Below, piece after piece: positions 1 through 64,000 of a DNA stretch of 64,000 bases. The stretch is from the NCBI GenBank assembly GCA_016872355.1, contig VGZY01000006.1:1-64000 (forward strand), in the 5' to 3' direction. The notes under the pieces are model-generated. The model was not told the origin of the DNA and ran no database searches. It worked only from the letters and a program-made list of their open reading frames with translations. Position 1 is the stretch's first letter, and the number at the start of each line of letters is the position of its first letter. The position numbers and the translations under genes were made by a program. The stretch comes from SAR202 cluster bacterium (GTDB lineage: Bacteria; Chloroflexota; Dehalococcoidia; Lucifugimonadales; VGZY01).

Positions 1-47
1 CCAGATCACCCTTGGAGATCGAGACTGATTCAACCAAAACCAGTCGT

Positions 48-92
48 ACTGACAAAATCACTGAGCAGTAAGACTGACAAAGTCACTGAGCA
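48..92. repeat. Two tandem copies of a 20-bp motif near the window edge
   Basis: The motif actgacaaaatcactgagca at 48-67 recurs at 73-92 with one mismatch, a period of 25 bp. Short spaced subterminal repeats of this kind occur at ends of some insertion sequences (IS21-type elements), so the window may begin just beyond an element end. No transposase is visible inside the window here, so this origin is only a guess. Confidence 0.45.
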
Positions 93-209
93 TTGACATT
101 CGCGCATACTTGGATGCGGCGATAAGTACCAATTGGGCCATTCTAATAAGTATAAATCGAAAGATACGACATACGCAAAGTGTTCTATTTATATTTCGGA
201 TATTCGAAT

Positions 210-245
210 TATCTCTCCATCGCAGAGTGCTGCGAAGGAGAGATA
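210..245 (-). terminator. Stem-loop downstream of the rny operon
   Basis: Arms tatctctcc (210-218) and ggagagata (237-245), one A-A mismatch, then tcgcag/ctgcga around a 4-nt loop. It sits 25 bp past the stop of the last minus-strand gene of the operon. No clear T-run follows on the minus strand, so it could act in RNA stability instead of termination. Confidence 0.55.
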
Positions 246-269
246 GTGAAGTTAAAGTGCGAGAGGCGG

Positions 270-761
270 CTAGCGAAGCCTCATGAATGCCATGTAGGCG
301 GCGAGGCCCCAACCTGCCAGATCGTATATTGAGTTGGCCGCACGGGGACCGCCCAGATATATAACGATGCCGAATGCAATTAGGATACCGCCGATTGCGA
401 CGATTTGCAGCGTTCTTCCCCGTTTTCGGTTGGCGGCTATGCTGACGCCCTCGCCCATAACATACCCGAATCCGGCAAGGGCAAGGATGTACACGAAGAT
501 AATGGGGATCACGGAAAGGATAATGAGCGATGCAATCGCCCCGGCGGCGGCCAGGACGACGGCGGCGCCGATAGCCTTGAGCAGATGAACGGGCGCGGCG
601 GAATAGACGGGCGACTTGATTACGCGGGCGCAGTCCCGGCAGCGAGCACCGACTGGAGTCTGCACCATGCAACGAGGGCAGATCAGGGTCTCGCACTTTC
701 CGCACCGGAGCGCAGTGGGCACATTGGGATGGCGGGCGCAGAAGCTAGTCGCCGTTGACAT
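270..761 (-). CDS. B-box-like zinc-finger membrane protein
   Basis: 163 residues. The N-terminal 45 residues hold C8-x2-H11, C20-x2-C23, C28-x2-C31 and C41-x2-C44, a pattern typical of bacterial B-box-type zinc fingers that precede membrane segments. After a short linker come hydrophobic stretches at about 60-105 and 118-158, which suggests three or four transmembrane helices. It is the last gene of the minus-strand rny-ymdB-PHP-plsY run and its ATG overlaps the plsY stop by 17 bp, so it is probably translationally coupled. Its function is unknown; the zinc finger probably faces the cytoplasm and could bind protein, lipid or nucleic acid. Confidence 0.8.
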   Translation of the reverse strand: MSTATSFCARHPNVPTALRCGKCETLICPRCMVQTPVGARCRDCARVIKSPVYSAAPVHLLKAIGAAVVLAAAGAIASLIILSVIPIIFVYILALAGFGYVMGEGVSIAANRKRGRTLQIVAIGGILIAFGIVIYLGGPRAANSIYDLAGWGLAAYMAFMRLR

Positions 762-1443
762 GGGTGGCTCCTTCCTGGGTCGCCGGCGCGCGGCGGGTCC
801 ACGTTTGTCGCTTTGGGACGTCGCGGTCCCAGAGCAGGCGGTAGAAGAGCAGGGAAGGGAGGCTGTAGCCGTCCTTCGGCAACTCCCAGTTAGCCGTCAG
901 CCGCTTGGCCACGAGCACAAGCCCTATCGCTGCGGTCATGTAGACCACCGCCGGCGGCCGGTCGAAGTACCAGGCCAGCGGCGGCAACGTAATGAGCGCC
1001 AGAATGGTCCAGAACGCGGTGTCCTTGAGAAGGAGCCTGCCCAGCAGGAGCATGACGATCGTCTCAAGCACCATCTCCTGGTACAGGCCGAATCCGAGAA
1101 GGACGCCGATGCCTGTTGCGACGCCGCGGCCGCCGGTGAAGCCGATGTAGACGGACCAGTTGTGGCCTATGATCGCCGCGAGGCCAACGAGGACCTGGTA
1201 CTCGATGTCCAGCCCGGCGGCCTTCGCCGCCCAAACGGGTACGGCGCCCTTGACGACGCAGTCGAAGACACCGAGGGAGAGGCCGATCTTCTTGCCCACG
1301 TGCTCGGTCAGGTTCGACGCGCCTACATTGCCGGACCCGTACTTGCGGATGTCGATGCCGCGCAGGTATTTGCCGGCGAGGTACGCCGTTGGGAATGCGC
1401 CCCACAGGTACGCGAAGGCTATGGCAAGGATGATGATGAGCAT
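745..1443 (-). CDS. plsY: Glycerol-3-phosphate acyltransferase PlsY
   Basis: 232 residues, close to the usual PlsY length of about 200-220. PlsY transfers an acyl group from acyl phosphate to glycerol-3-phosphate, the first step of phospholipid synthesis, at the inner membrane. Visible family blocks are the N-terminal FPTAYLAGKYLRGIDIR, the catalytic GSGNVGASN motif, and GHNWSVYIGFTGGRGVATG. Several hydrophobic segments fit the seven-helix fold. The start ATG lies one base after the stop of the upstream PHP gene. The C-terminal tail after about residue 200 is longer and more basic than usual. Confidence 0.93.
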   Translation of the reverse strand: MLIIILAIAFAYLWGAFPTAYLAGKYLRGIDIRKYGSGNVGASNLTEHVGKKIGLSLGVFDCVVKGAVPVWAAKAAGLDIEYQVLVGLAAIIGHNWSVYIGFTGGRGVATGIGVLLGFGLYQEMVLETIVMLLLGRLLLKDTAFWTILALITLPPLAWYFDRPPAVVYMTAAIGLVLVAKRLTANWELPKDGYSLPSLLFYRLLWDRDVPKRQTWTRRAPATQEGATHVNGD

Positions 1444-1444
1444 A

Positions 1445-2314
1445 CTAACGCCCGGCAGCCCTCTGCTTCTTCAGGTCGAGCATCTTGTGGTAGACCTCCA
1501 TCGGCGGCCCGGCGGAGCCCGGCGGGGGCTCTCCCGGGTTGCCGGAGGCGTGGTAGTCGCTTCCGCCGCACTGCAGGAGGCCGATCTCGTCGGCGATGGA
1601 AGCGAAGAGCCTGGTCTGCACGTTGCTGAAATTGCCGTAGTGGACTTCTATGCCGGCCAGCCCTTCGGCTTTGAGCTCGCGCAGCGTTTTCTTCAGCGCC
1701 TCCACCTCCTCCGGTCCCGTGCCTTTCATGGCGTATATGGGGTGTGCCATGACAGGCAGGGCGCCGTTCTTGACCAGGAGGCGCACGGACTCCGTCGGCG
1801 AAAGGCGAAGGCGCTCAACGTAGGCGGGACCGTCCTTGCCGAGCCACTTGTCGAAGGCCTCGGACTTGTAGCGGACGTAGCCCTTCTCCACTAGCGCCTG
1901 CGCTATGTGCGGTCGGCCGATGGCGGCGCCGTCGGCTATTTCCAGCACGCGCTCCCACGTAATCCTCAGGCCCAGCCTGTTCAACACCTCCACTGTCTTA
2001 CGGGCTCGCCCCACGCGGTCGTCCCGGAAACCGGCGATGGTCTTCTGGAAGTCCTCGTCATCCAGGTCGATGAAGTAACCGAGCATATGGATCTCGCCGC
2101 CCGGAACATCGGTGCTCAGCTCAATTCCGGGGATGAGCACAAGGTCGCGGAATTTGGAGACGGCCTCGCGCGCCTCGGCGATGCCCTCCGTAGAGTCGTG
2201 GTCTGTGATTGCGATGACCCGAAGGCCCCTGCTCACGCAAAGGCGGACGAGCTCCGTCGGCGACAGAGTCCCGTCGGAAGAAGTCGTGTGAAGATGAAGG
2301 TCAACTTGGGCCAA
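1445..2314 (-). CDS. PHP-domain phosphoesterase (YciV/RNase AM-like)
   Basis: 289 residues starting at TTG, chosen because a GAGG sits 9 bases upstream and the metal motif begins at residue 5. The PHP metal ligands are visible: HLHT (7-10), TDHDST (about 37), the IPGIEL block, MAHP (about 193) and SDYH near the C terminus. Members of this family hydrolyse 3',5'-nucleoside bisphosphates or short RNA 5' ends. Its place between ymdB and plsY, 21 bp after ymdB and downstream of rny, fits a role in RNA turnover, but the substrate cannot be read from sequence. Confidence 0.88.
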   Translation of the reverse strand: MAQVDLHLHTTSSDGTLSPTELVRLCVSRGLRVIAITDHDSTEGIAEAREAVSKFRDLVLIPGIELSTDVPGGEIHMLGYFIDLDDEDFQKTIAGFRDDRVGRARKTVEVLNRLGLRITWERVLEIADGAAIGRPHIAQALVEKGYVRYKSEAFDKWLGKDGPAYVERLRLSPTESVRLLVKNGALPVMAHPIYAMKGTGPEEVEALKKTLRELKAEGLAGIEVHYGNFSNVQTRLFASIADEIGLLQCGGSDYHASGNPGEPPPGSAGPPMEVYHKMLDLKKQRAAGR

Positions 2315-2335
2315 TTTAGCTGCCTCTATGTTTGT

Positions 2336-3106
2336 CTAAAGAACGTCTCGGTCTGTCCGGCGGACACTCGTGGCCTTGCCGGTAGTCTCATCAACTTCAA
2401 ACAGGACGCTGTTGAACCGCAGCGGGCCGCGGTCTTCCACATTCAGCTTGTGGGGAGTCTGGTCCAGGAACCGCACCAGGGCATCCTCGGTCCGGAAGCC
2501 TATGACGGAATTCAGGGTCCCGGCCATGCCCAGGTCGTGAACGAAGCCTGTGCCTTTCGGCAGAATGCGGGCGTCCGCTGTGGGCACGTGCGTGTGCGTC
2601 CCCGCGACGGCGCTCACGCGGCCGTCGAGGTACCAGCCCAGCGCCATCTTTTCGGAAGACGCTTCAGCGTGAAAATCGACGACTATTGCTCTTGGGCGGT
2701 CCTTCAGGCCGGTCAGCAGGGCGTCCACCGCGCGGAACGGGCATTCAACGGTGCCGACGAAGACGCGGCCCAGGAGGTTTATGACCATGACATCCTTAAC
2801 CAGTGCGTGCCCCCGGCCAATGGCGGAAGGCGGGTAGTTGAGGGGCCGCAGGACGGGAAGGTTGGTCTTCAGATGGGGGTATATATCCCGCTGGTCCCAG
2901 ATGTGGTTCCCGGAGGTGATCACGTCCACGCCGGCGGAGAACAGCTCCTTCGCCGTTTCCAGCGTCACCCCGAACCCGCCTGCGGAATTCTCTCCGTTGG
3001 CCGTTACGAAATCGATGGCAAGCTCTTCCTTGAGCGATGGAAGCACGGACTTCACGGCCCTGCGGCCGGGCCGGCCAACCACGTCTCCAATCATCAGAAT
3101 TCGCAA
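2336..3106 (-). CDS. ymdB: YmdB-type metallophosphoesterase (TIGR00282 family)
   Basis: 256 residues from a TTG at 3106, preceded by AAAGGG; the open frame extends to 3217 but the upstream part is unlike the family. The protein begins RILMIGDVVGRPGRRAV, then shows NGENSAGGFG, SGNHIWDQ, VDFHAEASSEK and GTHTHVPTAD, all dimetal-phosphoesterase blocks. Bacillus YmdB hydrolyses 2',3'-cAMP and affects biofilm choice and RNA decay. The gene follows rny, a neighbourhood conserved in many bacteria, which supports a shared RNA-related role. Confidence 0.9.
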   Translation of the reverse strand: MRILMIGDVVGRPGRRAVKSVLPSLKEELAIDFVTANGENSAGGFGVTLETAKELFSAGVDVITSGNHIWDQRDIYPHLKTNLPVLRPLNYPPSAIGRGHALVKDVMVINLLGRVFVGTVECPFRAVDALLTGLKDRPRAIVVDFHAEASSEKMALGWYLDGRVSAVAGTHTHVPTADARILPKGTGFVHDLGMAGTLNSVIGFRTEDALVRFLDQTPHKLNVEDRGPLRFNSVLFEVDETTGKATSVRRTDRDVL

Positions 3107-3194
3107 CGGGTGTCCCTTTGCCGGCCAGCCGGCGGTCGAATTGGATACAAACGGCCACCAGCAATTGTAGCAAATCGTTGTAAGCCGGAAACAG

Positions 3195-3226
3195 TCGTGG
3201 GGGGTGGGCATGCCCACCCCCCACGA
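3195..3226. repeat. 32-bp perfect palindrome between rny and ymdB
   Basis: The two 16-bp halves meet at 3210/3211 with no loop (core gtgggca|tgcccac flanked by G6 and C6). It lies after the rny stop and before the ymdB start, so transcripts across the operon would fold a very stable hairpin there. It could be an attenuating or processing element, or a REP-type repeat. Confidence 0.85.
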
Positions 3227-3262
3227 GAATTCAACCGATACAGGATACCGCGTCCGACTTGT

Positions 3263-4825
3263 CTACTTTGCTACTTCTACGATGCGGCTCTCTCGGATTA
3301 CCGTGACCTTTATCTGGCCAGGGTACGCCAGAGTCTCCTCGATCTTCTTGACTATGTCGCGCGCCATCTGGCTCGCGGCCACGTCGTCGATGCGCTCCGG
3401 CATGACCATCACGCGCATCTCGCGGCCGGCCTGGATGGCGTAGCACTTTTCGACGCCGTCGAAAGCGCGCCCGACCTCTTCCAGGGCCTCCAGCCGCTTG
3501 ATGTAGTGCTCCACCGTGTCTCTGCGCGAGCCCGGCCGTGCGGCGCTGATCGCGTCCGCGGCGGCCACCAGGAAAGACTCAGGCGAGGAGTGGTCGTCGT
3601 CGTGGTGCTCCTTGATGCACGAGACGACGTGCGGCTGGACGTTTGCCTTCACCGCTACATCCGCGCCGATCTCGGCGTGAGGGCCGTCAACTTCGTGAGT
3701 GAGCGCCTTGCCGATATCGTGGAGCAGGCCGCCCATCTTGGCCACCTTCACGTTAGCGCCGATTTCCGCGGCCATGATTCCGGCCAGGTGGGCGACTTCG
3801 ATCGAATGCAAAAGCACGTTTTCGCCATAGCTGAAGCGGTACTTCAGCCGGCCCAGGAGCTTGATCATTTCCGGGTTCAGCCCGCGGATGCCGACATCCA
3901 GAACCGTCTGCTCACCGATCTTGCGAATCGTCTCCTGGAGCTCTTTCTCGGTCTTCGACACGGTCTCTTCAATCCTCGCGGGGTGTATCCTGCCGTCGGC
4001 TATCAGCTTCAGGAGCGACAGCCTGGCTACCTCGCGGCGGATCGGGTCAAAACAGGACAGGGTGACGGCTTCCGGGGTGTCGTCGATTATGAGATCGACG
4101 CCGGTAGCCTTTTCTATAGCGCGGATATTGCGCCCTTCACGGCCTATGAGGCGACCTTTCATCTCCTCTGAGGGTAGCGGCACGCTGGTGAGCGTGACGT
4201 CCGAGACCACGTCTGAGGCAAGGCGCTGCGTTGCCTGCGCAATGATGTTGCGCGCCTTGTCGGAGGCATCGGCTTTTGCCTGCTCCTCCATATCGCGGTA
4301 ACGGATCGCCAGCTCATGCTTTATCTCTTCTTCGGCACGGCGCATCAGCTCATTCTTGGCATCGTTCATGGAGAGGAAGGACACTTCCTCCAGCTTCTGG
4401 AGTTGCTTGTTCTTAAGCCCCTCCACCTCTTCCTTAACAGAGGCGACATTCTTCTCGAGGTCGGACATGTCTTTCTCGCGCCGGTCGAGGTTTGTGGAGC
4501 GGCGCTCCACATTCTCCTCGCGGTTCACGAGGCGGCGCTCTGTGCGCTGGATTTCCGCGCGCCGCTCTTTCAACTCGGCTTCGCCCTCGCGGAGCTTGGC
4601 CTCACCTTCAGACTTGATCCTGAGGGCCTCTTCTTTTGCCTCGAGAAGTAACTTTCTTTCCTTTTCCTTTGCCTCTGATATGAGCTTCGATGCTTCCGAC
4701 TGGGCCTCTTCAAACCGTTTGCCAAAGAGCGACTTGTTGCCGAGATAAGCAACAGCTACGCCGACTGCTACTCCTGCAACCAGACCGATGAGGGCGGCGA
4801 GTATCGCAACAACTGGTGAGTCCAC
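3263..4825 (-). CDS. rny: Ribonuclease Y
   Basis: 520 residues, the standard length. RNase Y is a membrane-anchored endoribonuclease that starts mRNA decay. An N-terminal transmembrane helix (about 5-28) is followed by a long charged coiled coil (about 30-200), a KH domain with GRLIGREGRNIRAIE, and an HD domain whose HD pair is H369-D370 within LLHDIGKA. The start is GTG with AAAGGGGG about 10 bases upstream. It leads the minus-strand operon and has a clear promoter at 4891-4919. Confidence 0.97.
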   Translation of the reverse strand: MDSPVVAILAALIGLVAGVAVGVAVAYLGNKSLFGKRFEEAQSEASKLISEAKEKERKLLLEAKEEALRIKSEGEAKLREGEAELKERRAEIQRTERRLVNREENVERRSTNLDRREKDMSDLEKNVASVKEEVEGLKNKQLQKLEEVSFLSMNDAKNELMRRAEEEIKHELAIRYRDMEEQAKADASDKARNIIAQATQRLASDVVSDVTLTSVPLPSEEMKGRLIGREGRNIRAIEKATGVDLIIDDTPEAVTLSCFDPIRREVARLSLLKLIADGRIHPARIEETVSKTEKELQETIRKIGEQTVLDVGIRGLNPEMIKLLGRLKYRFSYGENVLLHSIEVAHLAGIMAAEIGANVKVAKMGGLLHDIGKALTHEVDGPHAEIGADVAVKANVQPHVVSCIKEHHDDDHSSPESFLVAAADAISAARPGSRRDTVEHYIKRLEALEEVGRAFDGVEKCYAIQAGREMRVMVMPERIDDVAASQMARDIVKKIEETLAYPGQIKVTVIRESRIVEVAK

Positions 4826-4890
4826 GTTACTCAGCCCCCTTTCAAGATTGGACTTTATGGTATCTGCGGATACTCAGAAACCACAAGCCA

Positions 4891-4919
4891 ATGTTAAGGC
4901 TGGGTTAGTACAGTGTCAA
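4891..4919 (-). promoter_or_regulatory. Sigma-70-type promoter of the rny operon
   Basis: On the minus strand TTGACA (4914-4919) is followed by a 17-bp spacer and TAACAT (4891-4896). Transcription would start near 4884, about 60 bases before the rny GTG. The -35 matches the consensus exactly and the spacing is ideal. Confidence 0.75.
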
Positions 4920-4936
4920 GCTAAGTAGATATACCT

Positions 4937-6304
4937 TTGGTCACTTCACGGGAAAGGCGATGCGGCTATACAATACAACCCGGTCGAATTACTCAAGGTG
5001 ATGCCGCCATAAACCTCCCCAAGCCTCGCCTGTCCTCCGGAGTCCCTGCGACATTCCGCGCCTTCCACGACTCCAACTACCGTATCATGTGGCCCGCGAA
5101 CGTCCTCTCTCTCATGGCGCGCTGGGGGCAGATGACGATCCTCGGGTGGCTGGTACTGGAGCTAACTGACTCGCCGTGGGCGGTGGCGCTGGTAGGCTTC
5201 TTCGGCAACGTGCCGATGTTCTTTCTCGGGCTTGTCGGCGGCTACCTGGCAGATTCCGTGGACCGTCGCCGTGTGCTCGTCACCACATCTTTCGGCGCAC
5301 TTGTGGTCGCCGTGGCGATGCTGGTTGTGCTGGTGGGTGGCTGGGAGAGGCCGTGGCACTGCTACCTGGCGATAATGACCGTGGGGGTGGGCTGGGCGCT
5401 CGACCTGCCTGTGAGGCGGTCCATGTTCCACGATCTCCTCGGCCGCGGCGGGGTGACCAACGCGATGGCGCTGGACTCAATGGGCCAGAGTGGGGCGGTG
5501 ATCCTGGGTCCTGCCGTTGCGGGTGTCCTGATAGCGACGGTGGGATTCGAAGGCGCCTATACGTTTGTCACCGGCTGCTACCTTGTCTCGTTCCTTCTGC
5601 TAAATCGCCTGCATCTTTCGCACATGGGCAAGCGGAACCCGGACCGCAAGTCGGGTCACATGCTGAAGGACCTGGGAGTCGGCTTCAGGTACACCTTCAG
5701 CAATCAGACACTTTTCGGGGTCGTTCTGATCACCGTGCTAATGAACACCCTGCTGTTCCCTTACCAGCACATTCTGCCCGTCATTGCCAACAGCGTTCTG
5801 GAGATCGGCCCTGCGCCGACCGGGTTCCTGCAGGCTGCAGCGGGCATGGGCTCTTTCGTGGGGGCCATTTCGCTTGCCTCCCGTGCGAACATTCTCCACC
5901 ACGGGAGAGTCTACGTAGGAGGCTCGGTCCTTGCGCTGGCCTGTCTTATCATCTTTTCACTGTCAAGGTGGTATGCACTCTCATTTCCAATGCTGCTCCT
6001 GCTCGGCCTGGGCACGTCCGGTTTCAGCACCATGCAGCCCACACTGGCGATGCTCGTGTCCAGAGAGGATATGCGCGGCAAGGCGCTGGGTGTTGTGAGC
6101 CTGGGAATAGGGACCGGGCCTATCGGGGCGCTCTACATTGGGGCGCTCGCGGACGCCTTCGGCCCTGCGATGGCGATAACGGTGAACGCGGTTACCGGCC
6201 TTGCTCTGATCCTCATGATCGTGGCCCTTTTGCCCTCCTTGCGAGCTCGGACGATGCCAGACGACCGGCCTGTCTTTATCGGGGCCGGGCGCCCAAAGCC
6301 TTGA
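4937..6304 (+). CDS. MFS transporter, EntS/MFS_3-like
   Basis: 455 residues with about twelve hydrophobic segments. The motif ADSVDRRRVLV in the first cytoplasmic loop matches MFS motif A. The domain order and the FRAFHDSNYRIMW start resemble EntS-like exporters (MFS_3). The only start codon in frame before the first helix is a TTG at 4937, since a TAA lies 15 bases upstream. The gene is divergent from rny and alone on its strand. The substrate is unknown. Confidence 0.85.
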   Translation: MVTSRERRCGYTIQPGRITQGDAAINLPKPRLSSGVPATFRAFHDSNYRIMWPANVLSLMARWGQMTILGWLVLELTDSPWAVALVGFFGNVPMFFLGLVGGYLADSVDRRRVLVTTSFGALVVAVAMLVVLVGGWERPWHCYLAIMTVGVGWALDLPVRRSMFHDLLGRGGVTNAMALDSMGQSGAVILGPAVAGVLIATVGFEGAYTFVTGCYLVSFLLLNRLHLSHMGKRNPDRKSGHMLKDLGVGFRYTFSNQTLFGVVLITVLMNTLLFPYQHILPVIANSVLEIGPAPTGFLQAAAGMGSFVGAISLASRANILHHGRVYVGGSVLALACLIIFSLSRWYALSFPMLLLLGLGTSGFSTMQPTLAMLVSREDMRGKALGVVSLGIGTGPIGALYIGALADAFGPAMAITVNAVTGLALILMIVALLPSLRARTMPDDRPVFIGAGRPKP

Positions 6305-6679
6305 CAGCCCACATGCGCACAGCGCTCCCGATTCTAGTTCACCCATTTCACGCTTAAGCCAAAGGACGAGCGCCTCAGGTATGACTAGGTTCGAATGGCT
6401 AGAGAAGTAGTCCCTTAGCTGCTTCAAGCCGCCCTTCGAATGGGGTTGAACGTCGTACCACCCATCTTCAGACTAGTCTTTTCTACACGTTGTGTCCTCG
6501 AATGGTTAGTCCCGGACCTAACCCCAGGCGTAACATACATATACAGTCCGCCTACCGCCAAAACGGTATCACCACGGCAGGATTCCGCGCCTAGAGTTCC
6601 CTGTAAGCGGGAGAGCTAGCCCATGCGCGTTGTGCGCTGTGCTGCTCAAAACCTACGTGAGGGAAGGAAGGCAGCGGAG
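6305..6679. other. Intergenic, no feature recognised
   Basis: Between the MFS gene and the next signal-peptide protein I see no convincing reading frame, hairpin or RNA gene. Base composition is more AT-rich than the flanking genes, as expected for a regulatory gap. Confidence 0.6.
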
Positions 6680-7378
6680 ATGATTACCACAGGGAAGACT
6701 CGAGTCCGGGCCGGCCTCGTCGGCATCATAGTGCTGGCTGTGATCGCAATGCTCCTGGCCGACGGGCCCAGGACCGTTCATGCCGAAACTCGTGACACGA
6801 CCGTCCCGGTCGGTGCCGCGTGGAGTCACTTCGAAGGCACTCAGGCCCCTCCGTCGTGGACGGCGACCCCGTTCCCGACATCTGCGCATCCGTTTTTCGC
6901 GACGCCCGATCCGACGTTTACGCCCGCGCCGACGTCTACGGAGCCGATGGTGCAGGTGCTTGCTTCTCTCTTTGAGTCGTTAGTTCGATTGCTCTTCAGC
7001 CGGTCGCAGGCGGATGCGGCAGACGATGATGACGACGATGATGAAAAGAGGGCTAAAGGGAAGGGGAAGGACGAGAAAGGCAGAGGGAAAGACAAAGATG
7101 ATCAGGCGGACGGGACATGCCGTTCAACAGCCTTCTCCAGGGCAGGGTATCTCACTCCAAGTGTGACCCCTCGCGCAGCCATGAAGACAACGTATGAAAG
7201 CCAGAGGCCATGGTTGCCGAACGCTGGCACCAGCGCGAGCGTGAGCGCAACGAAAATCGCGAGTGATACCGCCATTCCGTTGCGCATTGCCGCGGTTCGA
7301 GTTGCCCCAATGAAGATCCCGTCCAGTTGGAAGCTCCAGACGGAAATGAGTGGGGAGATGGCCACCCATGCCAGGTAA
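6680..7378 (+). CDS. Small exported protein with Asp/Lys-rich tail; C-terminal part antisense to MATE gene
   Basis: The ATG at 6680 has a GGAAGGAAGG upstream and gives 232 residues. A signal peptide or anchor (about 8-27) is followed by a Thr/Pro-rich stretch, a hydrophobic helix and a run of seven Asp with alternating Lys/Gly, ending near position 7104. Beyond that the frame stays open for 276 bp only because it lies opposite the MATE gene, and the composition no longer looks like a protein. The true product may end near the overlap, through a lost stop or frameshift. Function is unknown. Confidence 0.45.
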   Translation: MITTGKTRVRAGLVGIIVLAVIAMLLADGPRTVHAETRDTTVPVGAAWSHFEGTQAPPSWTATPFPTSAHPFFATPDPTFTPAPTSTEPMVQVLASLFESLVRLLFSRSQADAADDDDDDDEKRAKGKGKDEKGRGKDKDDQADGTCRSTAFSRAGYLTPSVTPRAAMKTTYESQRPWLPNAGTSASVSATKIASDTAIPLRIAAVRVAPMKIPSSWKLQTEMSGEMATHAR

Positions 7379-8403
7379 CGACCGGCCTCTGCCCGCAACT
7401 CCGGTATGTTTGTCAACAGCCTGACCATGACGTCGCCGGCTGAGAAGTAGACTACCGAATAGAGCGCGGCGCACGCCGCGGCGGCCGCCGTGGTGATCGT
7501 CACGGCCGTCCGGAGCGCCGCGCGGTCGCCCGCGCCTTTCGCTTCGCCTACCAGCGTCTCCGACGCGTGCGCGAATCCGTCGAGTCCGAACGCCATGAAT
7601 GCCTGGAACTGGAAGAGCAGGGCATTCGACGCTAGCGCCACTGTGCCGATCTGCGCGCCCCTGTTGGTCACCCAGAGCCACGCGCCGATGAGGCAAAGCG
7701 TCCGGATGAAGATATCGCGGTTGACCGAGAAAAGCCTCCGGAGCGCGGACCGATCGAGGATGCGCGCCCTTTCCCATCGCCCGGGGAACTCGGACCTGGC
7801 GAGCCTGAGCACAATGAAAATGCCGAATGCCGCGGCCGCCCACTCGGCAATTACCGTTCCCGCCGCCACCCCATGTATGCCCCATCCGAAGCCGAGCACG
7901 AAGAGGAGGTCCAGCAGTATGTTGAGGCCGTTGGTGAACAGGGAGATGACGAGGGTGACATGCGCCCGCTGCACTCCCAGGGTCCAGCCCAGGAAGGCGT
8001 ACCCCATGAGCACCGCCGGCGCGCTCCAGATGCGGATGTTGAAGTACGCCCGCGCGGACTCCGCAACGTCGTCGGCCGGGCCGATCAGCGGCAGGGCAAT
8101 ACGGCCGATGAGGGGATGCAGCACGATGAGCGCCGTGCCGATTGCGGCGCCCAGCAGGAGTGTCCTCCCAAGTATCGCTCGGATTTCGCCGGGGTCACGA
8201 GCGCCGAAAGCCTGGGCGGTCAGCCCGCCTGTCCCCATGCGGAGGAACCCGAATCCCCAGAACAGGAGTGTAAACAGGGTTGCGCCCACAGCCACGGCCC
8301 CCAGGTAGGCTGGGTCCGGCAGGTGGCCGACCACCGCCGTGTCCACGATGCCCAGGAGCGGCGTTGTGACGTTTGACAGTATCATCGGGACGGCAAGCCG
8401 CAC
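7102..8403 (-). CDS. MATE-family efflux transporter, DinF type
   Basis: 433 residues, with about twelve membrane segments. The N-terminal AVPMILSNVTTPLLGIVDTA and the VGHL that follows match the DinF branch of MATE pumps, which exchange Na+ or H+ for cationic drugs or toxic metabolites. The start is GTG at 8403; a TAA lies 16 codons upstream and no ATG intervenes, so the N terminus may be a few residues longer from an unusual start. The 3' end overlaps a convergent frame by 276 bp, but this gene has much the better coding character. Confidence 0.9.
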   Translation of the reverse strand: MRLAVPMILSNVTTPLLGIVDTAVVGHLPDPAYLGAVAVGATLFTLLFWGFGFLRMGTGGLTAQAFGARDPGEIRAILGRTLLLGAAIGTALIVLHPLIGRIALPLIGPADDVAESARAYFNIRIWSAPAVLMGYAFLGWTLGVQRAHVTLVISLFTNGLNILLDLLFVLGFGWGIHGVAAGTVIAEWAAAAFGIFIVLRLARSEFPGRWERARILDRSALRRLFSVNRDIFIRTLCLIGAWLWVTNRGAQIGTVALASNALLFQFQAFMAFGLDGFAHASETLVGEAKGAGDRAALRTAVTITTAAAAACAALYSVVYFSAGDVMVRLLTNIPELRAEAGRYLAWVAISPLISVWSFQLDGIFIGATRTAAMRNGMAVSLAIFVALTLALVPAFGNHGLWLSYVVFMAARGVTLGVRYPALEKAVERHVPSA

Positions 8404-8462
8404 GACTCGCCGGCCGAGGGGCGCCTGGGTCTGATGGTGCGTGGGAATGCTCCGGTGTTACG

Positions 8463-8747
8463 TCAGTCGAGGTTGGCCAGCGCGGCAATCGTCATCGCGC
8501 AGTCCGACGAGTATGACAGTCTCGCGGCCGGATGTACAGGGCCCGCCTGCGCGGGACGCGGGTCCCAGAGACCATCGTCGCTCTGCCTGCTGACGAGCAC
8601 GTCTCCAAGCTGCCTTGCTTTCGCCAGGAGGTCCTCGTCGCCAGGATAGTCATCACGGCCAGTCCGCCGAGGAGGAAGGTAGGAGCCGACCTCGCCGCCC
8701 GGATAATTCGTGTCATCGTTGGGACAAAGCTGCTGGTTGGCATCACG
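8463..8747 (-). pseudogene. C-terminal remnant of an alpha/alpha-toroid-like protein
   Basis: A 94-codon minus-strand frame with no start codon before its last third. Codon use is strongly coding-like (G/C third positions) and the translation is protein-like: DEDLLAKARQLGDVLVSRQ, then SDDGLWDPRP and PAARLSYSSDCAMTIAAL, ending ANLD. The 'SRQSDDGLWD' and 'YSSDCAMTIAALANL' patterns resemble helix pairs of alpha/alpha-barrel enzymes (terpene cyclase, uronyl hydrolase and similar). A TGA at 8748-8750 closes the frame upstream and no continuation is apparent, so this is a truncated gene. Confidence 0.55.
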
Positions 8748-9126
8748 TCAAGTACATCCCATCACATTTCAAATGACAGCCGCTCGTTTGTTTACCGTGT
8801 GGCGGTTGGCGAGGCGATTCCTAATATAAACGGACCAGGTCAAAATCAAATAGACTAGGCCTTCCGTACGCTGCGCCGCATCGTACTACAGATGCTGTCC
8901 GAATATCAACAAAGACGCTCGGTCCGGCGCCGTACCTGTTCAGCTACAGAATCTGAGCGCATTTGGCCTCATACAACGGGGTACTTTATCAGCGGCGAGA
9001 TTTCATTGCCATGCCTGACGCCGCACTTCCCGTTACAACTCCGTTACAGCGCTGCACTTGCCCAAAGCGCCGGACGCGTATATCCTCTCAACTCGCACTC
9101 GCACCTTTTAAGGCAGGTCTGATCGA
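8748..9126. other. Intergenic upstream of crcB; no riboswitch found
   Basis: No coding frame is supported. I looked for the fluoride-riboswitch consensus (GGnGAUGG then a distal CUGAUGACUCCU-like segment) ahead of crcB and did not find it. An AAGGCAGG lies about 9 bases before the crcB start. Confidence 0.6.
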
Positions 9127-9498
9127 ATGTCAGAGTGGTTTCTAGTCGCCGCCGGCGGCGCTTTGGGAACGATGGCAAGGCACGGGCTCACAAGATACGC
9201 GGCCAGCTCATGGGGCTCACCAACGCTGGGGACGTTCGTCATAAACGTCGCCGGCTCGTTTGTGCTCGGAATACTGATGGGGGTCCTCTCCCAAAGGACG
9301 ACTGTGGGCCCGGAAGTCAGGTGGCTTCTCGCTGTCGGGTTCCTCGGCGGCTTCACCACTTTCTCAACGCTGACGGCCGCCTCGGCGCAGCTTGCCCTCG
9401 ACGGCGACATTCCCAGGGCGGCGCTGAACGTGGGCGGGAGCATCGCAGCCGGTCTGGCGGCCGCCTTTGCCGGCCTACTTCTCGGCAGGGCGGTGTAG
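9127..9498 (+). CDS. crcB: Fluoride channel CrcB/Fluc
   Basis: 123 residues, typical length. Fluc proteins are dual-topology dimers that export fluoride through the inner membrane. The family signatures GGALGTMARHGL, GTFVINVAGSFVLG and VGFLGGFTTFST are present, including the conserved Asn in the first half and the Phe/Thr box in the second. Four hydrophobic helices fit. A single gene implies a homodimer. It is followed by a very strong terminator. Confidence 0.96.
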   Translation: MSEWFLVAAGGALGTMARHGLTRYAASSWGSPTLGTFVINVAGSFVLGILMGVLSQRTTVGPEVRWLLAVGFLGGFTTFSTLTAASAQLALDGDIPRAALNVGGSIAAGLAAAFAGLLLGRAV

Positions 9499-9568
9499 GC
9501 GGCCCTGCAGAGCGCTCCGAGCCTCAGATTACATGAGATCGTTCGCCTCACGCCATCGTGGAAGCACC

Positions 9569-9629
9569 CTCCAGCAGGCAAATTGAAGGCCCCGTCGGTC
9601 CGGCGGGGCCTTCAATTTGCCTGCTGGAG
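9569..9629. terminator. Bidirectional terminator with perfect 26-bp arms
   Basis: Positions 9569-9594 and 9604-9629 are exact reverse complements around a 9-base loop. The centre is GC-rich (ggccccg/cggggcc) and the lower stem carries aaattgaa/ttcaattt, so T-rich segments follow the GC core in both directions. It separates convergent crcB and the ABM gene. Confidence 0.9.
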
Positions 9630-9639
9630 CTGGCTCTTG

Positions 9640-9972
9640 CTACAGGTTCCAGGAGTGAAGGACGTTTTGCAGGCTGCCGATGCGGGTCTCGGTCACATCC
9701 AGCACCTGCGTGAACACCTCTTTGTGGATGGGCCTGGCGGCCCACGCCGCCCGCTCTTCCTCCGACTTCCACACCGAGATCACCTCGAACGAGTGCTTCG
9801 GTACCGGCACGTTGAGCTTCTTGAGCTCCTCTTCCTTGTACGGGGTGAGCATAATCGCCGTGATGAACCCGGGCTGCTTGGCCATCGCGTCCATCCACTT
9901 ATCGATGATCGCGGCCTTGAGCTCCTTTTCCTTACCGTGTTTCGGAACGAACTGGAGGTGAAGCGTAATCAT
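9640..9972 (-). CDS. Antibiotic biosynthesis monooxygenase (ABM)-fold protein
   Basis: 110 residues. ABM proteins are small ferredoxin-like dimers that include quinol oxygenases and heme-degrading enzymes. The frame shows the alternating pattern of the fold: MITLHLQFVPKHGKEKEL, a PGFITAIMLTP strand, then FEVISVWKSEEERAAWAARP, which matches the conserved 'W...edf.aw..sp' region. It lies four bases after an amidohydrolase gene and is probably cotranscribed with it. The substrate is unknown. Confidence 0.8.
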   Translation of the reverse strand: MITLHLQFVPKHGKEKELKAAIIDKWMDAMAKQPGFITAIMLTPYKEEELKKLNVPVPKHSFEVISVWKSEEERAAWAARPIHKEVFTQVLDVTETRIGSLQNVLHSWNL

Positions 9973-9976
9973 TCCG

Positions 9977-10717
9977 TTACCCCTTGATCCTGAAGACTTC
10001 CAGCGCCGTGCCGCCCATGACCATGGCCTCGTCCTCTTTCTTCAGCCCCAGCGTCTTGACTAGCGCCTTCGCGACCGGCACGTTCGGCGGCAGGTCGGAG
10101 CCGAACATAACCCTGTTCGCCCCCAGCGTCTTGATCATGCCGTTCACCTGGGGGAAGCCGCAGCCGGAGAACTCCAGCGTTACCTGCGGGAACCTGTCGG
10201 CTACCGCAATCGCCTCGCCGGTGAAGATAGCGTACCCGGCATGGGCCAGGACCACGCGCACCTTCGGGAACTTCTTGAGCTGGCCCGAAACGGCCGAAGG
10301 GGCTGCGAACGGGATGCCGGGGCCGGTGTGGATCATAACCGGGATATCCAGATGGGAGGCAGATTCGAAGATCGTGGTGCCGTCCACGCCTCCCGGGTTT
10401 ACTGCGTGCCCGATGGTGTGCATCTTCACGCCAACAAAGCCAAGCTGCTTCACGCAACGGCTCAGCTCGCTGAAGTACGCCGCCTTGTCCTGGTGCGGAT
10501 TTATGCTGGCGATGCCGTAGAACCGGCCAGGGTTGCGCTTGGCCATTGCGGAGATCATGTCGTGCACCTTCGAAGTCGGGTCGGCGCCGGGGTAGGGCTG
10601 CACGAGGTTTGTATCGATTCCGTTATTGTTCATCTGGGTGAGCAGCTCCTGCTCTTCGGTGTTCAGGTCGAACACCCGGCAGGGGCCGAGGTGGCTGTGC
10701 GCGTCGATAGTGGGCAT
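9977..10717 (-). CDS. Amidohydrolase-family metal hydrolase/decarboxylase (Amidohydro_2)
   Basis: 246 residues, a TIM-barrel member of the ACMS-decarboxylase-like amidohydrolases. Metal-site motifs are visible: the DAHSHLG start (H-x-H), KMHTIGHA, IHTGPG, LAHAGY and GSDLPPN near the C terminus. This group contains decarboxylases and lactonases of aromatic breakdown. The ABM gene follows directly, which would suit a short ring-oxidation or ring-opening step, but this is inference. Confidence 0.85.
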   Translation of the reverse strand: MPTIDAHSHLGPCRVFDLNTEEQELLTQMNNNGIDTNLVQPYPGADPTSKVHDMISAMAKRNPGRFYGIASINPHQDKAAYFSELSRCVKQLGFVGVKMHTIGHAVNPGGVDGTTIFESASHLDIPVMIHTGPGIPFAAPSAVSGQLKKFPKVRVVLAHAGYAIFTGEAIAVADRFPQVTLEFSGCGFPQVNGMIKTLGANRVMFGSDLPPNVPVAKALVKTLGLKKEDEAMVMGGTALEVFRIKG

Positions 10718-11028
10718 GTTTACCTATAATAGCGTTATTGGTGCGGTCTAGGGATGTTATCCAATGCGCTGCGCCTATGTCAACGAACGATAACGAAATA
10801 CGAAAGGAATTTCATGAGTAGGCACACGGCTAGACTAATTCCGTAGTGTTAGGCAAAATAGTTACGAAATGCTCCGCCTTTTTGAGGCCCCGTTGACAAG
10901 CCAAATCATACTGTGTATCGTGGAAAATAGGGTGAGTGTACCCTTTCTCGATTCTTATCTATGTAACCCGGGATATGATGCGATTGCCTATATAACCAGC
11001 TTCTATATGTTGTAGTCAGGAGGGGAAT
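10718..11028. other. Divergent intergenic region, AT-rich
   Basis: About 310 bp separate the amidohydrolase (minus) and the GNAT-kinase fusion (plus). Apart from a possible promoter at 10893-10921 and an AGGAGGGG ribosome site just before 11029, no gene or stable hairpin is evident. Confidence 0.6.
10893..10921 (+). promoter_or_regulatory. Possible promoter of the GNAT-kinase gene
   Basis: TTGACA at 10893-10898, a 17-bp spacer and TATCGT at 10916-10921. The -35 is perfect and the -10 matches four of six positions. It would give a leader of about 100 bases. Confidence 0.4.
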
Positions 11029-12327
11029 ATGCTACCAATCGTGACGCTGACAGATGTCTCGCGAGATGACGTCGATCGCATTGCGTGGTGGCTTGAGGAC
11101 CGGGAGCTCTCTTCCAGGTGGTTGGGTCACTACGGCTGCGGGGACCCTGTGCACCGTGGCTACGACCCCGTACGAATGCTTGAGGCCGCCCAGTGGGAAT
11201 GGGACAGCGTATTCGGCGACCCCAATCGACGTATCTACTCGATTTACAACGACAAGAGTGAGCACATCGGCGAATGCCAGCTCATCCTCAATGGTCACGG
11301 TGACGCTGAGCTCTCTCTGATGATCGGCCGCAAGGACCTCTGGCACCACGGATTTGGCACCTCCACCGTTCTTATCATGCTCGACAAAGTCTTCGGCGAG
11401 CTCGGCATGGACAAGGCATGGGTCAACCTGCCTGAAGACAATATCCCCGCGATGGGCCTGTTTGAAAAGTTCGGCTTCTCGAAGGAGAACACCCGGGAGC
11501 TTTGCAGGCGAGCGGATGGCAGCACCTTCAGCGCCCGCATCCTGGCGATGAAGGTGGAGCAGTATCGCAGGTCCCGCAGAGGCGACCATTCAAGGCAGTC
11601 GGTTCCTGTTATCACGGTGACCGGCCTACCGGGCACTGGCTCGGAGGAAGTCGGCAAGGAGATCGCGAAGATGCTCTCCGTCCGGTTCATGGACGGCGAG
11701 ATATCCGAAGCCCTTTGCCAGAGGCTGATGTGCACGGCCGCCGAACTTGAGGCCTTTGAAGGCAGCTACCGCTCCTTCTGGAGCCGCATCATGAACTCGA
11801 TCTTAGTTCCTATGGAGTGGTCGGCGACCTACGACGCCGGCTACCAGGGCTTCGCGACAGAGCATATGATGGACTACACCACAGTCCTCCAGGAGCACAT
11901 CACCAAGAAGTCCTACCTAGAGCGCCTGTCCCGCGTTATCAGGCGCTATGCGGCGGAGGGCAATGTCGTCCTCCACTCGCACGGCAGCCACCTGCTCATC
12001 CCGTCCACGGTCCCGGCGCTCAACGTCTATATCACGGCTTCCCATGAGACGCGCACCCAGCGTATCGCCGGAGAGCAGGACGTGACGGCGGGCCAGGCCG
12101 GCCGCTGGATCAATACCACGGACAAGGAAACGAAGTCCATCTTCAAGAACCTCTTCGGCCACGAGCTCGAGGACTCCGCGAAGTTCGATCTGACAATCAA
12201 CATGGACCGCATGACCCCAAAGGCTGCGGCCGAAATGATCGTCGGCGCGATCGTCAAGGCGGCCTCGAGCATCCAGACGGCAGTGGACGCGCAAATCAAC
12301 CAGGCCATCGGCGCCGCGCTGAAGTAA
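11029..12327 (+). CDS. GNAT acetyltransferase fused to a cytidylate-kinase-like domain
   Basis: 432 residues. Residues about 1-190 are GNAT-like: GECQLILNGHGDAELSLMIG, then the acetyl-CoA loop region WHHGFGTSTVLIML and the AWVNLPEDNIPAMGLFEKFGF block typical of RimI-type enzymes. From V192 a second domain begins with VITVTGLPGTGSEEVGKEIAK (P-loop from G199) and continues with RFMDGEISEALCQRL, a QEHITKKSYL stretch, RYAAEGNVVLHSHGSHLL, and TASHETRTQRIAG, which match the cytidylate-kinase-like family (Cytidylate_kin2). The strong AGGAGGGG supports the start. A strong terminator follows. Substrates of both halves are unknown. Confidence 0.85.
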   Translation: MLPIVTLTDVSRDDVDRIAWWLEDRELSSRWLGHYGCGDPVHRGYDPVRMLEAAQWEWDSVFGDPNRRIYSIYNDKSEHIGECQLILNGHGDAELSLMIGRKDLWHHGFGTSTVLIMLDKVFGELGMDKAWVNLPEDNIPAMGLFEKFGFSKENTRELCRRADGSTFSARILAMKVEQYRRSRRGDHSRQSVPVITVTGLPGTGSEEVGKEIAKMLSVRFMDGEISEALCQRLMCTAAELEAFEGSYRSFWSRIMNSILVPMEWSATYDAGYQGFATEHMMDYTTVLQEHITKKSYLERLSRVIRRYAAEGNVVLHSHGSHLLIPSTVPALNVYITASHETRTQRIAGEQDVTAGQAGRWINTTDKETKSIFKNLFGHELEDSAKFDLTINMDRMTPKAAAEMIVGAIVKAASSIQTAVDAQINQAIGAALK

Positions 12328-12345
12328 GCGATATAGGCGAATCGA

Positions 12346-12391
12346 AAGAAAGAAGACGGCCCCGAACTCGCTCGGGGCCGTCTTCTTTCTT
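12346..12391 (+). terminator. Terminator with 20-bp perfect arms
   Basis: Arms at 12346-12365 and 12372-12391 around a 6-base loop, with GC core acggcccc and T-rich lower strand. It serves the fusion gene and may also serve the convergent GNAT gene. Confidence 0.9.
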
Positions 12392-12409
12392 GCTTTGTTC
12401 GCTCAGCCG

Positions 12410-12958
12410 CTATCGTCCGCCACGCGCCTTCTTCCAGTCCTCGCGCAGGATGGCGTAGCAATACACGTCGATGCGCTCGCCTCGCACCACATCGTGGCTG
12501 CGGAGGCACCCTTCCAGCGACATGCCGGACTTGATCATCACGCGCAGGGAGCCAAGGTTCCGCACATCGGCCCGCGCGTGCACCTTCGCCAGACCCAGCG
12601 TGCCGAATCCCCAGTCCGTAACGGCCTTCACCGCCTCAGTCACCAGTCCCTTGCCCCAGAGGTCCTTAGCTAGTGAGTACCCGACCTCTCCGATGTTGCG
12701 CGCCGGGTCGAATCCAAGCTCCACGGCGCCGACGCATTTGCCGTCGTAGACAACTGCGAATGTCGAGCACTTTGACTTATCCTCGATTAGCTTCCGGGCT
12801 ACAAATTCCACGACGTGCTCCCGCAGGTATGGCTGCGGAACGGGCAGGTACCGCGCCCAGTCAGGCTCGCTTGCATAGGAGTAGACATCGTCTACATCCT
12901 TGATCTCAAAGGGGCGAAGCAGCAGGCGTGAAGTCTGGAGGGTGGTCCGCTCAGGCAT
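12410..12958 (-). CDS. RimJ/RimL-type GNAT N-acetyltransferase
   Basis: 182 residues. The start TSRLLLRPFEIKDVDDVYSY, the central GAVELGFDPARNIGEVGYSL and the acetyl-CoA site LWGKGLVTEAVKAVTDWGF are standard for Acetyltransf_3 enzymes, which acetylate ribosomal protein N-termini, amino-sugars or drugs. It is the downstream member of a tandem pair with the gene ending at 12981 and clearly arose by duplication. Substrate unknown. Confidence 0.88.
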   Translation of the reverse strand: MPERTTLQTSRLLLRPFEIKDVDDVYSYASEPDWARYLPVPQPYLREHVVEFVARKLIEDKSKCSTFAVVYDGKCVGAVELGFDPARNIGEVGYSLAKDLWGKGLVTEAVKAVTDWGFGTLGLAKVHARADVRNLGSLRVMIKSGMSLEGCLRSHDVVRGERIDVYCYAILREDWKKARGGR

Positions 12959-12980
12959 ATTAAGAGTCCTCGAGAGAGTG

Positions 12981-13538
12981 CTATCGGACGGAGCTCGGGG
13001 CCTGCGCGGGCTGCCACTCCTCGCGGAGTATGCCGTACAGGTAGTCGTCGCGTCGCTCGCCGTGGTACACGTAGTGCTTCCGCAGCAGTCCCTCGCGCTT
13101 CATGCCTATCTTCTCCATGACGCGCCAGGAGCCCGCGTTCTCCACACCGCACCGCGCGTGTATCTTTTCGACGCCAAGCTCTGTGAAGCCCCAGTCTACC
13201 ACAGCGCGCGCCGCCTCAGTGGCGATGCCTTTTCCCCAGTGTGAACTGCCGATGCCGTACCCAAGCCCGGCGATGTTGTTGCCCCTCTCCAGCCGGATGT
13301 TGATCCCGCCGATGGCATGCCCTTCGTATTCAATGGCCCATTGAGGGTGGACGCTCCAGTCGGTGAGGACGCAGATCGCGAGGAACTGCTCGGCGTGGCG
13401 GCGGGTATAGGGCCGGGGCAGCGCCAGGTAGCGGGAGAACTCGGGATCGGAGGCATAGGCGAACGCATCGTCGATGTCCGTCAGCCGGTGTGGGCGCAGG
13501 ACCAGTCGATTGGTGTGTAGAGAGATTGGGGCAGCCAT
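12981..13538 (-). CDS. RimJ/RimL-type GNAT N-acetyltransferase, paralogue
   Basis: 185 residues. It aligns throughout with the next gene downstream: TNRLVLRPHRLTDIDDAFAY, SHWGKGIATEAARAVVDWGF, and ARCGVENAGSWRVMEKIGM. The two are on the same strand 22 bp apart, so a local duplication and shared transcript are likely. The acetyl-CoA binding loop is intact. Substrate unknown. Confidence 0.88.
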   Translation of the reverse strand: MAAPISLHTNRLVLRPHRLTDIDDAFAYASDPEFSRYLALPRPYTRRHAEQFLAICVLTDWSVHPQWAIEYEGHAIGGINIRLERGNNIAGLGYGIGSSHWGKGIATEAARAVVDWGFTELGVEKIHARCGVENAGSWRVMEKIGMKREGLLRKHYVYHGERRDDYLYGILREEWQPAQAPSSVR

Positions 13539-13567
13539 ACCCGGTTTGTTCCTGCGATTCTAACGAG

Positions 13568-13603
13568 CTGCACGACCTCTACGAATTCGTACAGGTCGTG
13601 CAG
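13568..13603 (-). terminator. Stem-loop after tpx
   Basis: Arms ctgcacgacct (13568-13578) and aggtcgtgcag (13593-13603), 14-base loop with the internal palindrome cgaattcg. It lies 20 bp beyond the tpx stop in the minus direction. No strong T-run, so termination is probable rather than sure. Confidence 0.55.
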
Positions 13604-13622
13604 GTCGTAACCTCAATAGCCC

Positions 13623-14144
13623 TTACCCCAGCGCTTCCTTGACCGCCACCATCGCCGCGTCAAAGTCGGGGAACTGCGACTGGTCGGGCACGTACTCGAC
13701 GTGGCGGACCAGGTCGTTGCGGTCGATCACGAACACCGCGCGGCCCGTGAGGCCCGTCTCCTTCACGTGCACGCCGTACTTGTCCTGGAAGTCGCGCTCG
13801 CGGTAGTCGGAGATTGTCGTCACGTTCTTGAGGTTGTTCGCCGTGCAGCACCGCGCCTGCGCAAACGGCAGGTCCATGCTGATCGTCACCATCGCCACCT
13901 TGTCGCCGAACTCGCCGACGAGCTCGTTGAACTTGATGGTCTCCTTCTCACAGACCCCTGTATCCAGGGACGGCACGGACGCAATCATCCGCACCTTGCC
14001 GGCGAACTCCTTCGAGCTCACCGCCCTGAGGCCCTGGCCCACGGCTACAAACTCCGGCGCGCGCTGGCCGATCTTTATCTCCGGCCCGATGAGCGTCATC
14101 GGGTTCCCGCGAATCTTGTATACGTCTGTTCTTTCCTGCGGCAT
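13623..14144 (-). CDS. tpx: Thiol peroxidase Tpx
   Basis: 173 residues. Tpx is an atypical 2-Cys peroxiredoxin reduced by thioredoxin. The early YKIRGNPMTLIGPEIKIGQ matches the family N terminus and supports the start at 14144. The peroxidatic Cys lies in VPSLDTGVCEKET; the usual sequence is VPSLDTPVC. The resolving Cys region reads FAQARCC, with two adjacent cysteines where the family has one after FAQ-K-R. The substitution of Pro by Gly next to the peroxidatic Cys and the double Cys are minor departures. Confidence 0.93.
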   Translation of the reverse strand: MPQERTDVYKIRGNPMTLIGPEIKIGQRAPEFVAVGQGLRAVSSKEFAGKVRMIASVPSLDTGVCEKETIKFNELVGEFGDKVAMVTISMDLPFAQARCCTANNLKNVTTISDYRERDFQDKYGVHVKETGLTGRAVFVIDRNDLVRHVEYVPDQSQFPDFDAAMVAVKEALG

Positions 14145-14282
14145 TTGGCAGCCCCCGGTTAAAGTTCATTCCTGAAGTGCCGCCTATTATCCGGCCCACT
14201 CCGGCAACCGTCAAATTCCCCCGTGTTATAATTCGCGTCCATCAAAATCTGCGTAATTCGTGGACTGGCTTCAGGAGGCCGC

Positions 14283-15086
14283 ATGGACCTCTCAGATAAA
14301 GTTGCTATAGTGACCGGCGGGGGACGAGGAATCGGTCGTGGGATCGTACTGGTGCTCGCCCGGCAGGGCGCCAGCGTCGTCGTGACGGACATCAACGCTG
14401 TCGATGCGGAGCGCACCGCCGCGGAGGTGGACCCGCTGGGCCGGCAGTCCATGTCCGTGGCGCTGGACGTTACCGACCAGCCCTCGGTGGACGCGATGGT
14501 GAAGGCGGTTGTGGAGCGCCACGGCAGGGTGGACGTGCTCGTCAACAACGCGGGCGTTGTGGGCGCGCCGGGGTGGGAAGAACGGGGAGGGAAGCTTAGC
14601 GAGATGGACTGGGACCTGGTCTACGCCGTGAACGTGAAGGGCATGGCAAGGGTGACGCAGGCCGTGACTGATCATATGCGCCCTCGCAGGTACGGCAAGG
14701 TGGTCAATATCGCGTCTGTCGCCGGGCGCAAAGGCACGGTAACCAGCTATGCCTATAGCACGTCCAAGGCAGCGGTCATTAACATGACTCAGTCCCAGGC
14801 GCAGGAGCTCGCGCCGTTCAGTATCAACGTGAACGCCGTATGTCCCGGCCTGATCTGGAGCCCGCTGTGGGAGCGGATCGGCGCCAGGTGGGCTGCCGCC
14901 AACCCGCAGTACCATGGAATGACCGCCCGGCAGGTCTTCGATGACTTCGTTCGCCTTCGCACGCCGCTGGGCAGGGAGCAGAGCCCCGAGGACATCGGCA
15001 ACGCCGTCGCATTCCTTGCCTCCGACTTCGCCTCCAACATTACCGGCCAGGCACTGAACGTTGACGGCGGGTCGATGATGAACTAG
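14283..15086 (+). CDS. Short-chain dehydrogenase/reductase (FabG-like SDR)
   Basis: 267 residues. The Rossmann motif TGGGRGIGRG (12-21), the NNAGV motif, catalytic Ser in VNIASVAG and the Y-x3-K pair in YAYSTSKAAV are all present, and the C terminus NVDGGSMMN is typical. It would reduce a carbonyl or oxidise an alcohol with NAD(P). An AGGAGG lies just before the ATG. The Asp after the second strand (VTDINAV) points to NAD preference. It may not be FabG itself since no fatty-acid genes are nearby. Confidence 0.9.
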   Translation: MDLSDKVAIVTGGGRGIGRGIVLVLARQGASVVVTDINAVDAERTAAEVDPLGRQSMSVALDVTDQPSVDAMVKAVVERHGRVDVLVNNAGVVGAPGWEERGGKLSEMDWDLVYAVNVKGMARVTQAVTDHMRPRRYGKVVNIASVAGRKGTVTSYAYSTSKAAVINMTQSQAQELAPFSINVNAVCPGLIWSPLWERIGARWAAANPQYHGMTARQVFDDFVRLRTPLGREQSPEDIGNAVAFLASDFASNITGQALNVDGGSMMN

Positions 15087-15119
15087 GGCAGAGCACGGCA
15101 TAACGGGAGAAGACGAAGA

Positions 15120-15674
15120 ATGTTTTCGCAAAGGATCGATGAGGACGTTGAGCTGAAACTGCTGGAGGTGAAGAACGCGGAGGCGATGCACGCGCTGACC
15201 TCCACGAACAATGCGCACCTCAAGCAGTGGCTCCCCGCGCGCGACACCGAGCGCACGCTGCCTGAGACGCGCCAGCTCATCCGCGACTTCATGCAGGCGT
15301 TCGTGGACGGCACGGGCGTGGAGTGCGGCATCTAGTACAGAGGCAGGTTCGCGGGCATCATCGGCTGCCGCCGCATCAGCCCGACCCACCGCCGCACGGT
15401 CGTCGGCTACTGGCTCGGTGCGGGCTTTGAGGGGAAGGGGCTGGTCACGAAGGCGTTCACGGCAATGCTGGACCACGCCTTCGGCGAGCTCAGGCTCAAC
15501 CGAGTGGAGGTCTTCTGCGCCACGGACAACGTCAAGAGCAGGGCCATACCGGAGCGTCTGGGCTTCAAGCAGGAGGACGTGATACGCCAGGCCGAGTGGC
15601 TCACAGACCACTACGTGGACCACGCCGTCTACAGCATCCTGGCGGAGGAATGGCGGGCGCGGCGGGCGAAATAG
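15120..15674 (+). pseudogene. RimJ/RimL-type GNAT acetyltransferase interrupted by one TAG
   Basis: The frame from ATG 15120 to the TAG at 15674 would give 184 residues but contains an in-frame TAG at 15333-15335. Before it: RIDEDVELKLLEVKNAEAMH and the helix ending VECGI. After it, without any shift: YRGRFAGIIGCRRI, VGYWLGAGFEGKGLVTKAF and the NVKSRAIPERLGF block, so the family is complete on both sides. A single change such as TGG, CAG or TAC to TAG explains it. It lies 33 bp after the SDR gene. It may be a recent pseudogene, a readthrough gene or a consensus error. Confidence 0.8.
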
Positions 15675-15693
15675 ACCTTCAAGGACGGAATCA

Positions 15694-15719
15694 AAAGCCC
15701 CGGCATGCGCTGGGGCTTT
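15694..15719. terminator. Short terminator between the GNAT gene and tRNA-Cys
   Basis: Arms aaagcccc (15694-15701) and ggggcttt (15712-15719), followed by ctt-gtt on the plus strand. It can serve the plus-strand genes and the tRNA transcript from the other side. Confidence 0.75.
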
Positions 15720-15734
15720 CTTGTTCGACTTTAT

Positions 15735-15810
15735 TGGAGGCGACGGGCGGATTCGAACCGCCGCATAGAGGTTTTGCAGACCTCCGCCTTAACCACTTGG
15801 CTACGTCGCC
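15735..15810 (-). tRNA. tRNA-Cys (GCA)
   Basis: On the minus strand the 7-bp acceptor stem GGCGACG/CGTCGCC closes, with discriminator U and an encoded CCA. The anticodon stem GAGGT/ACCTC holds the loop with anticodon GCA, and the T arm reads GGCGG-TTCGAAT-CCGCC. U73 is a known identity base for tRNA-Cys. Confidence 0.95.
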
Positions 15811-15824
15811 CTGTACAGAACTAA

Positions 15825-15911
15825 TGGTGCCGGAGGGGAGATTTGAACTCCCACAGCCTTGCGGCCACAGCGCCCTCAACGCTGCGTGTCTGCCAATTCC
15901 ACCACCCCGGC
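15825..15911 (-). tRNA. tRNA-Leu (GAG)
   Basis: Class II tRNA on the minus strand, with acceptor GCCGGGG/CTCCGGC (one G-U pair), discriminator A and encoded CCA. Anticodon stem CAGCG/CGCTG frames GAG, and a long variable arm is present. It is 14 bp upstream of tRNA-Cys and probably on the same transcript. Confidence 0.95.
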
Positions 15912-15960
15912 TCACCTGGACATGCCACGACAGCCGCGGCAATGCTCATTGCAGAAGACT

Positions 15961-15990
15961 ATTATAGCCAAGCCGAGCCAGATATGTCCA
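15961..15990 (-). promoter_or_regulatory. Promoter of the tRNA-Leu/tRNA-Cys transcript
   Basis: On the minus strand TGGACA (15985-15990), an 18-bp spacer and a perfect TATAAT (15961-15966). The predicted start is about 40 bases before the tRNA-Leu 5' end. Confidence 0.65.
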
Positions 15991-16018
15991 GAACGGTCGC
16001 TTGCGGACTTCAGGTGAC

Positions 16019-16888
16019 CTAGCTCACCGCCACGCCGGTCTGCCTGCCCACGCTCCTGATGTACATCTGCCCCTGGACGGTCTCGGCGAACGGGTAGTGC
16101 TCTGCGTGTATTGTGATATCCGTCCCGAGCGCTGCCATGCGGCGCAGCAGGGTGGGGTAGTCCAGCGTCCCCGTGCCCGGCACCGCCTCGTCGATGTGCG
16201 CGACGATCTTTCCGCCTCCGCTGAGAGTCACGTCCTTCGCGTGGATGCCTACTATCGCCTTTCCGAGAACGTCGAAGCACTCGTTGATCATCTCACCCGT
16301 GCGGTACGCAATGAACGGCGTGACGATGTTGACGGGGTCCAGCAGAATCTTGAGGCGGGGCGACTGCCCCTCGTCCAGCATCCGCTCCATGCGGGCCACC
16401 GAGCTAAGAGGGCTCATTGTGTGAGGGTGGCCTGCCACGTCCATCCCGGCGTCCTCCGCCATCTTGCACAGCTCGCGCACCCCGTTCATGCAGCTCTCCC
16501 ACACGTCCTCGTCCCACAGCCTGCCGGTGGTCCTGCCGTTGAGGATGCCAAACCCGACGAAGTGCGCTCCGAGTATCTTCGCAATCCTCAGCTGTCGGCG
16601 GTATAGGTTGATGGTGAACTCGTGGTCCGCCCGGTCAAACCCACCCAGGCCGCCCCAGGGGCGCGTGCCCTTGTAGAACCCGGTGAACTCCCCAACCCTC
16701 ATGCCGTTGTCGTCCAGGAACCGGCGCGCCTCCTGGGCGTTGTCGTCCGTCCACGAGTCCGGGACCCGGGTCACCGTGATAGTTTTGACGTCCATAGTCC
16801 GTGCCTTGCGGAGCAACTCCTGTCGCTCCGCTTCGCCCTCTTTGCCTATCTGCAGGTGCTGTGCGATGGGCGGGCTTAGCCTCAGCAT
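16019..16888 (-). CDS. Sugar phosphate isomerase/epimerase (AP-endonuclease-2 TIM barrel)
   Basis: 289 residues from ATG 16888, chosen because GGAGG lies 7 bases upstream; the frame runs open to 16942. Motifs fit the xylose-isomerase-like barrel: AKILGAHFVGFG, DVAGHPHTMSPL with metal-type His, KILLDPVNIVTPF, VGIHAKDVTL and the VPGTGTLDYPTLLRRM segment near the end. Such enzymes isomerise sugars or polyols with a divalent metal. Substrate unknown, and no transporter is adjacent. Confidence 0.82.
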   Translation of the reverse strand: MLRLSPPIAQHLQIGKEGEAERQELLRKARTMDVKTITVTRVPDSWTDDNAQEARRFLDDNGMRVGEFTGFYKGTRPWGGLGGFDRADHEFTINLYRRQLRIAKILGAHFVGFGILNGRTTGRLWDEDVWESCMNGVRELCKMAEDAGMDVAGHPHTMSPLSSVARMERMLDEGQSPRLKILLDPVNIVTPFIAYRTGEMINECFDVLGKAIVGIHAKDVTLSGGGKIVAHIDEAVPGTGTLDYPTLLRRMAALGTDITIHAEHYPFAETVQGQMYIRSVGRQTGVAVS

Positions 16889-16931
16889 ATTTCGCCTCCA
16901 CTTGCTTTCTTGTTGCATTGCTCTACCGGGA

Positions 16932-17465
16932 TTAGCGGCCAAAGATGGCGTCTATTGTCTGCTGCAGGGACGCCCGGTCCACCCCCAGCTCTACAGCGCG
17001 CTCCACATCCTGCTGCGCCGCGGCCCGGTTGCCCATGCGGGCATGCACGCCCGCGCGGTTTACGTAAAGGTCCGCGTCATTGGGAGAAAGGCGGACTGCC
17101 TCGTCGTAGTCAAGCAACGCGGCCTCGTGTTCACCCATCGTCTGGTGCACCCCGGCCCGGTTGTTGTAGAAAAGCGCAACCTCGGGCTGGATACGGATTG
17201 CCACATCGTAGTCGGCTATGGCGCTCTCGTAGTCGCCGAGCTGGTGGTAGGCAAAACCGCGATTGTTGTACGCCTGGGCCATCGTGGGGTCGAGGCTGAT
17301 CGCTTCTGAATACGCCACTATCGCCTCGTCCGTCTTATTCTCAGCCTGAAGCTGCACTCCGTCGTCGTACTGCTTCTCCGCCGCGCTCATGCCGTCGCAG
17401 GCCGCCGAGGCCACAAGGGCGGCCGCCGCGACCGCCCCAACTGCAATTCTTGACATTAATCTCAA
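16932..17465 (-). CDS. TPR-repeat lipoprotein
   Basis: 177 residues from a TTG with GGAGA about 7 bases upstream; an ATG three codons later is the alternative. The signal ends in a lipobox, VASAAC (Cys23). Three or four TPR units follow (from about 40 to 150), each with the AYNNRG/FYNNRAG/LYVNRAG start. The protein should be anchored outside the cytoplasmic membrane as an interaction scaffold. Partners are unknown. Confidence 0.85.
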   Translation of the reverse strand: MRLMSRIAVGAVAAAALVASAACDGMSAAEKQYDDGVQLQAENKTDEAIVAYSEAISLDPTMAQAYNNRGFAYHQLGDYESAIADYDVAIRIQPEVALFYNNRAGVHQTMGEHEAALLDYDEAVRLSPNDADLYVNRAGVHARMGNRAAAQQDVERAVELGVDRASLQQTIDAIFGR

Positions 17466-17996
17466 AGACGTTCTCCGCAGGGTTGCTCGCCGTAGAGCCT
17501 ACCAACGGCAAACCTGCGGTGTCAAACCCGCCGGGCGAACCGACGCGGAGGATTGACTAGTCCACACTGCAAGAGGTCCTGTCACACGATGGCATGTCAA
17601 CAGTGTATATTCTGGCGACCTTCAGCCAACGTTTCGACTCAGCCGACTAGTAGCCTCCTCCCGTTACAGGGAAGACCAAAGTGGAGGACCGAAAGCGCGT
17701 GGAGGATGCGTTCCGACCGAGTCAGGGCGGCCGTTCAACCTGAAATGGCAGACCGTTCAATGGCGAATCCGGCAAAACGACTAACCTCGGGCCACTCTTT
17801 CCTAATCGCGGACGGCTACAGAGTGCGGTTTACCGGTTGTACGAACGAGTAATTGTGGGTACCAGTCGATCGGGCAACAATGGAGGAGTGCACAATTCTC
17901 CAAGAACGACCATTCACTTGAAGTCTGCATCTGTGTGAGGCGTTGGCGGTCCGACGAATTGGGCGCGCATAGTCTTGGACGACGAGGAGGAGGAAG
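17466..17996. other. Intergenic, nothing recognised
   Basis: Divergent gap of about 530 bp between two lipoprotein genes. One 99-codon frame on the plus strand has no coding character. The last bases carry a strong GAGGAGGAGG ribosome site for the next gene. Confidence 0.6.
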
Positions 17997-20010
17997 ATGA
18001 TGAAAGCGCGGACCTTGTTTCTGTCTTTTCTCATAGTCGTCTCAATGCTTGCCTTTGTGGCATGCGGCGATGACGACGACGGCGATAATGGTATCTCGAC
18101 ATCGACTCCCGCAGTGCGAGGGGCGGCATTCCGCAGAGACGGGTCATTTACCATGCCCGCCTCGCTGAACTACCAGGTTACGGTAACGCCCACAGCCTCG
18201 CCGGCGGGCACGACCACACCGGTAACCACCGGGAACCCCCGTTACGGGCGGTACAGGCACCCCGGAGGCGACCGGAACAATTACCGCTTCACCGACGGCA
18301 ATAGCCACGGGAACCGGCATGCCGGCGCCGGTCGGCACAGTAACGCCGGTAGCAACCCCGGACCCATTCTCAGTGCATGTTCTTCAGGGTAAGCTCGCGC
18401 TCCTTCTCCAGGAGCAGGTCTACCTGCTCAGCGCCGCAGTGGAAGCGGCCGTTGAGGACGACGGCGATTCCGTGGACGAGGACGCAACCCGAAACGCACT
18501 TCACAGGAACACTGAGAAGATAGAAGCTCTCCTTGCCCTGATGCTCGGCCACGAGGACGGCGCGGGCGGAACACCGACTGTGACGCCCACCGGCACACCC
18601 GGCGGCGCTCAGACCGGGACGCCCACAGGCACCCCGACGGGCGCCCAGGCGACGGCGACTCCAACCGCCGCGGCAACCGGCACGCCTTCCGGCGCGCAGG
18701 CCACCGCAACTCCTACCGGCACGGCCACAGCGGCCGCCACAGCTACGCCTACAGGCACGGCCACAGCAGTCAGCACTGCCACGGCCACCGGAACCGCGAC
18801 TGCTGTCAGCACTGCTACGCCGACCGGCACGGCTACTGCCGTCAGCACTGCCGCTCCTACCGGAACGGCCACCGTAGTCATGAACGGCACGCCGACGGGC
18901 GCCGGAACAGTAGTCCCCACCGGGACGCCTGTGGGCGCGGGGACGGTCACGCCGACCCCGACGGGAACGCCGGCGGCAATGACGCTCGGTGACCTGTTCG
19001 ACAGGATTCTGGATATCACTGAGAACAGCACAACGACGACCCGGACTGAGGACCTACAGGAAATTGAAGACATGATGTCGGACTTCCACGCCGGTATGGC
19101 GGAGCGCCTTGGCGGCGCGGACCCCAATATCGACGCGGACCACATCGAAGCGGCGCTCAATGTGCACGGCGAGATTATCCTCAGGATGGTCGGCGCCCAC
19201 CTGCGCATGGACAAGGACGCTGCGACTGAGGCAACAATGCATGCCGCCATGCAGGTCCCGGCCGTAGCGGCGCGGCTCGCGGCGGCGATTGCGGCAACGG
19301 AGCCGGTCCGGGTCAAAGTAGTCACCGATCTGCTCTACACCGTTGACCTGTGGAACATGCGCAACGCCGAGGCCTTCACGGAGAGGTTCACGGAGCAGGC
19401 ATTCGAGGAAGAGTTCGGCACTGCGGAAGACCTGCAGATGTTTATCGGCGACCCGCCGATCGTGTTCGTCATGGCTGAGGACCTCACGGTGACGAGCACA
19501 ACGGCAGGCATCGATCTTACGCTCGCATTCGGCAACAGCGTCCAGCTTACCCGCGAGTCGCTGTTGCTCGAGGACGGTGTATGGAAGTTTAACGGTAGTG
19601 AGGATATGCCGGCCCCTGTTCCGGCAGGCGTTACGCCACTGAACGTGGAAATTGGAGAATTCTACTTCTCCTTCTCCGACGCCGGGGCCCAGCGCGGGCC
19701 GGTGGCCTTCCGGGCGCGGAACCCGGGGCTCCAGCCGCACGAGCTGGTGCTCGTGAAGCTGTCGGACGATGCGCCAGCGCTGCTGGAGCTTGTACAGTCG
19801 GACGAAGAGCCGCCGGCGGAACAGGTGCAGTTCCTTGGCTTCACCTTCGCAATGCCTGGCGAGGAAGGAAGCATGGTGTTCCTGAACTCGCTGGAGGCGG
19901 CACGGTACGGCATGGTCTGCTTCATTTCGGACCAGAACGATCCGAACGGCACGCCTCACGCTCTCAAGGGCATGATCGCAGAGTTTGAGGTGACCGACGA
20001 TAGCCAGTAG
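17997..20010 (+). pseudogene. Thr/Pro-rich lipoprotein with NTF2-like and cupredoxin-like domains, frameshifted
   Basis: The gene starts at ATG 17997 after GAGGAGGAGG, with a lipobox LAFVAC (Cys23) and an Asp-rich spacer. Near 18231-18240 one extra base in gggaaccccc throws the frame; removing one G joins TTPVTTG to TPVTGGTGTPEATG without a break and continues to 20010, about 670 residues. The 563-codon distal frame also has its own ATG at 18319, but that would lack a signal. After a low-complexity Thr/Ala/Gly/Pro linker come an NTF2/SnoaL-like segment (DNA about 19330-19590) and a terminal cupredoxin-like domain with PHEL, MVCF and PHALKGM, possibly a His-Cys-His-Met set. Function unknown. 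Confidence 0.7.
18745..18888 (+). repeat. 36-bp in-gene tandem repeat (12-residue unit)
   Basis: Three near-identical 36-bp units (18745-18780, 18781-18816, 18817-18852) and one diverged unit encode TPTGTATAVSTA. They lie in the lipoprotein linker, where slippage can change length or frame. Confidence 0.85.
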
Positions 20011-20038
20011 GCCTGAAGGCCACTGACGTGGGATTAGA

Positions 20039-20074
20039 CAGGAGGGCGTCCCGGTACATCGGGGCGCCTTCCTG
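20039..20074. terminator. Terminator between convergent genes
   Basis: Arms 20039-20053 and 20060-20074 (15 bp with two G-U pairs, loop gtacat), followed by cttta. It ends the plus-strand lipoprotein gene and abuts the stop of the small minus-strand gene. Confidence 0.8.
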
Positions 20075-20076
20075 CT

Positions 20077-20268
20077 TTATAGCAAGTTCTGAAGCATGAG
20101 CCAGATTATCACGCCCGCCAGTATGGCCAGCGGCACGCCAACGAAGAGGCCGACGCATCCCGCGCACCCGCCCTGCACCGCGCAATTGACCTGGTTGTTT
20201 CGACGCTCCGCCTTGTTTTCCGGTGTGTGGTGGTGGCCGTTTTTCGACTGGTCCCGAATTGGCAGCAT
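20077..20268 (-). CDS. Small single-helix membrane protein
   Basis: 63 residues from an ATG at 20268 with GAGAGA a few bases upstream. The N-terminal half is polar and His/Asn/Lys-rich (HHHTPENKAERRNNQ). It is followed by C-x5-C-x2-C and one hydrophobic helix (GLFVGVPLAILAGVIIWLML) at the C terminus. The next gene upstream is a convergent-safe gap from the A2M gene. Function unknown; the length and helix suggest a real tail-anchored small protein. Confidence 0.6.
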   Translation of the reverse strand: MLPIRDQSKNGHHHTPENKAERRNNQVNCAVQGGCAGCVGLFVGVPLAILAGVIIWLMLQNLL

Positions 20269-20350
20269 GGTCTCTCGCGCAGCTTGGTCTGGAAATCGAC
20301 TGCTTTGAATGATAACACCGGCCCCGTCACTGCCGGTACTCCACTGGCGA

Positions 20351-20398
20351 CAGTAAGACAACGGCGGCCAAGAAGAAGAGGCCGCCGTTGTCTTACTG
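20351..20398 (-). terminator. Terminator of the alpha-2-macroglobulin gene
   Basis: Perfect 19-bp arms (20351-20369 and 20380-20398) with GC core cggcggcc/ggccgccg and loop aagaagaaga, 18 bp beyond the A2M stop. Confidence 0.9.
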
Positions 20399-20415
20399 CT
20401 TCAGGGACGCGGGGC

Positions 20416-23400
20416 CTACTGGCCCACTGTTATCGCGCCGCCCAGGGACTCGCCCTTCCATTCGGGCTTGTAGTAGGAGTAAGCCTGAGAGGCGACCTCC
20501 TTGGCCCGCACCGGGTACAGAGCGCGCGATTTGAACTGCAGAGCCACGGTCTCGCCCGGCTTCATGTCCTCAATATAGAAGATCACCTTGCGGCCCGCGA
20601 TGTCGTACCGCTTTATGTTGGCCCTTGAGGCCACCAGCGCCTCGATTGTGTCCCGCTCAGGGGCGAAGCCCGTGGGGACGGATACATCAAGCACTACCAT
20701 GCCCGCCTGGACAGGCTGGGGCGGCGTGAACCTGATGCTGGCGGAGACCGTGATCAGGTCGTCCACCTGCACGCCGGCCGAGCTGTAGGTGACCTTGATA
20801 TCGAATATCTTGTTCTCGGGGTTGGCCGCCTGCGGCATGTTGTAGCGCAGGACGGACTGGACGACCACGTCGCCCTTGCCGCTGGACTTCACAGACAGCT
20901 TGCCGCCGATGGGCACTTGCACCATCTGGAGCACGTCAGCGTTCTCCGCCGTTACGCGCACTACCTTGCTCCACGATCCGCTCGTCAGCGTGACGGTCAT
21001 GTCTACATCACTCTTCGCGTCGGTTGCATAGTTGATCAGCGCCTGCAGGCTCACTACCGTGTCCTGAGTGGAGCCGAAGCCGCCGAACGCGTTGCGCTGC
21101 GACGTGAGCCACTTCGCGACGCGGCCGGAGGTGAGCCGGTCGCCGCGCTCGACGAGCGCCAGCATTGCGTAGCCTGTCGTCTCGATGGACGCCGCGCGGT
21201 CCGGCCTCAGATAACCGCCGTCGATCGGGCGGGCCGGGCCGCCGGGCAGGGGCTGCGGCTCCAGGGGCATTATCTGCTCGCCCCAGAACAGGCCGCCGTT
21301 CTCGTCCTCCTTCGCCATGCCCATCAGCTTCTTGTGCGCTTCGTCCGCCCTCGCGCTGTTGCCGAGATCCAGCGCGTAGCTGACGATCGCCATCGTGTAC
21401 GCGTCGTCGATGGAAGCGACCTTGCCCTCCAGGAACCTGACCGCCCTGTTCGCCGCGCTCGTCTCGCCCGCCTCCATGAGAGCTATGGCGACGTACGCCG
21501 TAAGGGCGTCGTTGCCCTGCAGGCCGCCGAGGAGCTCCTGGTGGTGCAGGAAGCCAACGGGCTCGAAAGAGCCGTCCGACCGCTGGTGGCTGACGATCCA
21601 GGCCGCGGCTGAGCTCAGCACGTCCTGGTCTATGTACATGATGTTCTTCGCCTGTGCGAACGTCTTCAGGACGAACGCCGTGAGCCACAGGCTGCCCTCT
21701 TCGTCGCTCTCGCCGAAGGCGGAGAACGCGCCGTCGCTATGCCTGTATGTCAGCTCGCGCTGGTAGCCGGTCGTCATCAGGTGCTCGGCCTTCGCCATCA
21801 CCTCGGGCTTGAGCTGGCCGGTCTGCTTCAGGTAGTTGGCAATAAACACGTTCGGAGCAAAGAGGATCATATTCTGCTCGCCGCAGCCGTACGGCATCTG
21901 CAGCAGGCTCTCAAGGCCCTCGATCGTCTGAGTCAGGTAGCTGCCGGTGATCGCGACGTAGGCGCGGCCGGAGCCGTCCACGGCGATCGTGGGCACCGCA
22001 AGGTCAATCTCGTGGCTGTGCCCGTCCGAGACGATGTGGTTTTCAACCGCCTCGCGCTGCACGCCCTCGGGCTCGATAAGCAGCTCCTTGATCACTGCGT
22101 CCGCCGCCTGCGAGCTGCGCGCTACCACCTTGATCCCGTTGTTGCCAAGCTTTGTGGGCCTGATCTTGAACTCAACGCCGCCGATGTCGTTCGGGCCCAC
22201 CTTTGCCGACTTCTGCGGGCTGTCCAGCAGCTCGAACCAGTCGGCGCTCTCGACGTCGACGAAGATCTCCTGCTGCGTTTCCAGGTAGTTGTAGAGGGCA
22301 ATCTTGACGGGGAACTCCTCGCCGCGAATGGCGGAGTAGGGGAGATCCACCTGCAGGAAGAACGGCTGGAAGACCCTGAGCTCGCTCTCCGCCACGCCAA
22401 AGCCGTGCTCCTTCGAAATACCTACGGCCCGCAGCTTCCACGTCGTGATGCTATCGGGGGCTTCCACCGGCACGGTCGACAGGCCGTTGACGCTGGTCAG
22501 GGTGTCCATCCAGATCCAGGTCTCGGGGAAGAACTGGCGGACCCGCTGCACTTCGGCCAGGCCCACGCCGGCGCTGGAGTTCGATGTCGGGGCCTGAGGA
22601 GCTGCGGCGGCCATGGGCTGGGCCATGCCGTCCCTGCGGACCGCGCCGTCGGCCATCGCCACAGCCGCGAATATACCGCCCTGGCTCTGCTCGCCCTTCG
22701 GGACGGTCTTGTTCGTCAGTACCACCACGCCCGCGTCCTTGAAGGTCTCCTTCGCGCCGCGCGTGACGTAGCCGCCCCAGCGCACGTCGTGCAGCTCTGC
22801 CTGCGGCTTCATGTACAGCCGCTCGAGCTCCGCGAAGACCTGCTGCAGGTTCAGCCGGTTCTCTGCAAGGATGAACACGGATTTGTCCACTATGGCGAGG
22901 CCGACCTTTGCCTGGCCCTGCGCCTGCACGTTGATATCCAGCTTCTCGCCGGGGGTGACCTGGTCCTTTGAGAATGCCACGCTCAGATCGTGCGTGTAGT
23001 CCGCCTGGACGCTGAACGGGAGGTAATCGGCGGCGACCTCGTTATTCGCCAGAATCTGGTAGACGAGTATCCGCGACGCCGGGGCCATGAGAGGGCCGGC
23101 CGTGAAGCGTATGTCCGCCGTGAACGATACGTCCGAGTAGATCACCGAGCCGCGCGAGACGATCTCGTAGTAGAAGTTCCTCGCCTGGCTGGTGGAGTGG
23201 ACGCGGAAATGGACGGCGTCGCCCACCTTGATGTCGCCCTCGGTGACCTGCTCAAGGTGAATGAAGTTGCCCGAGGGAGAGAACCCGGAATTGACGCTAA
23301 GGGATGTAGAAGCCTGGTCGGCCTCGGCCTGCACGGTCATCGATACCGCGCCGGACGGCGGCGTCACTTCGAATATCGCCTTGCCGCCCTTCGTGCTCAC

Positions 23401-24672
23401 ATTGACCGTCTTGTTATTTATCTGGTCGTAGTTCTTGCCCATGAAGTAGTAGGTCACCTTCACGGTCTTGTCCAGCGGCTGGCCGTCCGGCGTCTCGGTG
23501 ATCGCCAGGAACCCCAGGGGCAGCCCGGGCTTGAAAACGCCGCTCTCAGGAATGATCTTGACGTTAAGCGGAGTGGAGGCGACGGTCAGCAGCTTCGTCG
23601 TCTTCTCCTCATAACCCGTGCTCATCTCGCGGACGATGCACTCCAGGCTGACGTTGCCCATGCCCTCCGCCTCCGGCACGCCGGCGACGAACTGCACGGC
23701 GGGCAGGGTGAAGTCCACCTCTCCGTCGATCGGCAGCGAGAGAGTGGCGTACTGCTCCCACTGTCCGACGTAGCGGGAGGCGAGGATCTCCACCTCGCCC
23801 TTGACCGGCTTCCCGAACGTGTACGTTGAGGAGACCTTACCCTTGATCTGCTCGCTGGCCAGGACCCATTCCTTCTGGGTCTCGGCTACAACTTCGTACT
23901 TGGGCAGGACGTACTCTTCAACCTTAACGTCAAGCTGGCTCGTCTTGTCGCCGGCCCTGGCCGTTATCTTCCACACGCCCAGGTTGGGCTCCGTGGAGAG
24001 CGGCAGGTCGAGCGTCGCCATGCCATACTCGTCGGTGGCGATGTCCTTCTTGAAGACCTTGGTGCCCTTGGCGTCCTGGACCTCAACCGTCAGGTCGATG
24101 GGCCACGGCTTTAGCTCGGTGTCGAGCGTCAGCACGCGGATGTGTATAGTCTGCCCCGGTTTGTAGATCGGCTTGTCCGTCTCGACAAACATCAGCGTCC
24201 CGTCCTGGATCTGGAGGGTCGCCTTGTTGCTGAATCCCGGTCCGGAGACCTGGAGGTCGTAATTGCCCGGCGCCAGCTTCGGCACGCTAAGGGGCACGCT
24301 GGCTGCGCCGGTGATGGTTGCCTTCGATTCGACGAGGGTGATGTTATCCTTGATCAGCGCCACGCGGACGTCGCCCGCCGCAGGTGTGTTCCCCGCGAAG
24401 AGCGACATCGAAATGTTCTCAGTGTGGCCGGCCCTCAGCGCTGCCGGAACAACGGCCATGTAGCTGTCCGGCGGCCTGTTGGAGACCGGGATCGGCACGC
24501 GCGTCGCCGTTGGAACGGCAGGCGTCGGGGTCCGAACGGTCCCCGCCGCAGGGGTGGAAGTGGGCGACTGGGGAGTCGGCGTGGGATTCTTGTCCCTGCT
24601 GCATGCGGCCATACTCGCGACGAGCATCACAAGCAGCGTTACGAGGCCAAGCATCCTGGTCCGGGATAACAT
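20416..24672 (-). CDS. Alpha-2-macroglobulin-family lipoprotein with thioester
   Basis: 1418 residues from ATG 24672, which has GGAGGT 6-7 bases upstream. A signal ending VASMAAC makes Cys24 the lipid site. A Pro/Thr-rich spacer is followed by macroglobulin beta-sandwich domains with GQTIHIRVLTLD, an MG/bait section with a Met/Ala/Pro-rich low-complexity stretch (DNA about 22570-22690), and the thioester domain with MPYGCGEQNM; the CGEQ thioester is intact at about residues 930-933. The C terminus ends in a receptor-binding-like sandwich. Bacterial A2Ms trap attacking proteases in the envelope. This layout, with RBD-like end and no MG-loss, is closer to animal A2M/complement-like than to E. 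coli YfhM. No penicillin-binding protein gene (pbpC) is next to it. Confidence 0.93.
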   Translation of the reverse strand: MLSRTRMLGLVTLLVMLVASMAACSRDKNPTPTPQSPTSTPAAGTVRTPTPAVPTATRVPIPVSNRPPDSYMAVVPAALRAGHTENISMSLFAGNTPAAGDVRVALIKDNITLVESKATITGAASVPLSVPKLAPGNYDLQVSGPGFSNKATLQIQDGTLMFVETDKPIYKPGQTIHIRVLTLDTELKPWPIDLTVEVQDAKGTKVFKKDIATDEYGMATLDLPLSTEPNLGVWKITARAGDKTSQLDVKVEEYVLPKYEVVAETQKEWVLASEQIKGKVSSTYTFGKPVKGEVEILASRYVGQWEQYATLSLPIDGEVDFTLPAVQFVAGVPEAEGMGNVSLECIVREMSTGYEEKTTKLLTVASTPLNVKIIPESGVFKPGLPLGFLAITETPDGQPLDKTVKVTYYFMGKNYDQINNKTVNVSTKGGKAIFEVTPPSGAVSMTVQAEADQASTSLSVNSGFSPSGNFIHLEQVTEGDIKVGDAVHFRVHSTSQARNFYYEIVSRGSVIYSDVSFTADIRFTAGPLMAPASRILVYQILANNEVAADYLPFSVQADYTHDLSVAFSKDQVTPGEKLDINVQAQGQAKVGLAIVDKSVFILAENRLNLQQVFAELERLYMKPQAELHDVRWGGYVTRGAKETFKDAGVVVLTNKTVPKGEQSQGGIFAAVAMADGAVRRDGMAQPMAAAAPQAPTSNSSAGVGLAEVQRVRQFFPETWIWMDTLTSVNGLSTVPVEAPDSITTWKLRAVGISKEHGFGVAESELRVFQPFFLQVDLPYSAIRGEEFPVKIALYNYLETQQEIFVDVESADWFELLDSPQKSAKVGPNDIGGVEFKIRPTKLGNNGIKVVARSSQAADAVIKELLIEPEGVQREAVENHIVSDGHSHEIDLAVPTIAVDGSGRAYVAITGSYLTQTIEGLESLLQMPYGCGEQNMILFAPNVFIANYLKQTGQLKPEVMAKAEHLMTTGYQRELTYRHSDGAFSAFGESDEEGSLWLTAFVLKTFAQAKNIMYIDQDVLSSAAAWIVSHQRSDGSFEPVGFLHHQELLGGLQGNDALTAYVAIALMEAGETSAANRAVRFLEGKVASIDDAYTMAIVSYALDLGNSARADEAHKKLMGMAKEDENGGLFWGEQIMPLEPQPLPGGPARPIDGGYLRPDRAASIETTGYAMLALVERGDRLTSGRVAKWLTSQRNAFGGFGSTQDTVVSLQALINYATDAKSDVDMTVTLTSGSWSKVVRVTAENADVLQMVQVPIGGKLSVKSSGKGDVVVQSVLRYNMPQAANPENKIFDIKVTYSSAGVQVDDLITVSASIRFTPPQPVQAGMVVLDVSVPTGFAPERDTIEALVASRANIKRYDIAGRKVIFYIEDMKPGETVALQFKSRALYPVRAKEVASQAYSYYKPEWKGESLGGAITVGQ

Positions 24673-24810
24673 GTGTAGACCTCCGAAAAGGCAAGTCAGT
24701 TGTACTAGGCTAAAGTATAGACGCCTTTCATGCCCAAAATGTTTCACGCGTATTCATAAAGGGTTCGGGACAGATAGCACCTCGCTGGATTTTGGTGCAA
24801 TGCCCCAGGG

Positions 24811-24922
24811 TCCTGGGAGTCCAGAGGGCGAAGCCCTTTGGCAGGGTACGGGACGAAGCCCCAATGTCCTGGGAGTCCAGAGGGCGAAGCCCTTTGGTAT
24901 GGTACGGGATGAAGTCCCGTGG
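24811..24922. repeat. Two tandem 56-bp units of a dispersed repeat
   Basis: Units at 24811-24866 and 24867-24922 share an identical 31-bp half (tcctgggagtccagagggcg...) followed by ggtacggga-gaag-ccc. The surrounding gap 24748-25116 has no gene. An inverted copy of the 31-bp half lies at 37895-37925 with one mismatch, so this is a family in the genome. Confidence 0.85.
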
Positions 24923-25116
24923 ATTTCTTTCTTGTTCCCCCTTCAGATCGAAGCGATTGAAGGGGGCCAGGGGGATGTCCGAGGACCTTCCACAAGGGCA
25001 AGCTCTTCCCGCAGCGGGCGAGCTCTCTCAAGGGCACACTCCCACGTTGACGTAGCCGATAGCGCATCATAGAGTTGGTGCGGAAGCTCTTACGCAACTT
25101 AACGAGGCCTTAACGA

Positions 25117-25533
25117 ATGAATTACCTTGCCTGGGCCGTGATCGCGATGGTCAGCTACGGTATCACGGCCGTTCTCCTCAAAATTGCCTTCCGGCAGTAC
25201 CCTCCGGAAGTCTCCGTGGTGATAGCCAACACCATGCTGGTTGTGGCGGCAGTAATCGCCGTTATTTACCGGGGCCAAGGCATTGCGTCGTACTTCGGGT
25301 GGAGCTGGGCAACCGTTGCGCTGGTCGTCGCCGGCATTACTCTGAGCATCAGCATCATCAGCTTCTACACGGCGCTACATCGCGGCCCGGCCTCCACCGT
25401 GGTCCCCATCTTCGCGCTGAATTTCGCGGTGGCAAGCGTCCTCGGAGTGCTGCTGCTTGGCGAGGAGATAAAGCTCACGAAGATCGCCGGCTTCGCGATG
25501 GCCGTCGGCGCGGTGTTCCTGCTGACCAGGTAA
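25117..25533 (+). CDS. EamA-type small multidrug/metabolite transporter half
   Basis: 138 residues with four to five hydrophobic helices. The opening WAVIAMVSYGITAVLLKIAF and the ending VLGVLLLGEEIKLTKIAGFAMAVGAVFLL match one EamA repeat; two repeats occur in the standard 10-helix protein, so this one should act as a dimer. It lies 28 bp before the glycosidase-like gene and may be cotranscribed. Substrate unknown. Confidence 0.85.
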   Translation: MNYLAWAVIAMVSYGITAVLLKIAFRQYPPEVSVVIANTMLVVAAVIAVIYRGQGIASYFGWSWATVALVVAGITLSISIISFYTALHRGPASTVVPIFALNFAVASVLGVLLLGEEIKLTKIAGFAMAVGAVFLLTR

Positions 25534-25561
25534 ACGGGTCTTTAAGAAGCATGGAGTGAGA

Positions 25562-27046
25562 ATGAAACGACGACGGACTATCTACCATAACGACGCGCGC
25601 CACTACTACATGTGAGTCTTCGACTCGCCCATGAAGATGGAGGACGCCTGGCGGCGGGTCGATGAGGTTGCCAACACTGCCGTCGATACATTCAGCTATT
25701 GCGTGGAGCGCGGCGACGGCATCTTCTACCCATCGAAGGTCGGCATGCGCTTCGGCGATGATAAGCGGCCGTTCAAGTCCGCAATCACATGGCACGCTTG
25801 GCAGAGCATGCAGAGCCTGATGGACAGGGGGCTGGACCCTCTGACCGTGCTGATTGAGCGCGCCCACGAGAAGGGGATGGACTTCTGGGCGGACCTTCGC
25901 CTTCAGAGCTTCGGCGGCATGAAGCCCGCCTTCAAGCTCTCCAACGGCGGCAGGGGCATGGCGCACCCGGAGGTCCGCTCGCACCACCTGGACGTTATCC
26001 GGGAGCTTGCCGCCGACTACGTCGTGGACGGCGTTGAGCTGGACTTTTCGGCGGCGTTCGGCCAGAGCCCATACTTTCTGCGCCCGGAGGACATCCGGTC
26101 GTACACACCGGTCATAACGGGGTGGGTCGCGGAGGCAGCGAAAATTGTGCGCACCCGGCCCAGCCTGTCGGCCACCATCGGCGCGCGTGTCTTCCCCACG
26201 GAGGAGATGAACCTCGCCCAGGGGCTGGACGTCCGCACGTGGTTGAAGGAAGGCCTTCTGGACTTCGTTATTCCGGTTATGTACGGGTACAACAACCTGG
26301 ACCCGGATATGCCTATCGAGTGGCTGACGGAGCTTGGGGCGCAGCACGATGTCGCCGTGTACGGGATGCTGCAACCGTACATGCGCGACGAAAGCACAGT
26401 GCCGGACGACCGCACGTACCTGAGGCGCATCCATGCCACTCCCGAGATGTTCCGCGCGGCAGCGGCCAACTTCTGGGCAAAGGGGGTAGACGGCCTCTAC
26501 ACCTGGTTCCTGAAGTGGCCCTTCGGCGACGCCGAGCATCGCATCCTTACGGAGATAGGCGACCCCGACACGATCAAGGAGCGGTCCAAGCGGTACGTGG
26601 TCCGCCGGCGGTCCAAGGACGCAGCCGAGCTGGGATACAGCGCCTTCCTGCCGCTCGCCATCCCTGAGGCCAACCCTGGTCACGCCTACCCCATCCCCTT
26701 CCACGTGGCGGACGATATCCGTGGGCGGGCGGACCGCATCAGGCAGATCAGACTGCGAATCAACATCAGTAACGTTGTGACGCAGGACCAGTTTACGATC
26801 AAGCTGAACGGAAAGTCGCCGGCGAAGGAGATCTGCCTGCGGGACTTCGGAAGGCTGGACGCGGCCCGCGACCAGTGGATTGAGTTCGTCCTTGTGGGCG
26901 TGCGGCCGGAGAAGGGGATGAACATGCTGGACATTTCACTCGATTCACGGCCAAAGGGGCTGGAGGGCGGGGTAGTGGTGGAGGAGGTGGAGCTGTACGT
27001 GGAGTACGGCCCTCACCCCTCCGGGCTGAACGTAGCGTCAGAATAG
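25562..27046 (+). pseudogene. Glycoside-hydrolase-like TIM-barrel protein (GHL10/DUF4015-like), in-frame TGA at codon 18
   Basis: ATG 25562 has GGAGTGAGA upstream and gives MKRRRTIYHNDARHYYM, then TGA (25613-25615), then the frame resumes in phase to 27046 (495 codons in all). The N terminus aligns with the paralogue at 31411-32979 (YxNDAxH, VDEVA, GD.. SK.G), so the TGA is inside the gene, where the paralogue has Lys. The remaining frame could start at ATG 25631 but would lose the first strand. Body motifs include VVDGVELDFSAAF, DFVIPVMYGY and GVDGLYTWFLKWPFG. A C-terminal beta-sandwich follows. Substrate unknown. Confidence 0.75.
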
Positions 27047-27055
27047 GCCAATAGA

Positions 27056-27081
27056 AAAGGCCCCGAGCGCTCGGGGCCTTT
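27056..27081 (+). terminator. Terminator after the glycosidase-like gene
   Basis: Perfect 12-bp arms aaaggccccgag and ctcggggccttt with a 2-base centre, so the true loop is a few pairs shorter, 10 bp past the stop. Confidence 0.85.
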
Positions 27082-27103
27082 GTCATCCGGTCGGTCCGCG
27101 CGG

Positions 27104-27196
27104 CTACCAGCCCTTGCGACGGGTGCCGCACTTGGCGCAGAAGACGCTTCGCGTGGGCGGGTTCTCGTGTCCGCACTTCTCGCACTTCCAGGTCAT
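27104..27196 (-). CDS. 30-residue zinc-ribbon microprotein
   Basis: An ATG at 27194-27196 on the minus strand is preceded by AAGGAGGA, 8 bases away, which is one of the best ribosome sites in the window. The product starts MTWKCEKCGHENPPTRSVF, continues CAKCGTRRKGW and stops at TAG. Two C-x2-C pairs form one zinc-ribbon. The protein is 30 residues and too short for usual gene calling. It sits between convergent genes, 98 bp before the DapA-like gene start of its strand ends. Such ribbons bind zinc and often sit at ends of larger proteins; a stand-alone one could be a partner or a leftover. Confidence 0.65.
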   Translation of the reverse strand: MTWKCEKCGHENPPTRSVFCAKCGTRRKGW

Positions 27197-27294
27197 GCTG
27201 CAGCTCCTCCTTGAAAATCGTATGTCTTGCAGGAATTCGCTTCCATTGCGTCGAACTGTATTTTACTCCAAACATTTTGCGCGGGAAACTGGGT

Positions 27295-28248
27295 TTACCC
27301 TCGCCACATCAAGTCCTGGAACTTCTCCTCAACCACGCGGCGGAACTGCGCCACGGTCTCCTTCGGGACGGGCAGGTAAGGCTTGCGCGTCACGTTCGAC
27401 TCGATGAGAAACGGGGATGCTGCTGCCGTTGCCTTGCTCACGATGCCGTGGAGGTTGCCTGACCCGGCCAGCATCTTCTTGGCCTCCATGAAGGCGTACA
27501 TCCGCTGCTGCTTCTGGATAGCAGCGTTCCAGCGCCTGTTCATCGCGTCGTCGTACCAGTCGAGCATGAATTCAGGGTTGAAGTTGACGAACCACGAGTT
27601 GACGCCCTTCGCACCCAGCATCATGAACGGCGTCACCGTGCCCTCACCCGTGAGGTGGGCGATCTGAGGCGCGTATGTGACGACGTGCATAAACTCCCGT
27701 ACGTCAGAGCTGGTGTTCTTGGAGCCGATTAGCTGCGGAACGAACTTTATCAGCTCCGCGTAGCCGTGTCCGTTCTGCGTGTTGTGCACGCGCGCCGTGT
27801 TGTGGTGCACCAGCCCGAAGTGCTCCGGCGTTGCCTTCTGGATATCCTGCCAGTACGCGCGGTCGGACTCCGGCGTCATCGGCATAAAGAAAGGGCGCCC
27901 CACGTGGGTCCCGAGAATGCCCACGGACGCGGCATATTGTATGCGGTCGATTATGCCCTGGGTGTTCACCCATGTCACGCCGACCATCGTCGGCACGCCG
28001 AGGCGGCCCGCCTCGTCCGCGAAGACCTTCACAATCTGCTTGAACTCATCCAGCTCTATCGCATAGAACTCACCGTCGGAGTCCGTGGTGTATATGCCGT
28101 GCACGCCCGCCGCGGCCAGGCGGCGAATGTTCTCCCGGAACTCCGCCTTGTCGAACCGTCCGGACTCGTCCCACGGCGTGGCGATAGCCGCCCACACGCC
28201 GTGGAGGTTGTCCCGCGTTAGCCGTTTGCTCATTGGAATCGAAGCCAC
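27295..28248 (-). CDS. Dihydrodipicolinate synthase/N-acetylneuraminate lyase-family aldolase
   Basis: 317 residues from GTG 28248, chosen since AGGAGG lies 7 bases upstream; the frame is open to 28281. The (beta/alpha)8 class I aldolase core is seen: GVWAAIATPWDESGRFD, then GIYTTDSDGEFYAI in place of the GTTGE loop, and the Schiff-base Lys in LIGSKNTSSD. The usual Tyr of the YNxP motif is missing: the site reads LVHHNTARVHN. It is therefore probably not DapA but a pyruvate-dependent aldolase or dehydratase for sugar acids. It lies in a run of catabolic genes. Confidence 0.85.
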   Translation of the reverse strand: MASIPMSKRLTRDNLHGVWAAIATPWDESGRFDKAEFRENIRRLAAAGVHGIYTTDSDGEFYAIELDEFKQIVKVFADEAGRLGVPTMVGVTWVNTQGIIDRIQYAASVGILGTHVGRPFFMPMTPESDRAYWQDIQKATPEHFGLVHHNTARVHNTQNGHGYAELIKFVPQLIGSKNTSSDVREFMHVVTYAPQIAHLTGEGTVTPFMMLGAKGVNSWFVNFNPEFMLDWYDDAMNRRWNAAIQKQQRMYAFMEAKKMLAGSGNLHGIVSKATAAASPFLIESNVTRKPYLPVPKETVAQFRRVVEEKFQDLMWRG

Positions 28249-28326
28249 GATCACGCCTCCTGGATCTGAGCATTCTGTCAAGTGTCATAGTCTTTACGTG
28301 CGCGTGGCGGTTGATTTCTCCCCCGT

Positions 28327-28457
28327 AGAGATGCCCCGCTGGGGCGTCTCGGGGGTAACCATCGCCGCATTGCCGGCCCGAGAAAGGCCGTCCTGCGGCG
28401 TGCAGATGTGACGGGTCTCCGCAACCGATGAGACGCCCCAGCGGGGCGTCTCATCGG
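28327..28457. repeat. Pair of related palindromes (REP-like)
   Basis: A perfect 15-bp-arm hairpin at 28425-28457 (ccgatgagacgcccc, loop agc) and an imperfect one at 28328-28350 share the core gacgcccc-agc-ggggcgtc. They lie 75 bp apart in inverted orientation in the gap between two minus-strand genes. Confidence 0.8.
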
Positions 28458-28468
28458 GGGGACCGACG

Positions 28469-30040
28469 TCAATCGCGCTTGCCGCGCCTCAGGGCTCGCC
28501 CTGGCGTGGCACCCGAGTGGACGCCTCTGTCCACGACCACCTTGCCGTTGACGAGCACGTATTCGACGCCCGTCGCGAGCTGCCTCGGCTTCTCACGGGT
28601 GGTGTTGGCCTTCACAGTCTTCGGGTTGAATACGACAATGTCCGCCTTGAAGCCGTTCCGCAGTATGCCCCTGTCCGGAAGGCCCAGGCGCTGCGCCGGG
28701 AACGACGACATCTTCCTGACTGCCTGCTCAAGCGTGAGTTGCCGCTCCTCCCGGACGTACTCCGAGAGCACGATCGCAAACGTGCCGAACGTGCGAGGGC
28801 TCGGGAACTCCCCGAAGTGTATCGCGTCGCTCGCGATCATCCCGTACGGGTGCGCGACGAACGCCGCCAGAGTGTGGGGGTTCGTGCCGCGCCCCACGGC
28901 GGTGAGGAACAGGTCCTCTTCGATGAGCAGGTTGCAGAGCGTGTCCACCGGGTGCTCTCCGCGAATCCGGGCAATCTCGAGGTGCTGCATACCCTCGTAA
29001 TGCTTGTTGTGTGGCTTGTTGAATCCGGTCACCCACTTGTCCCGGAAGTCGGCCTCGTCGATCTCTCGTTTGAGGCGGTCCCGCACCTTGCCGTCCTTGA
29101 TCGCCTCCAGAATCCCCTCCGGGCCTCGCTCCCGCATCCAGAAGGGGAACCACTGGGCGACCATCCCCTGCGAGTACTCGTAGGGGTAGACGTCGAATGT
29201 CACGTCCAGCCCTTCGTTCCGGCCGTTCTCCACCAGGTCTATCCACTGGTGATGGCTGCCCTTGCCCTGCTGCGCCTGCCGGTAATGGGTAAGATGCACG
29301 GCGCTCCCCGACCGCCTGCCGATCTCGATGGCCTCCTCGGATGGTCCCATCACGCCCTTCACGCCCAGGCTTTTCCGCGTGTGCGTGTGGTAGAAGCCTC
29401 CAAGCTTTGCCGATACCTCTGCCAGCGCCGCCAGTTCGGCCGTGTCGCCGTACGCCCCGGGCGGGTAGTCCAGGCCGGTGGAGAGGCCCCATGCCCCGTC
29501 TTCCATCGCCTCTCGCAGGGCGGACTTCATGTTCTCTATCTGCGCCGGCGTCGCAGGTGTATTCGCCCACCCCACGCCCCAGATTCGAAGGGGTGAGTTG
29601 CCGGCCAGGTACGCAGCGTTCAACGATACCTTGCCGTCGTACTGGTCAAGAAGCTCCGCCTGGCTGAGCCACTTCGCCGGCAGCGGCGGATATCCGTTGA
29701 TGCCAGAGTCCTGCCACATGTAGCGGGAGAGCTCCTGTGCCGTTTTGAAGGGCGCGTGCGAGATGCCGTCCACGCCGTACACCTCGGTGGTGATGCCCTG
29801 GTGGACGGACGCCTCCTGCCGTGGAGAGCCCAGTATCGTGAGCCCGCCGTGGGAGTGCATGTCGATGAACCCCGGCGCGACGACCATCCCGGCAGCATCG
29901 ATTGAGCGGGCTGCCTCAAAGGCGGAGGAGTCGCCCCGGTGCACGGTTATGCTGTCGCCATGGACAAGAACGGCGGCGTGGAACCCCGGGCTGCCTGTGC
30001 CGTCTACGACGAGCCCGTTACGGATAATGAGGTCGAGCAT
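28469..30040 (-). CDS. N-acyl-D-amino-acid deacylase (D-aminoacylase-like)
   Basis: 523 residues from ATG 30040. The amidohydrolase composite-barrel family is clear: LDLIIRNGLVVDGTGSPG start, VVAPGFIDMHSHGG (metal His-x-His), the GLSTGLDYPPGAY segment, THTRKS, and the C-terminal KADIVVFNPKTV with NGKVVVDRGVHSGATPGRAL. These enzymes hydrolyse N-acyl-D-amino acids. It belongs to the SAR202/Chloroflexi-type set of duplicated amidohydrolases. Function within the run 27-30 kb is probably amino-acid or amide salvage. Confidence 0.9.
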   Translation of the reverse strand: MLDLIIRNGLVVDGTGSPGFHAAVLVHGDSITVHRGDSSAFEAARSIDAAGMVVAPGFIDMHSHGGLTILGSPRQEASVHQGITTEVYGVDGISHAPFKTAQELSRYMWQDSGINGYPPLPAKWLSQAELLDQYDGKVSLNAAYLAGNSPLRIWGVGWANTPATPAQIENMKSALREAMEDGAWGLSTGLDYPPGAYGDTAELAALAEVSAKLGGFYHTHTRKSLGVKGVMGPSEEAIEIGRRSGSAVHLTHYRQAQQGKGSHHQWIDLVENGRNEGLDVTFDVYPYEYSQGMVAQWFPFWMRERGPEGILEAIKDGKVRDRLKREIDEADFRDKWVTGFNKPHNKHYEGMQHLEIARIRGEHPVDTLCNLLIEEDLFLTAVGRGTNPHTLAAFVAHPYGMIASDAIHFGEFPSPRTFGTFAIVLSEYVREERQLTLEQAVRKMSSFPAQRLGLPDRGILRNGFKADIVVFNPKTVKANTTREKPRQLATGVEYVLVNGKVVVDRGVHSGATPGRALRRGKRD

Positions 30041-30240
30041 TGATCGGATTCCTGCATGCGGTAATTCGGGACCACGCCGGATTGTACCACCGCGAATAAG
30101 CATTTTCCTATGTTGTCACGATAGGCAGCATCTTCCTGCCCTTGTATTCTGTGTCCCGTTTGAAACTATGGTCGTGCAGTGCCTTTTAATCAATCCCGCG
30201 CTTCACGATGTCCGAAGGACGGTGTTGCCAAAACCTCACT

Positions 30241-31404
30241 ATGATCTGCCGAAAATGCGCCGGCGAAGTCCGGCCCACAGACAGGTTCTGCCCATCCTGT
30301 GGTGCCTCCGTTGTCACAGGGAAAACCAGCGTAGTTCCAGCTCCTCCATCCAAATCGGACAAGAAGTCCGACACAGCTACCATAGAGATTCGCGCGGTCC
30401 AGCCGCCAGCGCCCAATCCGGCTCCCGGCTGCAAGAGGTGCGGGGCCGCCGTGGATGCACAGGCGGGCGGCAGATGCCTTAGATGCGGGGCTTCCCCCCT
30501 TTGTGAGGAGCACTTTCTGGCCGACCCGGGCATCTGCGCTGTTTGCACGCCTGAGGCGTTCTCGGAAACGACTCAAGTTAGACTGCCGGCTGCGCAGCCT
30601 GCTCCCGCTCGGAAGCCCGTTGCTCCAGCGCCCGCTCCGAGGCCGGTCCCGCCAGCGTCCGCCGGTCACCCGGCGGTCAATGTGCTCCGCTCCACTCCGC
30701 TTACGTATGACCCTAACTACCTCATCCCAATCACAGTCGCGAAACGGCTTGCGGAAGACGTTAAAGACGCCACCGACGTCTTGAATGAATACGGCGGCCT
30801 CCCCGTGCGCTTCTCCCTCACGCAGTCCACCCACGATCTTGACCTATTGTCTAAAAGGTTGGTGGGGGCTGGGGTGGGGGCGGGGGAGTGCGTGGCGGAA
30901 GCGAGGGCGATTATCGCCAGGATGGAGCGCGCGGTAGTAGTCTGGAAGGCGAAGGACGGACCGGCGAAGAAGCTGGAGCGCTTGAAGACGGGCGTGCTGG
31001 ACGTACGGTTCCAGAACGACGAGCCCGTACAAAGGACACTCTACCCCGTACTCCTGGAGCTGAGTAAGTACGTACTGGATACGGTGAAGGCCGAGCCGAA
31101 GGTCTTCACCCTTTTCATGGGTGAGCGCGCGGTGCGGCCGGGGGCGGACAACACTTACTCCATCGAGGTCGGCAGCGGTATCGCCGGGAAGCGCAAGAAA
31201 ATAGCGTTCGAGCTGATGGACCCGCTGCTGATGCGGATGGAGAGAGTGACCGTTGTGACCAAGGTCCTGGACCTGGCCGGCCAGGCGGCCCACGCAGTCG
31301 TCGGCATGGCGCTGCGGGGCTATGCGCCCGCGGTGCGGTACCGCACCACGCTGCGCACGCACCCGCTGATCATCGTGCGAGACACCGACAAAAAGGGAGG
31401 GTAG
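30241..31404 (+). CDS. Zinc-ribbon domain protein with unknown C-terminal region
   Basis: 387 residues from ATG 30241; the frame opens at 30208 but MICRKCAGEVRPTDRFCPSCG is the natural ribbon start. A second Cys pair set follows (CKRCGAAV, RCLRCG, C-x2-H, CAVC), then a Pro/Ala linker (about 120-150) and an alpha/beta region of about 230 residues, with KVFTLFMGERAV and KKIAFELMDPLL. No strong ribosome site is seen. It is alone on its strand. Function unknown. Confidence 0.75.
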   Translation: MICRKCAGEVRPTDRFCPSCGASVVTGKTSVVPAPPSKSDKKSDTATIEIRAVQPPAPNPAPGCKRCGAAVDAQAGGRCLRCGASPLCEEHFLADPGICAVCTPEAFSETTQVRLPAAQPAPARKPVAPAPAPRPVPPASAGHPAVNVLRSTPLTYDPNYLIPITVAKRLAEDVKDATDVLNEYGGLPVRFSLTQSTHDLDLLSKRLVGAGVGAGECVAEARAIIARMERAVVVWKAKDGPAKKLERLKTGVLDVRFQNDEPVQRTLYPVLLELSKYVLDTVKAEPKVFTLFMGERAVRPGADNTYSIEVGSGIAGKRKKIAFELMDPLLMRMERVTVVTKVLDLAGQAAHAVVGMALRGYAPAVRYRTTLRTHPLIIVRDTDKKGG

Positions 31405-31410
31405 GGCGGC

Positions 31411-32979
31411 TCACCCCTGCGCCTGGATGCGCTCCACGCCCAGCCCGAGCGGCCGCTCGAAGTCCCTGTAGAACATCGGGATTTCAACGCCGTTGATCCC
31501 GCGCCGGAAGGTCGCGATCTTAGATTTCTTCGTGATCGTGACCTCCACGGAGTTCTTGCCCTGCCTGACCAGCTCGACCGGCAGGCGGTACTTGAGCCAG
31601 TGGGCCTCGAAGCCCAGCGGCGCCTGTATGGGGCCGGGGAAGTACGACTTGAACTTAAGGCCGCGGTAGTGGGTAATCTCCGCCTGCTTTCGCGGCAGGT
31701 CCATGCCGTTCACGCGCACCGTGAAGTCGTCCTCGATGCAGAAGCTCTCGAAGCGGAGGGTGAGCACGGGCTCGCGCATCTCCTCGTCCTCTTTCGCCTT
31801 GCCCACGTCGTCCGCAATGAAGATCTCGGCGGAGAAGGTCTCGCCCTCATCCAGCGTTTGCGGCAGCTTGCGGTAAGGCGTTGTGGACGGCTTGCCCATC
31901 TCGCCCTCGCGCGGGGCAAGGAAGTAGATATTGTCGCGCCTCGCGAAGATCTCCGGGTAAGCCGCCTCTCGCAGCACCCTGTACTCCTCGTCCGCAAGCG
32001 GCCACGGCAGGTAGCCGAGGTACATCCCCGCGAAGCCCTGGTAGCGCAGCGTCTGGCTGAGGGCGTGCACCATCTCGATGGCAGGGTAGTTGGTGCGCTC
32101 GTCGTACACGCGGCGTGGCGGGCGGATGTAGGCCGCGCCGCCGGCGTCGTTCGCCGCCCTGGAGATCCACTCGAGTCCGGGGGTGTACGGCTCCATGCAC
32201 ACGCCCTCGATTTCGCCGACGATGTAGTCGATGCTCTTCTCCCTGAGCCACGTCTCGATGTCGATAGAGTGCTCGAAGTTCGCCTCGCGGGCGTGGTGGG
32301 TGCGGGCCATGATCTTGAACTGCCGGCCCTGGGCCTTCCCGACCTCTTCCGCGGTCTTCCTTATCTCTGCGACGAACGCGTTCATAATCCGGATGTTCTT
32401 GTCCTCCATCCCTTCCTTGAAAAAGCCGGTGTTGGTGAAGACGAAGTCGAGCTCGATGCCGTCCGGCCTGTACTCTTCCAGCACCTCGCGTATGAGCGCC
32501 AGCTTGTAGGCGCGGACCTCCGGGAGCGCGTAGTCGTAGCCCATCGACGCCTTGCCCTTGCCGCCGATGAGCACCTCCATCCCGTGGTCCCACTTCAGCC
32601 TGCCGCAGCGCTCGGCCTTCAGCAGCGCCACATCCTGCATCTTGAAACTGGGGAGGACCGGCATTCCCACCTGCTTTCCCCTGTTCACCACCTCGCGGAG
32701 CTGGTCTGTGCCGCGCTTCTTGGCCTATTGCACCATGCGCAGGATGCGCCAGTCGATGAAGTCCTCCCACTCCGCCTTGTCCTGTCCCACGACGCGCCCT
32801 ATCTTGCTCTGGTGGAAATAGACGTCGCCGTAGCCCAGTCCGAAGGAGAGTGCGCCAACGCCGGTGCCGGCCACTTCGTCCACCGGCCAGTGGAGCAGGT
32901 GGACGCTCGCGGGCGGCTCCAGCCGCTTGCAGTGGAAGTGGTGAGCGTCGTTGTAGTAGACCAGGCGTGGCGTGTTCAT
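31411..32979 (-). pseudogene. Glycoside-hydrolase-like TIM-barrel protein, paralogue of 25562-27046, in-frame TAG
   Basis: ATG 32979 with GAGG upstream begins MNTPRLVYYNDAHHFHCKRL, and the frame runs to LRMVQ, then TAG (32725-32727), then continues in phase with AKKRGTDQLREVVNRGKQVG to 31411. In all 521 residues around one stop. CAG to TAG is the simplest change. It is homologous to the other GHL10-like gene over its N terminus and includes RPDGIELDFVFTNTGFF and LGYLPWPLADEEYRVL. A C-terminal beta-domain follows. The downstream part alone could restart, but lacks the first barrel strands. Confidence 0.75.
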
Positions 32980-33060
32980 GAAGGCCTCTGTGGAGCGGGG
33001 TGGGGTAACCGTGCTAAAGGGTACGCGCTGCCGAGGGGATAAGGCAAGGGGAGAGGATCG

Positions 33061-33414
33061 CTACGCAGTGGGAGAGGCCGCTGAATGTCGCCAGGTGTCA
33101 GTCACCTTTTTCCTTCCTTCCTTCCTTCCTTCCTGAGTGGAGTCGCGATGCGATTCGATCCAGCGGCCGATTGTGGACCTGGCAGGGGCAATTGCCGTTC
33201 CCGCGCGAAGCCTCCTGGCGATTTGGACTGAGGATAGTCCCGCCAAGCTCATGGACAGGGCCGCTTCGTACACCTGCGCCGGGTGCCTCAGGGCACCTAC
33301 ACCGAAGTCTGCGAGGGACCTGCGCCTACATGACTTGCATCTGTAAATCTGCGCTCCCTTGCGGGAGCGACCAAACTTCACCAACCGTCCTTTGCAGTAC
33401 GAACATGTCTCCAT
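33061..33414 (-). pseudogene. Transposase-like zinc-finger/HTH fragment
   Basis: 117 residues. The first half reads CSYCKGRLVKFGRSRKGAQI and then YRCKSCRRRSLADF, the zinc-ribbon typical of InsA/IS1-like transposases and relatives. Then an HTH-like ARRLRAGTAIAPARSTIGRW appears. The rest, from about residue 90, is a KEGRKEGRKK tail coming from a TTCC microsatellite and lacks a DDE domain. It is either a truncated transposase or a small DNA-binding protein related to one. Confidence 0.6.
33109..33134. repeat. TTCC microsatellite
   Basis: Six near-perfect copies of ttcc in a row, at the 3' end of the transposase-like frame. It can slip and thus change the length of that frame. Confidence 0.9.
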
Positions 33415-33759
33415 TAGCTATACCTTCGGCAGGACTAAGAGTAAATTGCCATTCTGGTTGATGTGGTGGTGCGGGTGAACCGGTGCGTTGCGCCAGCATG
33501 GCCCCTAGTATGTTTACGCCACTAACCGGCGTTTTATTTACACTGCAAGGCGACCTCAACCGATCATCACGCCGAATGGGACGGGATTGGGGCTTTGTCC
33601 TAATTGACGCACCGCAACTGAGAATGTAAGTTACAAAACGAGCCGACAATTTCCTGAGGAATTGATTGTTGGTGTAGAGATACCGTGATTCGTTATCGGC
33701 GAAGCCGACTGATAATTATGACCGCGGAACCGCCGACGGTTGTTCAAGGAGATCAGCAA
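33415..33759. other. Low-GC gap
   Basis: No coding frame or RNA gene is recognised. GC content drops from the window norm; the low-GC zone continues to about 35120. The last bases hold AAGGAG for the protease gene. Confidence 0.6.
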
Positions 33760-34401
33760 ATGAAAATACGGCATTCAGATGTCTTTGGGAAGCGACACGG
33801 CAAAAAAGCAATGAACCACATCGTGGTAACCGTTGTATTCGTGGCGGCGGTGTTGTCAACTACTTCAGTTAGTGCGTACAACGACCACGATCTGCCATGC
33901 GTTTGGCAGTATACCCAGAACACAACTTTGACGTTGCCATGGCGAAGTCATTACGCGTATCCGCCTTCGGGCGCTTATGCTACTGCGTGAAACGACGCGA
34001 TTCATGATTGGAATGGTACTCCTACTTCGGTTCTGTTCAGTAATGACACTTCTCAGTCCAGTCACTATCTTGGCCAGGAGGATGCGGGAAACTCAGGATG
34101 GTCTGGATACAACAGCGTGACATGTACTTCGTTCTTCTTCAAGCGTTCAACAACGTATTCAAGACTAGACACTTATTACCTTGCGCCTTACCCCGATCCT
34201 CCCTACGCCAGCTACCAGAAACGGGAGGGTGTCGCTTCGCACGAATTAGGTCACTTCATAGGGCTGGGCCACAGCAATGAAGAGCCGGCTGTGATGAACG
34301 AATCCAACGACGGGGAAACGTATTATTCACCCCAGGAAGATGATGAATGCGGTGTGAATGACCGATATGTGAATTCCAGTTACCCTGTTACATGCGACTA
34401 A
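33760..34401 (+). pseudogene. Matrixin-like zinc metalloprotease with in-frame TGA
   Basis: ATG 33760 (AAGGAG 8 bases upstream) starts a secreted protein with a signal or anchor (about 17-38). Codon 77 is TGA (33988-33990), between SGAYATA and NDAIHDWNG; the region before N-D-A is where matrixins have an amphipathic helix. The frame continues without a shift to HELGHFIGLGH (His161, His165, His171) and MNES, the Met-turn. A Trp or Arg codon changed by one base would explain the TGA. The product would be an extracellular peptidase of about 213 residues. Low GC suggests transfer. Confidence 0.75.
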
Positions 34402-34422
34402 GTATCTGCAAGGAGCAGGAAC

Positions 34423-35121
34423 ATGATTGCCACATTAAAATGGACTGCCATCGCGGCACTGTTGGGCGTCCTGGTAGGGTCAGTAATCCTGGTTGCCATT
34501 GGCTTCGGTGGGAACCAGTCGATGGGGACTTATGAAGATGTGTACTCTGCGGAACACCTTGTTGCCGAGTCAGACAGCATAGTACTTGCGAGATTCATCG
34601 ATTCTACGGAGTTCATCAAGCCGAATATCTCTCAAGTGGACAACGTAGCGCATAGTTGGGTGCAGATGTTGTATCGCAGAATGGAAGTGCTGGAGTCATT
34701 CAAGGGCGATGCTACGGCAGGTGAGTTCTTCTACGAGGCGGCAACGACCGGGGTGCGAAGAGACGATGTTGCATTCATGGGTGGCGACCCGCCTTCTGAA
34801 TTCGTGCCGCTCGAGACGGGTCAAGAGTATGTGCTCTTCCTGAAGGGCGGGCCGGTCAGAACGGGTTACCCTGAAGAATTCGGTGATATCATGTGGTCTA
34901 GCGCATCCAACTTGTATGTCGCGAGACTTGAGGGCAATCGCCTGCTGTTTTTGGCCTCGGACCGATACAAGAAGTCAGTAGATGCGCGTGGCCTTGAGCG
35001 ACCACGGGATTCAGCGGCCCCTTTTGAATTGACCAAACAAAGCCTGTCAGAGGTCATAGTTAAACAGACCTCCACCGAGTCTCCTACCGTCGAGACTGCA
35101 TCCAGTTCGAGCGTTTCGTGA
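34423..35121 (+). CDS. Exported or membrane-anchored protein of unknown function
   Basis: 232 residues, with AAGGAGCAGGAAC before the ATG. An N-terminal helix (about 6-28) suggests an uncleaved anchor or signal. The rest has a beta-rich pattern with LVAESDSIVLARFIDSTEF, VLESFKGDATAGEFFY and PLETGQEYVLFLKG, resembling small extracellular sandwich domains of metalloprotease neighbours. It lies 21 bp after the protease and is probably in the same transcript and low-GC segment. Function unknown. Confidence 0.7.
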   Translation: MIATLKWTAIAALLGVLVGSVILVAIGFGGNQSMGTYEDVYSAEHLVAESDSIVLARFIDSTEFIKPNISQVDNVAHSWVQMLYRRMEVLESFKGDATAGEFFYEAATTGVRRDDVAFMGGDPPSEFVPLETGQEYVLFLKGGPVRTGYPEEFGDIMWSSASNLYVARLEGNRLLFLASDRYKKSVDARGLERPRDSAAPFELTKQSLSEVIVKQTSTESPTVETASSSSVS

Positions 35122-35220
35122 TAGATCTGACCACCGGAGGATGCGGCCCCATAATCACGCGCCGGCTCCCACTCAAATTCCACCAACTCTTTGGCCGCCC
35201 GGCTCAGACAACGTCCAGTC

Positions 35221-37206
35221 TCAAGGCTTCCCTACAGTGGCCGCCATCCCCTCAAAGAACGCCATCGCCGCAGGGTTCGCCATGGCGTCTTTGCTGGCGG
35301 CCTGGTCCGGCGGCATGCCGCAGAGGATGCGCTTGACTGGGACTTCCAGTTTCTTGCCGTTGATCGTGCGGGGCACTTCGGGGATGGCGTAAATCTCGTC
35401 GGGGACGTGTCTTGGGGAAAGCTCGCGGCGGAGCTTTTCGCGCACTCGCTTGCGGAGGGGCTCTTCCAGCTCCGCGCCCGGGCGCAGCACCAGGAAGAGC
35501 AGCAGCTTACCCTCCTCGCCGTCGCGGCCAGTGTCGATCACCAGGCTGTCCACCACCTCCGGCACGTCCTCCACCGCGCGGTAGAAGTCGCTCGTGCCCA
35601 TGCGCACGCCCCCTCGTTTGAGCGTGGAGTCCGACCGGCCGGAGATGACGCACGCGCCGCGCTCCGTGATGCGAATCCAGTCGCCGTGCCGCCATACGCC
35701 GGGGAACGCATCGAAGTAGCTCTCGCGGTAGCGCCGGTCTCCGGGGTCGTTCCAGAAGCGCACCGGCATGGATGGCATCGGCGCTGTGATCACCAGCTCG
35801 CCCACCTCGCTTACCAGCGGCATTCCGTCCGGCGAGTACGCCTCCACCTTCGCGCCCAGGCAGCGGCACTGTATCTCCCCGGCGCGCACCGGCAGCAGCG
35901 GGCACGGCCCCACAAAGCCCGTGCACAGGTCCGTGCCGCCGCTGAACGAGCCGAGGAGCAGGTTGCGGTTCACCTTCTCGTAGACCCACCGGAACCCCTC
36001 CGGCGACAGCGGCGCGCCCGTGGAGCCGACGCCTCGGATGCGGGAGAGGTCGAAGTCGCGCCCTGGCTCGATGCCCGCCTTCATGCAGGCGTGGATGAAC
36101 GGCGCGCTGGTCCCGAAGTACGTGACGCCGGTCTCCGCCGCCATCTTCCAGAGCGCGCTCATGTCCGGGTAGGCCGGGTCGCCGTCATACATCACCACCG
36201 TCGCGCCCACGAGCAGGCCGCCGATGAGGTAGTTCCACATCATCCATCCCGTCGTCGTGAACCAGAAGAAGCGGTCGCCCTCGCCGATGTCCATGTGGAG
36301 CGATATCGCCTTCAGGTGCTCAAGCAGGATGCCGCCGTGGCCGTGGACAATAGGCTTTGGAAGGCCTGTGGTGCCGGAGGAGTAGAGAACCCACAGGGGA
36401 TGGTCGAATTCGATCGGCTCGAAGGCCAGCTCACCCGTGGCTTCGAGAAGCTGCTCCAAGCGCATCGTCCCGTCGGCGTGTGCGAGGTCCGCTGAGCCGG
36501 AAAGGTAAGGGACGATCACCATGGCGCGGAGTGACGGCAGCTCCCGCCGTATCTCGGCGAGCTCCGCCGACCGGTCGTGAGCCTTGCCGCGGTACCGGTA
36601 GCCGTCCACGGCGATGAGCACCTTCGGCTCGATCTGGCGGAAGCGGTCGACGACGCTCCGGATGCCGAACTCCGGCGAGCACGCCGACCATATCGCGCCG
36701 ATGCTGGCCGTGGCGAGGAAGGCGATGAGGGTCTCCGGGATGTTGGGCATGTAGGCGACAACGCGGTCGCCCTTGCCGACGCCCAACCGTCGCAGGCCGG
36801 CCGCGGCCGCTGCGACCTGGGCGCGCAGCTCGCGGTAGGTAAGCTCCGACTGAGCGCCGCCCTCCGACCGGAACACGACGGCGGTCGTGTCATCCTGACG
36901 CCGCAGAGCGTGCTCGGCGTAGTTGAGCGTCGCGCCCGGGAACCACTTTGCGCCGGGCATCTGGCGTGACCGCAGCACGCTTGTGTATGGCGAGTGCGTG
37001 ACGACGCCGAAGTAGTCCCAGACGGACGCCCAGAAGGCTTCGACATCGGTCACGGACCAGCGCCAGAGATCGTCGTATGAGGATGGCGTGTAGCGGCCCC
37101 CGGCGGCCAGCCATCGCATGTAGCGGGTGATGGCGGCGCGCACCACGGATTGCGCGGAAGGCGACCAGAGTACGGGATTCGGCCCCGTGGCGGAAGGTGT
37201 GGTCAT
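35221..37206 (-). CDS. Acetoacetyl-CoA synthetase (acetoacetate-CoA ligase)
   Basis: 661 residues from ATG 37206; the frame is open to 37281. It activates acetoacetate with ATP and CoA. Motifs: LYSSGTTGLPKPIVHGHGG (A3), the GWMMWNYLIGG block, GVGSTGAPLSPEGFRWVYE, SGGTDLCTGFVG, and the C-terminal INGKKLEVPVKRIL with the catalytic Lys. These features follow the acetoacetate-CoA ligase branch rather than acetyl-CoA synthetase. The OsmC gene lies 81 bp upstream on the same strand. Confidence 0.94.
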   Translation of the reverse strand: MTTPSATGPNPVLWSPSAQSVVRAAITRYMRWLAAGGRYTPSSYDDLWRWSVTDVEAFWASVWDYFGVVTHSPYTSVLRSRQMPGAKWFPGATLNYAEHALRRQDDTTAVVFRSEGGAQSELTYRELRAQVAAAAAGLRRLGVGKGDRVVAYMPNIPETLIAFLATASIGAIWSACSPEFGIRSVVDRFRQIEPKVLIAVDGYRYRGKAHDRSAELAEIRRELPSLRAMVIVPYLSGSADLAHADGTMRLEQLLEATGELAFEPIEFDHPLWVLYSSGTTGLPKPIVHGHGGILLEHLKAISLHMDIGEGDRFFWFTTTGWMMWNYLIGGLLVGATVVMYDGDPAYPDMSALWKMAAETGVTYFGTSAPFIHACMKAGIEPGRDFDLSRIRGVGSTGAPLSPEGFRWVYEKVNRNLLLGSFSGGTDLCTGFVGPCPLLPVRAGEIQCRCLGAKVEAYSPDGMPLVSEVGELVITAPMPSMPVRFWNDPGDRRYRESYFDAFPGVWRHGDWIRITERGACVISGRSDSTLKRGGVRMGTSDFYRAVEDVPEVVDSLVIDTGRDGEEGKLLLFLVLRPGAELEEPLRKRVREKLRRELSPRHVPDEIYAIPEVPRTINGKKLEVPVKRILCGMPPDQAASKDAMANPAAMAFFEGMAATVGKP

Positions 37207-37287
37207 TGGCTGAGATAGGCTACGGTGCGAGCGACCGGCACGCGGGCGGCTGAATCTCCGGCCGCCCGCGCGCCGGCGCACTGTACG

Positions 37288-37734
37288 CTACTTGACGAGT
37301 GTTGCTTCGACCGACATTTTGACGTTGCCCTGGAGGGCGCGGGAGACGGGGCAGTTGTCCTTCGCGCCCTCGGCCGCCGCCTTGAACTTCGCGGCGTCGA
37401 TGCCCGGCACCGTCCCTCGCACCTTGAGTGCGCTGGAGACGACTGTCCACTTTTCGCCGACCTTGTCGAAGGTGACAGTGGACTCGACATCGAGCTTCTT
37501 CGCCGGGGTGCCGTCCTTTGCCAGGCCAGCGGAGAGCGCCATGGAGAAGCAGCTCGCGTGGGCCGCTGCCATAAGCTCCTCCGGGCTGGTCTGAGCGCCA
37601 GCCTCTTCGGTCGTCCTGGCCTTCCAGGTGATGCCGACGTCAGAAATGGCCTTGCTGGTGACTGTGCTGGTTGTGCCCTTGCCGGAGAGGAGGTCCCCCT
37701 CCCATACGGCTGTCGCGGTGCGTCTTCCTGCCAT
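37288..37734 (-). CDS. OsmC-family peroxiredoxin
   Basis: 148 residues. OsmC enzymes detoxify organic hydroperoxides. The Cys in AAHASCFSMALS and the second Cys in DNCPVSRAL are in the standard places, and the N-terminal TSPEELMAAAHA block matches OsmC rather than Ohr. It is followed by acetoacetate-CoA ligase and preceded by a repeat-rich gap. Confidence 0.93.
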   Translation of the reverse strand: MAGRRTATAVWEGDLLSGKGTTSTVTSKAISDVGITWKARTTEEAGAQTSPEELMAAAHASCFSMALSAGLAKDGTPAKKLDVESTVTFDKVGEKWTVVSSALKVRGTVPGIDAAKFKAAAEGAKDNCPVSRALQGNVKMSVEATLVK

Positions 37735-38283
37735 GGTGATACTCCTTGGATTAAGTTGGACGTTCTGGGTAAGTGCTGTGCGTGGTCATTTCCGGCGCAG
37801 AGCGTTGGGAAGGCTTCGGACCATCCCATGGCCCCTTCCTGCCTTCGGCGGAAGGGGAAAGAAAAAAGAATGTGGGACTGCGTCCCACGCCCTCCCAAAG
37901 GGCTTCGCCCTCTGGACTCCCTGGACACTGAGGCTTCGCCTCAGGCCCCGGCGATGGCCTTCGCTTTCTGGACTCCCGAAGACTATGGGGCTCCGCCCCA
38001 GGGGCTTCGCCCTCTCAATCCACCTAACCCCCTGGCCCCCTTCCCTAAGAGGGAAGGGGGATATGCAGCGGGGCTTCGCCCCGTACCCCGCTGAGGGCTA
38101 CGCCCTTAGACTCCCATCGGGCCCATAGCCCGAATAGAACCTGCCGAGCCTTAGGCTCGGCCTCGGAACCCATTCCCTCTCAGGGAAGGGGCAGGGGTTA
38201 GGTGGCTGTTGGCTGTTCGGCTACTTGCCTTAGCGCACTGCTCACCGCCAACTGCTAACTGCTAACTGCTAACTGCAGTCCCC
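37735..38283. repeat. Repeat-rich intergenic region
   Basis: About 550 bp without a gene. It contains an inverted copy of the A2M-side repeat (37895-37925, one mismatch), several further short stem-loops made of gggcttcgcccc- and gaggcttcgcctc-type cores, and, at 38250-38276, a 7-bp tandem aactgct in almost four copies. Many copies of gc-rich palindromes point to a REP/BIME-like cluster. Confidence 0.8.
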
Positions 38284-38817
38284 TTACTTCTTCCACTTGA
38301 TGGTGCAGCCCTTGGGCGGCGTATCCGCGACCGCGGGCGCGCGGCCGGCCAGGACTGCGTCCAGGGCATCGCGCAGGTAGAGGTGCTGCACTGCGCCCGG
38401 GTTTTCATGGTTGTCGTCCACCACGCCGTGGTAGCGCAGCACGCCCATTTTATCGAACACGAATATCTCCGGCGTGCGCGCGGCGCCGTAGGCCTTTGCC
38501 ACTGCCTGGGACTCATCGAAGAGGTACGGATAGTTGTACCCCTTCTCCTTCGCGCGCTGCTTCATGTGGTCGAAGTCGTCCGCTGGGAACGCCACCGGGT
38601 CGTTGGAGCTGATCGCCAGCACCTGGACGCCTTTCTTCGCGTAGTCGGCCTGCGCCTGGATGAGCCGCCCCTCCCACGCCTGCGCGTACGGACAGTGGTT
38701 GCACGTGAATGCCAGGACCACGGCCTCTTGCTTGCCGTAGTCCGCCAGGGAGTGCTTCTTGCCGTCCACGCCCGGCAACGTGAACGGGATTGCGGTCTTG
38801 CCGGTGGTCAGCGTCAT
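38284..38817 (-). CDS. Thioredoxin-fold redoxin (AhpC/TSA, CNHCP motif)
   Basis: 177 residues. The start SLADYGKQEAVVLAFTCNHC and then PYAQAWEGRLIQ holds a C-x2-C pair, as in the cytoplasmic 'thiol peroxidase/redoxin' proteins. Later VLAISSNDPVAFPADDFDHM and AARTPEIFVFDKMGVLRYHG complete the fold. It probably reduces disulfides or peroxides, but the reductant is unknown. A second thioredoxin-like gene is 22 bp upstream. Confidence 0.88.
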   Translation of the reverse strand: MTLTTGKTAIPFTLPGVDGKKHSLADYGKQEAVVLAFTCNHCPYAQAWEGRLIQAQADYAKKGVQVLAISSNDPVAFPADDFDHMKQRAKEKGYNYPYLFDESQAVAKAYGAARTPEIFVFDKMGVLRYHGVVDDNHENPGAVQHLYLRDALDAVLAGRAPAVADTPPKGCTIKWKK

Positions 38818-38839
38818 CTCGGGCTACCTCCGTGTTTAG

Positions 38840-39166
38840 TTACGTGGACTGATCGCCTCGGGCGGCGCGCAAGGCCCTCTTCAGCATAGCCATTGAGGGC
38901 AAGGGAGAGATGCGGCCGTCCTCCATTGTGTACGCCCTGCACGTCAGCGCTGGATAGGAGTCCGGACCGGGGGGATCGATGTCCTTGCCGTCGATCAATA
39001 TCGTCGGCGAGCCCGTAAAGCCAAGCTGCCGCGCCTGCTCGTCGGTCTCCACCTTCACAACGGCAATGCGCGCCTCAATGCTTTCCTGCGACATCGCCTG
39101 CTTCAGGCGCGCCAGCCCTTCCTCATGCGAAGAGCAATCTTCGAAGTACAGGAACCGTATCTCCAT
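38840..39166 (-). CDS. Thioredoxin-like protein
   Basis: 108 residues from ATG 39166. MEIRFLYFEDCSSHEEGLAR opens with a strand and a single Cys (C-S-S-H), then VVKVETDEQARQLGFTGSPT and ILIDGKDI, the cis-Pro-like region. The second Cys of a classical CxxC is lacking (a Cys appears later in LTCRAYTM). It resembles the DUF2703/glutaredoxin-like group. It is 22 bp upstream of the redoxin gene, so they may work together. Confidence 0.8.
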   Translation of the reverse strand: MEIRFLYFEDCSSHEEGLARLKQAMSQESIEARIAVVKVETDEQARQLGFTGSPTILIDGKDIDPPGPDSYPALTCRAYTMEDGRISPLPSMAMLKRALRAARGDQST

Positions 39167-39300
39167 GGCTGGCAAAGCGCACCCGTGAAAGCTGCCACTA
39201 TAGTACCATGTACGCTCCCAGTCGTGACCATTCGCTTTCTTGACTCCCGCCCCACCTTCGGATACTCTTCCGAGCGAAATCAGGGGGCGCGCCGCCCGCC

Positions 39301-40503
39301 ATGGAGGGGACCTTGACCAGCAGCCAGTTCACCAAGTCGTTGTTTACCTATCCCTGGGACCTTGTTGACGAGGGGCTGGACGTCTCCCTTGGGCGCATCG
39401 CGGACCTGACGGGGTGCAACGAGGTGATGCTCACCCCTGCGTACCACAGGTCCGCGTACTTCCTTCCACACAATCCGAAGCGTCCCATATACAACGGCGA
39501 GAACGGCGCGATATACTTCACGCCGGACCTATCGAAGTACTCAAAAACCAGGATCCGGCCCCGCGTCAGCCACATCGTGGACAGGCCCTTGTACTTCGAG
39601 AGCATTCTTGAGGCGATGGACAGGCGCGGCCTCCAGTTCGCTTCGTGGACCGTCTACAACTTCAACGACTACCTCTCGGAAAAGTATCCCCAGTTTGCCC
39701 GGCACGACGCTCTCGGCACGACATACATCGGCTCAATGAGCGTCTCATCTCAAGACGTGCAGGAGTACTGGTTTACCGTGACCAAGGAGATACTCGAACG
39801 GTTCAAGCCGAAGGCGCTGAACATCGAGTCGCTTGACCGACGCGGCTTCCAGGCGCCCAGCAAGCGACGCGCGGAGTTCACTGCGCAGTGCCAGTTCGTA
39901 CTGAGCCTGGATTTCAACCCCGCTGCCGTCGCGAAGGCGAACGAGGCCGGAATGGACGGGGATGGCCTCAAGCGCGATGTTGCCGAGTGGCTGCGGGTCC
40001 GGCTGGCGAGGGTTGCAACGGCGGAGGACGAGCTGCCCGTAACGCCGGAATGGGTTAGCGCCGCTTTCGACGGCCAGCTGCGCCGATACATGGATGTCTG
40101 CAAGAAGACCACGTCCGACCTCTTTGTTCAGGTGGCGGACATCATCCACAGCCACGGCGTCAAGGTCCAGACCGGCAGCCTGGCGGACCCGGCAGCGTCT
40201 CTCAGGGACGACCTTGACCCCTCTGTCAACAAGCACCTGGATATCATATTCCCGGGAGCGATTCCCGCGGGCGAAGAGGGCAAGGCGAAGGTACGGGACA
40301 GCGCCCGGAAGATGGCGCCGGGGGCGAAGGTGTACTCCTGGCTCAAGACGAGCGACGGCAAAGACTCAGTGACCACCAGGGCAGGCGTGCAGGCAGCCGT
40401 CGATGCGGGCGCGTCGGGCTGCATGTTCTACAACTACGGCCTGCTGCGCATCGACCAGCTGAAGGAGATCGGCACGGCGCTGCGGGCCGCCGGGGTGGCG
40501 TAA
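39301..40503 (+). CDS. TIM-barrel-like protein of unknown function
   Basis: 400 residues from ATG 39301; a TTG at 39313 with GGAGGGG just upstream is the alternative start. I see LFTYPWDLVDEGLDVSLGRI, LEAMDRRGLQFASWTVYNFN, PKALNIESLDRRGF, VQVADIIHSHGVKVQTGSLA and VYSWLKTSDGKDSVTTRAGV, a pattern of barrel strands like that of the other glycosidase-like proteins of this region but without clear homology. Function unknown. Confidence 0.7.
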   Translation: MEGTLTSSQFTKSLFTYPWDLVDEGLDVSLGRIADLTGCNEVMLTPAYHRSAYFLPHNPKRPIYNGENGAIYFTPDLSKYSKTRIRPRVSHIVDRPLYFESILEAMDRRGLQFASWTVYNFNDYLSEKYPQFARHDALGTTYIGSMSVSSQDVQEYWFTVTKEILERFKPKALNIESLDRRGFQAPSKRRAEFTAQCQFVLSLDFNPAAVAKANEAGMDGDGLKRDVAEWLRVRLARVATAEDELPVTPEWVSAAFDGQLRRYMDVCKKTTSDLFVQVADIIHSHGVKVQTGSLADPAASLRDDLDPSVNKHLDIIFPGAIPAGEEGKAKVRDSARKMAPGAKVYSWLKTSDGKDSVTTRAGVQAAVDAGASGCMFYNYGLLRIDQLKEIGTALRAAGVA

Positions 40504-40515
40504 CCTTATTCCCGC

Positions 40516-42123
40516 CTATCGCTTGCGGCGCAGCCGGTCCCGGATTCCCACAATCAGCGAAATCGCCTGGCCGGACAGGTACGCCAGAATTCCAGCGGCC
40601 GTGTCGAGCCCCGGGATCGGCACCATGCGCCTCACTGCGCCGGGATGCAGCCGCGAAGCGACCCCGATAACCGGTTTGCCGGCGAGCGGCCTGTAGCTTG
40701 CGGCGGTCTTTGATGCGAGTGACTCGAGGACGGCAGACCGGGCGCTCTCTTTGCCGTCGGTGACCTGCCGCAACACCCTCAACGCCGCAAGGCCGGTGAC
40801 GAAGGCGATGATGAACAGGAAGTCGAAGTCCTGAACATAGAGCACGGGCATGTTAAATACACTGTCGGGCTCGTGCCACCGGAATTCCAGCAGTATCTGC
40901 TTTCCGGTGAATAGAGTTGCGAGCGCGCCTCCTATCACCGGACCTATCGCCGCGCCAACGTGATAGGAAAGCGAGGTCCCCATCATGTATGAGGTCGTCT
41001 GGAGCTCGGGCGCCGTCTTCATGCGGATGGTGGTGGAGGAGACGTTCATGCCGGCAGACGCCATCCCCAGCAGAATGTGCAGCCCCACAAGCACCGGCGC
41101 CGTGAGGAAATAGGACCCTGGCCTCGTCGTAAACACCCAGCCCACAATGGCGACCATCAGCATGGAGAAGGCCATCGATAGGGCGACCTTGGGGCCGAAC
41201 TGGTCGCAAATCTGACCCCAGATGCCGAGCGAAAGCACCAGCGCAATTTGTGTCGCCACCGTGAGCGCCAGCACCGTTGAGGCCGGCATCTCCAGCCTGG
41301 TTAGCATGTACACTGCAAAGAACGGCACCGCCATAGTTGACGTGATGGCCCAGAGGAACAGGAATCCCATGAGCCAGCGGGCGTTGGCTATCCTGAACGG
41401 AGCGGTAAGGATCGACCCCGGGCTGAGCCGCTTTGGCCCGGGGTCCGGCATCCTGGGCTCCGGGATGTGGTACATGAAATAGACGGCCAGCCAGCCGAGC
41501 ATCACCGCCGCGAAGACGATTGCCGCGCTGTAGCCCCATACTATGGCCTTGCCGCTAAACCAGTGCTCCAGCCGGTTCACGTACGCCGCCGCCGCGAAAC
41601 CCGCCAGCACCACGCCGATGGTGTTCCACACGAAGCGCTTCGAAAGAAAACGCCCGGCTATGTCCAATGGGACGATGGCGCGGAACCAGCTGTTCCAACC
41701 GCAGGTGACTACTGCGTCGAGGACACCCCGGGCGACCAGCACCGCAAGCAGTGTGTACACGGCGTAGTTGCTGGGAATGGCGAAGAGCAGGGGCAGGAAG
41801 GCTATGACAGCCCAGGTGGAGTAGGAGAGAAGGTACGCCGGCCACACGATGATCTTTCTCATCTGCAGCCGCTCTACCACGATGATGGCGCCTATCTGCA
41901 CGAGCTGCATTGCGGCGGGTATTGCCGCAATAAGGCCGATGTGGAATTTGGCGGCGCCAAGGAGGAGGGCAAACGAAGTGAGAAACGCTCCGCTTGTGAA
42001 GCCCCCGGACGCAGAGGAAGTCACGCCCTCCCAGAGAAGTATTTTCAGTCCTCTGGCGCGCTGGGCGTCGGACAGCTCCGATTGAGGGCGGAGCCGTCCG
42101 GCGATATTTATCCTGGCGGGCAT
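40516..42123 (-). CDS. MFS transporter
   Basis: 535 residues with about twelve helices and a C-terminal tail with further hydrophobic segments. The opening ILLWEGVTSSASGGFTSGAFLTSFALLLGA and the central repeat FRIANARWLMGFLFLWAITSTMAVPFF are typical of the 'MFS/TetA-like' group of Chloroflexota. The loop VERLQMRKIIVWPAYLL corresponds to the motif-A region in degenerate form. The 40503 gene is convergent. Substrate unknown. Confidence 0.85.
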   Translation of the reverse strand: MPARINIAGRLRPQSELSDAQRARGLKILLWEGVTSSASGGFTSGAFLTSFALLLGAAKFHIGLIAAIPAAMQLVQIGAIIVVERLQMRKIIVWPAYLLSYSTWAVIAFLPLLFAIPSNYAVYTLLAVLVARGVLDAVVTCGWNSWFRAIVPLDIAGRFLSKRFVWNTIGVVLAGFAAAAYVNRLEHWFSGKAIVWGYSAAIVFAAVMLGWLAVYFMYHIPEPRMPDPGPKRLSPGSILTAPFRIANARWLMGFLFLWAITSTMAVPFFAVYMLTRLEMPASTVLALTVATQIALVLSLGIWGQICDQFGPKVALSMAFSMLMVAIVGWVFTTRPGSYFLTAPVLVGLHILLGMASAGMNVSSTTIRMKTAPELQTTSYMMGTSLSYHVGAAIGPVIGGALATLFTGKQILLEFRWHEPDSVFNMPVLYVQDFDFLFIIAFVTGLAALRVLRQVTDGKESARSAVLESLASKTAASYRPLAGKPVIGVASRLHPGAVRRMVPIPGLDTAAGILAYLSGQAISLIVGIRDRLRRKR

Positions 42124-42168
42124 ATGTTTGGGGTCCGGTCGGATGAAGCGCAGGGTAGGGCGGCAGAG

Positions 42169-42654
42169 CTAGTCACGGAAGTTAATGTACTGGAGCGGCT
42201 TCTCCAGCTTTAAACCCTTCACCAGGGCAATCGCGGCCTGGAGGTCGTCCTTCTTCGCGCCGGCCACCCGGACCTCGTTGCCCTCGATCTTCGCGGTAAC
42301 TTTGAGCTTGCTTTCCTTGACAGCCTTCGTGATCTTCTTGCCGAGCTCGGCGTCGATTCCCTGCCGGATCTCGACGGTCTGGCGCAGGCTATCGCCGGAC
42401 GCCTTTTCCGGAGTCTTGTACTCCAGCGCGCCCGTGGGAACGTTCCGGCGGGTGAAGTAGGTCTTGATGAGCTCGTGCATCTGGCGGAGCTTCATCTCGT
42501 CGTCTGCGAGAATGGTCAGGGTATCTTCTTTGCGCTCAATCGAGCACTTGCTGCCCTTGAAGTCAAAGCGCTGCCGCATCTCCCGGACCATGCCGTTGAT
42601 GGCGTTATCGACCTCGGCCAGGTCTGTGCGGGAAACGATATCGAAGGATGGCAC
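42169..42654 (-). CDS. yajQ: YajQ-family nucleotide-binding protein
   Basis: 161 residues, the standard length. YajQ homologues bind cyclic di-GMP or nucleotides and act with regulators. The frame matches the family end to end: MPSFDIVSRTDLAEVDNAIN, RFDFKGSKCSIE and KPLQYINFRD at the C terminus. Single gene. Confidence 0.95.
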   Translation of the reverse strand: MPSFDIVSRTDLAEVDNAINGMVREMRQRFDFKGSKCSIERKEDTLTILADDEMKLRQMHELIKTYFTRRNVPTGALEYKTPEKASGDSLRQTVEIRQGIDAELGKKITKAVKESKLKVTAKIEGNEVRVAGAKKDDLQAAIALVKGLKLEKPLQYINFRD

Positions 42655-42760
42655 CTTTCTACTCCTGTGGAGAAGTCCATTATGGGCTACAAGTGGACGC
42701 TCGCCCAGAATAGTTTACACCAAGGGCCATCGACCTGCATGGTGGCCGCCACGGAAAGAG

Positions 42761-42784
42761 GAGGCCCCGGCGCGCCGGGGCCTC
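42761..42784. terminator. Terminator between yajQ and the SRPBCC gene
   Basis: Arms gaggccccgg (42761-42770) and ccggggcctc (42775-42784) with a 4-base loop; the outer part is fully palindromic. Confidence 0.75.
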
Positions 42785-42819
42785 AGATCATTCGTATTAC
42801 TGCCGTTTGGCGGCAATGA

Positions 42820-43269
42820 TCAATGGATCTCCTCGCGCCACGCGCCTGTCTCCACCCGGCGGCCCTCGATGAACTTCTTGAAGCGCTTCAAATCGCCTTC
42901 AATCGCCCTCTCGAGCGAGCCGAGCGCCTTCCCAAGGTTCTCCATCGCGCCTTCGGGCTCATACCCCAACCGGAGCGTCAGCTTTGTGGATGTGGGCGAG
43001 AGTGTGTCGAAGGTGACGATGCCGGCGTTATCGGTACCGCTGGTGCTGTGCCAGGCTATGCGCTTGTCCGGCACCTGCTCCACGATCTCCGCGTTCCAGC
43101 CCTTCTCGACACCCATAACCTTGGCCCGCCAAAAGAGGTTCTTGTCGTCGATCTGCCGAACTTCCTCTACGCCGTCCATGAACTGGGGGAATGATTCGAA
43201 CTGAGTCCACTGGTTATACGCCGTGCGAACGGGGACATCGACCTCGATGCTCTTCTCAACGTATTCCAT
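42820..43269 (-). CDS. SRPBCC/START-fold protein (Polyketide_cyc2-like)
   Basis: 149 residues from ATG 43269 with GGAGGG 4-5 bases upstream; the frame is open to 43398 but would read into the tRNA-Leu gene. The start EKSIEVDVPVRTAYNQWTQF, then FPQFMDGVEEVRQID, ending FKKFIEGRRVET, fits the SRPBCC family, which binds hydrophobic ligands. Ligand unknown. Confidence 0.85.
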   Translation of the reverse strand: MEYVEKSIEVDVPVRTAYNQWTQFESFPQFMDGVEEVRQIDDKNLFWRAKVMGVEKGWNAEIVEQVPDKRIAWHSTSGTDNAGIVTFDTLSPTSTKLTLRLGYEPEGAMENLGKALGSLERAIEGDLKRFKKFIEGRRVETGAWREEIH

Positions 43270-43368
43270 GACACCCTCCATCTTGTCAAAAGTGGCAATG
43301 CGGCCTGATTCCACTGTTGAGGATGGGGTGAGCGCGGTCAATTGGCCATAGAGGCTAGACAAGAAAGA

Positions 43369-43454
43369 TGGTGCCCAGGAAGGGACTCGAACCCCCACTC
43401 CCTTACGGGAAGCGGATTTTAAGTCCGCCGCGTCTGCCGTTCCGCCACCTGGGC
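43369..43454 (-). tRNA. tRNA-Leu (UAA)
   Basis: Class II tRNA with acceptor GCCCAGG/CCTGGGC, discriminator A and encoded CCA. The anticodon stem GCGGA/TCCGC holds UAA, followed by a long variable arm and T arm GGGGG-TTCGAGT-CCCTT. Confidence 0.95.
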
Positions 43455-43537
43455 ATGAGACTGATGGGACGTGCGCACGCCGTGCCGAAGGCAGTGGCCG
43501 GGGCCGCGTCCGCGAAGCTATATCGGGTAGACGCAGT

Positions 43538-43567
43538 ATTATAAAGCTGCCGCAGGTCGTTTTTCAA
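43538..43567 (-). promoter_or_regulatory. Promoter of tRNA-Leu (UAA)
   Basis: On the minus strand TTGAAA (43562-43567), an 18-bp spacer and a perfect TATAAT (43538-43543), about 77 bases before the tRNA. Confidence 0.55.
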
Positions 43568-43671
43568 ACCGACGGTCTGAACACCGCCGCCGTTCCTTGC
43601 GACATGCACGGTTCGCAAATATAATCACAGCCGTGCGGCCCAATGAAGCCGCGTTTGCCCAATGGAGAGCT

Positions 43672-45486
43672 ATGCCCCAGCCCACCCTCGACGAGCAATT
43701 CAGCGACGGTATTCCATCCCGCGGCTACCGCAGCCCGCAGCAGTTCATGTCCGCGAAGGAGCAGCGCTACGTCCTTTACGGGCTCTTGAAAGGGTGGACC
43801 GTCACCAAGATAGGGAGGAGCATAGGGGTCAGCGACCTCGTTGTGAGGCAGATCAGGGCGCGTGTGACCAGGACTCCGGAAACGCTGCTTGATCTGGGCA
43901 TCTGCGAGGCGCTGCTTCTGACTACGGGGCCGGCCTTCCGATGCCTCGTGTGCGGCTCGATGCTGACCAGTGAGGAAGAGGTGAGGAGTCACGTCCCGGC
44001 CCACTTCATGGAGGTGTTCCAGACCAGCCGGCGCGCCGACGAGGATATCGCGCAGACCGAGGCGACCGTCAAGCGCGCACCCGGGGTCTCGGGCCGCCCC
44101 AGGAACGACGGTCCGGACTCGGACCATTCGTGGGCGGCGGCTTTTGAGCGGCTTGCGGCGATGCGGGATGCGCAGGCCCCCGCGTCGGTGGAGGCGCCAA
44201 GGGCAATTGACGCCGCGGTCCCGCTGCCGGCACACCAGTCGCATACTGCCCCAGCGATTGCAGCTGTAGATCCGGCCCAGCCCACGCAGGCCCGTCAACA
44301 GCCCCAACAAGACTTGCCGCTGCCAACGACCGCAGCGCTCTACGTAGAGTCGGCGACGCCGCCACGGCGGCCGGTTGTGGAGCCTGCAGTTGAGACCCGG
44401 ACCGTCGCTGCCCATCCAGTGGCGGAGGCGGGCGCCCCGGCTACAGCGGTCCCGGTTGAGAGACCGGCGACGGCTATTGCGCCCGTGATCGAAGCTCCTG
44501 TCCCGCCTGCCTCCCCGCCGCAGCTCGAGGTCCCGGCTGCGACCAAGGCCGAGGCGCCGGCGAGGGCGCCACGCCCGCCGACGGCAGCTCCCGGCGCGAC
44601 CGGCAAGGCGGTGGCGGCGCTAACCATAGAGCGCGGGGCCGTCAAGATGCTGGTCTACCGCAACGGCGCGGTAGTCGACTTCGGGCAGGCTGATTGCCCC
44701 GGCAGCATGTTCAAGGGATCGCTCGCAAGCGACACAAATGGCGTTGCCTCCGCCCTGGCGAAGCTCGCGCCGATGGCAAAAGGCAAGGGCACCACGCTCG
44801 TCGCTGCCGCGCCGGGATACCAGTCGAAAGTGAACCATATCACTCTACCGAAGGCGAACGGCATGAATCCTGCCGTGGTCATACCGCAGATCGCGCGGCG
44901 AACGCTAGGCATTTCGCCCGAGACCTCACGCATTGCATGGAAGAAGCAGGCATCTTCCCTTGAGGAAAACCATTGGGCTGTTGTCTCCACAACCTCGCGC
45001 TCGCTAGCATCTCTGACGGCGACCGTACGGGGCGCCGGTTTTCGGTTGAGCGCAGTAGAGCTTCGGGCGTTCGCAATGGCCAGGGCGACGGGGCAGTCGA
45101 GCGCTGTTTGCGCGTGGACGGCGGCGGACGGCATGGAAGTGATCGTTGTGAGGGACTGGACCCCGGTAACCTGCGTTTCCCACTTCTGGGGCGCCGAGGC
45201 CGAGATGGACGGCCAGAGCATAGTCAATCATGTCCTGGAAGTGATTGAGAGCGTGATAGAGTCTGATGACGGTCGCCTGCACGAAGGCCAGCCCGCCTGG
45301 GACCTGCCCGTGTACCTCACCGGTTCGCCTGTCCAGAAAGCGCCGGGTATGGTAGACGCCGTCGCGAAGCTCCTCGGGCGCGGTGTTTCCGCGCCCGTTC
45401 CGCCGGTGAACACGCCTCCGGGTTTCCCCCTCCACGACTACTTCGTGAACCTTGGCCTGGCGATGGGGCCGGCGGCCAGGGGTTAA
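43672..45486 (+). CDS. HTH / C2H2-finger / PilM-like actin-fold protein
   Basis: 604 residues from ATG 43672, with GGAG five bases upstream. Residues about 41-65 (GWTVTKIGRSIGVSDLVVRQ) form an HTH. Residues 91-111 fit C2H2 spacing exactly: C91-x2-C94-x12-H107-x3-H111. A Pro/Ala-rich linker (about 150-320) follows. The last 280 residues start with GKAVAALTIERGAVKMLVYRNG and look like the PilM/FtsA-type actin fold, with VNHITLPKANGMNPAVVIPQIARR and NHVLEVIESVIESDD. PilM is a type IV pilus inner-membrane assembly protein; no other pilus gene is nearby. The role is unknown. Confidence 0.7.
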   Translation: MPQPTLDEQFSDGIPSRGYRSPQQFMSAKEQRYVLYGLLKGWTVTKIGRSIGVSDLVVRQIRARVTRTPETLLDLGICEALLLTTGPAFRCLVCGSMLTSEEEVRSHVPAHFMEVFQTSRRADEDIAQTEATVKRAPGVSGRPRNDGPDSDHSWAAAFERLAAMRDAQAPASVEAPRAIDAAVPLPAHQSHTAPAIAAVDPAQPTQARQQPQQDLPLPTTAALYVESATPPRRPVVEPAVETRTVAAHPVAEAGAPATAVPVERPATAIAPVIEAPVPPASPPQLEVPAATKAEAPARAPRPPTAAPGATGKAVAALTIERGAVKMLVYRNGAVVDFGQADCPGSMFKGSLASDTNGVASALAKLAPMAKGKGTTLVAAAPGYQSKVNHITLPKANGMNPAVVIPQIARRTLGISPETSRIAWKKQASSLEENHWAVVSTTSRSLASLTATVRGAGFRLSAVELRAFAMARATGQSSAVCAWTAADGMEVIVVRDWTPVTCVSHFWGAEAEMDGQSIVNHVLEVIESVIESDDGRLHEGQPAWDLPVYLTGSPVQKAPGMVDAVAKLLGRGVSAPVPPVNTPPGFPLHDYFVNLGLAMGPAARG

Positions 45487-46088
45487 CGCGCTGTTTGCTT
45501 CGCAGCGCCGGTATTCCCCCATTTCCGTCTCCGTCTCAGCACCACCAGACTGGCTGTTGTCAGCACCAGCGCTGCAATCGCGGCCGCTCCGATAACCCAG
45601 GGGAAAACGTCTCGGTCTTCACGGACGATTGGAAGGAGCGCCTCAACAGTGCCAGGCCCAAGCGGGCCCTCGAACGCGGCGCGAATTCGCCAGTCGCCGT
45701 GCCGGGGGAGGGTAAGGCTAACGTTGTAGTGGCTGGCATCGGCCGCGAGGGACGTAACCACCATGGGACCGATGTCTGGTGATGACCGTGAAGGGCTGAC
45801 GGCGGTGAGTCTCATGGTCGTCGGTACGGCCACCAGCCGGGCCGTCTCCGGGCCGTTTTCGGAGACGTACGCTTCAACCAGAATGGTGACGCGCACAACC
45901 CCCGGCCGCGGGTCCGGCGGGTTGACGGAGACGGTGACGGCGTACGCGCCCACGCGGTCCTGCGCAATGACGGGGCCGCCGTTTGCTGCGGCAGGGCGGC
46001 CCACTGCAAATGCCGCCAGGACCAGGGCTGCCGCCGCCGCGAGTGCGCGGATGGCGCGGTTGAGGTAGGTGTGACGAAGGGTTTGCAA
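45483..46088 (-). CDS. Exported YtkA/FixH-like beta-sandwich protein, membrane-anchored
   Basis: 201 residues from TTG 46088, preceded by AAGGAAGCGGG. A signal peptide ends in PAAA before N36 (NGGPVIAQDRVGAYAV). A beta-rich domain (about 36-165) with the HGDWRIRAAFEGPLGPGTVEALLPI strand is followed by a C-terminal helix (VIGAAAIAALVLTTASLVVL) and basic tail. This layout equals that of the gene at 46588, 47158. It is divergent from the His-rich gene and convergent (4-bp overlap) with the PilM-like gene. Related YtkA domains are linked with copper handling, inferred here. Confidence 0.75.
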   Translation of the reverse strand: MQTLRHTYLNRAIRALAAAAALVLAAFAVGRPAAANGGPVIAQDRVGAYAVTVSVNPPDPRPGVVRVTILVEAYVSENGPETARLVAVPTTMRLTAVSPSRSSPDIGPMVVTSLAADASHYNVSLTLPRHGDWRIRAAFEGPLGPGTVEALLPIVREDRDVFPWVIGAAAIAALVLTTASLVVLRRRRKWGNTGAAKQTAR

Positions 46089-46099
46089 GCCCGCTTCCT

Positions 46100-46128
46100 T
46101 TGAACTATCGTCCGGATGTGGATATAAT
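46100..46128 (+). promoter_or_regulatory. Consensus promoter for a leaderless transcript
   Basis: TTGAAC (46100-46105), a 17-bp spacer and a perfect TATAAT (46123-46128). The expected start lies 7-8 bases after the -10, which is the ATG at 46136, so the mRNA would have no leader and the gene has no Shine-Dalgarno. Confidence 0.7.
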
Positions 46129-46135
46129 ATACCAG

Positions 46136-46531
46136 ATGAATCGATTCGCACTGCCCCTACTTGTCTGGGCACTCGTGGTCTCGGTCATGTTCCCATCGAT
46201 CGGGCCGCTGGTGGACCACCATTTCGCCGAGCGCCAGCTCGGCCACATCCACTTGGGCCACACGACCTACCACGTTCACTACGCCGATCTTGCCCACTCC
46301 CATGACCATTCTCACGGCGACGGCGGTCATGAGCAGCAACCTCAGTCGGCCACTACCCTGTACAGTTACGAGTCGGGCGCCCTTGGAAGCATCGTTTCCA
46401 TAACTGAGGACCTGGGCCTGGCGTCGTTCCTTCTGTTCGACCCCGCCTCCATATTCACGCTGCCGGGCAACGGCAGTCTCAACCTCGTCCCAGTCTATCT
46501 GAGTCCTCCGGACGATCCGCCGCGCGCCTGA
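46136..46531 (+). CDS. Exported histidine-rich protein (putative metal binder)
   Basis: 131 residues. A short hydrophobic N terminus (about 4-24) is followed by a stretch with twelve His in about 42 residues (DHHFAERQLGHIHLGH, YHVHYADLAHSHDHSH), then a Ser/Gly-rich tail ending in a Pro/Asp segment. His-rich stretches bind Cu, Zn, Ni or Co. There is no Shine-Dalgarno and the promoter puts the transcript start at the ATG. It is the first plus-strand gene of the cluster ending in the CopCD-cytochrome fusion and the polytopic protein, 56 bp before the first sandwich gene. Confidence 0.75.
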   Translation: MNRFALPLLVWALVVSVMFPSIGPLVDHHFAERQLGHIHLGHTTYHVHYADLAHSHDHSHGDGGHEQQPQSATTLYSYESGALGSIVSITEDLGLASFLLFDPASIFTLPGNGSLNLVPVYLSPPDDPPRA

Positions 46532-46587
46532 GTCCTCATCATCCGGCGCCCCGTCCCATCTATTTGAGTCCCGAGAGAGTCAAACCA

Positions 46588-47139
46588 ATGCGAACCCGAT
46601 TGGGCGTAGCTGCGACACTTGCAGTCGCCCTGGTCGCCGCCGTCGCCGTCCCGGCGGTGGTGCTTGCGAACGGCCGAGTCGTCGATTTCGAGCGCAAGGC
46701 CGCAGGTCCCTACGAGGTGGCCCTTGGCACCATCCCGGCCGACCCGTCTGTGGGCAACCTGCACCTGACGATGACCGTTACAGACAGTGCGACACGGTCC
46801 ATAGTCACAGACGCCGATATCACCATTACCGGCGCCGGGCCGGACGCGACAGCGGTCGAGATCGGGCCGCTCAGGGCGGAGCACGACATCCGCGACCCGT
46901 CTTACTACGACGTGGCAACGGCGGTAGACCGCGAGGGCGAGTGGCGATTTACCGTCGCAGTTGCCGGGCCGGCCGGGCAGGGATCAGCTGAGTACTCCGT
47001 GAAGGTCAAGAATGCGAGCCCACTAGCGGGACTGGTCACCCTGGGAATGCTCGTAGGGTTCGTAGCCATTTTCGCTCTCGCTATCCGCGCGTCCCTCTCG
47101 TCAAAGTCGCGGAAAAGCAATCCAAAACCCAAAAGCTGA
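46588..47139 (+). CDS. Exported beta-sandwich protein, membrane-anchored
   Basis: 183 residues from ATG 46588. A signal peptide ends VVLA before N28 (NGRVVDFERKAAGPYEVALG). A beta domain (about 28-140) ends in EGEWRFTVAVAGPAGQGSAEYSV, then a C-terminal helix LAGLVTLGMLVGFVAIFALAI and a basic tail. It resembles the divergent 45483-46088 product in plan and in the 'G.WR..' strand. Likely a YtkA/FixH-like domain protein. Part of the same cluster as the CopCD fusion. Confidence 0.75.
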   Translation: MRTRLGVAATLAVALVAAVAVPAVVLANGRVVDFERKAAGPYEVALGTIPADPSVGNLHLTMTVTDSATRSIVTDADITITGAGPDATAVEIGPLRAEHDIRDPSYYDVATAVDREGEWRFTVAVAGPAGQGSAEYSVKVKNASPLAGLVTLGMLVGFVAIFALAIRASLSSKSRKSNPKPKS

Positions 47140-47157
47140 AACAAGGAGAACAAGACT

Positions 47158-47832
47158 ATGAAGAAGCTTCCCATGTTGGTGGTAGCTCTCGGTGTCCTTA
47201 TCGCATCGGCGGGCTTGACCGTCCTGGGGGCGGGGATAGCGTCCGCCCATGCCAGCAAGGACATCGGCAAGTACCGCCTGACCGTTGGATTCATTGTGGA
47301 GCCAGCCTACGAAGGTATCAAGAACGGAATCGACCTGCGCGTCCGGGACATCTCGGTTGACCCGCCCACGAACGTCACCGGCGTTGAGCAGACCATCAAG
47401 GTTGAGCTCATCCATGTCCCGAGCGGCACGCACAGGGTCTTCGACCTGCGGACCATCTACAAAGACCCCGGCCACTACACCGCGGACCTCATGCCCACGG
47501 CGTCCGGGGTGTACCGAATGCGCTTCTTCGGCCACATTGGCGAGGGCGCGGACCGCGTCGAGATCAACGAGACCTTCGCCTCGAGGGGTGAGGGCGGCGG
47601 GTTCAATGACATGCAGTCGTCCGCCGATCTGCAGTTCCCTGTGAACCTAACCGAGGTGCGCGAGGTGGAGAGCGTTGTGCGCGGCGTCCAGGGCGACGTA
47701 GCCTCGGCCCAGGACGCGGCGATCGAGGCGAAGGACGCGGCAAACTCCGCGAACACTATGGCGATCATCGGGATCGTTATGGGCGCCATCGGCATCATCG
47801 TCGGCGCTGTGGCGTTCGGTCTGAAACGGTAG
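47158..47832 (+). CDS. Exported protein with N-terminal His after signal cleavage, coiled coil and C-terminal helix
   Basis: 224 residues with AAGGAG before the ATG. The signal ends IASA and the mature protein would start at H31 (HASKDIGKYRLTVGF). A beta-rich domain with GVYRMRFFGHIG is followed by an acidic/alanine coiled coil (about 170-200: VRGVQGDVASAQDAAIEAKD) and a helix near the C terminus. H31 matches the site of the mature N-terminal His in CopC. It overlaps no neighbour and lies 26 bp before the CopCD fusion. Function unknown. Confidence 0.75.
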   Translation: MKKLPMLVVALGVLIASAGLTVLGAGIASAHASKDIGKYRLTVGFIVEPAYEGIKNGIDLRVRDISVDPPTNVTGVEQTIKVELIHVPSGTHRVFDLRTIYKDPGHYTADLMPTASGVYRMRFFGHIGEGADRVEINETFASRGEGGGFNDMQSSADLQFPVNLTEVREVESVVRGVQGDVASAQDAAIEAKDAANSANTMAIIGIVMGAIGIIVGAVAFGLKR

Positions 47833-47857
47833 GCCATCCCACTTCCGAGGTTATCTG

Positions 47858-50158
47858 TTGGCAATCGGAAGACAAAGAATAGTAGTTTTCATTCTCGCCC
47901 TCATGGCGGCGGCGTGGGCCTTCGCGCCGATTGCGGCTGGCGGCGCCGCCGCCCATGCGGGCTTCGTGCGATCTGCCCCGGTGGCGGAGTCAGCCCTGGA
48001 CCAGCCCCCGGCGCGTGTCACGATATGGTTCACCGAGCCTCTGGACCGCGACTACAGCCGCATCGAGGTGCTGAACGCGCTGGGAGGCCGAGTAGACAAC
48101 GGCGACACGACGGTGGACCCCTCGGACGCGACTGCCATGTCAGTGACGCTCAGGCCGCTGGCCAACGGTACATATACGGTCGCGTGGCGCAACCTCTCGA
48201 CCGTGGACGGCCACAGCGTTCGCGGGTCATACGTCTTTTCCGTCGGGGAGCTAGTCGCGGAGCAGCCGGTCGCGGCGCCGGATGAGCCCCTGATTCAATC
48301 GCCCGCAGAGCCTTTCTTACGCTGGGGCGTGCTCCTGGGCATTATGGCGATAGTCGGAGGCGCCGGATTCTCCGCGCTCGTCACAGCGCCGGCACTGCTG
48401 GGCACTAAGTCGCCGCAGCGGATGCGGCGGCTAGGGCGGTTATTGCTGGACCGCACAACTGCGCTGGTCTGGGCCGGTGTCTTCTTGTTGCTGGTGTCCT
48501 CCGTTGCGCAGCTCCTCGTACAGGCCGGCAACGCACGGGACGTATCGCCCCTCGCCGCCCTGTTCGGCCCTGCTTTCTCGTTCGCGGCAGGAACCGAGTG
48601 GGGTAACAACTGGCTTCTCCGCGTCGTCTTCGTTTGCGGAATAGCGGTTGCGCTGGCCGCAACCGGCCGGCTGCCTTTTGTGATGCGGTCGCCGACCACC
48701 TCGAAGGCTGCCTCTGCGGACCGTGAAGGACTTGGCCGGCTGGCTGTGCTGCTCCTGGGCGCCGGCGTGCTCATGACGATAAGCCGCACGAGCCACGCGG
48801 CCGCGACCGCCGGCATCTCCGGCCCCGCGATCGCAACGGACTACATACACCTTGTCGCTTCGGCGCTGTGGGTCGGCGGTCTCTTTCACTTCGCGCTTGC
48901 CGCACACGCCATATTGCGGGACATGCAGGGCCAGAACCGCCGGGCGGCTGTGTCGGCGATGATGCCGCGCTTCTCCGCGATTGCTGTCCTGGCGACCGGG
49001 ACGCTGATCATCACCGGTCTTTACAGCGCGTGGGCTCAGGTGACGGTCATCCCGGCGCTCCAGGCCCCATACGGTCTCACCCTCGTAGCCAAAGTGGCCC
49101 TCGTGGCAGGAATGCTGGCGCTTGGGGCGCTGAACCTGCTCTGGGTGCGGCCCCGGCTCAAACGGGACGACGGCGCACCGGGCCTTCTACGCCGGGCCGT
49201 AATGGCAGAGGCGGCCATAGGCGTCGTCGTCCTCATCTCCGTGGGTTTTCTGACGAGCCTGGAGCCAGCCCGGCAGGTCGCGTCCCGGGAGGGGCTCGGC
49301 GGCCCCGGCAGCCTAAAATACCGGGAGACCGTGGAAGGCACGGCGATAGACATTGAGGTCGGGCCGGGCAGGGTGGGCAGGAACACCGTTGCTGTGCGGC
49401 TTGCCGACACGCTGGGCAACCCGGTGGACAACGCGTCTCTTGTCAACGTGCGGGTGGCATATCCGGGCGCGGACCTGGGTGAAGAGTTCGCGCAGGCCCG
49501 CAACGCCGGCGGCGGAGAATACGTGCTGGACGGGCGAATTATCAGCATCGCCGGCGCGTGGCAGGTCGAGGTCGAGGTAGTCCGGCCAGGCGCATTCGAC
49601 GCCCGCACGGCATACGGATTCGAGATTTCGGCGGGGTCAACCGCCGGAGGCAGCGCCGAGATAACGCCGGACCCGGAGACCGGCGTGGCCCTGTTCGGAC
49701 TGGAGCTGATCGGGCTGGGCGTCCTGTTCCTTGTCGTTGGCCTACCCCTCGGCGGCTGGTACTCAAAGACCGGAGTCGCCGTCATGGGGCCGGGCATCGC
49801 CTCGTTCATGGTGGGCGCGGTGATGCTCTTCAACACGCAGTTTGCAGCATCTCCTGAGGCGTTGCCGGAGAAGAACCCCATTGCGCCTTCGGCGGAGTCC
49901 ATCGCGGCCGGGCGCGCAATATACACGCGCAATTGCCTGATTTGCCACGGCGAGTCCGGACGGGGAGACGGCCCACAGGCCGCGCTGCTGAATCCTCCGC
50001 CCCTGGACCTTACCGTGCACGTGCCGCTTCACCCGGAAAGGGACGTCTTCCGATTCATACACGACGGGATGCCAGGCACTGCGATGGTCGGATTCGGCGA
50101 CCAGTTGACGGACGAGGAGATCTGGCATGTCGTCAACTACATCAAGACACTCGATTAG
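47858..50158 (+). CDS. CopC-CopD fusion with YtkA-like domain and C-terminal cytochrome c
   Basis: 766 residues, TTG start with GAGG upstream. CopC begins after the signal at H33 (AAHAGFVRSAPVAES), and the second copper-type motif VDGHSVRGSYVF has H119; CopC binds Cu(II) in the periplasm with the N-terminal His. Residues about 150-470 are CopD-like with several helices and HLVASALWVGGLFHF. A beta-sandwich section (about 500-610) like YtkA/FixH follows, then one or two helices. The end is a cytochrome c with CLICH at 693-697, GRGDGP and the Met ligand in GMPGTAMVGFG. Copper import or redox transfer is probable. Four-domain fusions of this kind are not something I have seen described. Confidence 0.9.
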   Translation: MAIGRQRIVVFILALMAAAWAFAPIAAGGAAAHAGFVRSAPVAESALDQPPARVTIWFTEPLDRDYSRIEVLNALGGRVDNGDTTVDPSDATAMSVTLRPLANGTYTVAWRNLSTVDGHSVRGSYVFSVGELVAEQPVAAPDEPLIQSPAEPFLRWGVLLGIMAIVGGAGFSALVTAPALLGTKSPQRMRRLGRLLLDRTTALVWAGVFLLLVSSVAQLLVQAGNARDVSPLAALFGPAFSFAAGTEWGNNWLLRVVFVCGIAVALAATGRLPFVMRSPTTSKAASADREGLGRLAVLLLGAGVLMTISRTSHAAATAGISGPAIATDYIHLVASALWVGGLFHFALAAHAILRDMQGQNRRAAVSAMMPRFSAIAVLATGTLIITGLYSAWAQVTVIPALQAPYGLTLVAKVALVAGMLALGALNLLWVRPRLKRDDGAPGLLRRAVMAEAAIGVVVLISVGFLTSLEPARQVASREGLGGPGSLKYRETVEGTAIDIEVGPGRVGRNTVAVRLADTLGNPVDNASLVNVRVAYPGADLGEEFAQARNAGGGEYVLDGRIISIAGAWQVEVEVVRPGAFDARTAYGFEISAGSTAGGSAEITPDPETGVALFGLELIGLGVLFLVVGLPLGGWYSKTGVAVMGPGIASFMVGAVMLFNTQFAASPEALPEKNPIAPSAESIAAGRAIYTRNCLICHGESGRGDGPQAALLNPPPLDLTVHVPLHPERDVFRFIHDGMPGTAMVGFGDQLTDEEIWHVVNYIKTLD

Positions 50159-50173
50159 CTAAAGAGGCACGCT

Positions 50174-51727
50174 ATGGCCCGCCAAAGTGTTCGCACCAGT
50201 CTGATATTCGCAGCCGCACTCTCAGGCGCGGCGCTGGCGCTAATGGTATCCGCCGCGAGCGCCCACGGCTTTGGCGACAGGTACGACCTGCCCATTCCGC
50301 TCAACTACTTCATGGTTGGCGCAGCGGCCGCGGTTGCGGCGTCGTTCGTCGTAATCGGCCTCTTCGTTAACGCCACGCCGGGGAAGTTCAACTACCCCAG
50401 GTACAACCTGCTCCGGGCTCCGGTTATCGGTGCGTTGATATCCAGCACAGTGACGCTGAATATCGTCCGCATAATCGCCGTGGGGCTATTTGCGCTCACG
50501 CTGGCGACGGCGCTCTTCGGATCGGGCAGGCCACTGGACAATTTCGCGCCCACCTGGGTGTGGATCATTTGGTGGGTGGGGATGGGCTACGTCTCAGCGC
50601 TGGTCGGTAATCTTTGGTGGCTCGTAAACCCATGGAAAATCGTGTACGAATGGGTATCCGTGCTCCTGGACCCGGACGGGGAGAGCGACGAGGGGCTCTT
50701 CGACTACCCGGAGTGGTTGGACGTATGGCCGGCGTTCGCGCTCTTCTTCGCGTTCGCCTGGCTGGAGAACGTCTACACGAGCTCCGCGCTGCCCTTCAAG
50801 CTGGGCGTGCTGATACTTGCGTACTCCGCAATAACCTGGGGCGGCATGGTAGCGTTCGGGAAGCGCCGGTGGCTCACGCATGGCGAGGCGTTCACCGTGC
50901 TGTTCGGCTACTTCGCGCGGTTCGCGCCAACCGAGGTCAGAAACACCGACCCGCGCTACTGCGGGAAGTGCTCGCAGGAGTGCAATATCGACCATGAGGG
51001 GTGCGTGGACTGCTTCGAGTGCTTCGACCGGGCGCGCGCATCCGACCGGCAACTCAATCTGCGCCCCTACGCGGTGGGCCTGGTGCACTACAAGAGCGTG
51101 ACGGCCGGCGCGGCGGCTTTTGTCCTGCTCGCGCTGGCGACCGTTACCTACGACGGCCTGTCGGAGACCGGCATCTGGCTGGACTTTCAGAACCTCGTCT
51201 ACCCGGCGTTCTCCTGGCTCGGCTCAAGCTCCAGACCGGCGATCAACACCTTCGGCCTCATCGCAATCCCTCTGCTCTTCGCCGCGCTCTACGTGCTCTT
51301 TTCGCAAGCTATGAAGGCGGCGTCAGGCGACTCCGCGCCGGTGTCCGAGTTCGTCAGGATATTCGTCTTCTCGCTCATACCCATCGCCCTGGCGTACAAC
51401 ATGGCCCACTTCTTTTCGCTGCTGCTGTTCGAGGGGCAGGCCGTCATCCCGCTGGCATCCGACCCGTTCGGGCAGGGGTGGAACCTGTTTGGGACGGCTG
51501 ACTATCGCATCAAGCGCGGCTTCCTAACAGCCAAAATCGTCTGGTTCGTCTCAATCGGGGCGATCGTTCTGGGCCACATTCTGTCCGTCTTCATCGCACA
51601 CGTCATATCGCTGAAACGGTTTGCGTCGCGCCAGAGCGCAATGAAGAGCCAGTACCCCATGCTGGCGCTGATAGTGCTATATACGGCCGCCAGCCTCTGG
51701 ATACTGGCCCAGCCGATAGTGCAGTAG
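50174..51727 (+). CDS. Polytopic membrane protein with six-cysteine loop and mature N-terminal His
   Basis: 517 residues with about twelve hydrophobic helices. Signal ends AASA and the mature start is H31 (HGFGDRYDLPIPLNYF), a motif I know from uncharacterised proteins beside Cu/cytochrome genes. Between helices (about 255-285) lies YCGKCSQECNIDHEGC and then VDCFECFDR: C-x2-C-x3-C-x6-C-x2-C-x2-C. This could bind an iron-sulfur cluster or zinc/copper. Two charged helices flank it. It is the last plus-strand gene, 15 bp after the CopCD-cytochrome fusion, so a joint function in metal or electron transport is likely. Confidence 0.75.
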   Translation: MARQSVRTSLIFAAALSGAALALMVSAASAHGFGDRYDLPIPLNYFMVGAAAAVAASFVVIGLFVNATPGKFNYPRYNLLRAPVIGALISSTVTLNIVRIIAVGLFALTLATALFGSGRPLDNFAPTWVWIIWWVGMGYVSALVGNLWWLVNPWKIVYEWVSVLLDPDGESDEGLFDYPEWLDVWPAFALFFAFAWLENVYTSSALPFKLGVLILAYSAITWGGMVAFGKRRWLTHGEAFTVLFGYFARFAPTEVRNTDPRYCGKCSQECNIDHEGCVDCFECFDRARASDRQLNLRPYAVGLVHYKSVTAGAAAFVLLALATVTYDGLSETGIWLDFQNLVYPAFSWLGSSSRPAINTFGLIAIPLLFAALYVLFSQAMKAASGDSAPVSEFVRIFVFSLIPIALAYNMAHFFSLLLFEGQAVIPLASDPFGQGWNLFGTADYRIKRGFLTAKIVWFVSIGAIVLGHILSVFIAHVISLKRFASRQSAMKSQYPMLALIVLYTAASLWILAQPIVQ

Positions 51728-51737
51728 GGCCGGGGCG

Positions 51738-52487
51738 CTAGCAGAACCCCTGCTGGCCGGAGTAGCAGCGGGTGGGCTTGTAGGCGATGCGGCCTGCGGT
51801 GATCGCCGCCGAGACGAGGTCAGCCTCCGCCTGGGACGCCCATGTGGCTACTTTCCCAGGGTTCTCCTTGAAGTAGACCTGCGCGGCGGCCTCGGGGCTG
51901 AAGCCGGCGCGGCCCGCGCGGATCAGATCGGAGAGCCGCGTGTGGGACTCGTCGCCGGGGACGAACTTCTGCAGGAACGCCACAACCTCCGGCGCGCGGG
52001 TCGCGAGGGCAGTCTGGATGACGATGCGCTTTTCAGGCCGGTCCTCGAACAGTGTGCCGATATCCTTGATCGTTCCGGCTGCAAGCTGCGCGTCGTACCA
52101 CTCCTTCTCGGTATCCCTCGGGAACTCCGTCACAATGTCCACCGTGCCGTTCAGTAGCCCGGCCTCGTACTCCTCCGGGGTAGACACAACCACGTCCACC
52201 GGGTAGGTGAACCCGTGCCGAAGGACGTAACCGGCAAGGGCGTTGCTGAACTTGACGGAGTTCTCTTTCCACTCCGCGAGCTTTATGTACTGCTTGCCCT
52301 GGTCAAAGTTGTCCCGCGGGTTGTGGGGCAGGATCGGCGTCGGGGAGCCCTCCGTCGTGACAGGCGTCCTCGTCGGAGGTATCTCGTTTTGAGAGAGCAG
52401 GGGGGACGACCGGGGACCGCACGCCACGGCAGCAAACGCGAGTATTGTAAGGGCCAACGCAATTATGGGCGAAAATCTTGATGTCAT
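51738..52487 (-). CDS. ProX/OpuAC-like substrate-binding lipoprotein
   Basis: 249 residues. Lipobox LAFAAVAC places Cys23 at the lipid site. The sequence shows FDQGKQYIKLAEWKENSVKF, VVVSTPEEYEAGLLNGTVDI and DTEKEWYDAQLAAGTIKDIG, matching OpuAC-type glycine-betaine/choline-binding proteins. No permease or ATPase of such an ABC system is in the window. The C terminus ends in a Cys-containing RCYSGQQGFC tail. It is convergent with the polytopic protein gene (10 bp apart). Ligand unknown. Confidence 0.75.
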   Translation of the reverse strand: MTSRFSPIIALALTILAFAAVACGPRSSPLLSQNEIPPTRTPVTTEGSPTPILPHNPRDNFDQGKQYIKLAEWKENSVKFSNALAGYVLRHGFTYPVDVVVSTPEEYEAGLLNGTVDIVTEFPRDTEKEWYDAQLAAGTIKDIGTLFEDRPEKRIVIQTALATRAPEVVAFLQKFVPGDESHTRLSDLIRAGRAGFSPEAAAQVYFKENPGKVATWASQAEADLVSAAITAGRIAYKPTRCYSGQQGFC

Positions 52488-52642
52488 AAGTCGGCACCTG
52501 GAAATGGATATCTTATGCAGCGCCCGCGCGCGTAATGCAATGTTCGACTAGTCATACTATTGTCCGACAGATGCCTTCGGGAAGTCTAGTTTCGTAGCTG
52601 TCTCATACGTGACAAGGAGCTAGTGACGAATGAGGCAGAGGT

Positions 52643-52667
52643 GGCGCCCCGGACAGCCCGGGGCGCC
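52643..52667 (-). terminator. Terminator of the pnt operon
   Basis: Arms ggcgccccgg (52643-52652) and ccggggcgcc (52658-52667) with loop acagc. It is 16 bp past the pntB stop. The plus-strand side has a T-run, so it can also work in the other direction. Confidence 0.75.
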
Positions 52668-52682
52668 TTTGCACATCGAGGA

Positions 52683-54095
52683 TCAGGAGAGGGCCTTCAT
52701 CTCGGTGATCAGCTTCACCAGCGATGCCTGGGCGTCGCCGAAGAGCATGACGGAGTTGGGCTTGTAGAATAGATCGTTATCGAGGCCTGCAAAGCCCGGA
52801 TTCATGCTGCGCTTCATCACGATTACCTGCTTGGCCTTGTCAACGTTCAGCACCGGCATGCCGTAGATCGGGCTGCCAGGGTTATCGCGTGCGGCCGGGT
52901 TCACAACGTCGTTCGCGCCGACCACCAGCACTATGTCAGTATCCTCGAACTTGTCGTTGATCTGGTCCAGGTCGTACAGCTTGTCGTACGGCACGTCCGC
53001 TTCGGCCAGGAGAACGTTCATATGTCCAGGCATGCGGCCGGCAACCGGGTGTATGGCGTACTTCACGTCCACACCGCGGTTCTCCATCATCGTCGCCAGC
53101 TCTTTGATCTGGTGCTGAGCGCGCGCAACTGCGAGGCCGTAACCGGGCACGAAGACCGCCCTCTGGGCATAAGCCAGAGCGATAGCCGCGTCCTCCGGAG
53201 TCGCCTCCCGGTAGGCCTTGGGGCCTCCCGCCGCCTGCGCGCCCTTTCCGCCCGTCGCCGCCGCGCCAAACGCTCCGAAGAGCACATTGAGCAGCGAACG
53301 GTTCATCGCCTTCGTCATCACCTGGGTGAGGATGATGCCGGACGCGCCTACCAGGGAGCCCGCCACGATAAGGAGGACGTTATTCAGGGCAAAGCCGGCC
53401 GCCGCCGCCGCCAGTCCGGAGTAAGAGTTCAACAGGGAGATCACAACGGGCATGTCCGCGCCGCCGATCGGGATCACAAGGAGCACGCCGAGGAGCAGGC
53501 ACGCGATCGACAGCCCTATGAACAGCGGCACATTGTCCATAATGAGCGCCACGACGGCCATGGCCAGAATGGCGATAGCCACTACGCCGCTCACGACCTT
53601 CTGGAACGGGAATTGGACCGGCTTTGTGGAGATAACCTCCTGAAGCTTGCCGAAGGCGATGAGGCTTCCGGAGAGCGTGATCCAGCCGATGATGACGCCG
53701 AGGACTATCGAGATCTCGATGTCGATGGGTATGTCTGCGGGCGACTCCGCCAGCTTCATAAACTCGTCGATGGCCACGAGCGCGGAGGCCGCGCCGCCGA
53801 AGCCGTTAAATGCGGCAACGAACTGCGGCATCGCAGTCATCTTGACCATCCGGGCCATTACCGCTCCGAGCGCCGTGCCTACCACCAGTCCGGCGATAAT
53901 CACCGGGAAGGTGACAATCTGGCGGTCCAGCAGTGTGACGACGATTGCCAGGAGCATGCCCGCGGCGGAGACGCGGTTGCCGTTGCGCGCGGTGGCCGCC
54001 GAGCCCAGCAGCTTCAGGCCGATGATGAACAGGACGGCCGATACGAGATAGGCGACTTTTATTGCGAATGCTATGTCGAATGAGGAGGTGTTCAT
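52683..54095 (-). CDS. pntB: NAD(P) transhydrogenase subunit beta
   Basis: 470 residues, typical. The proton-pumping transhydrogenase makes NADPH from NADH. The N-terminal half has about eight helices and the C-terminal dIII domain shows GYGLAVARAQHQIKE, DVKYAIHPVAGRMPGHMNVL, VLVVGANDVVNPAARDNPGS, and GMPVLNVDKAKQVIVMKRSM. ATG overlaps the upstream pntAB stop by 4 bp, as ATGA. Confidence 0.96.
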   Translation of the reverse strand: MNTSSFDIAFAIKVAYLVSAVLFIIGLKLLGSAATARNGNRVSAAGMLLAIVVTLLDRQIVTFPVIIAGLVVGTALGAVMARMVKMTAMPQFVAAFNGFGGAASALVAIDEFMKLAESPADIPIDIEISIVLGVIIGWITLSGSLIAFGKLQEVISTKPVQFPFQKVVSGVVAIAILAMAVVALIMDNVPLFIGLSIACLLLGVLLVIPIGGADMPVVISLLNSYSGLAAAAAGFALNNVLLIVAGSLVGASGIILTQVMTKAMNRSLLNVLFGAFGAAATGGKGAQAAGGPKAYREATPEDAAIALAYAQRAVFVPGYGLAVARAQHQIKELATMMENRGVDVKYAIHPVAGRMPGHMNVLLAEADVPYDKLYDLDQINDKFEDTDIVLVVGANDVVNPAARDNPGSPIYGMPVLNVDKAKQVIVMKRSMNPGFAGLDNDLFYKPNSVMLFGDAQASLVKLITEMKALS

Positions 54096-54394
54096 GACCG
54101 CTTGTTACGAGGTTCCTTTCTAAACATCTGCAACATGCGGTCGGTAACCACGAAGCCGCCGACCACGTTGATCATTGCCAGGACCACTGCGAGGAATCCC
54201 AATACCGTCGCCGTTACGCCGCCCTCACGGCCGGCAACAATGAGCGCGCCGAGGATAACGATGCCCGAGACAGCGTTTGCGCCGGACATCAGAGGGGTGT
54301 GCAGGGTAGGCGGCACCTTGGTAATGAGGACGTACCCAACGAAAATCGCGAGAACGAAGATGTAGATTTGATCGAGTAGCCCGGAGTCTATCAT
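54092..54394 (-). CDS. pntAB: NAD(P) transhydrogenase subunit alpha part 2
   Basis: 100 residues, the short membrane part of the split alpha subunit. Three helices are visible with YVLITKVPPTLHTPLMSGAN as the signature. It lies between pntAA and pntB and overlaps the latter by 4 bp. Confidence 0.95.
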   Translation of the reverse strand: MIDSGLLDQIYIFVLAIFVGYVLITKVPPTLHTPLMSGANAVSGIVILGALIVAGREGGVTATVLGFLAVVLAMINVVGGFVVTDRMLQMFRKEPRNKRS

Positions 54395-54434
54395 CGGCTT
54401 TGGCGCCTCCAGAGTGACCTAGTTTGCCGTTGGA

Positions 54435-55595
54435 TCAGGACTTCGCCGATGGCTTCAAAAGCGCGGCCGTCGGCTCGTGGGCGATGGCCCCGGCGTGCGT
54501 AATGCAGCAGCCCTTGATGATATCGTCCGCGAGGTTGAGCTCCATCAGCCCCTTCTTGACGAACAGTGCGAGCAGGTTGGAGATATTGCGGGCGTACATC
54601 TGGCTTGCATGGGTCGAGAGGGAGCTGGCAAGGTTCAGCGGTCCAACGACGGACACGTTGTCCACGACAACGGTCTCGCCCGCCTTCGTCAGCGCGCAGT
54701 TGCCGCCCGTCTCAACGGCGATATCTACGATGACCGCTCCCGGCTTCATATCCCGCACCATGTCGGCATCGATCAGGATGGGCGCCTTGCGGCCCGGTAT
54801 CGCTGCCGTAGTTATAACGAAGTCCATCTCCTTCACCGCGTTGGCGATGAGCTGGCGGGCCTTGTCCTGTGACTCCTTCGAAAGCTCCTTGGCGTAGCCT
54901 CCGGCGGTCTCGGTCTGCTCCGTGAGCTGTACTTGAAGGAAGGTGGCGCCAAGGCTCTCCACCTGCTCCTTCACGGCGGGGCGGACATCGCAGGCCGAAA
55001 CGACCGCTCCGAGCCTGCGTGCGGTGGCGATCGCCTGTAGCCCGGCTACCCCCGCGCCCAGAACAAGGCCCTTGGCCGGGGCGATGGTGCCGGCGGCGGT
55101 GACCATCATCGGGAAGAATTTGGCAAGCGACTCTGCAGCGATGAGCGCCGCGCGGTAACCTGCGATAGACGCCATGGAAGACAGTGCGTCCATGCTCTGC
55201 GCGCGCGCCGTCCTTGGGATAGTGTCCATGCTGAAGCTGGTGACCTTGCGGGCAGCGAGCTTTTGGACAAGGTCCAGGTTCGTCGCGGGGTAAATAAATG
55301 CAATGAGCGCCGTCCCTTCGCGCATCATGTCAAGCTCATGCGCGTTCAGGTGCTTGTTGACCATCGGGCGCTGGACTTTCACAACTAGGTCTGCGCTCTT
55401 GTATATCTCCGCGGCGTTGGGCACGATGACCGCGCCGGCATCGGCAAACGCCTTGTCCGGGATTAGCGATTCCGCGCCAGCGCCGGCCTCAACCAGCACG
55501 TCGTTACCGGCTGTCTTTAGTTTTCCAATGGACTGTGGTACGAGGGCGACCCTTCTCTCACCGGGTGCGATCTCTCGAGGAACAGCTATTTTCAC
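54435..55595 (-). CDS. pntAA: NAD(P) transhydrogenase subunit alpha part 1
   Basis: 386 residues from GTG 55595, chosen because AGGAG lies 6 bases upstream; the frame is open to 55613. The soluble NAD-binding dI domain: KIAVPREIAPGERRVALVPQ, MVTAAGTIAPAKGLVLGAGV and AGLQAIATARRLGAVVSACD are family blocks. The membrane part is the separate next gene, as in many bacteria with split alpha subunits. Confidence 0.95.
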   Translation of the reverse strand: MKIAVPREIAPGERRVALVPQSIGKLKTAGNDVLVEAGAGAESLIPDKAFADAGAVIVPNAAEIYKSADLVVKVQRPMVNKHLNAHELDMMREGTALIAFIYPATNLDLVQKLAARKVTSFSMDTIPRTARAQSMDALSSMASIAGYRAALIAAESLAKFFPMMVTAAGTIAPAKGLVLGAGVAGLQAIATARRLGAVVSACDVRPAVKEQVESLGATFLQVQLTEQTETAGGYAKELSKESQDKARQLIANAVKEMDFVITTAAIPGRKAPILIDADMVRDMKPGAVIVDIAVETGGNCALTKAGETVVVDNVSVVGPLNLASSLSTHASQMYARNISNLLALFVKKGLMELNLADDIIKGCCITHAGAIAHEPTAALLKPSAKS

Positions 55596-55678
55596 GACAC
55601 ACTCCTGGAGCATGATGCGAAAGGCGCGAAACGTACCCTATCTTATCACACGGGTTGGACAGCGCTGAACCTGGCGGA

Positions 55679-56284
55679 TCAGGAAGAGCGCACCGCGTAA
55701 CGCACGATGGTGCGCAGCTTCTCCGGCGCCACGCGGCCCGGGTCGGAGAAGTAAATCTCGTGGTGGGTCCCCGCAATCTCAAGGCCCTGCCGTTCAGCGA
55801 AATTCATTATCTCTGCCACGGTCCTTGCCTCCATGTCATAAGGGCCGACATGGAGCATCTGGACCGCGCGGCCCTCTGACAGCGCCTCCAGTTTGACATC
55901 GTCAACTGCCGGCGACTTGCCCTTCTCCTTGAGCGCCACGGCGGCCCCCGCCAGGTCGCCAGCCTTGATGAAGTCCGGCGTGCGGATCATGAGCTTCCAC
56001 TTCCAGTCGTCTGCGGGGAGCTCCCCGCTGGCCTCGTCGTGGGTCCAGTACAGGGCTTCGAGGGCGCTGATTTTGTAGTCCTGTCCGCCGGCCTTTTTTC
56101 GGGAGAATTTGATGGTATATGCCATGCCATATAACGCACCGATCCTTTCCTGGAAACCGGGGCCTCCGGGCGCGCCGGAGCCGTCGATTGCCAGGTACAC
56201 GGCCTGCTCCGGTTCCACGATCACCGGCGTTCGAGACTGCACGTATTCGTACTCGTGGAGCTTCATCAGGTCCAGCTTGTCCAT
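55679..56284 (-). CDS. GyrI-like small-molecule-binding protein
   Basis: 201 residues from ATG 56284. GyrI-like domains bind drugs or small ligands and are the C-terminal part of SoxR/BmrR-type regulators. YKISALEALYWTHDE, MLHVGPYDMEARTVAEIMNF and the end GLEIAGTHHEIYFSDPGRVA match the DUF/GyrI family of stand-alone proteins. No DNA-binding domain is present. Ligand unknown. Confidence 0.88.
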   Translation of the reverse strand: MDKLDLMKLHEYEYVQSRTPVIVEPEQAVYLAIDGSGAPGGPGFQERIGALYGMAYTIKFSRKKAGGQDYKISALEALYWTHDEASGELPADDWKWKLMIRTPDFIKAGDLAGAAVALKEKGKSPAVDDVKLEALSEGRAVQMLHVGPYDMEARTVAEIMNFAERQGLEIAGTHHEIYFSDPGRVAPEKLRTIVRYAVRSS

Positions 56285-56504
56285 AGGTGTACCCCTGTCC
56301 AACTTGCTTGGGGCCGGGCGAACAATACCATTAACTCAAACGGCTGTGAACGTCGCATAAGCAGGTACGCGATTCCTGTGAAGAAGCCGTGAAGTGCCGA
56401 CAAGGGGGTGACGTTGCTCGGCGTGTAGTATAAGCTTCAATAAGGGGTGGGAGGGGAAGCACAAGGCGGGTCTGAAGCGGCCTGCCCGTCGATGGAGTGT
56501 TAAG

Positions 56505-57902
56505 ATGACCGCTGCTGGACGCCTTGTGATAGTCTCCAATCGGCTGCCGTCCTTGCAGCAGCCTTCGGATAGCGGCGACGCCCAGAGTCTGCCGGTGGGC
56601 GGCCTGGTGAGCGCCCTCAGCTCCGCGCTGGCGCACAGGAAGGCGCTGTGGGTCGGCTGGAGCGGCGAGGTGTCCGAGAAAGTCGCCTCCATACGCCCAG
56701 CGATTTCCGATGCGGGAGGGGTCACCCTCGCCGCCCTCGATCTGTCTCGCGGAGAGATTAACCAGTTCTACAACAACTTCTGCAACCGCACGCTCTGGCC
56801 CCTGCTGCACAGCTTCCCGGGCAAAATGGCCGTCAGCCACGAAGCCTACCGGGCCTACCTCAGGGCGAACCGGCACTACGCCGAGGCTGTGGCGGGCATG
56901 CTGGACAAGGACGATGTGGTCTGGGTCCATGACTATCATCTCCTGGCGCTGGGTTCCGAATTGCGCAAGCTGGGCTGGACAGGGAAGACTGGCTTCTTCC
57001 TGCATACGCCATTCCCGCCGGCGGAGCTATTCGCCGTTCTGCCCTGGGCGCCGCGCATCCTTGAAATGATCATGGACTTCGATCTCTTCGGGCTCCACAC
57101 CCGGCAGTACGCCCGCAATTTGTACGACGCCCTCTCGGCCGAGCTCCCCGGCGCCGTGATAGGCGACTCGTTCATCTACGGCGAGCGCTCGCTCAACATC
57201 CGCGTTTATCCCATCGGTATCGATCCGGCGCCATTCGCGGACCCCGCGTTCGGTTCGACGGCGACCGAGCTGGGCTCATTCCTTAAGCGAGAAGGCAGAA
57301 GGCACCACATCGTGCTCGGTGTCGACAGGCTGGACTATACAAAGGGGATTGTTCAGCGACTGCAGACGTTCGAGCACTTGCTGGAGCACTATCCGGCGCT
57401 CAGGGGAGAGATAAGCCTCGTGCAGATATCGGCCCCTTCGCGCAGCCGGGTGCCGGAGTATGTGGAAGAGCGACAGCGGGTGGACGAGCTCGTTGGGCGC
57501 ATCAACGGCCGCTATTCTGAAGGCGAATGGATCCCCATCCGGTACCTTTACAGGTCGTTTCCGCAAGACGAGCTGGTGGGCTTTTACCGGGAGGCGGACG
57601 TGTGCCTGATAACGCCGCTGAGGTACGGTATGAACCTGGTGGCCAAGGAGTTCGTGGCGGCGCAGCTTGACGACCCCGGCGTGCTCGTCCTCTCCAAATT
57701 CTGCGGCGCGGCGGAGATGATGCAGGACGCCCTCATCGTCAACCCGTATGACATTGAGGGCACCGCCGCAGCAATCTACCGCGCCCTGCGCATGCCGAAG
57801 TCGGCCCGCGTGCGCCGGCGGGACGCGCTCATGCAGAACATCAATGCTTTCACTGCGCAGGCGTGGTCGGAGGCGTTTCTGGGCGACCTTGAGGGCGTGT
57901 AA
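56505..57902 (+). CDS. otsA: Trehalose-6-phosphate synthase
   Basis: 465 residues. GT20 enzyme that joins UDP-glucose and glucose-6-phosphate. Motifs: [42 protein letters not shown], and [13 protein letters not shown]. The phosphatase OtsB is not in the window, so trehalose would need it elsewhere or the product is T6P. GGAG lies 8 bases before the ATG. Confidence 0.95.
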
Positions 57903-57986
57903 TTACGTACCTCTTTTCGCGTTGTGCCTGCTACAATGTTGTACCTGTAAGATGGGCCGCTGCCACGCGCCTAACGGGAGACTGAA

Positions 57987-59123
57987 ATGACTGAGATGAT
58001 GACGGCTGTCCGCAAGATTGGACGCGAAAAGGGGTTCGTTGTCGAGAGGGTGCCGATTCCGAAGGTCGGCTCGCACGATGTCCTTGTTCAAGTAGAGGCG
58101 GCCAGCGTTTGCGGCACGGACCTCCACCTCTGGAAGTGGGACGAATGGGCGGCGCAGCGAATCAAGCCGCCGCTGACGGTGGGACACGAGTTCGCGGGCA
58201 CTGTCGTTGAAGTAGGTGAGTCGGTGGAGCACGCCAAGGTTGGCGATTACGTCTCCGCCGAGAGCCACGTAACATGCGGCATGTGCTTCCAGTGCCGGAC
58301 CGGCCAGGCCCACATGTGCCCGCAGACGAAGATCCTCGGCATCGACCGGGACGGCGCGTTCGCCGAGTACATCTCCATCCCGGAGAAGGTGGTCTGGCAG
58401 AACGACCGGAGCAAGCTTCCGCCGGAGATCGCCACGCTCCAGGAGCCGTTCGGGAACGCCGTCTTCTCCACGCTTGCGCACGATCTGGCCGGTCAGAGCG
58501 TTGCAGTGCTCGGCTGCGGCCCCGTCGGACTCTTCTCGATCAGCATCGCAAAGGCCTCTGGCGCTTCCAACGTTCTGGCTACGGACATTAACGACTACAG
58601 GCTCGGCCTGGCAAAGACCCTGGGCGCCAAGACCTTCAATCCACGAAACAACCCCACGAAGATGGAGACCTGGAAGTGGCTCGTCCAGGCCAACGAAGGG
58701 TTCGGGGTCGACATCGTTCTGGAGATGAGCGGCGCGCCCCTGGCCATCGACGACGCCTTCAAGGCGGTCCGCAACGGAGGTCGCGTGACGCTGTTCGGCA
58801 TACCCTCAGCGCCCGTGAAGATCGACGTTGCGGAGAGCATGATCTTCAAAAACCTTACAGTGCTGGCCCTGAATGGCCGGCGCATCTTTGACACCTGGTA
58901 CCGGACGCGGTGGCTGCTGGAGAGCGGTGTGGTAGACCTGCGGCCGCTTATTACGCACCAGATGGGCCTTGAGGATGTCAACAAGGCCGCCGGCCTGCTG
59001 GACGGAGGCGAGGCCTGCAAGATAATCCTGCGTCCCAAGCCGGACGGCAAAAAAGTGAGCGGCAGCACCAGCGGAACGTCAGACACCGATGCGAACGTCC
59101 GCGGTCACCTGATGCACCGGTAA
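57987..59123 (+). CDS. tdh: L-threonine 3-dehydrogenase, zinc-type
   Basis: 378 residues. Medium-chain dehydrogenase that oxidises L-threonine to 2-amino-3-ketobutyrate. Catalytic zinc Cys in CGTDLHLWKWDEWA and GHEFAG, structural zinc CGMCFQCRTGQAHMC, and the Rossmann motif GCGPVGLFSIS are present. The CGTDLHIYxWDxWA pattern is diagnostic of Tdh. A C-terminal tail of about 30 polar residues exceeds the usual 341. The Kbl ligase is not adjacent. Confidence 0.92.
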   Translation: MTEMMTAVRKIGREKGFVVERVPIPKVGSHDVLVQVEAASVCGTDLHLWKWDEWAAQRIKPPLTVGHEFAGTVVEVGESVEHAKVGDYVSAESHVTCGMCFQCRTGQAHMCPQTKILGIDRDGAFAEYISIPEKVVWQNDRSKLPPEIATLQEPFGNAVFSTLAHDLAGQSVAVLGCGPVGLFSISIAKASGASNVLATDINDYRLGLAKTLGAKTFNPRNNPTKMETWKWLVQANEGFGVDIVLEMSGAPLAIDDAFKAVRNGGRVTLFGIPSAPVKIDVAESMIFKNLTVLALNGRRIFDTWYRTRWLLESGVVDLRPLITHQMGLEDVNKAAGLLDGGEACKIILRPKPDGKKVSGSTSGTSDTDANVRGHLMHR

Positions 59124-59173
59124 GGTAAACGAGGCGTGGCGTCGTCGCAGCGGCGCCCCGCGTTCTACTGGTC

Positions 59174-59599
59174 TCATTTGCCGCCGGTGGGCATGAAACG
59201 CAGGACAAATAAGGTAAGGGCGGTAGACACAATCGCGATGAGATACAGCCCGGCCCCGGATGCCATGCCGATGGCCGCGGCGGTCCAAATGGTTGCAGCC
59301 GTTGTCAGGCCTTTGACATTGGCCCCTTCGCGAAGAATGGTCCCGGCCCCAAGAAAGCCGATGCCGGTAACGATCTGGGCGGCGACGCGGGCGTTGTCCC
59401 ACCCGGCGGCGAAGCCGAATATGGAGACGATCGTAAAAAGAGCTGCTCCCATGCACACAAGCGTCTGGGTCCGCAGCCCCGCCGGCTTCCGGGCGCCCTC
59501 GCGCTCCCATCCGATCGCAATGCCCAACGACAGCGCCAGCGCCATTCTGGCGGCCAGTGTAATTTCCTGCTCCATCGTCAGCCTGAAAATGCTCTCCAT
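59174..59599 (-). CDS. MgtC/SapB-family membrane protein
   Basis: 141 residues from ATG 59599; an ATG at 59575 with AGG upstream is the alternative. The MgtC N-terminal domain is clear: SLGIAIGWEREGARKPAGLR, TQTLVCMGAALFTIVS, and VTGIGFLGAGTILREG, then VKGLTTAATIWTAAAIG. MgtC is linked to Mg2+ homeostasis and F-ATPase modulation. The C-terminal ACT-like part of MgtC is missing, as in many SapB proteins. The gene is divergent to cysteine synthase. Confidence 0.9.
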   Translation of the reverse strand: MESIFRLTMEQEITLAARMALALSLGIAIGWEREGARKPAGLRTQTLVCMGAALFTIVSIFGFAAGWDNARVAAQIVTGIGFLGAGTILREGANVKGLTTAATIWTAAAIGMASGAGLYLIAIVSTALTLFVLRFMPTGGK

Positions 59600-59632
59600 G
59601 AGACCATTATCGCGGGCTGAAAGCGAATCCAT

Positions 59633-60583
59633 GTGAAAGAAATGCGGAGTCCAATGCCCCCGGTTGAACTACTCCAAATGATCGGCAACACGCCGCTCGT
59701 CAGGCTCAAGCGCCTTTCTCCCAGGCGGGGAGTCAGCGTTTACGCCAAGCTTGAAGGACAGAACCCGTCCGGGAGCATCAAGGACAGGGTCGTCCTGGGG
59801 ATGATCCGGGCGGCCGAGCACCGTGGCGACCTCCGGCCCGGTATGACCATCGTAGAGGCGAGCAGCGGGAACACCGCAATCGCGCTGGCGATGATCGGCA
59901 AGCAGATGGGCTATTCGGCAAGCGTCGTGGTCCCGAAGGACGCCGCCCCGAACATCGGCGACATACTGAACGCGTACGGCGCGGAGGTCGTCTGGTGCGA
60001 GTCGCGGGGCGGCATGAAGGGCGCAATTGAGCAGGCGAGGGAAATGGGCGCCAGGGCCGGATGCTACTACCTTGGCCAGTTTGTGGACCAGGTGAACATC
60101 CAGACTCACTACGAGTGCACGGGCAAAGAGATAGCCGAGGCGCTGGACCGCATAGACGTATTCGTCGCGGGGATCGGCACCAGCGGGACAATTATGGGAG
60201 TGGGCCGGCGGCTGCGCGAGAAGTTTCCACAAGTCAGGATCATTGGCGTTGAGCCGCAAATGGGCGAGCGGCTACAAGGTCTTAGGAACATCTCTGAGGG
60301 GTATATGCCCTCGCTGCTGGACATGGACATGCTCTCCGGCAGGTTCCTCCTGGACAGCGCGAGCGCCATCCGGGCCACCCATAGAATCATCCAGTCCGAA
60401 GGAATCCTCGCAGGCGTCTCAGCGGGCGCGACAGTTCACGTGGCTATGCGCCTGGCAGAAAAAATGGATGAGGGAAACATCGTCGTCATGTTTTCCGACG
60501 GAGCGTGGAAGTACCTCCCCGCGCGCCCGTGGGACGCGGCGGCGCGCGGAGACGAACAACTGGACGAAACGTACTGGTGGTAA
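59633..60583 (+). CDS. cysM: Cysteine synthase (CysM/CysK-like)
   Basis: 316 residues. It makes cysteine from O-acetylserine (or O-phosphoserine) and sulfide or thiosulfate. IGNTPLVRL, the PLP Lys in GQNPSGSIKDR, VEASSGNTAIALAMIGKQMG and the GIGTSGTIMGVGRRL block are present. GTG at 59633 is the 5'-most start; ATG 59642 and 59654 are also in frame, and the family start lies close to the latter. The assignment to CysM over CysK is uncertain. Confidence 0.92.
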   Translation: MKEMRSPMPPVELLQMIGNTPLVRLKRLSPRRGVSVYAKLEGQNPSGSIKDRVVLGMIRAAEHRGDLRPGMTIVEASSGNTAIALAMIGKQMGYSASVVVPKDAAPNIGDILNAYGAEVVWCESRGGMKGAIEQAREMGARAGCYYLGQFVDQVNIQTHYECTGKEIAEALDRIDVFVAGIGTSGTIMGVGRRLREKFPQVRIIGVEPQMGERLQGLRNISEGYMPSLLDMDMLSGRFLLDSASAIRATHRIIQSEGILAGVSAGATVHVAMRLAEKMDEGNIVVMFSDGAWKYLPARPWDAAARGDEQLDETYWW

Positions 60584-60592
60584 CCAGCGGGC

Positions 60593-61495
60593 CTACGACG
60601 GGACGATCAGTACGGCATCACCTGTGTGCCTGACGACGCTCTCCGCAACGCTGCCCAGTATCCACTTGGTCAGTCCGGAACGTCCGTCCGTGGTCATGAC
60701 GATAATCTCGTCCCGGGTCTCCCGCGCATAATCGACCAGTGTGCCTGAGGGATGTCCCAGGAACACCTTCCAGTTCACCTTGAGCCCTCTTTCCGCCACC
60801 CGTTTTGCGACCTCAGCCAGGTACGCCTTTGCCTCCCCCTGCAGCACTTCGTCAAAATACACCGGCGGCGAATAGACCGTGCCCATATATGGGGAGGCCC
60901 CGATCCGAACGATCCTGACGAGCTCTAGCTCCAGGGACATACGCCCCGCAATCTCCTCACCAAATGGGAGTGCGCGCTCTGCAAGCTCCGAACCGTCCAG
61001 CGGCACAATGACTTTTGAAATCTCGGCCCGCCTGAGGTTCTGAGCCGAGTCGCTCTCCCTCGGGTTAATGGTGAGAACGGGGACACTGGCGGAGTGGAGC
61101 ACTTTGTCCGTCACGGAGCCCAGCACACCCCGGCCGAGCATATTTCGCCCGTGAGTAGCCATCGCGATTATGTCGCACCTCTCCGCCTCAGCCACGCGCA
61201 CGATCTCCTCGGCCGCGATGCCGGTCGATATGGAAAAGGCAGCGCTCACCCCGTGATCAACCAGGCGCTTCGTCAACGCCGTCAGCCGCTCCTTCGCCGC
61301 GGTTGAAAGGGCCGCGCCGATTCCCCCGTTGCCTGTTTCTCCCTGCCTTCCCGCCGCCGGCGCGGCGTCATCCGGGTCTATCACAGTGAGCAACATAACC
61401 CTGCTTCCAAGGGACGCCGCGAACCGCTCCACATATGGCAAAATGGCCTCCGCCAGTTCGGAGCCGTCCAGGGGTACAAGGACCTTGTTAAACAT
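60593..61495 (-). CDS. Tandem-UspA universal stress protein
   Basis: 300 residues with two UspA domains (about 1-145 and 160-300). Each shows the KVLVPLDGSELAEAILP-like start and the ATP-type GRNMLGRGVLGSVTDKVLHS / GRSGLTKWILGSVAESVVRH loop, G-x2-G-x9-G. UspA proteins bind ATP and act under starvation or stress. It is convergent with cysteine synthase. Confidence 0.92.
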   Translation of the reverse strand: MFNKVLVPLDGSELAEAILPYVERFAASLGSRVMLLTVIDPDDAAPAAGRQGETGNGGIGAALSTAAKERLTALTKRLVDHGVSAAFSISTGIAAEEIVRVAEAERCDIIAMATHGRNMLGRGVLGSVTDKVLHSASVPVLTINPRESDSAQNLRRAEISKVIVPLDGSELAERALPFGEEIAGRMSLELELVRIVRIGASPYMGTVYSPPVYFDEVLQGEAKAYLAEVAKRVAERGLKVNWKVFLGHPSGTLVDYARETRDEIIVMTTDGRSGLTKWILGSVAESVVRHTGDAVLIVPS

Positions 61496-61682
61496 GGCTG
61501 ACCTTTCGCCGGCAGGTGTTGGGAGCGTCCGGCTCCAGAATCATATTCCTGTGGGCGTTCGCCCGCAATCCACGAATCCGTTTTACGTATGGCTATCATT
61601 TCGTATGTGGACAGGAGGAAAATAGAAGACGGGGTAATCGTCGAGGGGTTGAAAAAGACAAACGTTCGCTCAGGAGCGGGAT

Positions 61683-62588
61683 GTGACCTCAGCATTGCAG
61701 TTGGAGAACGTCAGCAAGACCTACGGCAAGAGACGCGTGGTGGACGGCGTGTCAATGGAAGTCTCGCGGGGAGAGGTATTCGGACTGCTGGGGCCGAACG
61801 GCTCCGGCAAGACCACATCTATCAGAATGGCGCTGGACATCATCAAGCCCGACTCAGGCACCGTGAGCCTCCTTGGCGATATGCCACTGCGTGACGCGCT
61901 CTCACGGGTGGGTTATTTGCCGGAGGAGCGCGGTCTTTACCAGCGATCAAAGGTCACTGAGATCCTCTCGTTCCTGGGTAGACTCAAGCGAATGGAGCCG
62001 TCAAAGGCGGCCGCCCGTGCTGCGGAGATGCTCCAACGAGTGGGACTGTATGAGCACCGCGACAAAAAGGTGAACGCCCTTTCACGAGGCATGAACCAGC
62101 TTGTACAGTTCGCCGGCGCTCTCATTCACGAGCCGGATCTCATAGTCCTCGACGAGCCGTTCTCAGGCCTGGACCCACTGAATGTGAAGCTTATGAAAGA
62201 GATAATCGGCGAACAGAAGGCCCGTGGGGCGGCCGTCATTTTCAGCACCCACCAGATGGCGGACGTTGAAGAGCTTTGCCAACGTGTGTTCCTCATTTCC
62301 GACGGCAAACGGCTTCTCTACGGGGACCTGATGGAGATAAAGAGGGCTCGTGGGAAGAGGAATGTCCGCGTCTCCGCGCCCAGCGTCCTCGAGTCCATAC
62401 CCGGGGTTTCTCGAGCCGAGCGTCGGAACGGCTTTATGGAGTACGTCCTGGGCGAATCACTGAAACCTGAGCACGTGTTAAGGGCCTACCTGGACGCAGG
62501 CCTGCCCGTGGACCGTTACGAGGTTGCGCTGCCCACACTGAATGAGATCTTCATCGAGGAGGTGAGCCGTGCCCGCGCCTCGAGGTGA
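61683..62588 (+). CDS. ABC transporter ATP-binding protein (NatA-like)
   Basis: 301 residues from GTG. Walker A GPNGSGKTT, the Q-loop, signature LSRGMNQ (in place of LSGGQ) and Walker B LIVLDEPFSG are present. The C-terminal DUF4162-like end fits NatA-type exporters. The signature's LSRGM form is common in this subfamily. It overlaps the next permease by 20 bp, so the genes are translationally coupled. Confidence 0.93.
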   Translation: MTSALQLENVSKTYGKRRVVDGVSMEVSRGEVFGLLGPNGSGKTTSIRMALDIIKPDSGTVSLLGDMPLRDALSRVGYLPEERGLYQRSKVTEILSFLGRLKRMEPSKAAARAAEMLQRVGLYEHRDKKVNALSRGMNQLVQFAGALIHEPDLIVLDEPFSGLDPLNVKLMKEIIGEQKARGAAVIFSTHQMADVEELCQRVFLISDGKRLLYGDLMEIKRARGKRNVRVSAPSVLESIPGVSRAERRNGFMEYVLGESLKPEHVLRAYLDAGLPVDRYEVALPTLNEIFIEEVSRARASR

Positions 62589-63825
62589 GATGACAGTGAT
62601 CTTCATAGAGGAAATCAGGAGGACCGTCCGGAGGACCTCGTACGTCCTGATCCTCCTGTCCGTCCCGGTTCTGCTACTGGCGCTACTGGCAATCGTTCCG
62701 GCAGTGAAGGCGTTCACCGAACGCGAAGGCGCTGCGGAACAGCCAAGGCCGGCGGCCATCGTTAGCCTTGCCCCGGAAGTGCCGCTCGCGGGCGAAGGCC
62801 CTGCGGGATATGTGTACCTTTCATCGCGGGCGGAAGGGATCGATCGTCTCGTCAAAGGGGAGATTCGCGACTTGTTCGTTGTTCCGGAAGACTACGTCTC
62901 GTCCGGCCGCGTAGAGTGGGTCAGGAAAGGCGGCAGCTTGCTTGCCGGTTTCGACCCAGGCCCGGACGCTGCAACAGGCGCGACAGTGGAAGCGGTACTG
63001 CGGTCGTCGCTGGCGGCACAGTCCCTGTCCCGGGAGGTGCTGGGAAGGGCTCTCTCTCCCGCGGCGTTCAGTATGGTACGAGTAGACGAGAACGGCAGTC
63101 CCATTCCGGCGGATGGTGCGGACGACCTGGCGAAGTTCTTTACGTCCTTCATCGGCGGGATGCTGCTGATATTCTCGATCATCGCGGGCGGGAGCAGCCT
63201 GCTCCAGAGCGTTGCTGAGGAGAAAGAGAACCGCATGGTCGAGGTCCTCCTGACATCGGCACGGCCGTTCACCATCATGGCAGGCAAAGTCCTGGCAATC
63301 GGACTCTCCGGCCTCTTCATGATGGCCGTCTGGGTAGGCTCCATCCTCGCCATTCTACCCCGGGTATTCGAGCTCATCCCCGGTTCGCCGACCGTGCCGA
63401 TAGACGCCGGGACCGCCGCATGGGTGCTGGCATTTTATGTCGCCGGGTACTTCATCAGCGGCATACTCCTCGCGGCCATGGGCGCGGCGACGACCGGCGT
63501 CAAGGAAGCCAACCAGATGTCCACGATTGTCATTCTTCCGATGGTTGCCCCCATGTGGTTCCTGGCGCCCATCGTAAGCGAGCCGAACGGGGTGCTGGCC
63601 AGAGCGCTGTCCTTCTTCCCTATGACTGCGCCCATGACTGCAATGCTGAGGCTGGCCGCTGAGCCGCCTTCCGTGCTCGAATTGGGCGCAAGTCTAGCGA
63701 TAATGGTCGTCTCAAGCATCGGTCTGCTCTGGCTGGCGGCGCGGATTTTCCGTGCCGGCATCCTGATGTACGGGCAGCGAATGACCCTGAGGCGTTTCAC
63801 CAGAGCACTCAAAGAGGCAGGGTAG
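62569..63825 (+). CDS. ABC-2 permease (NatB-like)
   Basis: 418 residues, GTG start within the ATPase gene. The first helix (about 22-48) precedes a large outside domain with DLFVVPEDYVSSGRVEWV, and about six helices follow from residue 185 (FFTSFIGGMLLIFSIIAGGS, then the conserved EEKENRMVEVLLTSARPFTI MAG block). This is ABC2_membrane_3/NatB type. Substrate unknown; NatAB exports sodium in Bacillus, many relatives export peptides or drugs. Confidence 0.9.
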   Translation: MPAPRGEMTVIFIEEIRRTVRRTSYVLILLSVPVLLLALLAIVPAVKAFTEREGAAEQPRPAAIVSLAPEVPLAGEGPAGYVYLSSRAEGIDRLVKGEIRDLFVVPEDYVSSGRVEWVRKGGSLLAGFDPGPDAATGATVEAVLRSSLAAQSLSREVLGRALSPAAFSMVRVDENGSPIPADGADDLAKFFTSFIGGMLLIFSIIAGGSSLLQSVAEEKENRMVEVLLTSARPFTIMAGKVLAIGLSGLFMMAVWVGSILAILPRVFELIPGSPTVPIDAGTAAWVLAFYVAGYFISGILLAAMGAATTGVKEANQMSTIVILPMVAPMWFLAPIVSEPNGVLARALSFFPMTAPMTAMLRLAAEPPSVLELGASLAIMVVSSIGLLWLAARIFRAGILMYGQRMTLRRFTRALKEAG

Positions 63826-63832
63826 GGCAGCC

Positions 63833-64000
63833 ATGGCAAACAGGTTGCATGAGTTCACAACAATCTGTATTGAAGAGGTCCGCCGAAACTCCCGGAGGGT
63901 GTGGTATCGCATTTCGACTCTGTTCGTTCCGGTCGCGCTCCTCCTGGCAGTCATGCTGACCCCAATAGTGAAAGAGTTGCTCCAGGACGATGGCAGTCCG
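63833..64000 (+). CDS. Second ABC-2 permease, 5' part only
   Basis: 56 codons to the window end. It starts at ATG 63833, 7 bp after the first permease. TTICIEEVRRNSRRVWYRIS and the following TLFVPVALLLAVMLTPIVKE resemble the start of the preceding permease (VIFIEEIRRTVRRTSYVLIL), so the exporter probably uses two paralogous permeases. Confidence 0.8.
   Translation, partial: MANRLHEFTTICIEEVRRNSRRVWYRISTLFVPVALLLAVMLTPIVKELLQDDGSP

Follow-up and report, generated by a model that had tools for sequence, protein, structure and literature searches.

A plus-strand gene set in a SAR202 cluster bacterium combines a YcnJ-type protein fused to cytochrome c with an unnamed membrane protein family and probably serves copper supply

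The 64,000-nucleotide stretch of SAR202 cluster bacterium DNA analysed here (contig VGZY01000006.1, positions 1 to 64,000; hereafter, the window) carries a tight plus-strand gene set, P2–P6 (46136-51727). We suggest that this set is a surface copper-acquisition and delivery operon serving a haem-copper (cytochrome c) oxidase, a reading which we consider probable. All six open reading frames of the study, P1–P6, were confirmed to be present in the window, as follows.

45483-46172, minus strand: P1, a P3 paralogue, divergent from P2–P6 across about 56 bp
46100..46128, plus strand: sigma-70-like promoter TTGAAC-17-TATAAT, 7 bp 5′ of the P2 start
46136..46531, plus strand: P2, exported His-rich protein, candidate extracytoplasmic copper/zinc-binding protein
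46564..47139, plus strand: P3, signal peptide, YtkA-like beta-sandwich, C-terminal helix
47158..47832, plus strand: P4, signal peptide, YtkA-related beta-sandwich, Ala-rich stretch, C-terminal helix
47858..50158, plus strand: P5, CopC-CopD-YtkA-like-cytochrome c fusion (YcnJ type plus cytochrome)
50174..51727, plus strand: P6, polytopic membrane protein with N-terminus HGxGxRxDLPxP and, in this lineage, a Cys-rich loop

When the longest open reading frames are taken, the gaps between P2 and P3, P3 and P4, P4 and P5, and P5 and P6 measure 32, 18, 25, and 15 bp. No terminator-like site lies in these gaps, the matches being only within P5, within P6, or 5′ of P2; the five plus-strand genes are close together, as the first-pass annotation had stated. 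The preferred start of P2 is the ATG at 46136, and its 7-bp distance from the promoter would fit a leaderless transcript. Two promoter-like sites were found against 1.1 expected, so the P2 site is weak evidence by itself. The flanking genes outside the set encode an NAD(P) transhydrogenase beta subunit and, on the minus strand, a lipoprotein without assignment. Upstream of P1, at 43597-45486 on the plus strand, is a 629-residue protein with no Pfam or NCBIfam match above the cut-off.

Family profiles were run over about 85 loci, in which the genes of the relatives were called from open reading frames. The loci were selected by matches to P4, P5, or P6, and the counts from them are conditional on that selection. 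Relatives of all five proteins P2–P6 co-occur in Dehalococcoidia, and partly in other Chloroflexota. Since the arrangement recurs in other genomes, it is not due to chance. It had been proposed from the window that all six families act as a set; recurrence across Chloroflexota supports this for P2–P6 and leaves out P1, the P3 paralogue (28% identity, E=1e-8). A P3-type gene divergent beside P2 was seen in no locus read other than the window, and P1 is probably a lineage-specific copy of P3 outside the conserved set.

The conserved linkage takes the form of two modules. Module A is P2, P3 (YtkA-like), a cupredoxin-like lipoprotein with an HxHGYD motif, and P6, with P2 often, not always, in front; module B is P2, P4, and P5. 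Module B stands alone in many genomes (e.g. loci L078, L086, L092, L096, and L099), and module A occupies genomes of the order without P5. P4 was found in 36 of the 147 genomes of the order, and in 20 order loci chosen mainly by P4, P5 directly follows P4 in all but three or so (L082 ends at a contig edge; L087 and L088 lack P5). In the 20 loci chosen by P6, P3 is present in 19, and the cupredoxin gene is beside P6 in 18. The cupredoxin–P6 pair also occurs in other classes (L032-L042), in Acidimicrobiales (L052-L054), in Variovorax (L115), and in Mycobacterium (L116). This distribution ties P6 first to P3 and the cupredoxin-like protein, and second to P5. Both modules are together in L077, including the cupredoxin gene; in the window, they are together without it, and P4 and P5 occupy its usual place. 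The window set is a merger of two conserved modules, not one fixed six-gene unit.

P2 has the histidine pattern DHHFAERQPxHxHL...HxHxYE...HxH, and its profile gives 32 matches, nearly always as the first gene of module A or B. The match of P3 to Pfam YtkA (PF13115) is below threshold (18.2 bits vs the curated cut-off of 25.9), and 5 of the 14 members of its family likewise give a sub-threshold match. On profile comparison, P4 is distantly related to P3 (hhalign 96-97%); window P4 itself does not match PF13115, and 2 of 16 P4 relatives match YtkA at E<0.01. The predicted signal cleavage of P4 (AxA-H) would leave an N-terminal His, which is invariant in 32 of 32 members. An AlphaFold model of P4 from the single sequence was unusable (pLDDT 43). 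YtkA (CtaK) proteins are described assembly factors for oxidase CuA (PMC13344008, PMC9145763). P3 and, distantly, P4 share with the lipoprotein CtaK (PMC9145763) the YtkA-like superfamily and anchoring outside the membrane. However, a C-terminal helix replaces the lipid anchor in P3 and P4, their scores are under the Pfam cut-off, and the invariant mature N-terminal His of P4 is not a feature of CtaK.

P5 matches three Pfam families above the cut-off, CopC (E=1e-19), CopD (7e-21), and cytochrome c (2e-12). Pfam gives no direct match for the part between CopD and cytochrome c, which does match the P3 family profile (hhalign 94%). Thus, the four-part fusion noted in the first-pass annotation is present, with the order CopC-CopD-YtkA in one polypeptide, the YtkA-like part being recognized by the profile match to P3 only. 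In an alignment of 33 P5 homologues longer than 700 residues, the following are conserved in 33/33: H33, E60, D117, and H119 in CopC; H313 and H331 in CopD; and C693, C696, and H697 (CxxCH), H721, H725, and M743 in the cytochrome. P5 has the histidine-brace pattern of CopC, with a mature N-terminal His, an Asp, and a second His; the cleavage before H33 was judged by eye.

The closest described protein is YcnJ of the Bacillus subtilis ycnKJI operon, a copper importer supporting the haem-copper oxidases Qox and Cta (PMC12362106, PMC13344008). Its CopC histidine brace (H24, H110) and CopD H295 are required for growth at limiting copper, and in CuA assembly the roles of its YtkA domain and of CtaK overlap (PMC12362106, PMC13344008). 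P5 and YcnJ have in common the order of the CopC, CopD, and YtkA-like parts and the His/Asp ligand pattern of CopC; the invariant CopD residues H313 and H331 of P5 may include a counterpart of YcnJ H295. P5 differs from YcnJ in two further helices and the C-terminal cytochrome c. The window set also differs from ycnKJI in that ycnI (DUF1775) and ycnK had no match among the neighbouring proteins scanned with Pfam and NCBIfam, whereas P2, P4, and P6 are without counterpart in ycnKJI. The invariant CopC, CopD, and haem ligands of P5, the precedent of YcnJ, and the recurrence of P2, P4, and P5 together argue for copper supply.

Besides import, CopD proteins can also act in resistance. Is the operon then a means of binding and sequestering excess copper at the cell surface, like the classical CopC/CopD of copABCD? 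CopC, CopD, and His-rich proteins do occur in resistance operons, and the 14-member P3 profile finds a PDB entry named ‘Copper resistance protein’ (9ll2, E=1.3e-4). However, the set is without genes for the CopA multicopper oxidase, CopB, CusABC, or CopRS, the nearest architecture, that of YcnJ, serves copper acquisition (PMC12362106), and relatives of the set are linked to COX and CtaG genes and to a CopA-type ATPase gene. We therefore regard resistance as distinctly unlikely, and prefer copper supply.

P5 matches at E<=0.001 were found in 123 of the 245 genomes of the class, and near-full-length matches including the cytochrome in about 40 of the 245, by manual count of the listing. The closest solved relatives of the P5 cytochrome are cytochromes c552 (7o9u, 9vr0), and the HxxxH pair is common to both. 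Four P5 homologues (L095, L099, L100, and L101) have no cytochrome, which indicates that it is not essential to the importer. An 873-residue homologue (L096:9098-11719) has two haem motifs, from a doubled cytochrome c domain. Missing in four and doubled in one, the cytochrome is seen to be an added module. No description of a CopC-CopD-cytochrome c fusion was found in the part of the open-licence literature examined. In the work on YcnJ, the copper route through CopC/CopD importers, and reduction en route, are stated as open (PMC12362106). P5 would be a single protein in which to ask whether copper is reduced during CopC/CopD import, and a redox step is suggested by the natural importer–cytochrome c fusion, which about 40 of the sampled genomes retain. 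Since P5 is a YcnJ-type protein plus a cytochrome c, the simplest reading is that import or CuA loading involves such a step.

What is the function of P6? Nothing in Pfam, NCBIfam, or the PDB sequences matches it, and for family members of Mycobacterium, Variovorax, Neorhizobium, and a haloarchaeon neither Pfam nor NCBIfam gave a match. H31, H412, H468, H476, E198, and D327 are kept in 52-53 of 54 proteins; the Cys-rich loop of window P6 is kept only in Dehalococcoidia and one other family. P6 was found in 102 of the 147 genomes of the order (about 70%) and, across the phylum, in 51 of 201 genomes when weak matches are counted. Relatives are present in Acidimicrobiales, and plasmid-borne ones in haloarchaea, rhizobia, Mycobacterium, and Variovorax. 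P6 resembles Caa3_CtaG and CtiP, a CtaG-CopD fusion of Corynebacterium (PMC9145763), in being polytopic with conserved His and in its linkage to CopC/CopD and oxidase assembly; CtaG often adjoins P6. However, P6 has no profile similarity to CtaG, CopD, or COX1. As a CtaG relative, it was rejected on the absence of a PF09678 match in Pfam and an hhalign value of 0.1%, and a relationship to CopD or COX1, as well as internal duplication, on the absence of profile similarity. Nor is a histidine brace proposed for P6: H31 lies behind an AxA site in this lineage, but in other members, which have no signal peptide there, the same His is about 10 residues into the protein. Support was not found for ‘fenitrothion hydrolase’ as a frequent annotation of P6 homologues. 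An AlphaFold model from a 4-row alignment was unusable (pLDDT 40). The neighbours and the invariant His of P6 suggest that it may be a membrane copper transporter or insertase. It is a candidate oxidase-biogenesis factor, named in neither Pfam nor NCBIfam, yet widespread in the order and present in other phyla.

The four invariant His of P6 could bind haem instead of copper, and the cytochrome fused to P5 has intact haem ligands. These would fit an electron-transfer or redox-sensing assembly, in which cytochrome c, the cupredoxin-like protein, and P6 form a respiratory side branch and copper is structural or carries electrons and is not transported. However, the cupredoxin-like partner is without a type 1 Cys ligand, having only HxHGYD and a later His, and the CopC/CopD ligands of P5 are those of an importer. 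We find such an assembly very unlikely compared with copper delivery.

The genes found beside P6 elsewhere are those for CtaG, COX1/COX2, CopC/CopD, a CopA-type ATPase, and a copper monooxygenase. In L119, the P2, P3, cupredoxin, and P6 genes are followed on the same strand, after 2.1 kb, by COX2-cytochrome c, COX1, COX3, and CtaG, and in L120 and its relative L121, module A is on one strand with CtaG, COX2, COX1, and COX3. A CtaG gene is present in 13 of 58 P6 loci, and in L132 a CopA-type ATPase with HMA domains adjoins P3–P6. These neighbours argue for supply of an oxidase. A DsbD/CcdA-type gene adjoins P6 in 4 loci. Most P5 and P6 loci have no oxidase gene within the stretch read.

On a plasmid of Mycobacterium dioxanotrophicus, a cupredoxin–P6 pair (L116:6468-8395) directly precedes the CAB operon of a copper monooxygenase; the two proteins are candidate accessory factors that would load this enzyme with copper. 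The copper might thus be meant for another cuproenzyme, such as an N-oxide reductase, a monooxygenase, or a multicopper oxidase, in which case the oxidase linkage would be incidental, and P6 does occur in archaea and rhizobia in other contexts. Within Chloroflexota, however, the enzyme genes that recur nearby are those of COX and CtaG, and we consider another client unlikely. COX2 is present in 136 of the 147 genomes of the order, and the window genome has its own (C85). That frequency and the monooxygenase linkage are in keeping with copper supply; co-occurrence with COX2 is non-discriminating as a test, because COX2 is near-universal in the order. Together, the invariant ligand residues and neighbouring genes support, at the level of sequence, the copper/redox envelope function first proposed. 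The set was also called undescribed. For the open-licence literature, this applies to the set as a whole, P6, P4, and the cytochrome fusion, and fails for the core of P5, a variant of the described YcnJ, and for YtkA (CtaK).

For oxidase supply, we infer a route that covers copper binding, transport direction, a redox step, the client enzyme, and what P6 does. Outside the membrane, copper would be bound by P2, which is rich in His, and by P3 and P4 as anchored beta-sandwich proteins. P5 would take Cu(II) with its CopC domain and pass it to the CopD membrane domain for import; alternatively, P5 may hand copper sideways to oxidase assembly through its YtkA-like domain. The C-terminal cytochrome c would exchange an electron, most simply to convert Cu(II) to Cu(I) so that the copper can be transported or loaded into CuA. 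P6, paired elsewhere with the HxHGYD lipoprotein, would supply the same oxidase as a copper transporter or insertase in the membrane. It is doubtful, as a joint proposal, that P6 and its HxHGYD partner represent a new type of such transporters or insertases and that the P5 cytochrome is a built-in copper reductase during import.

In four of the loci, an in-frame TGA splits the gene of a peroxiredoxin-like lipoprotein within the copper module, at the catalytic site (FYRGFF-TGA-GICRNQL).

L077:7107-7673, minus strand: TGA-split peroxiredoxin-like gene
L080:6829-7431, minus strand: TGA-split peroxiredoxin-like gene
L083:10416-11000, plus strand: TGA-split peroxiredoxin-like gene
L084:10114-10758, plus strand: TGA-split peroxiredoxin-like gene

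This lipoprotein is a candidate selenoprotein. SelB is complete in three of the four genomes with the TGA gene and present as fragments in the fourth.
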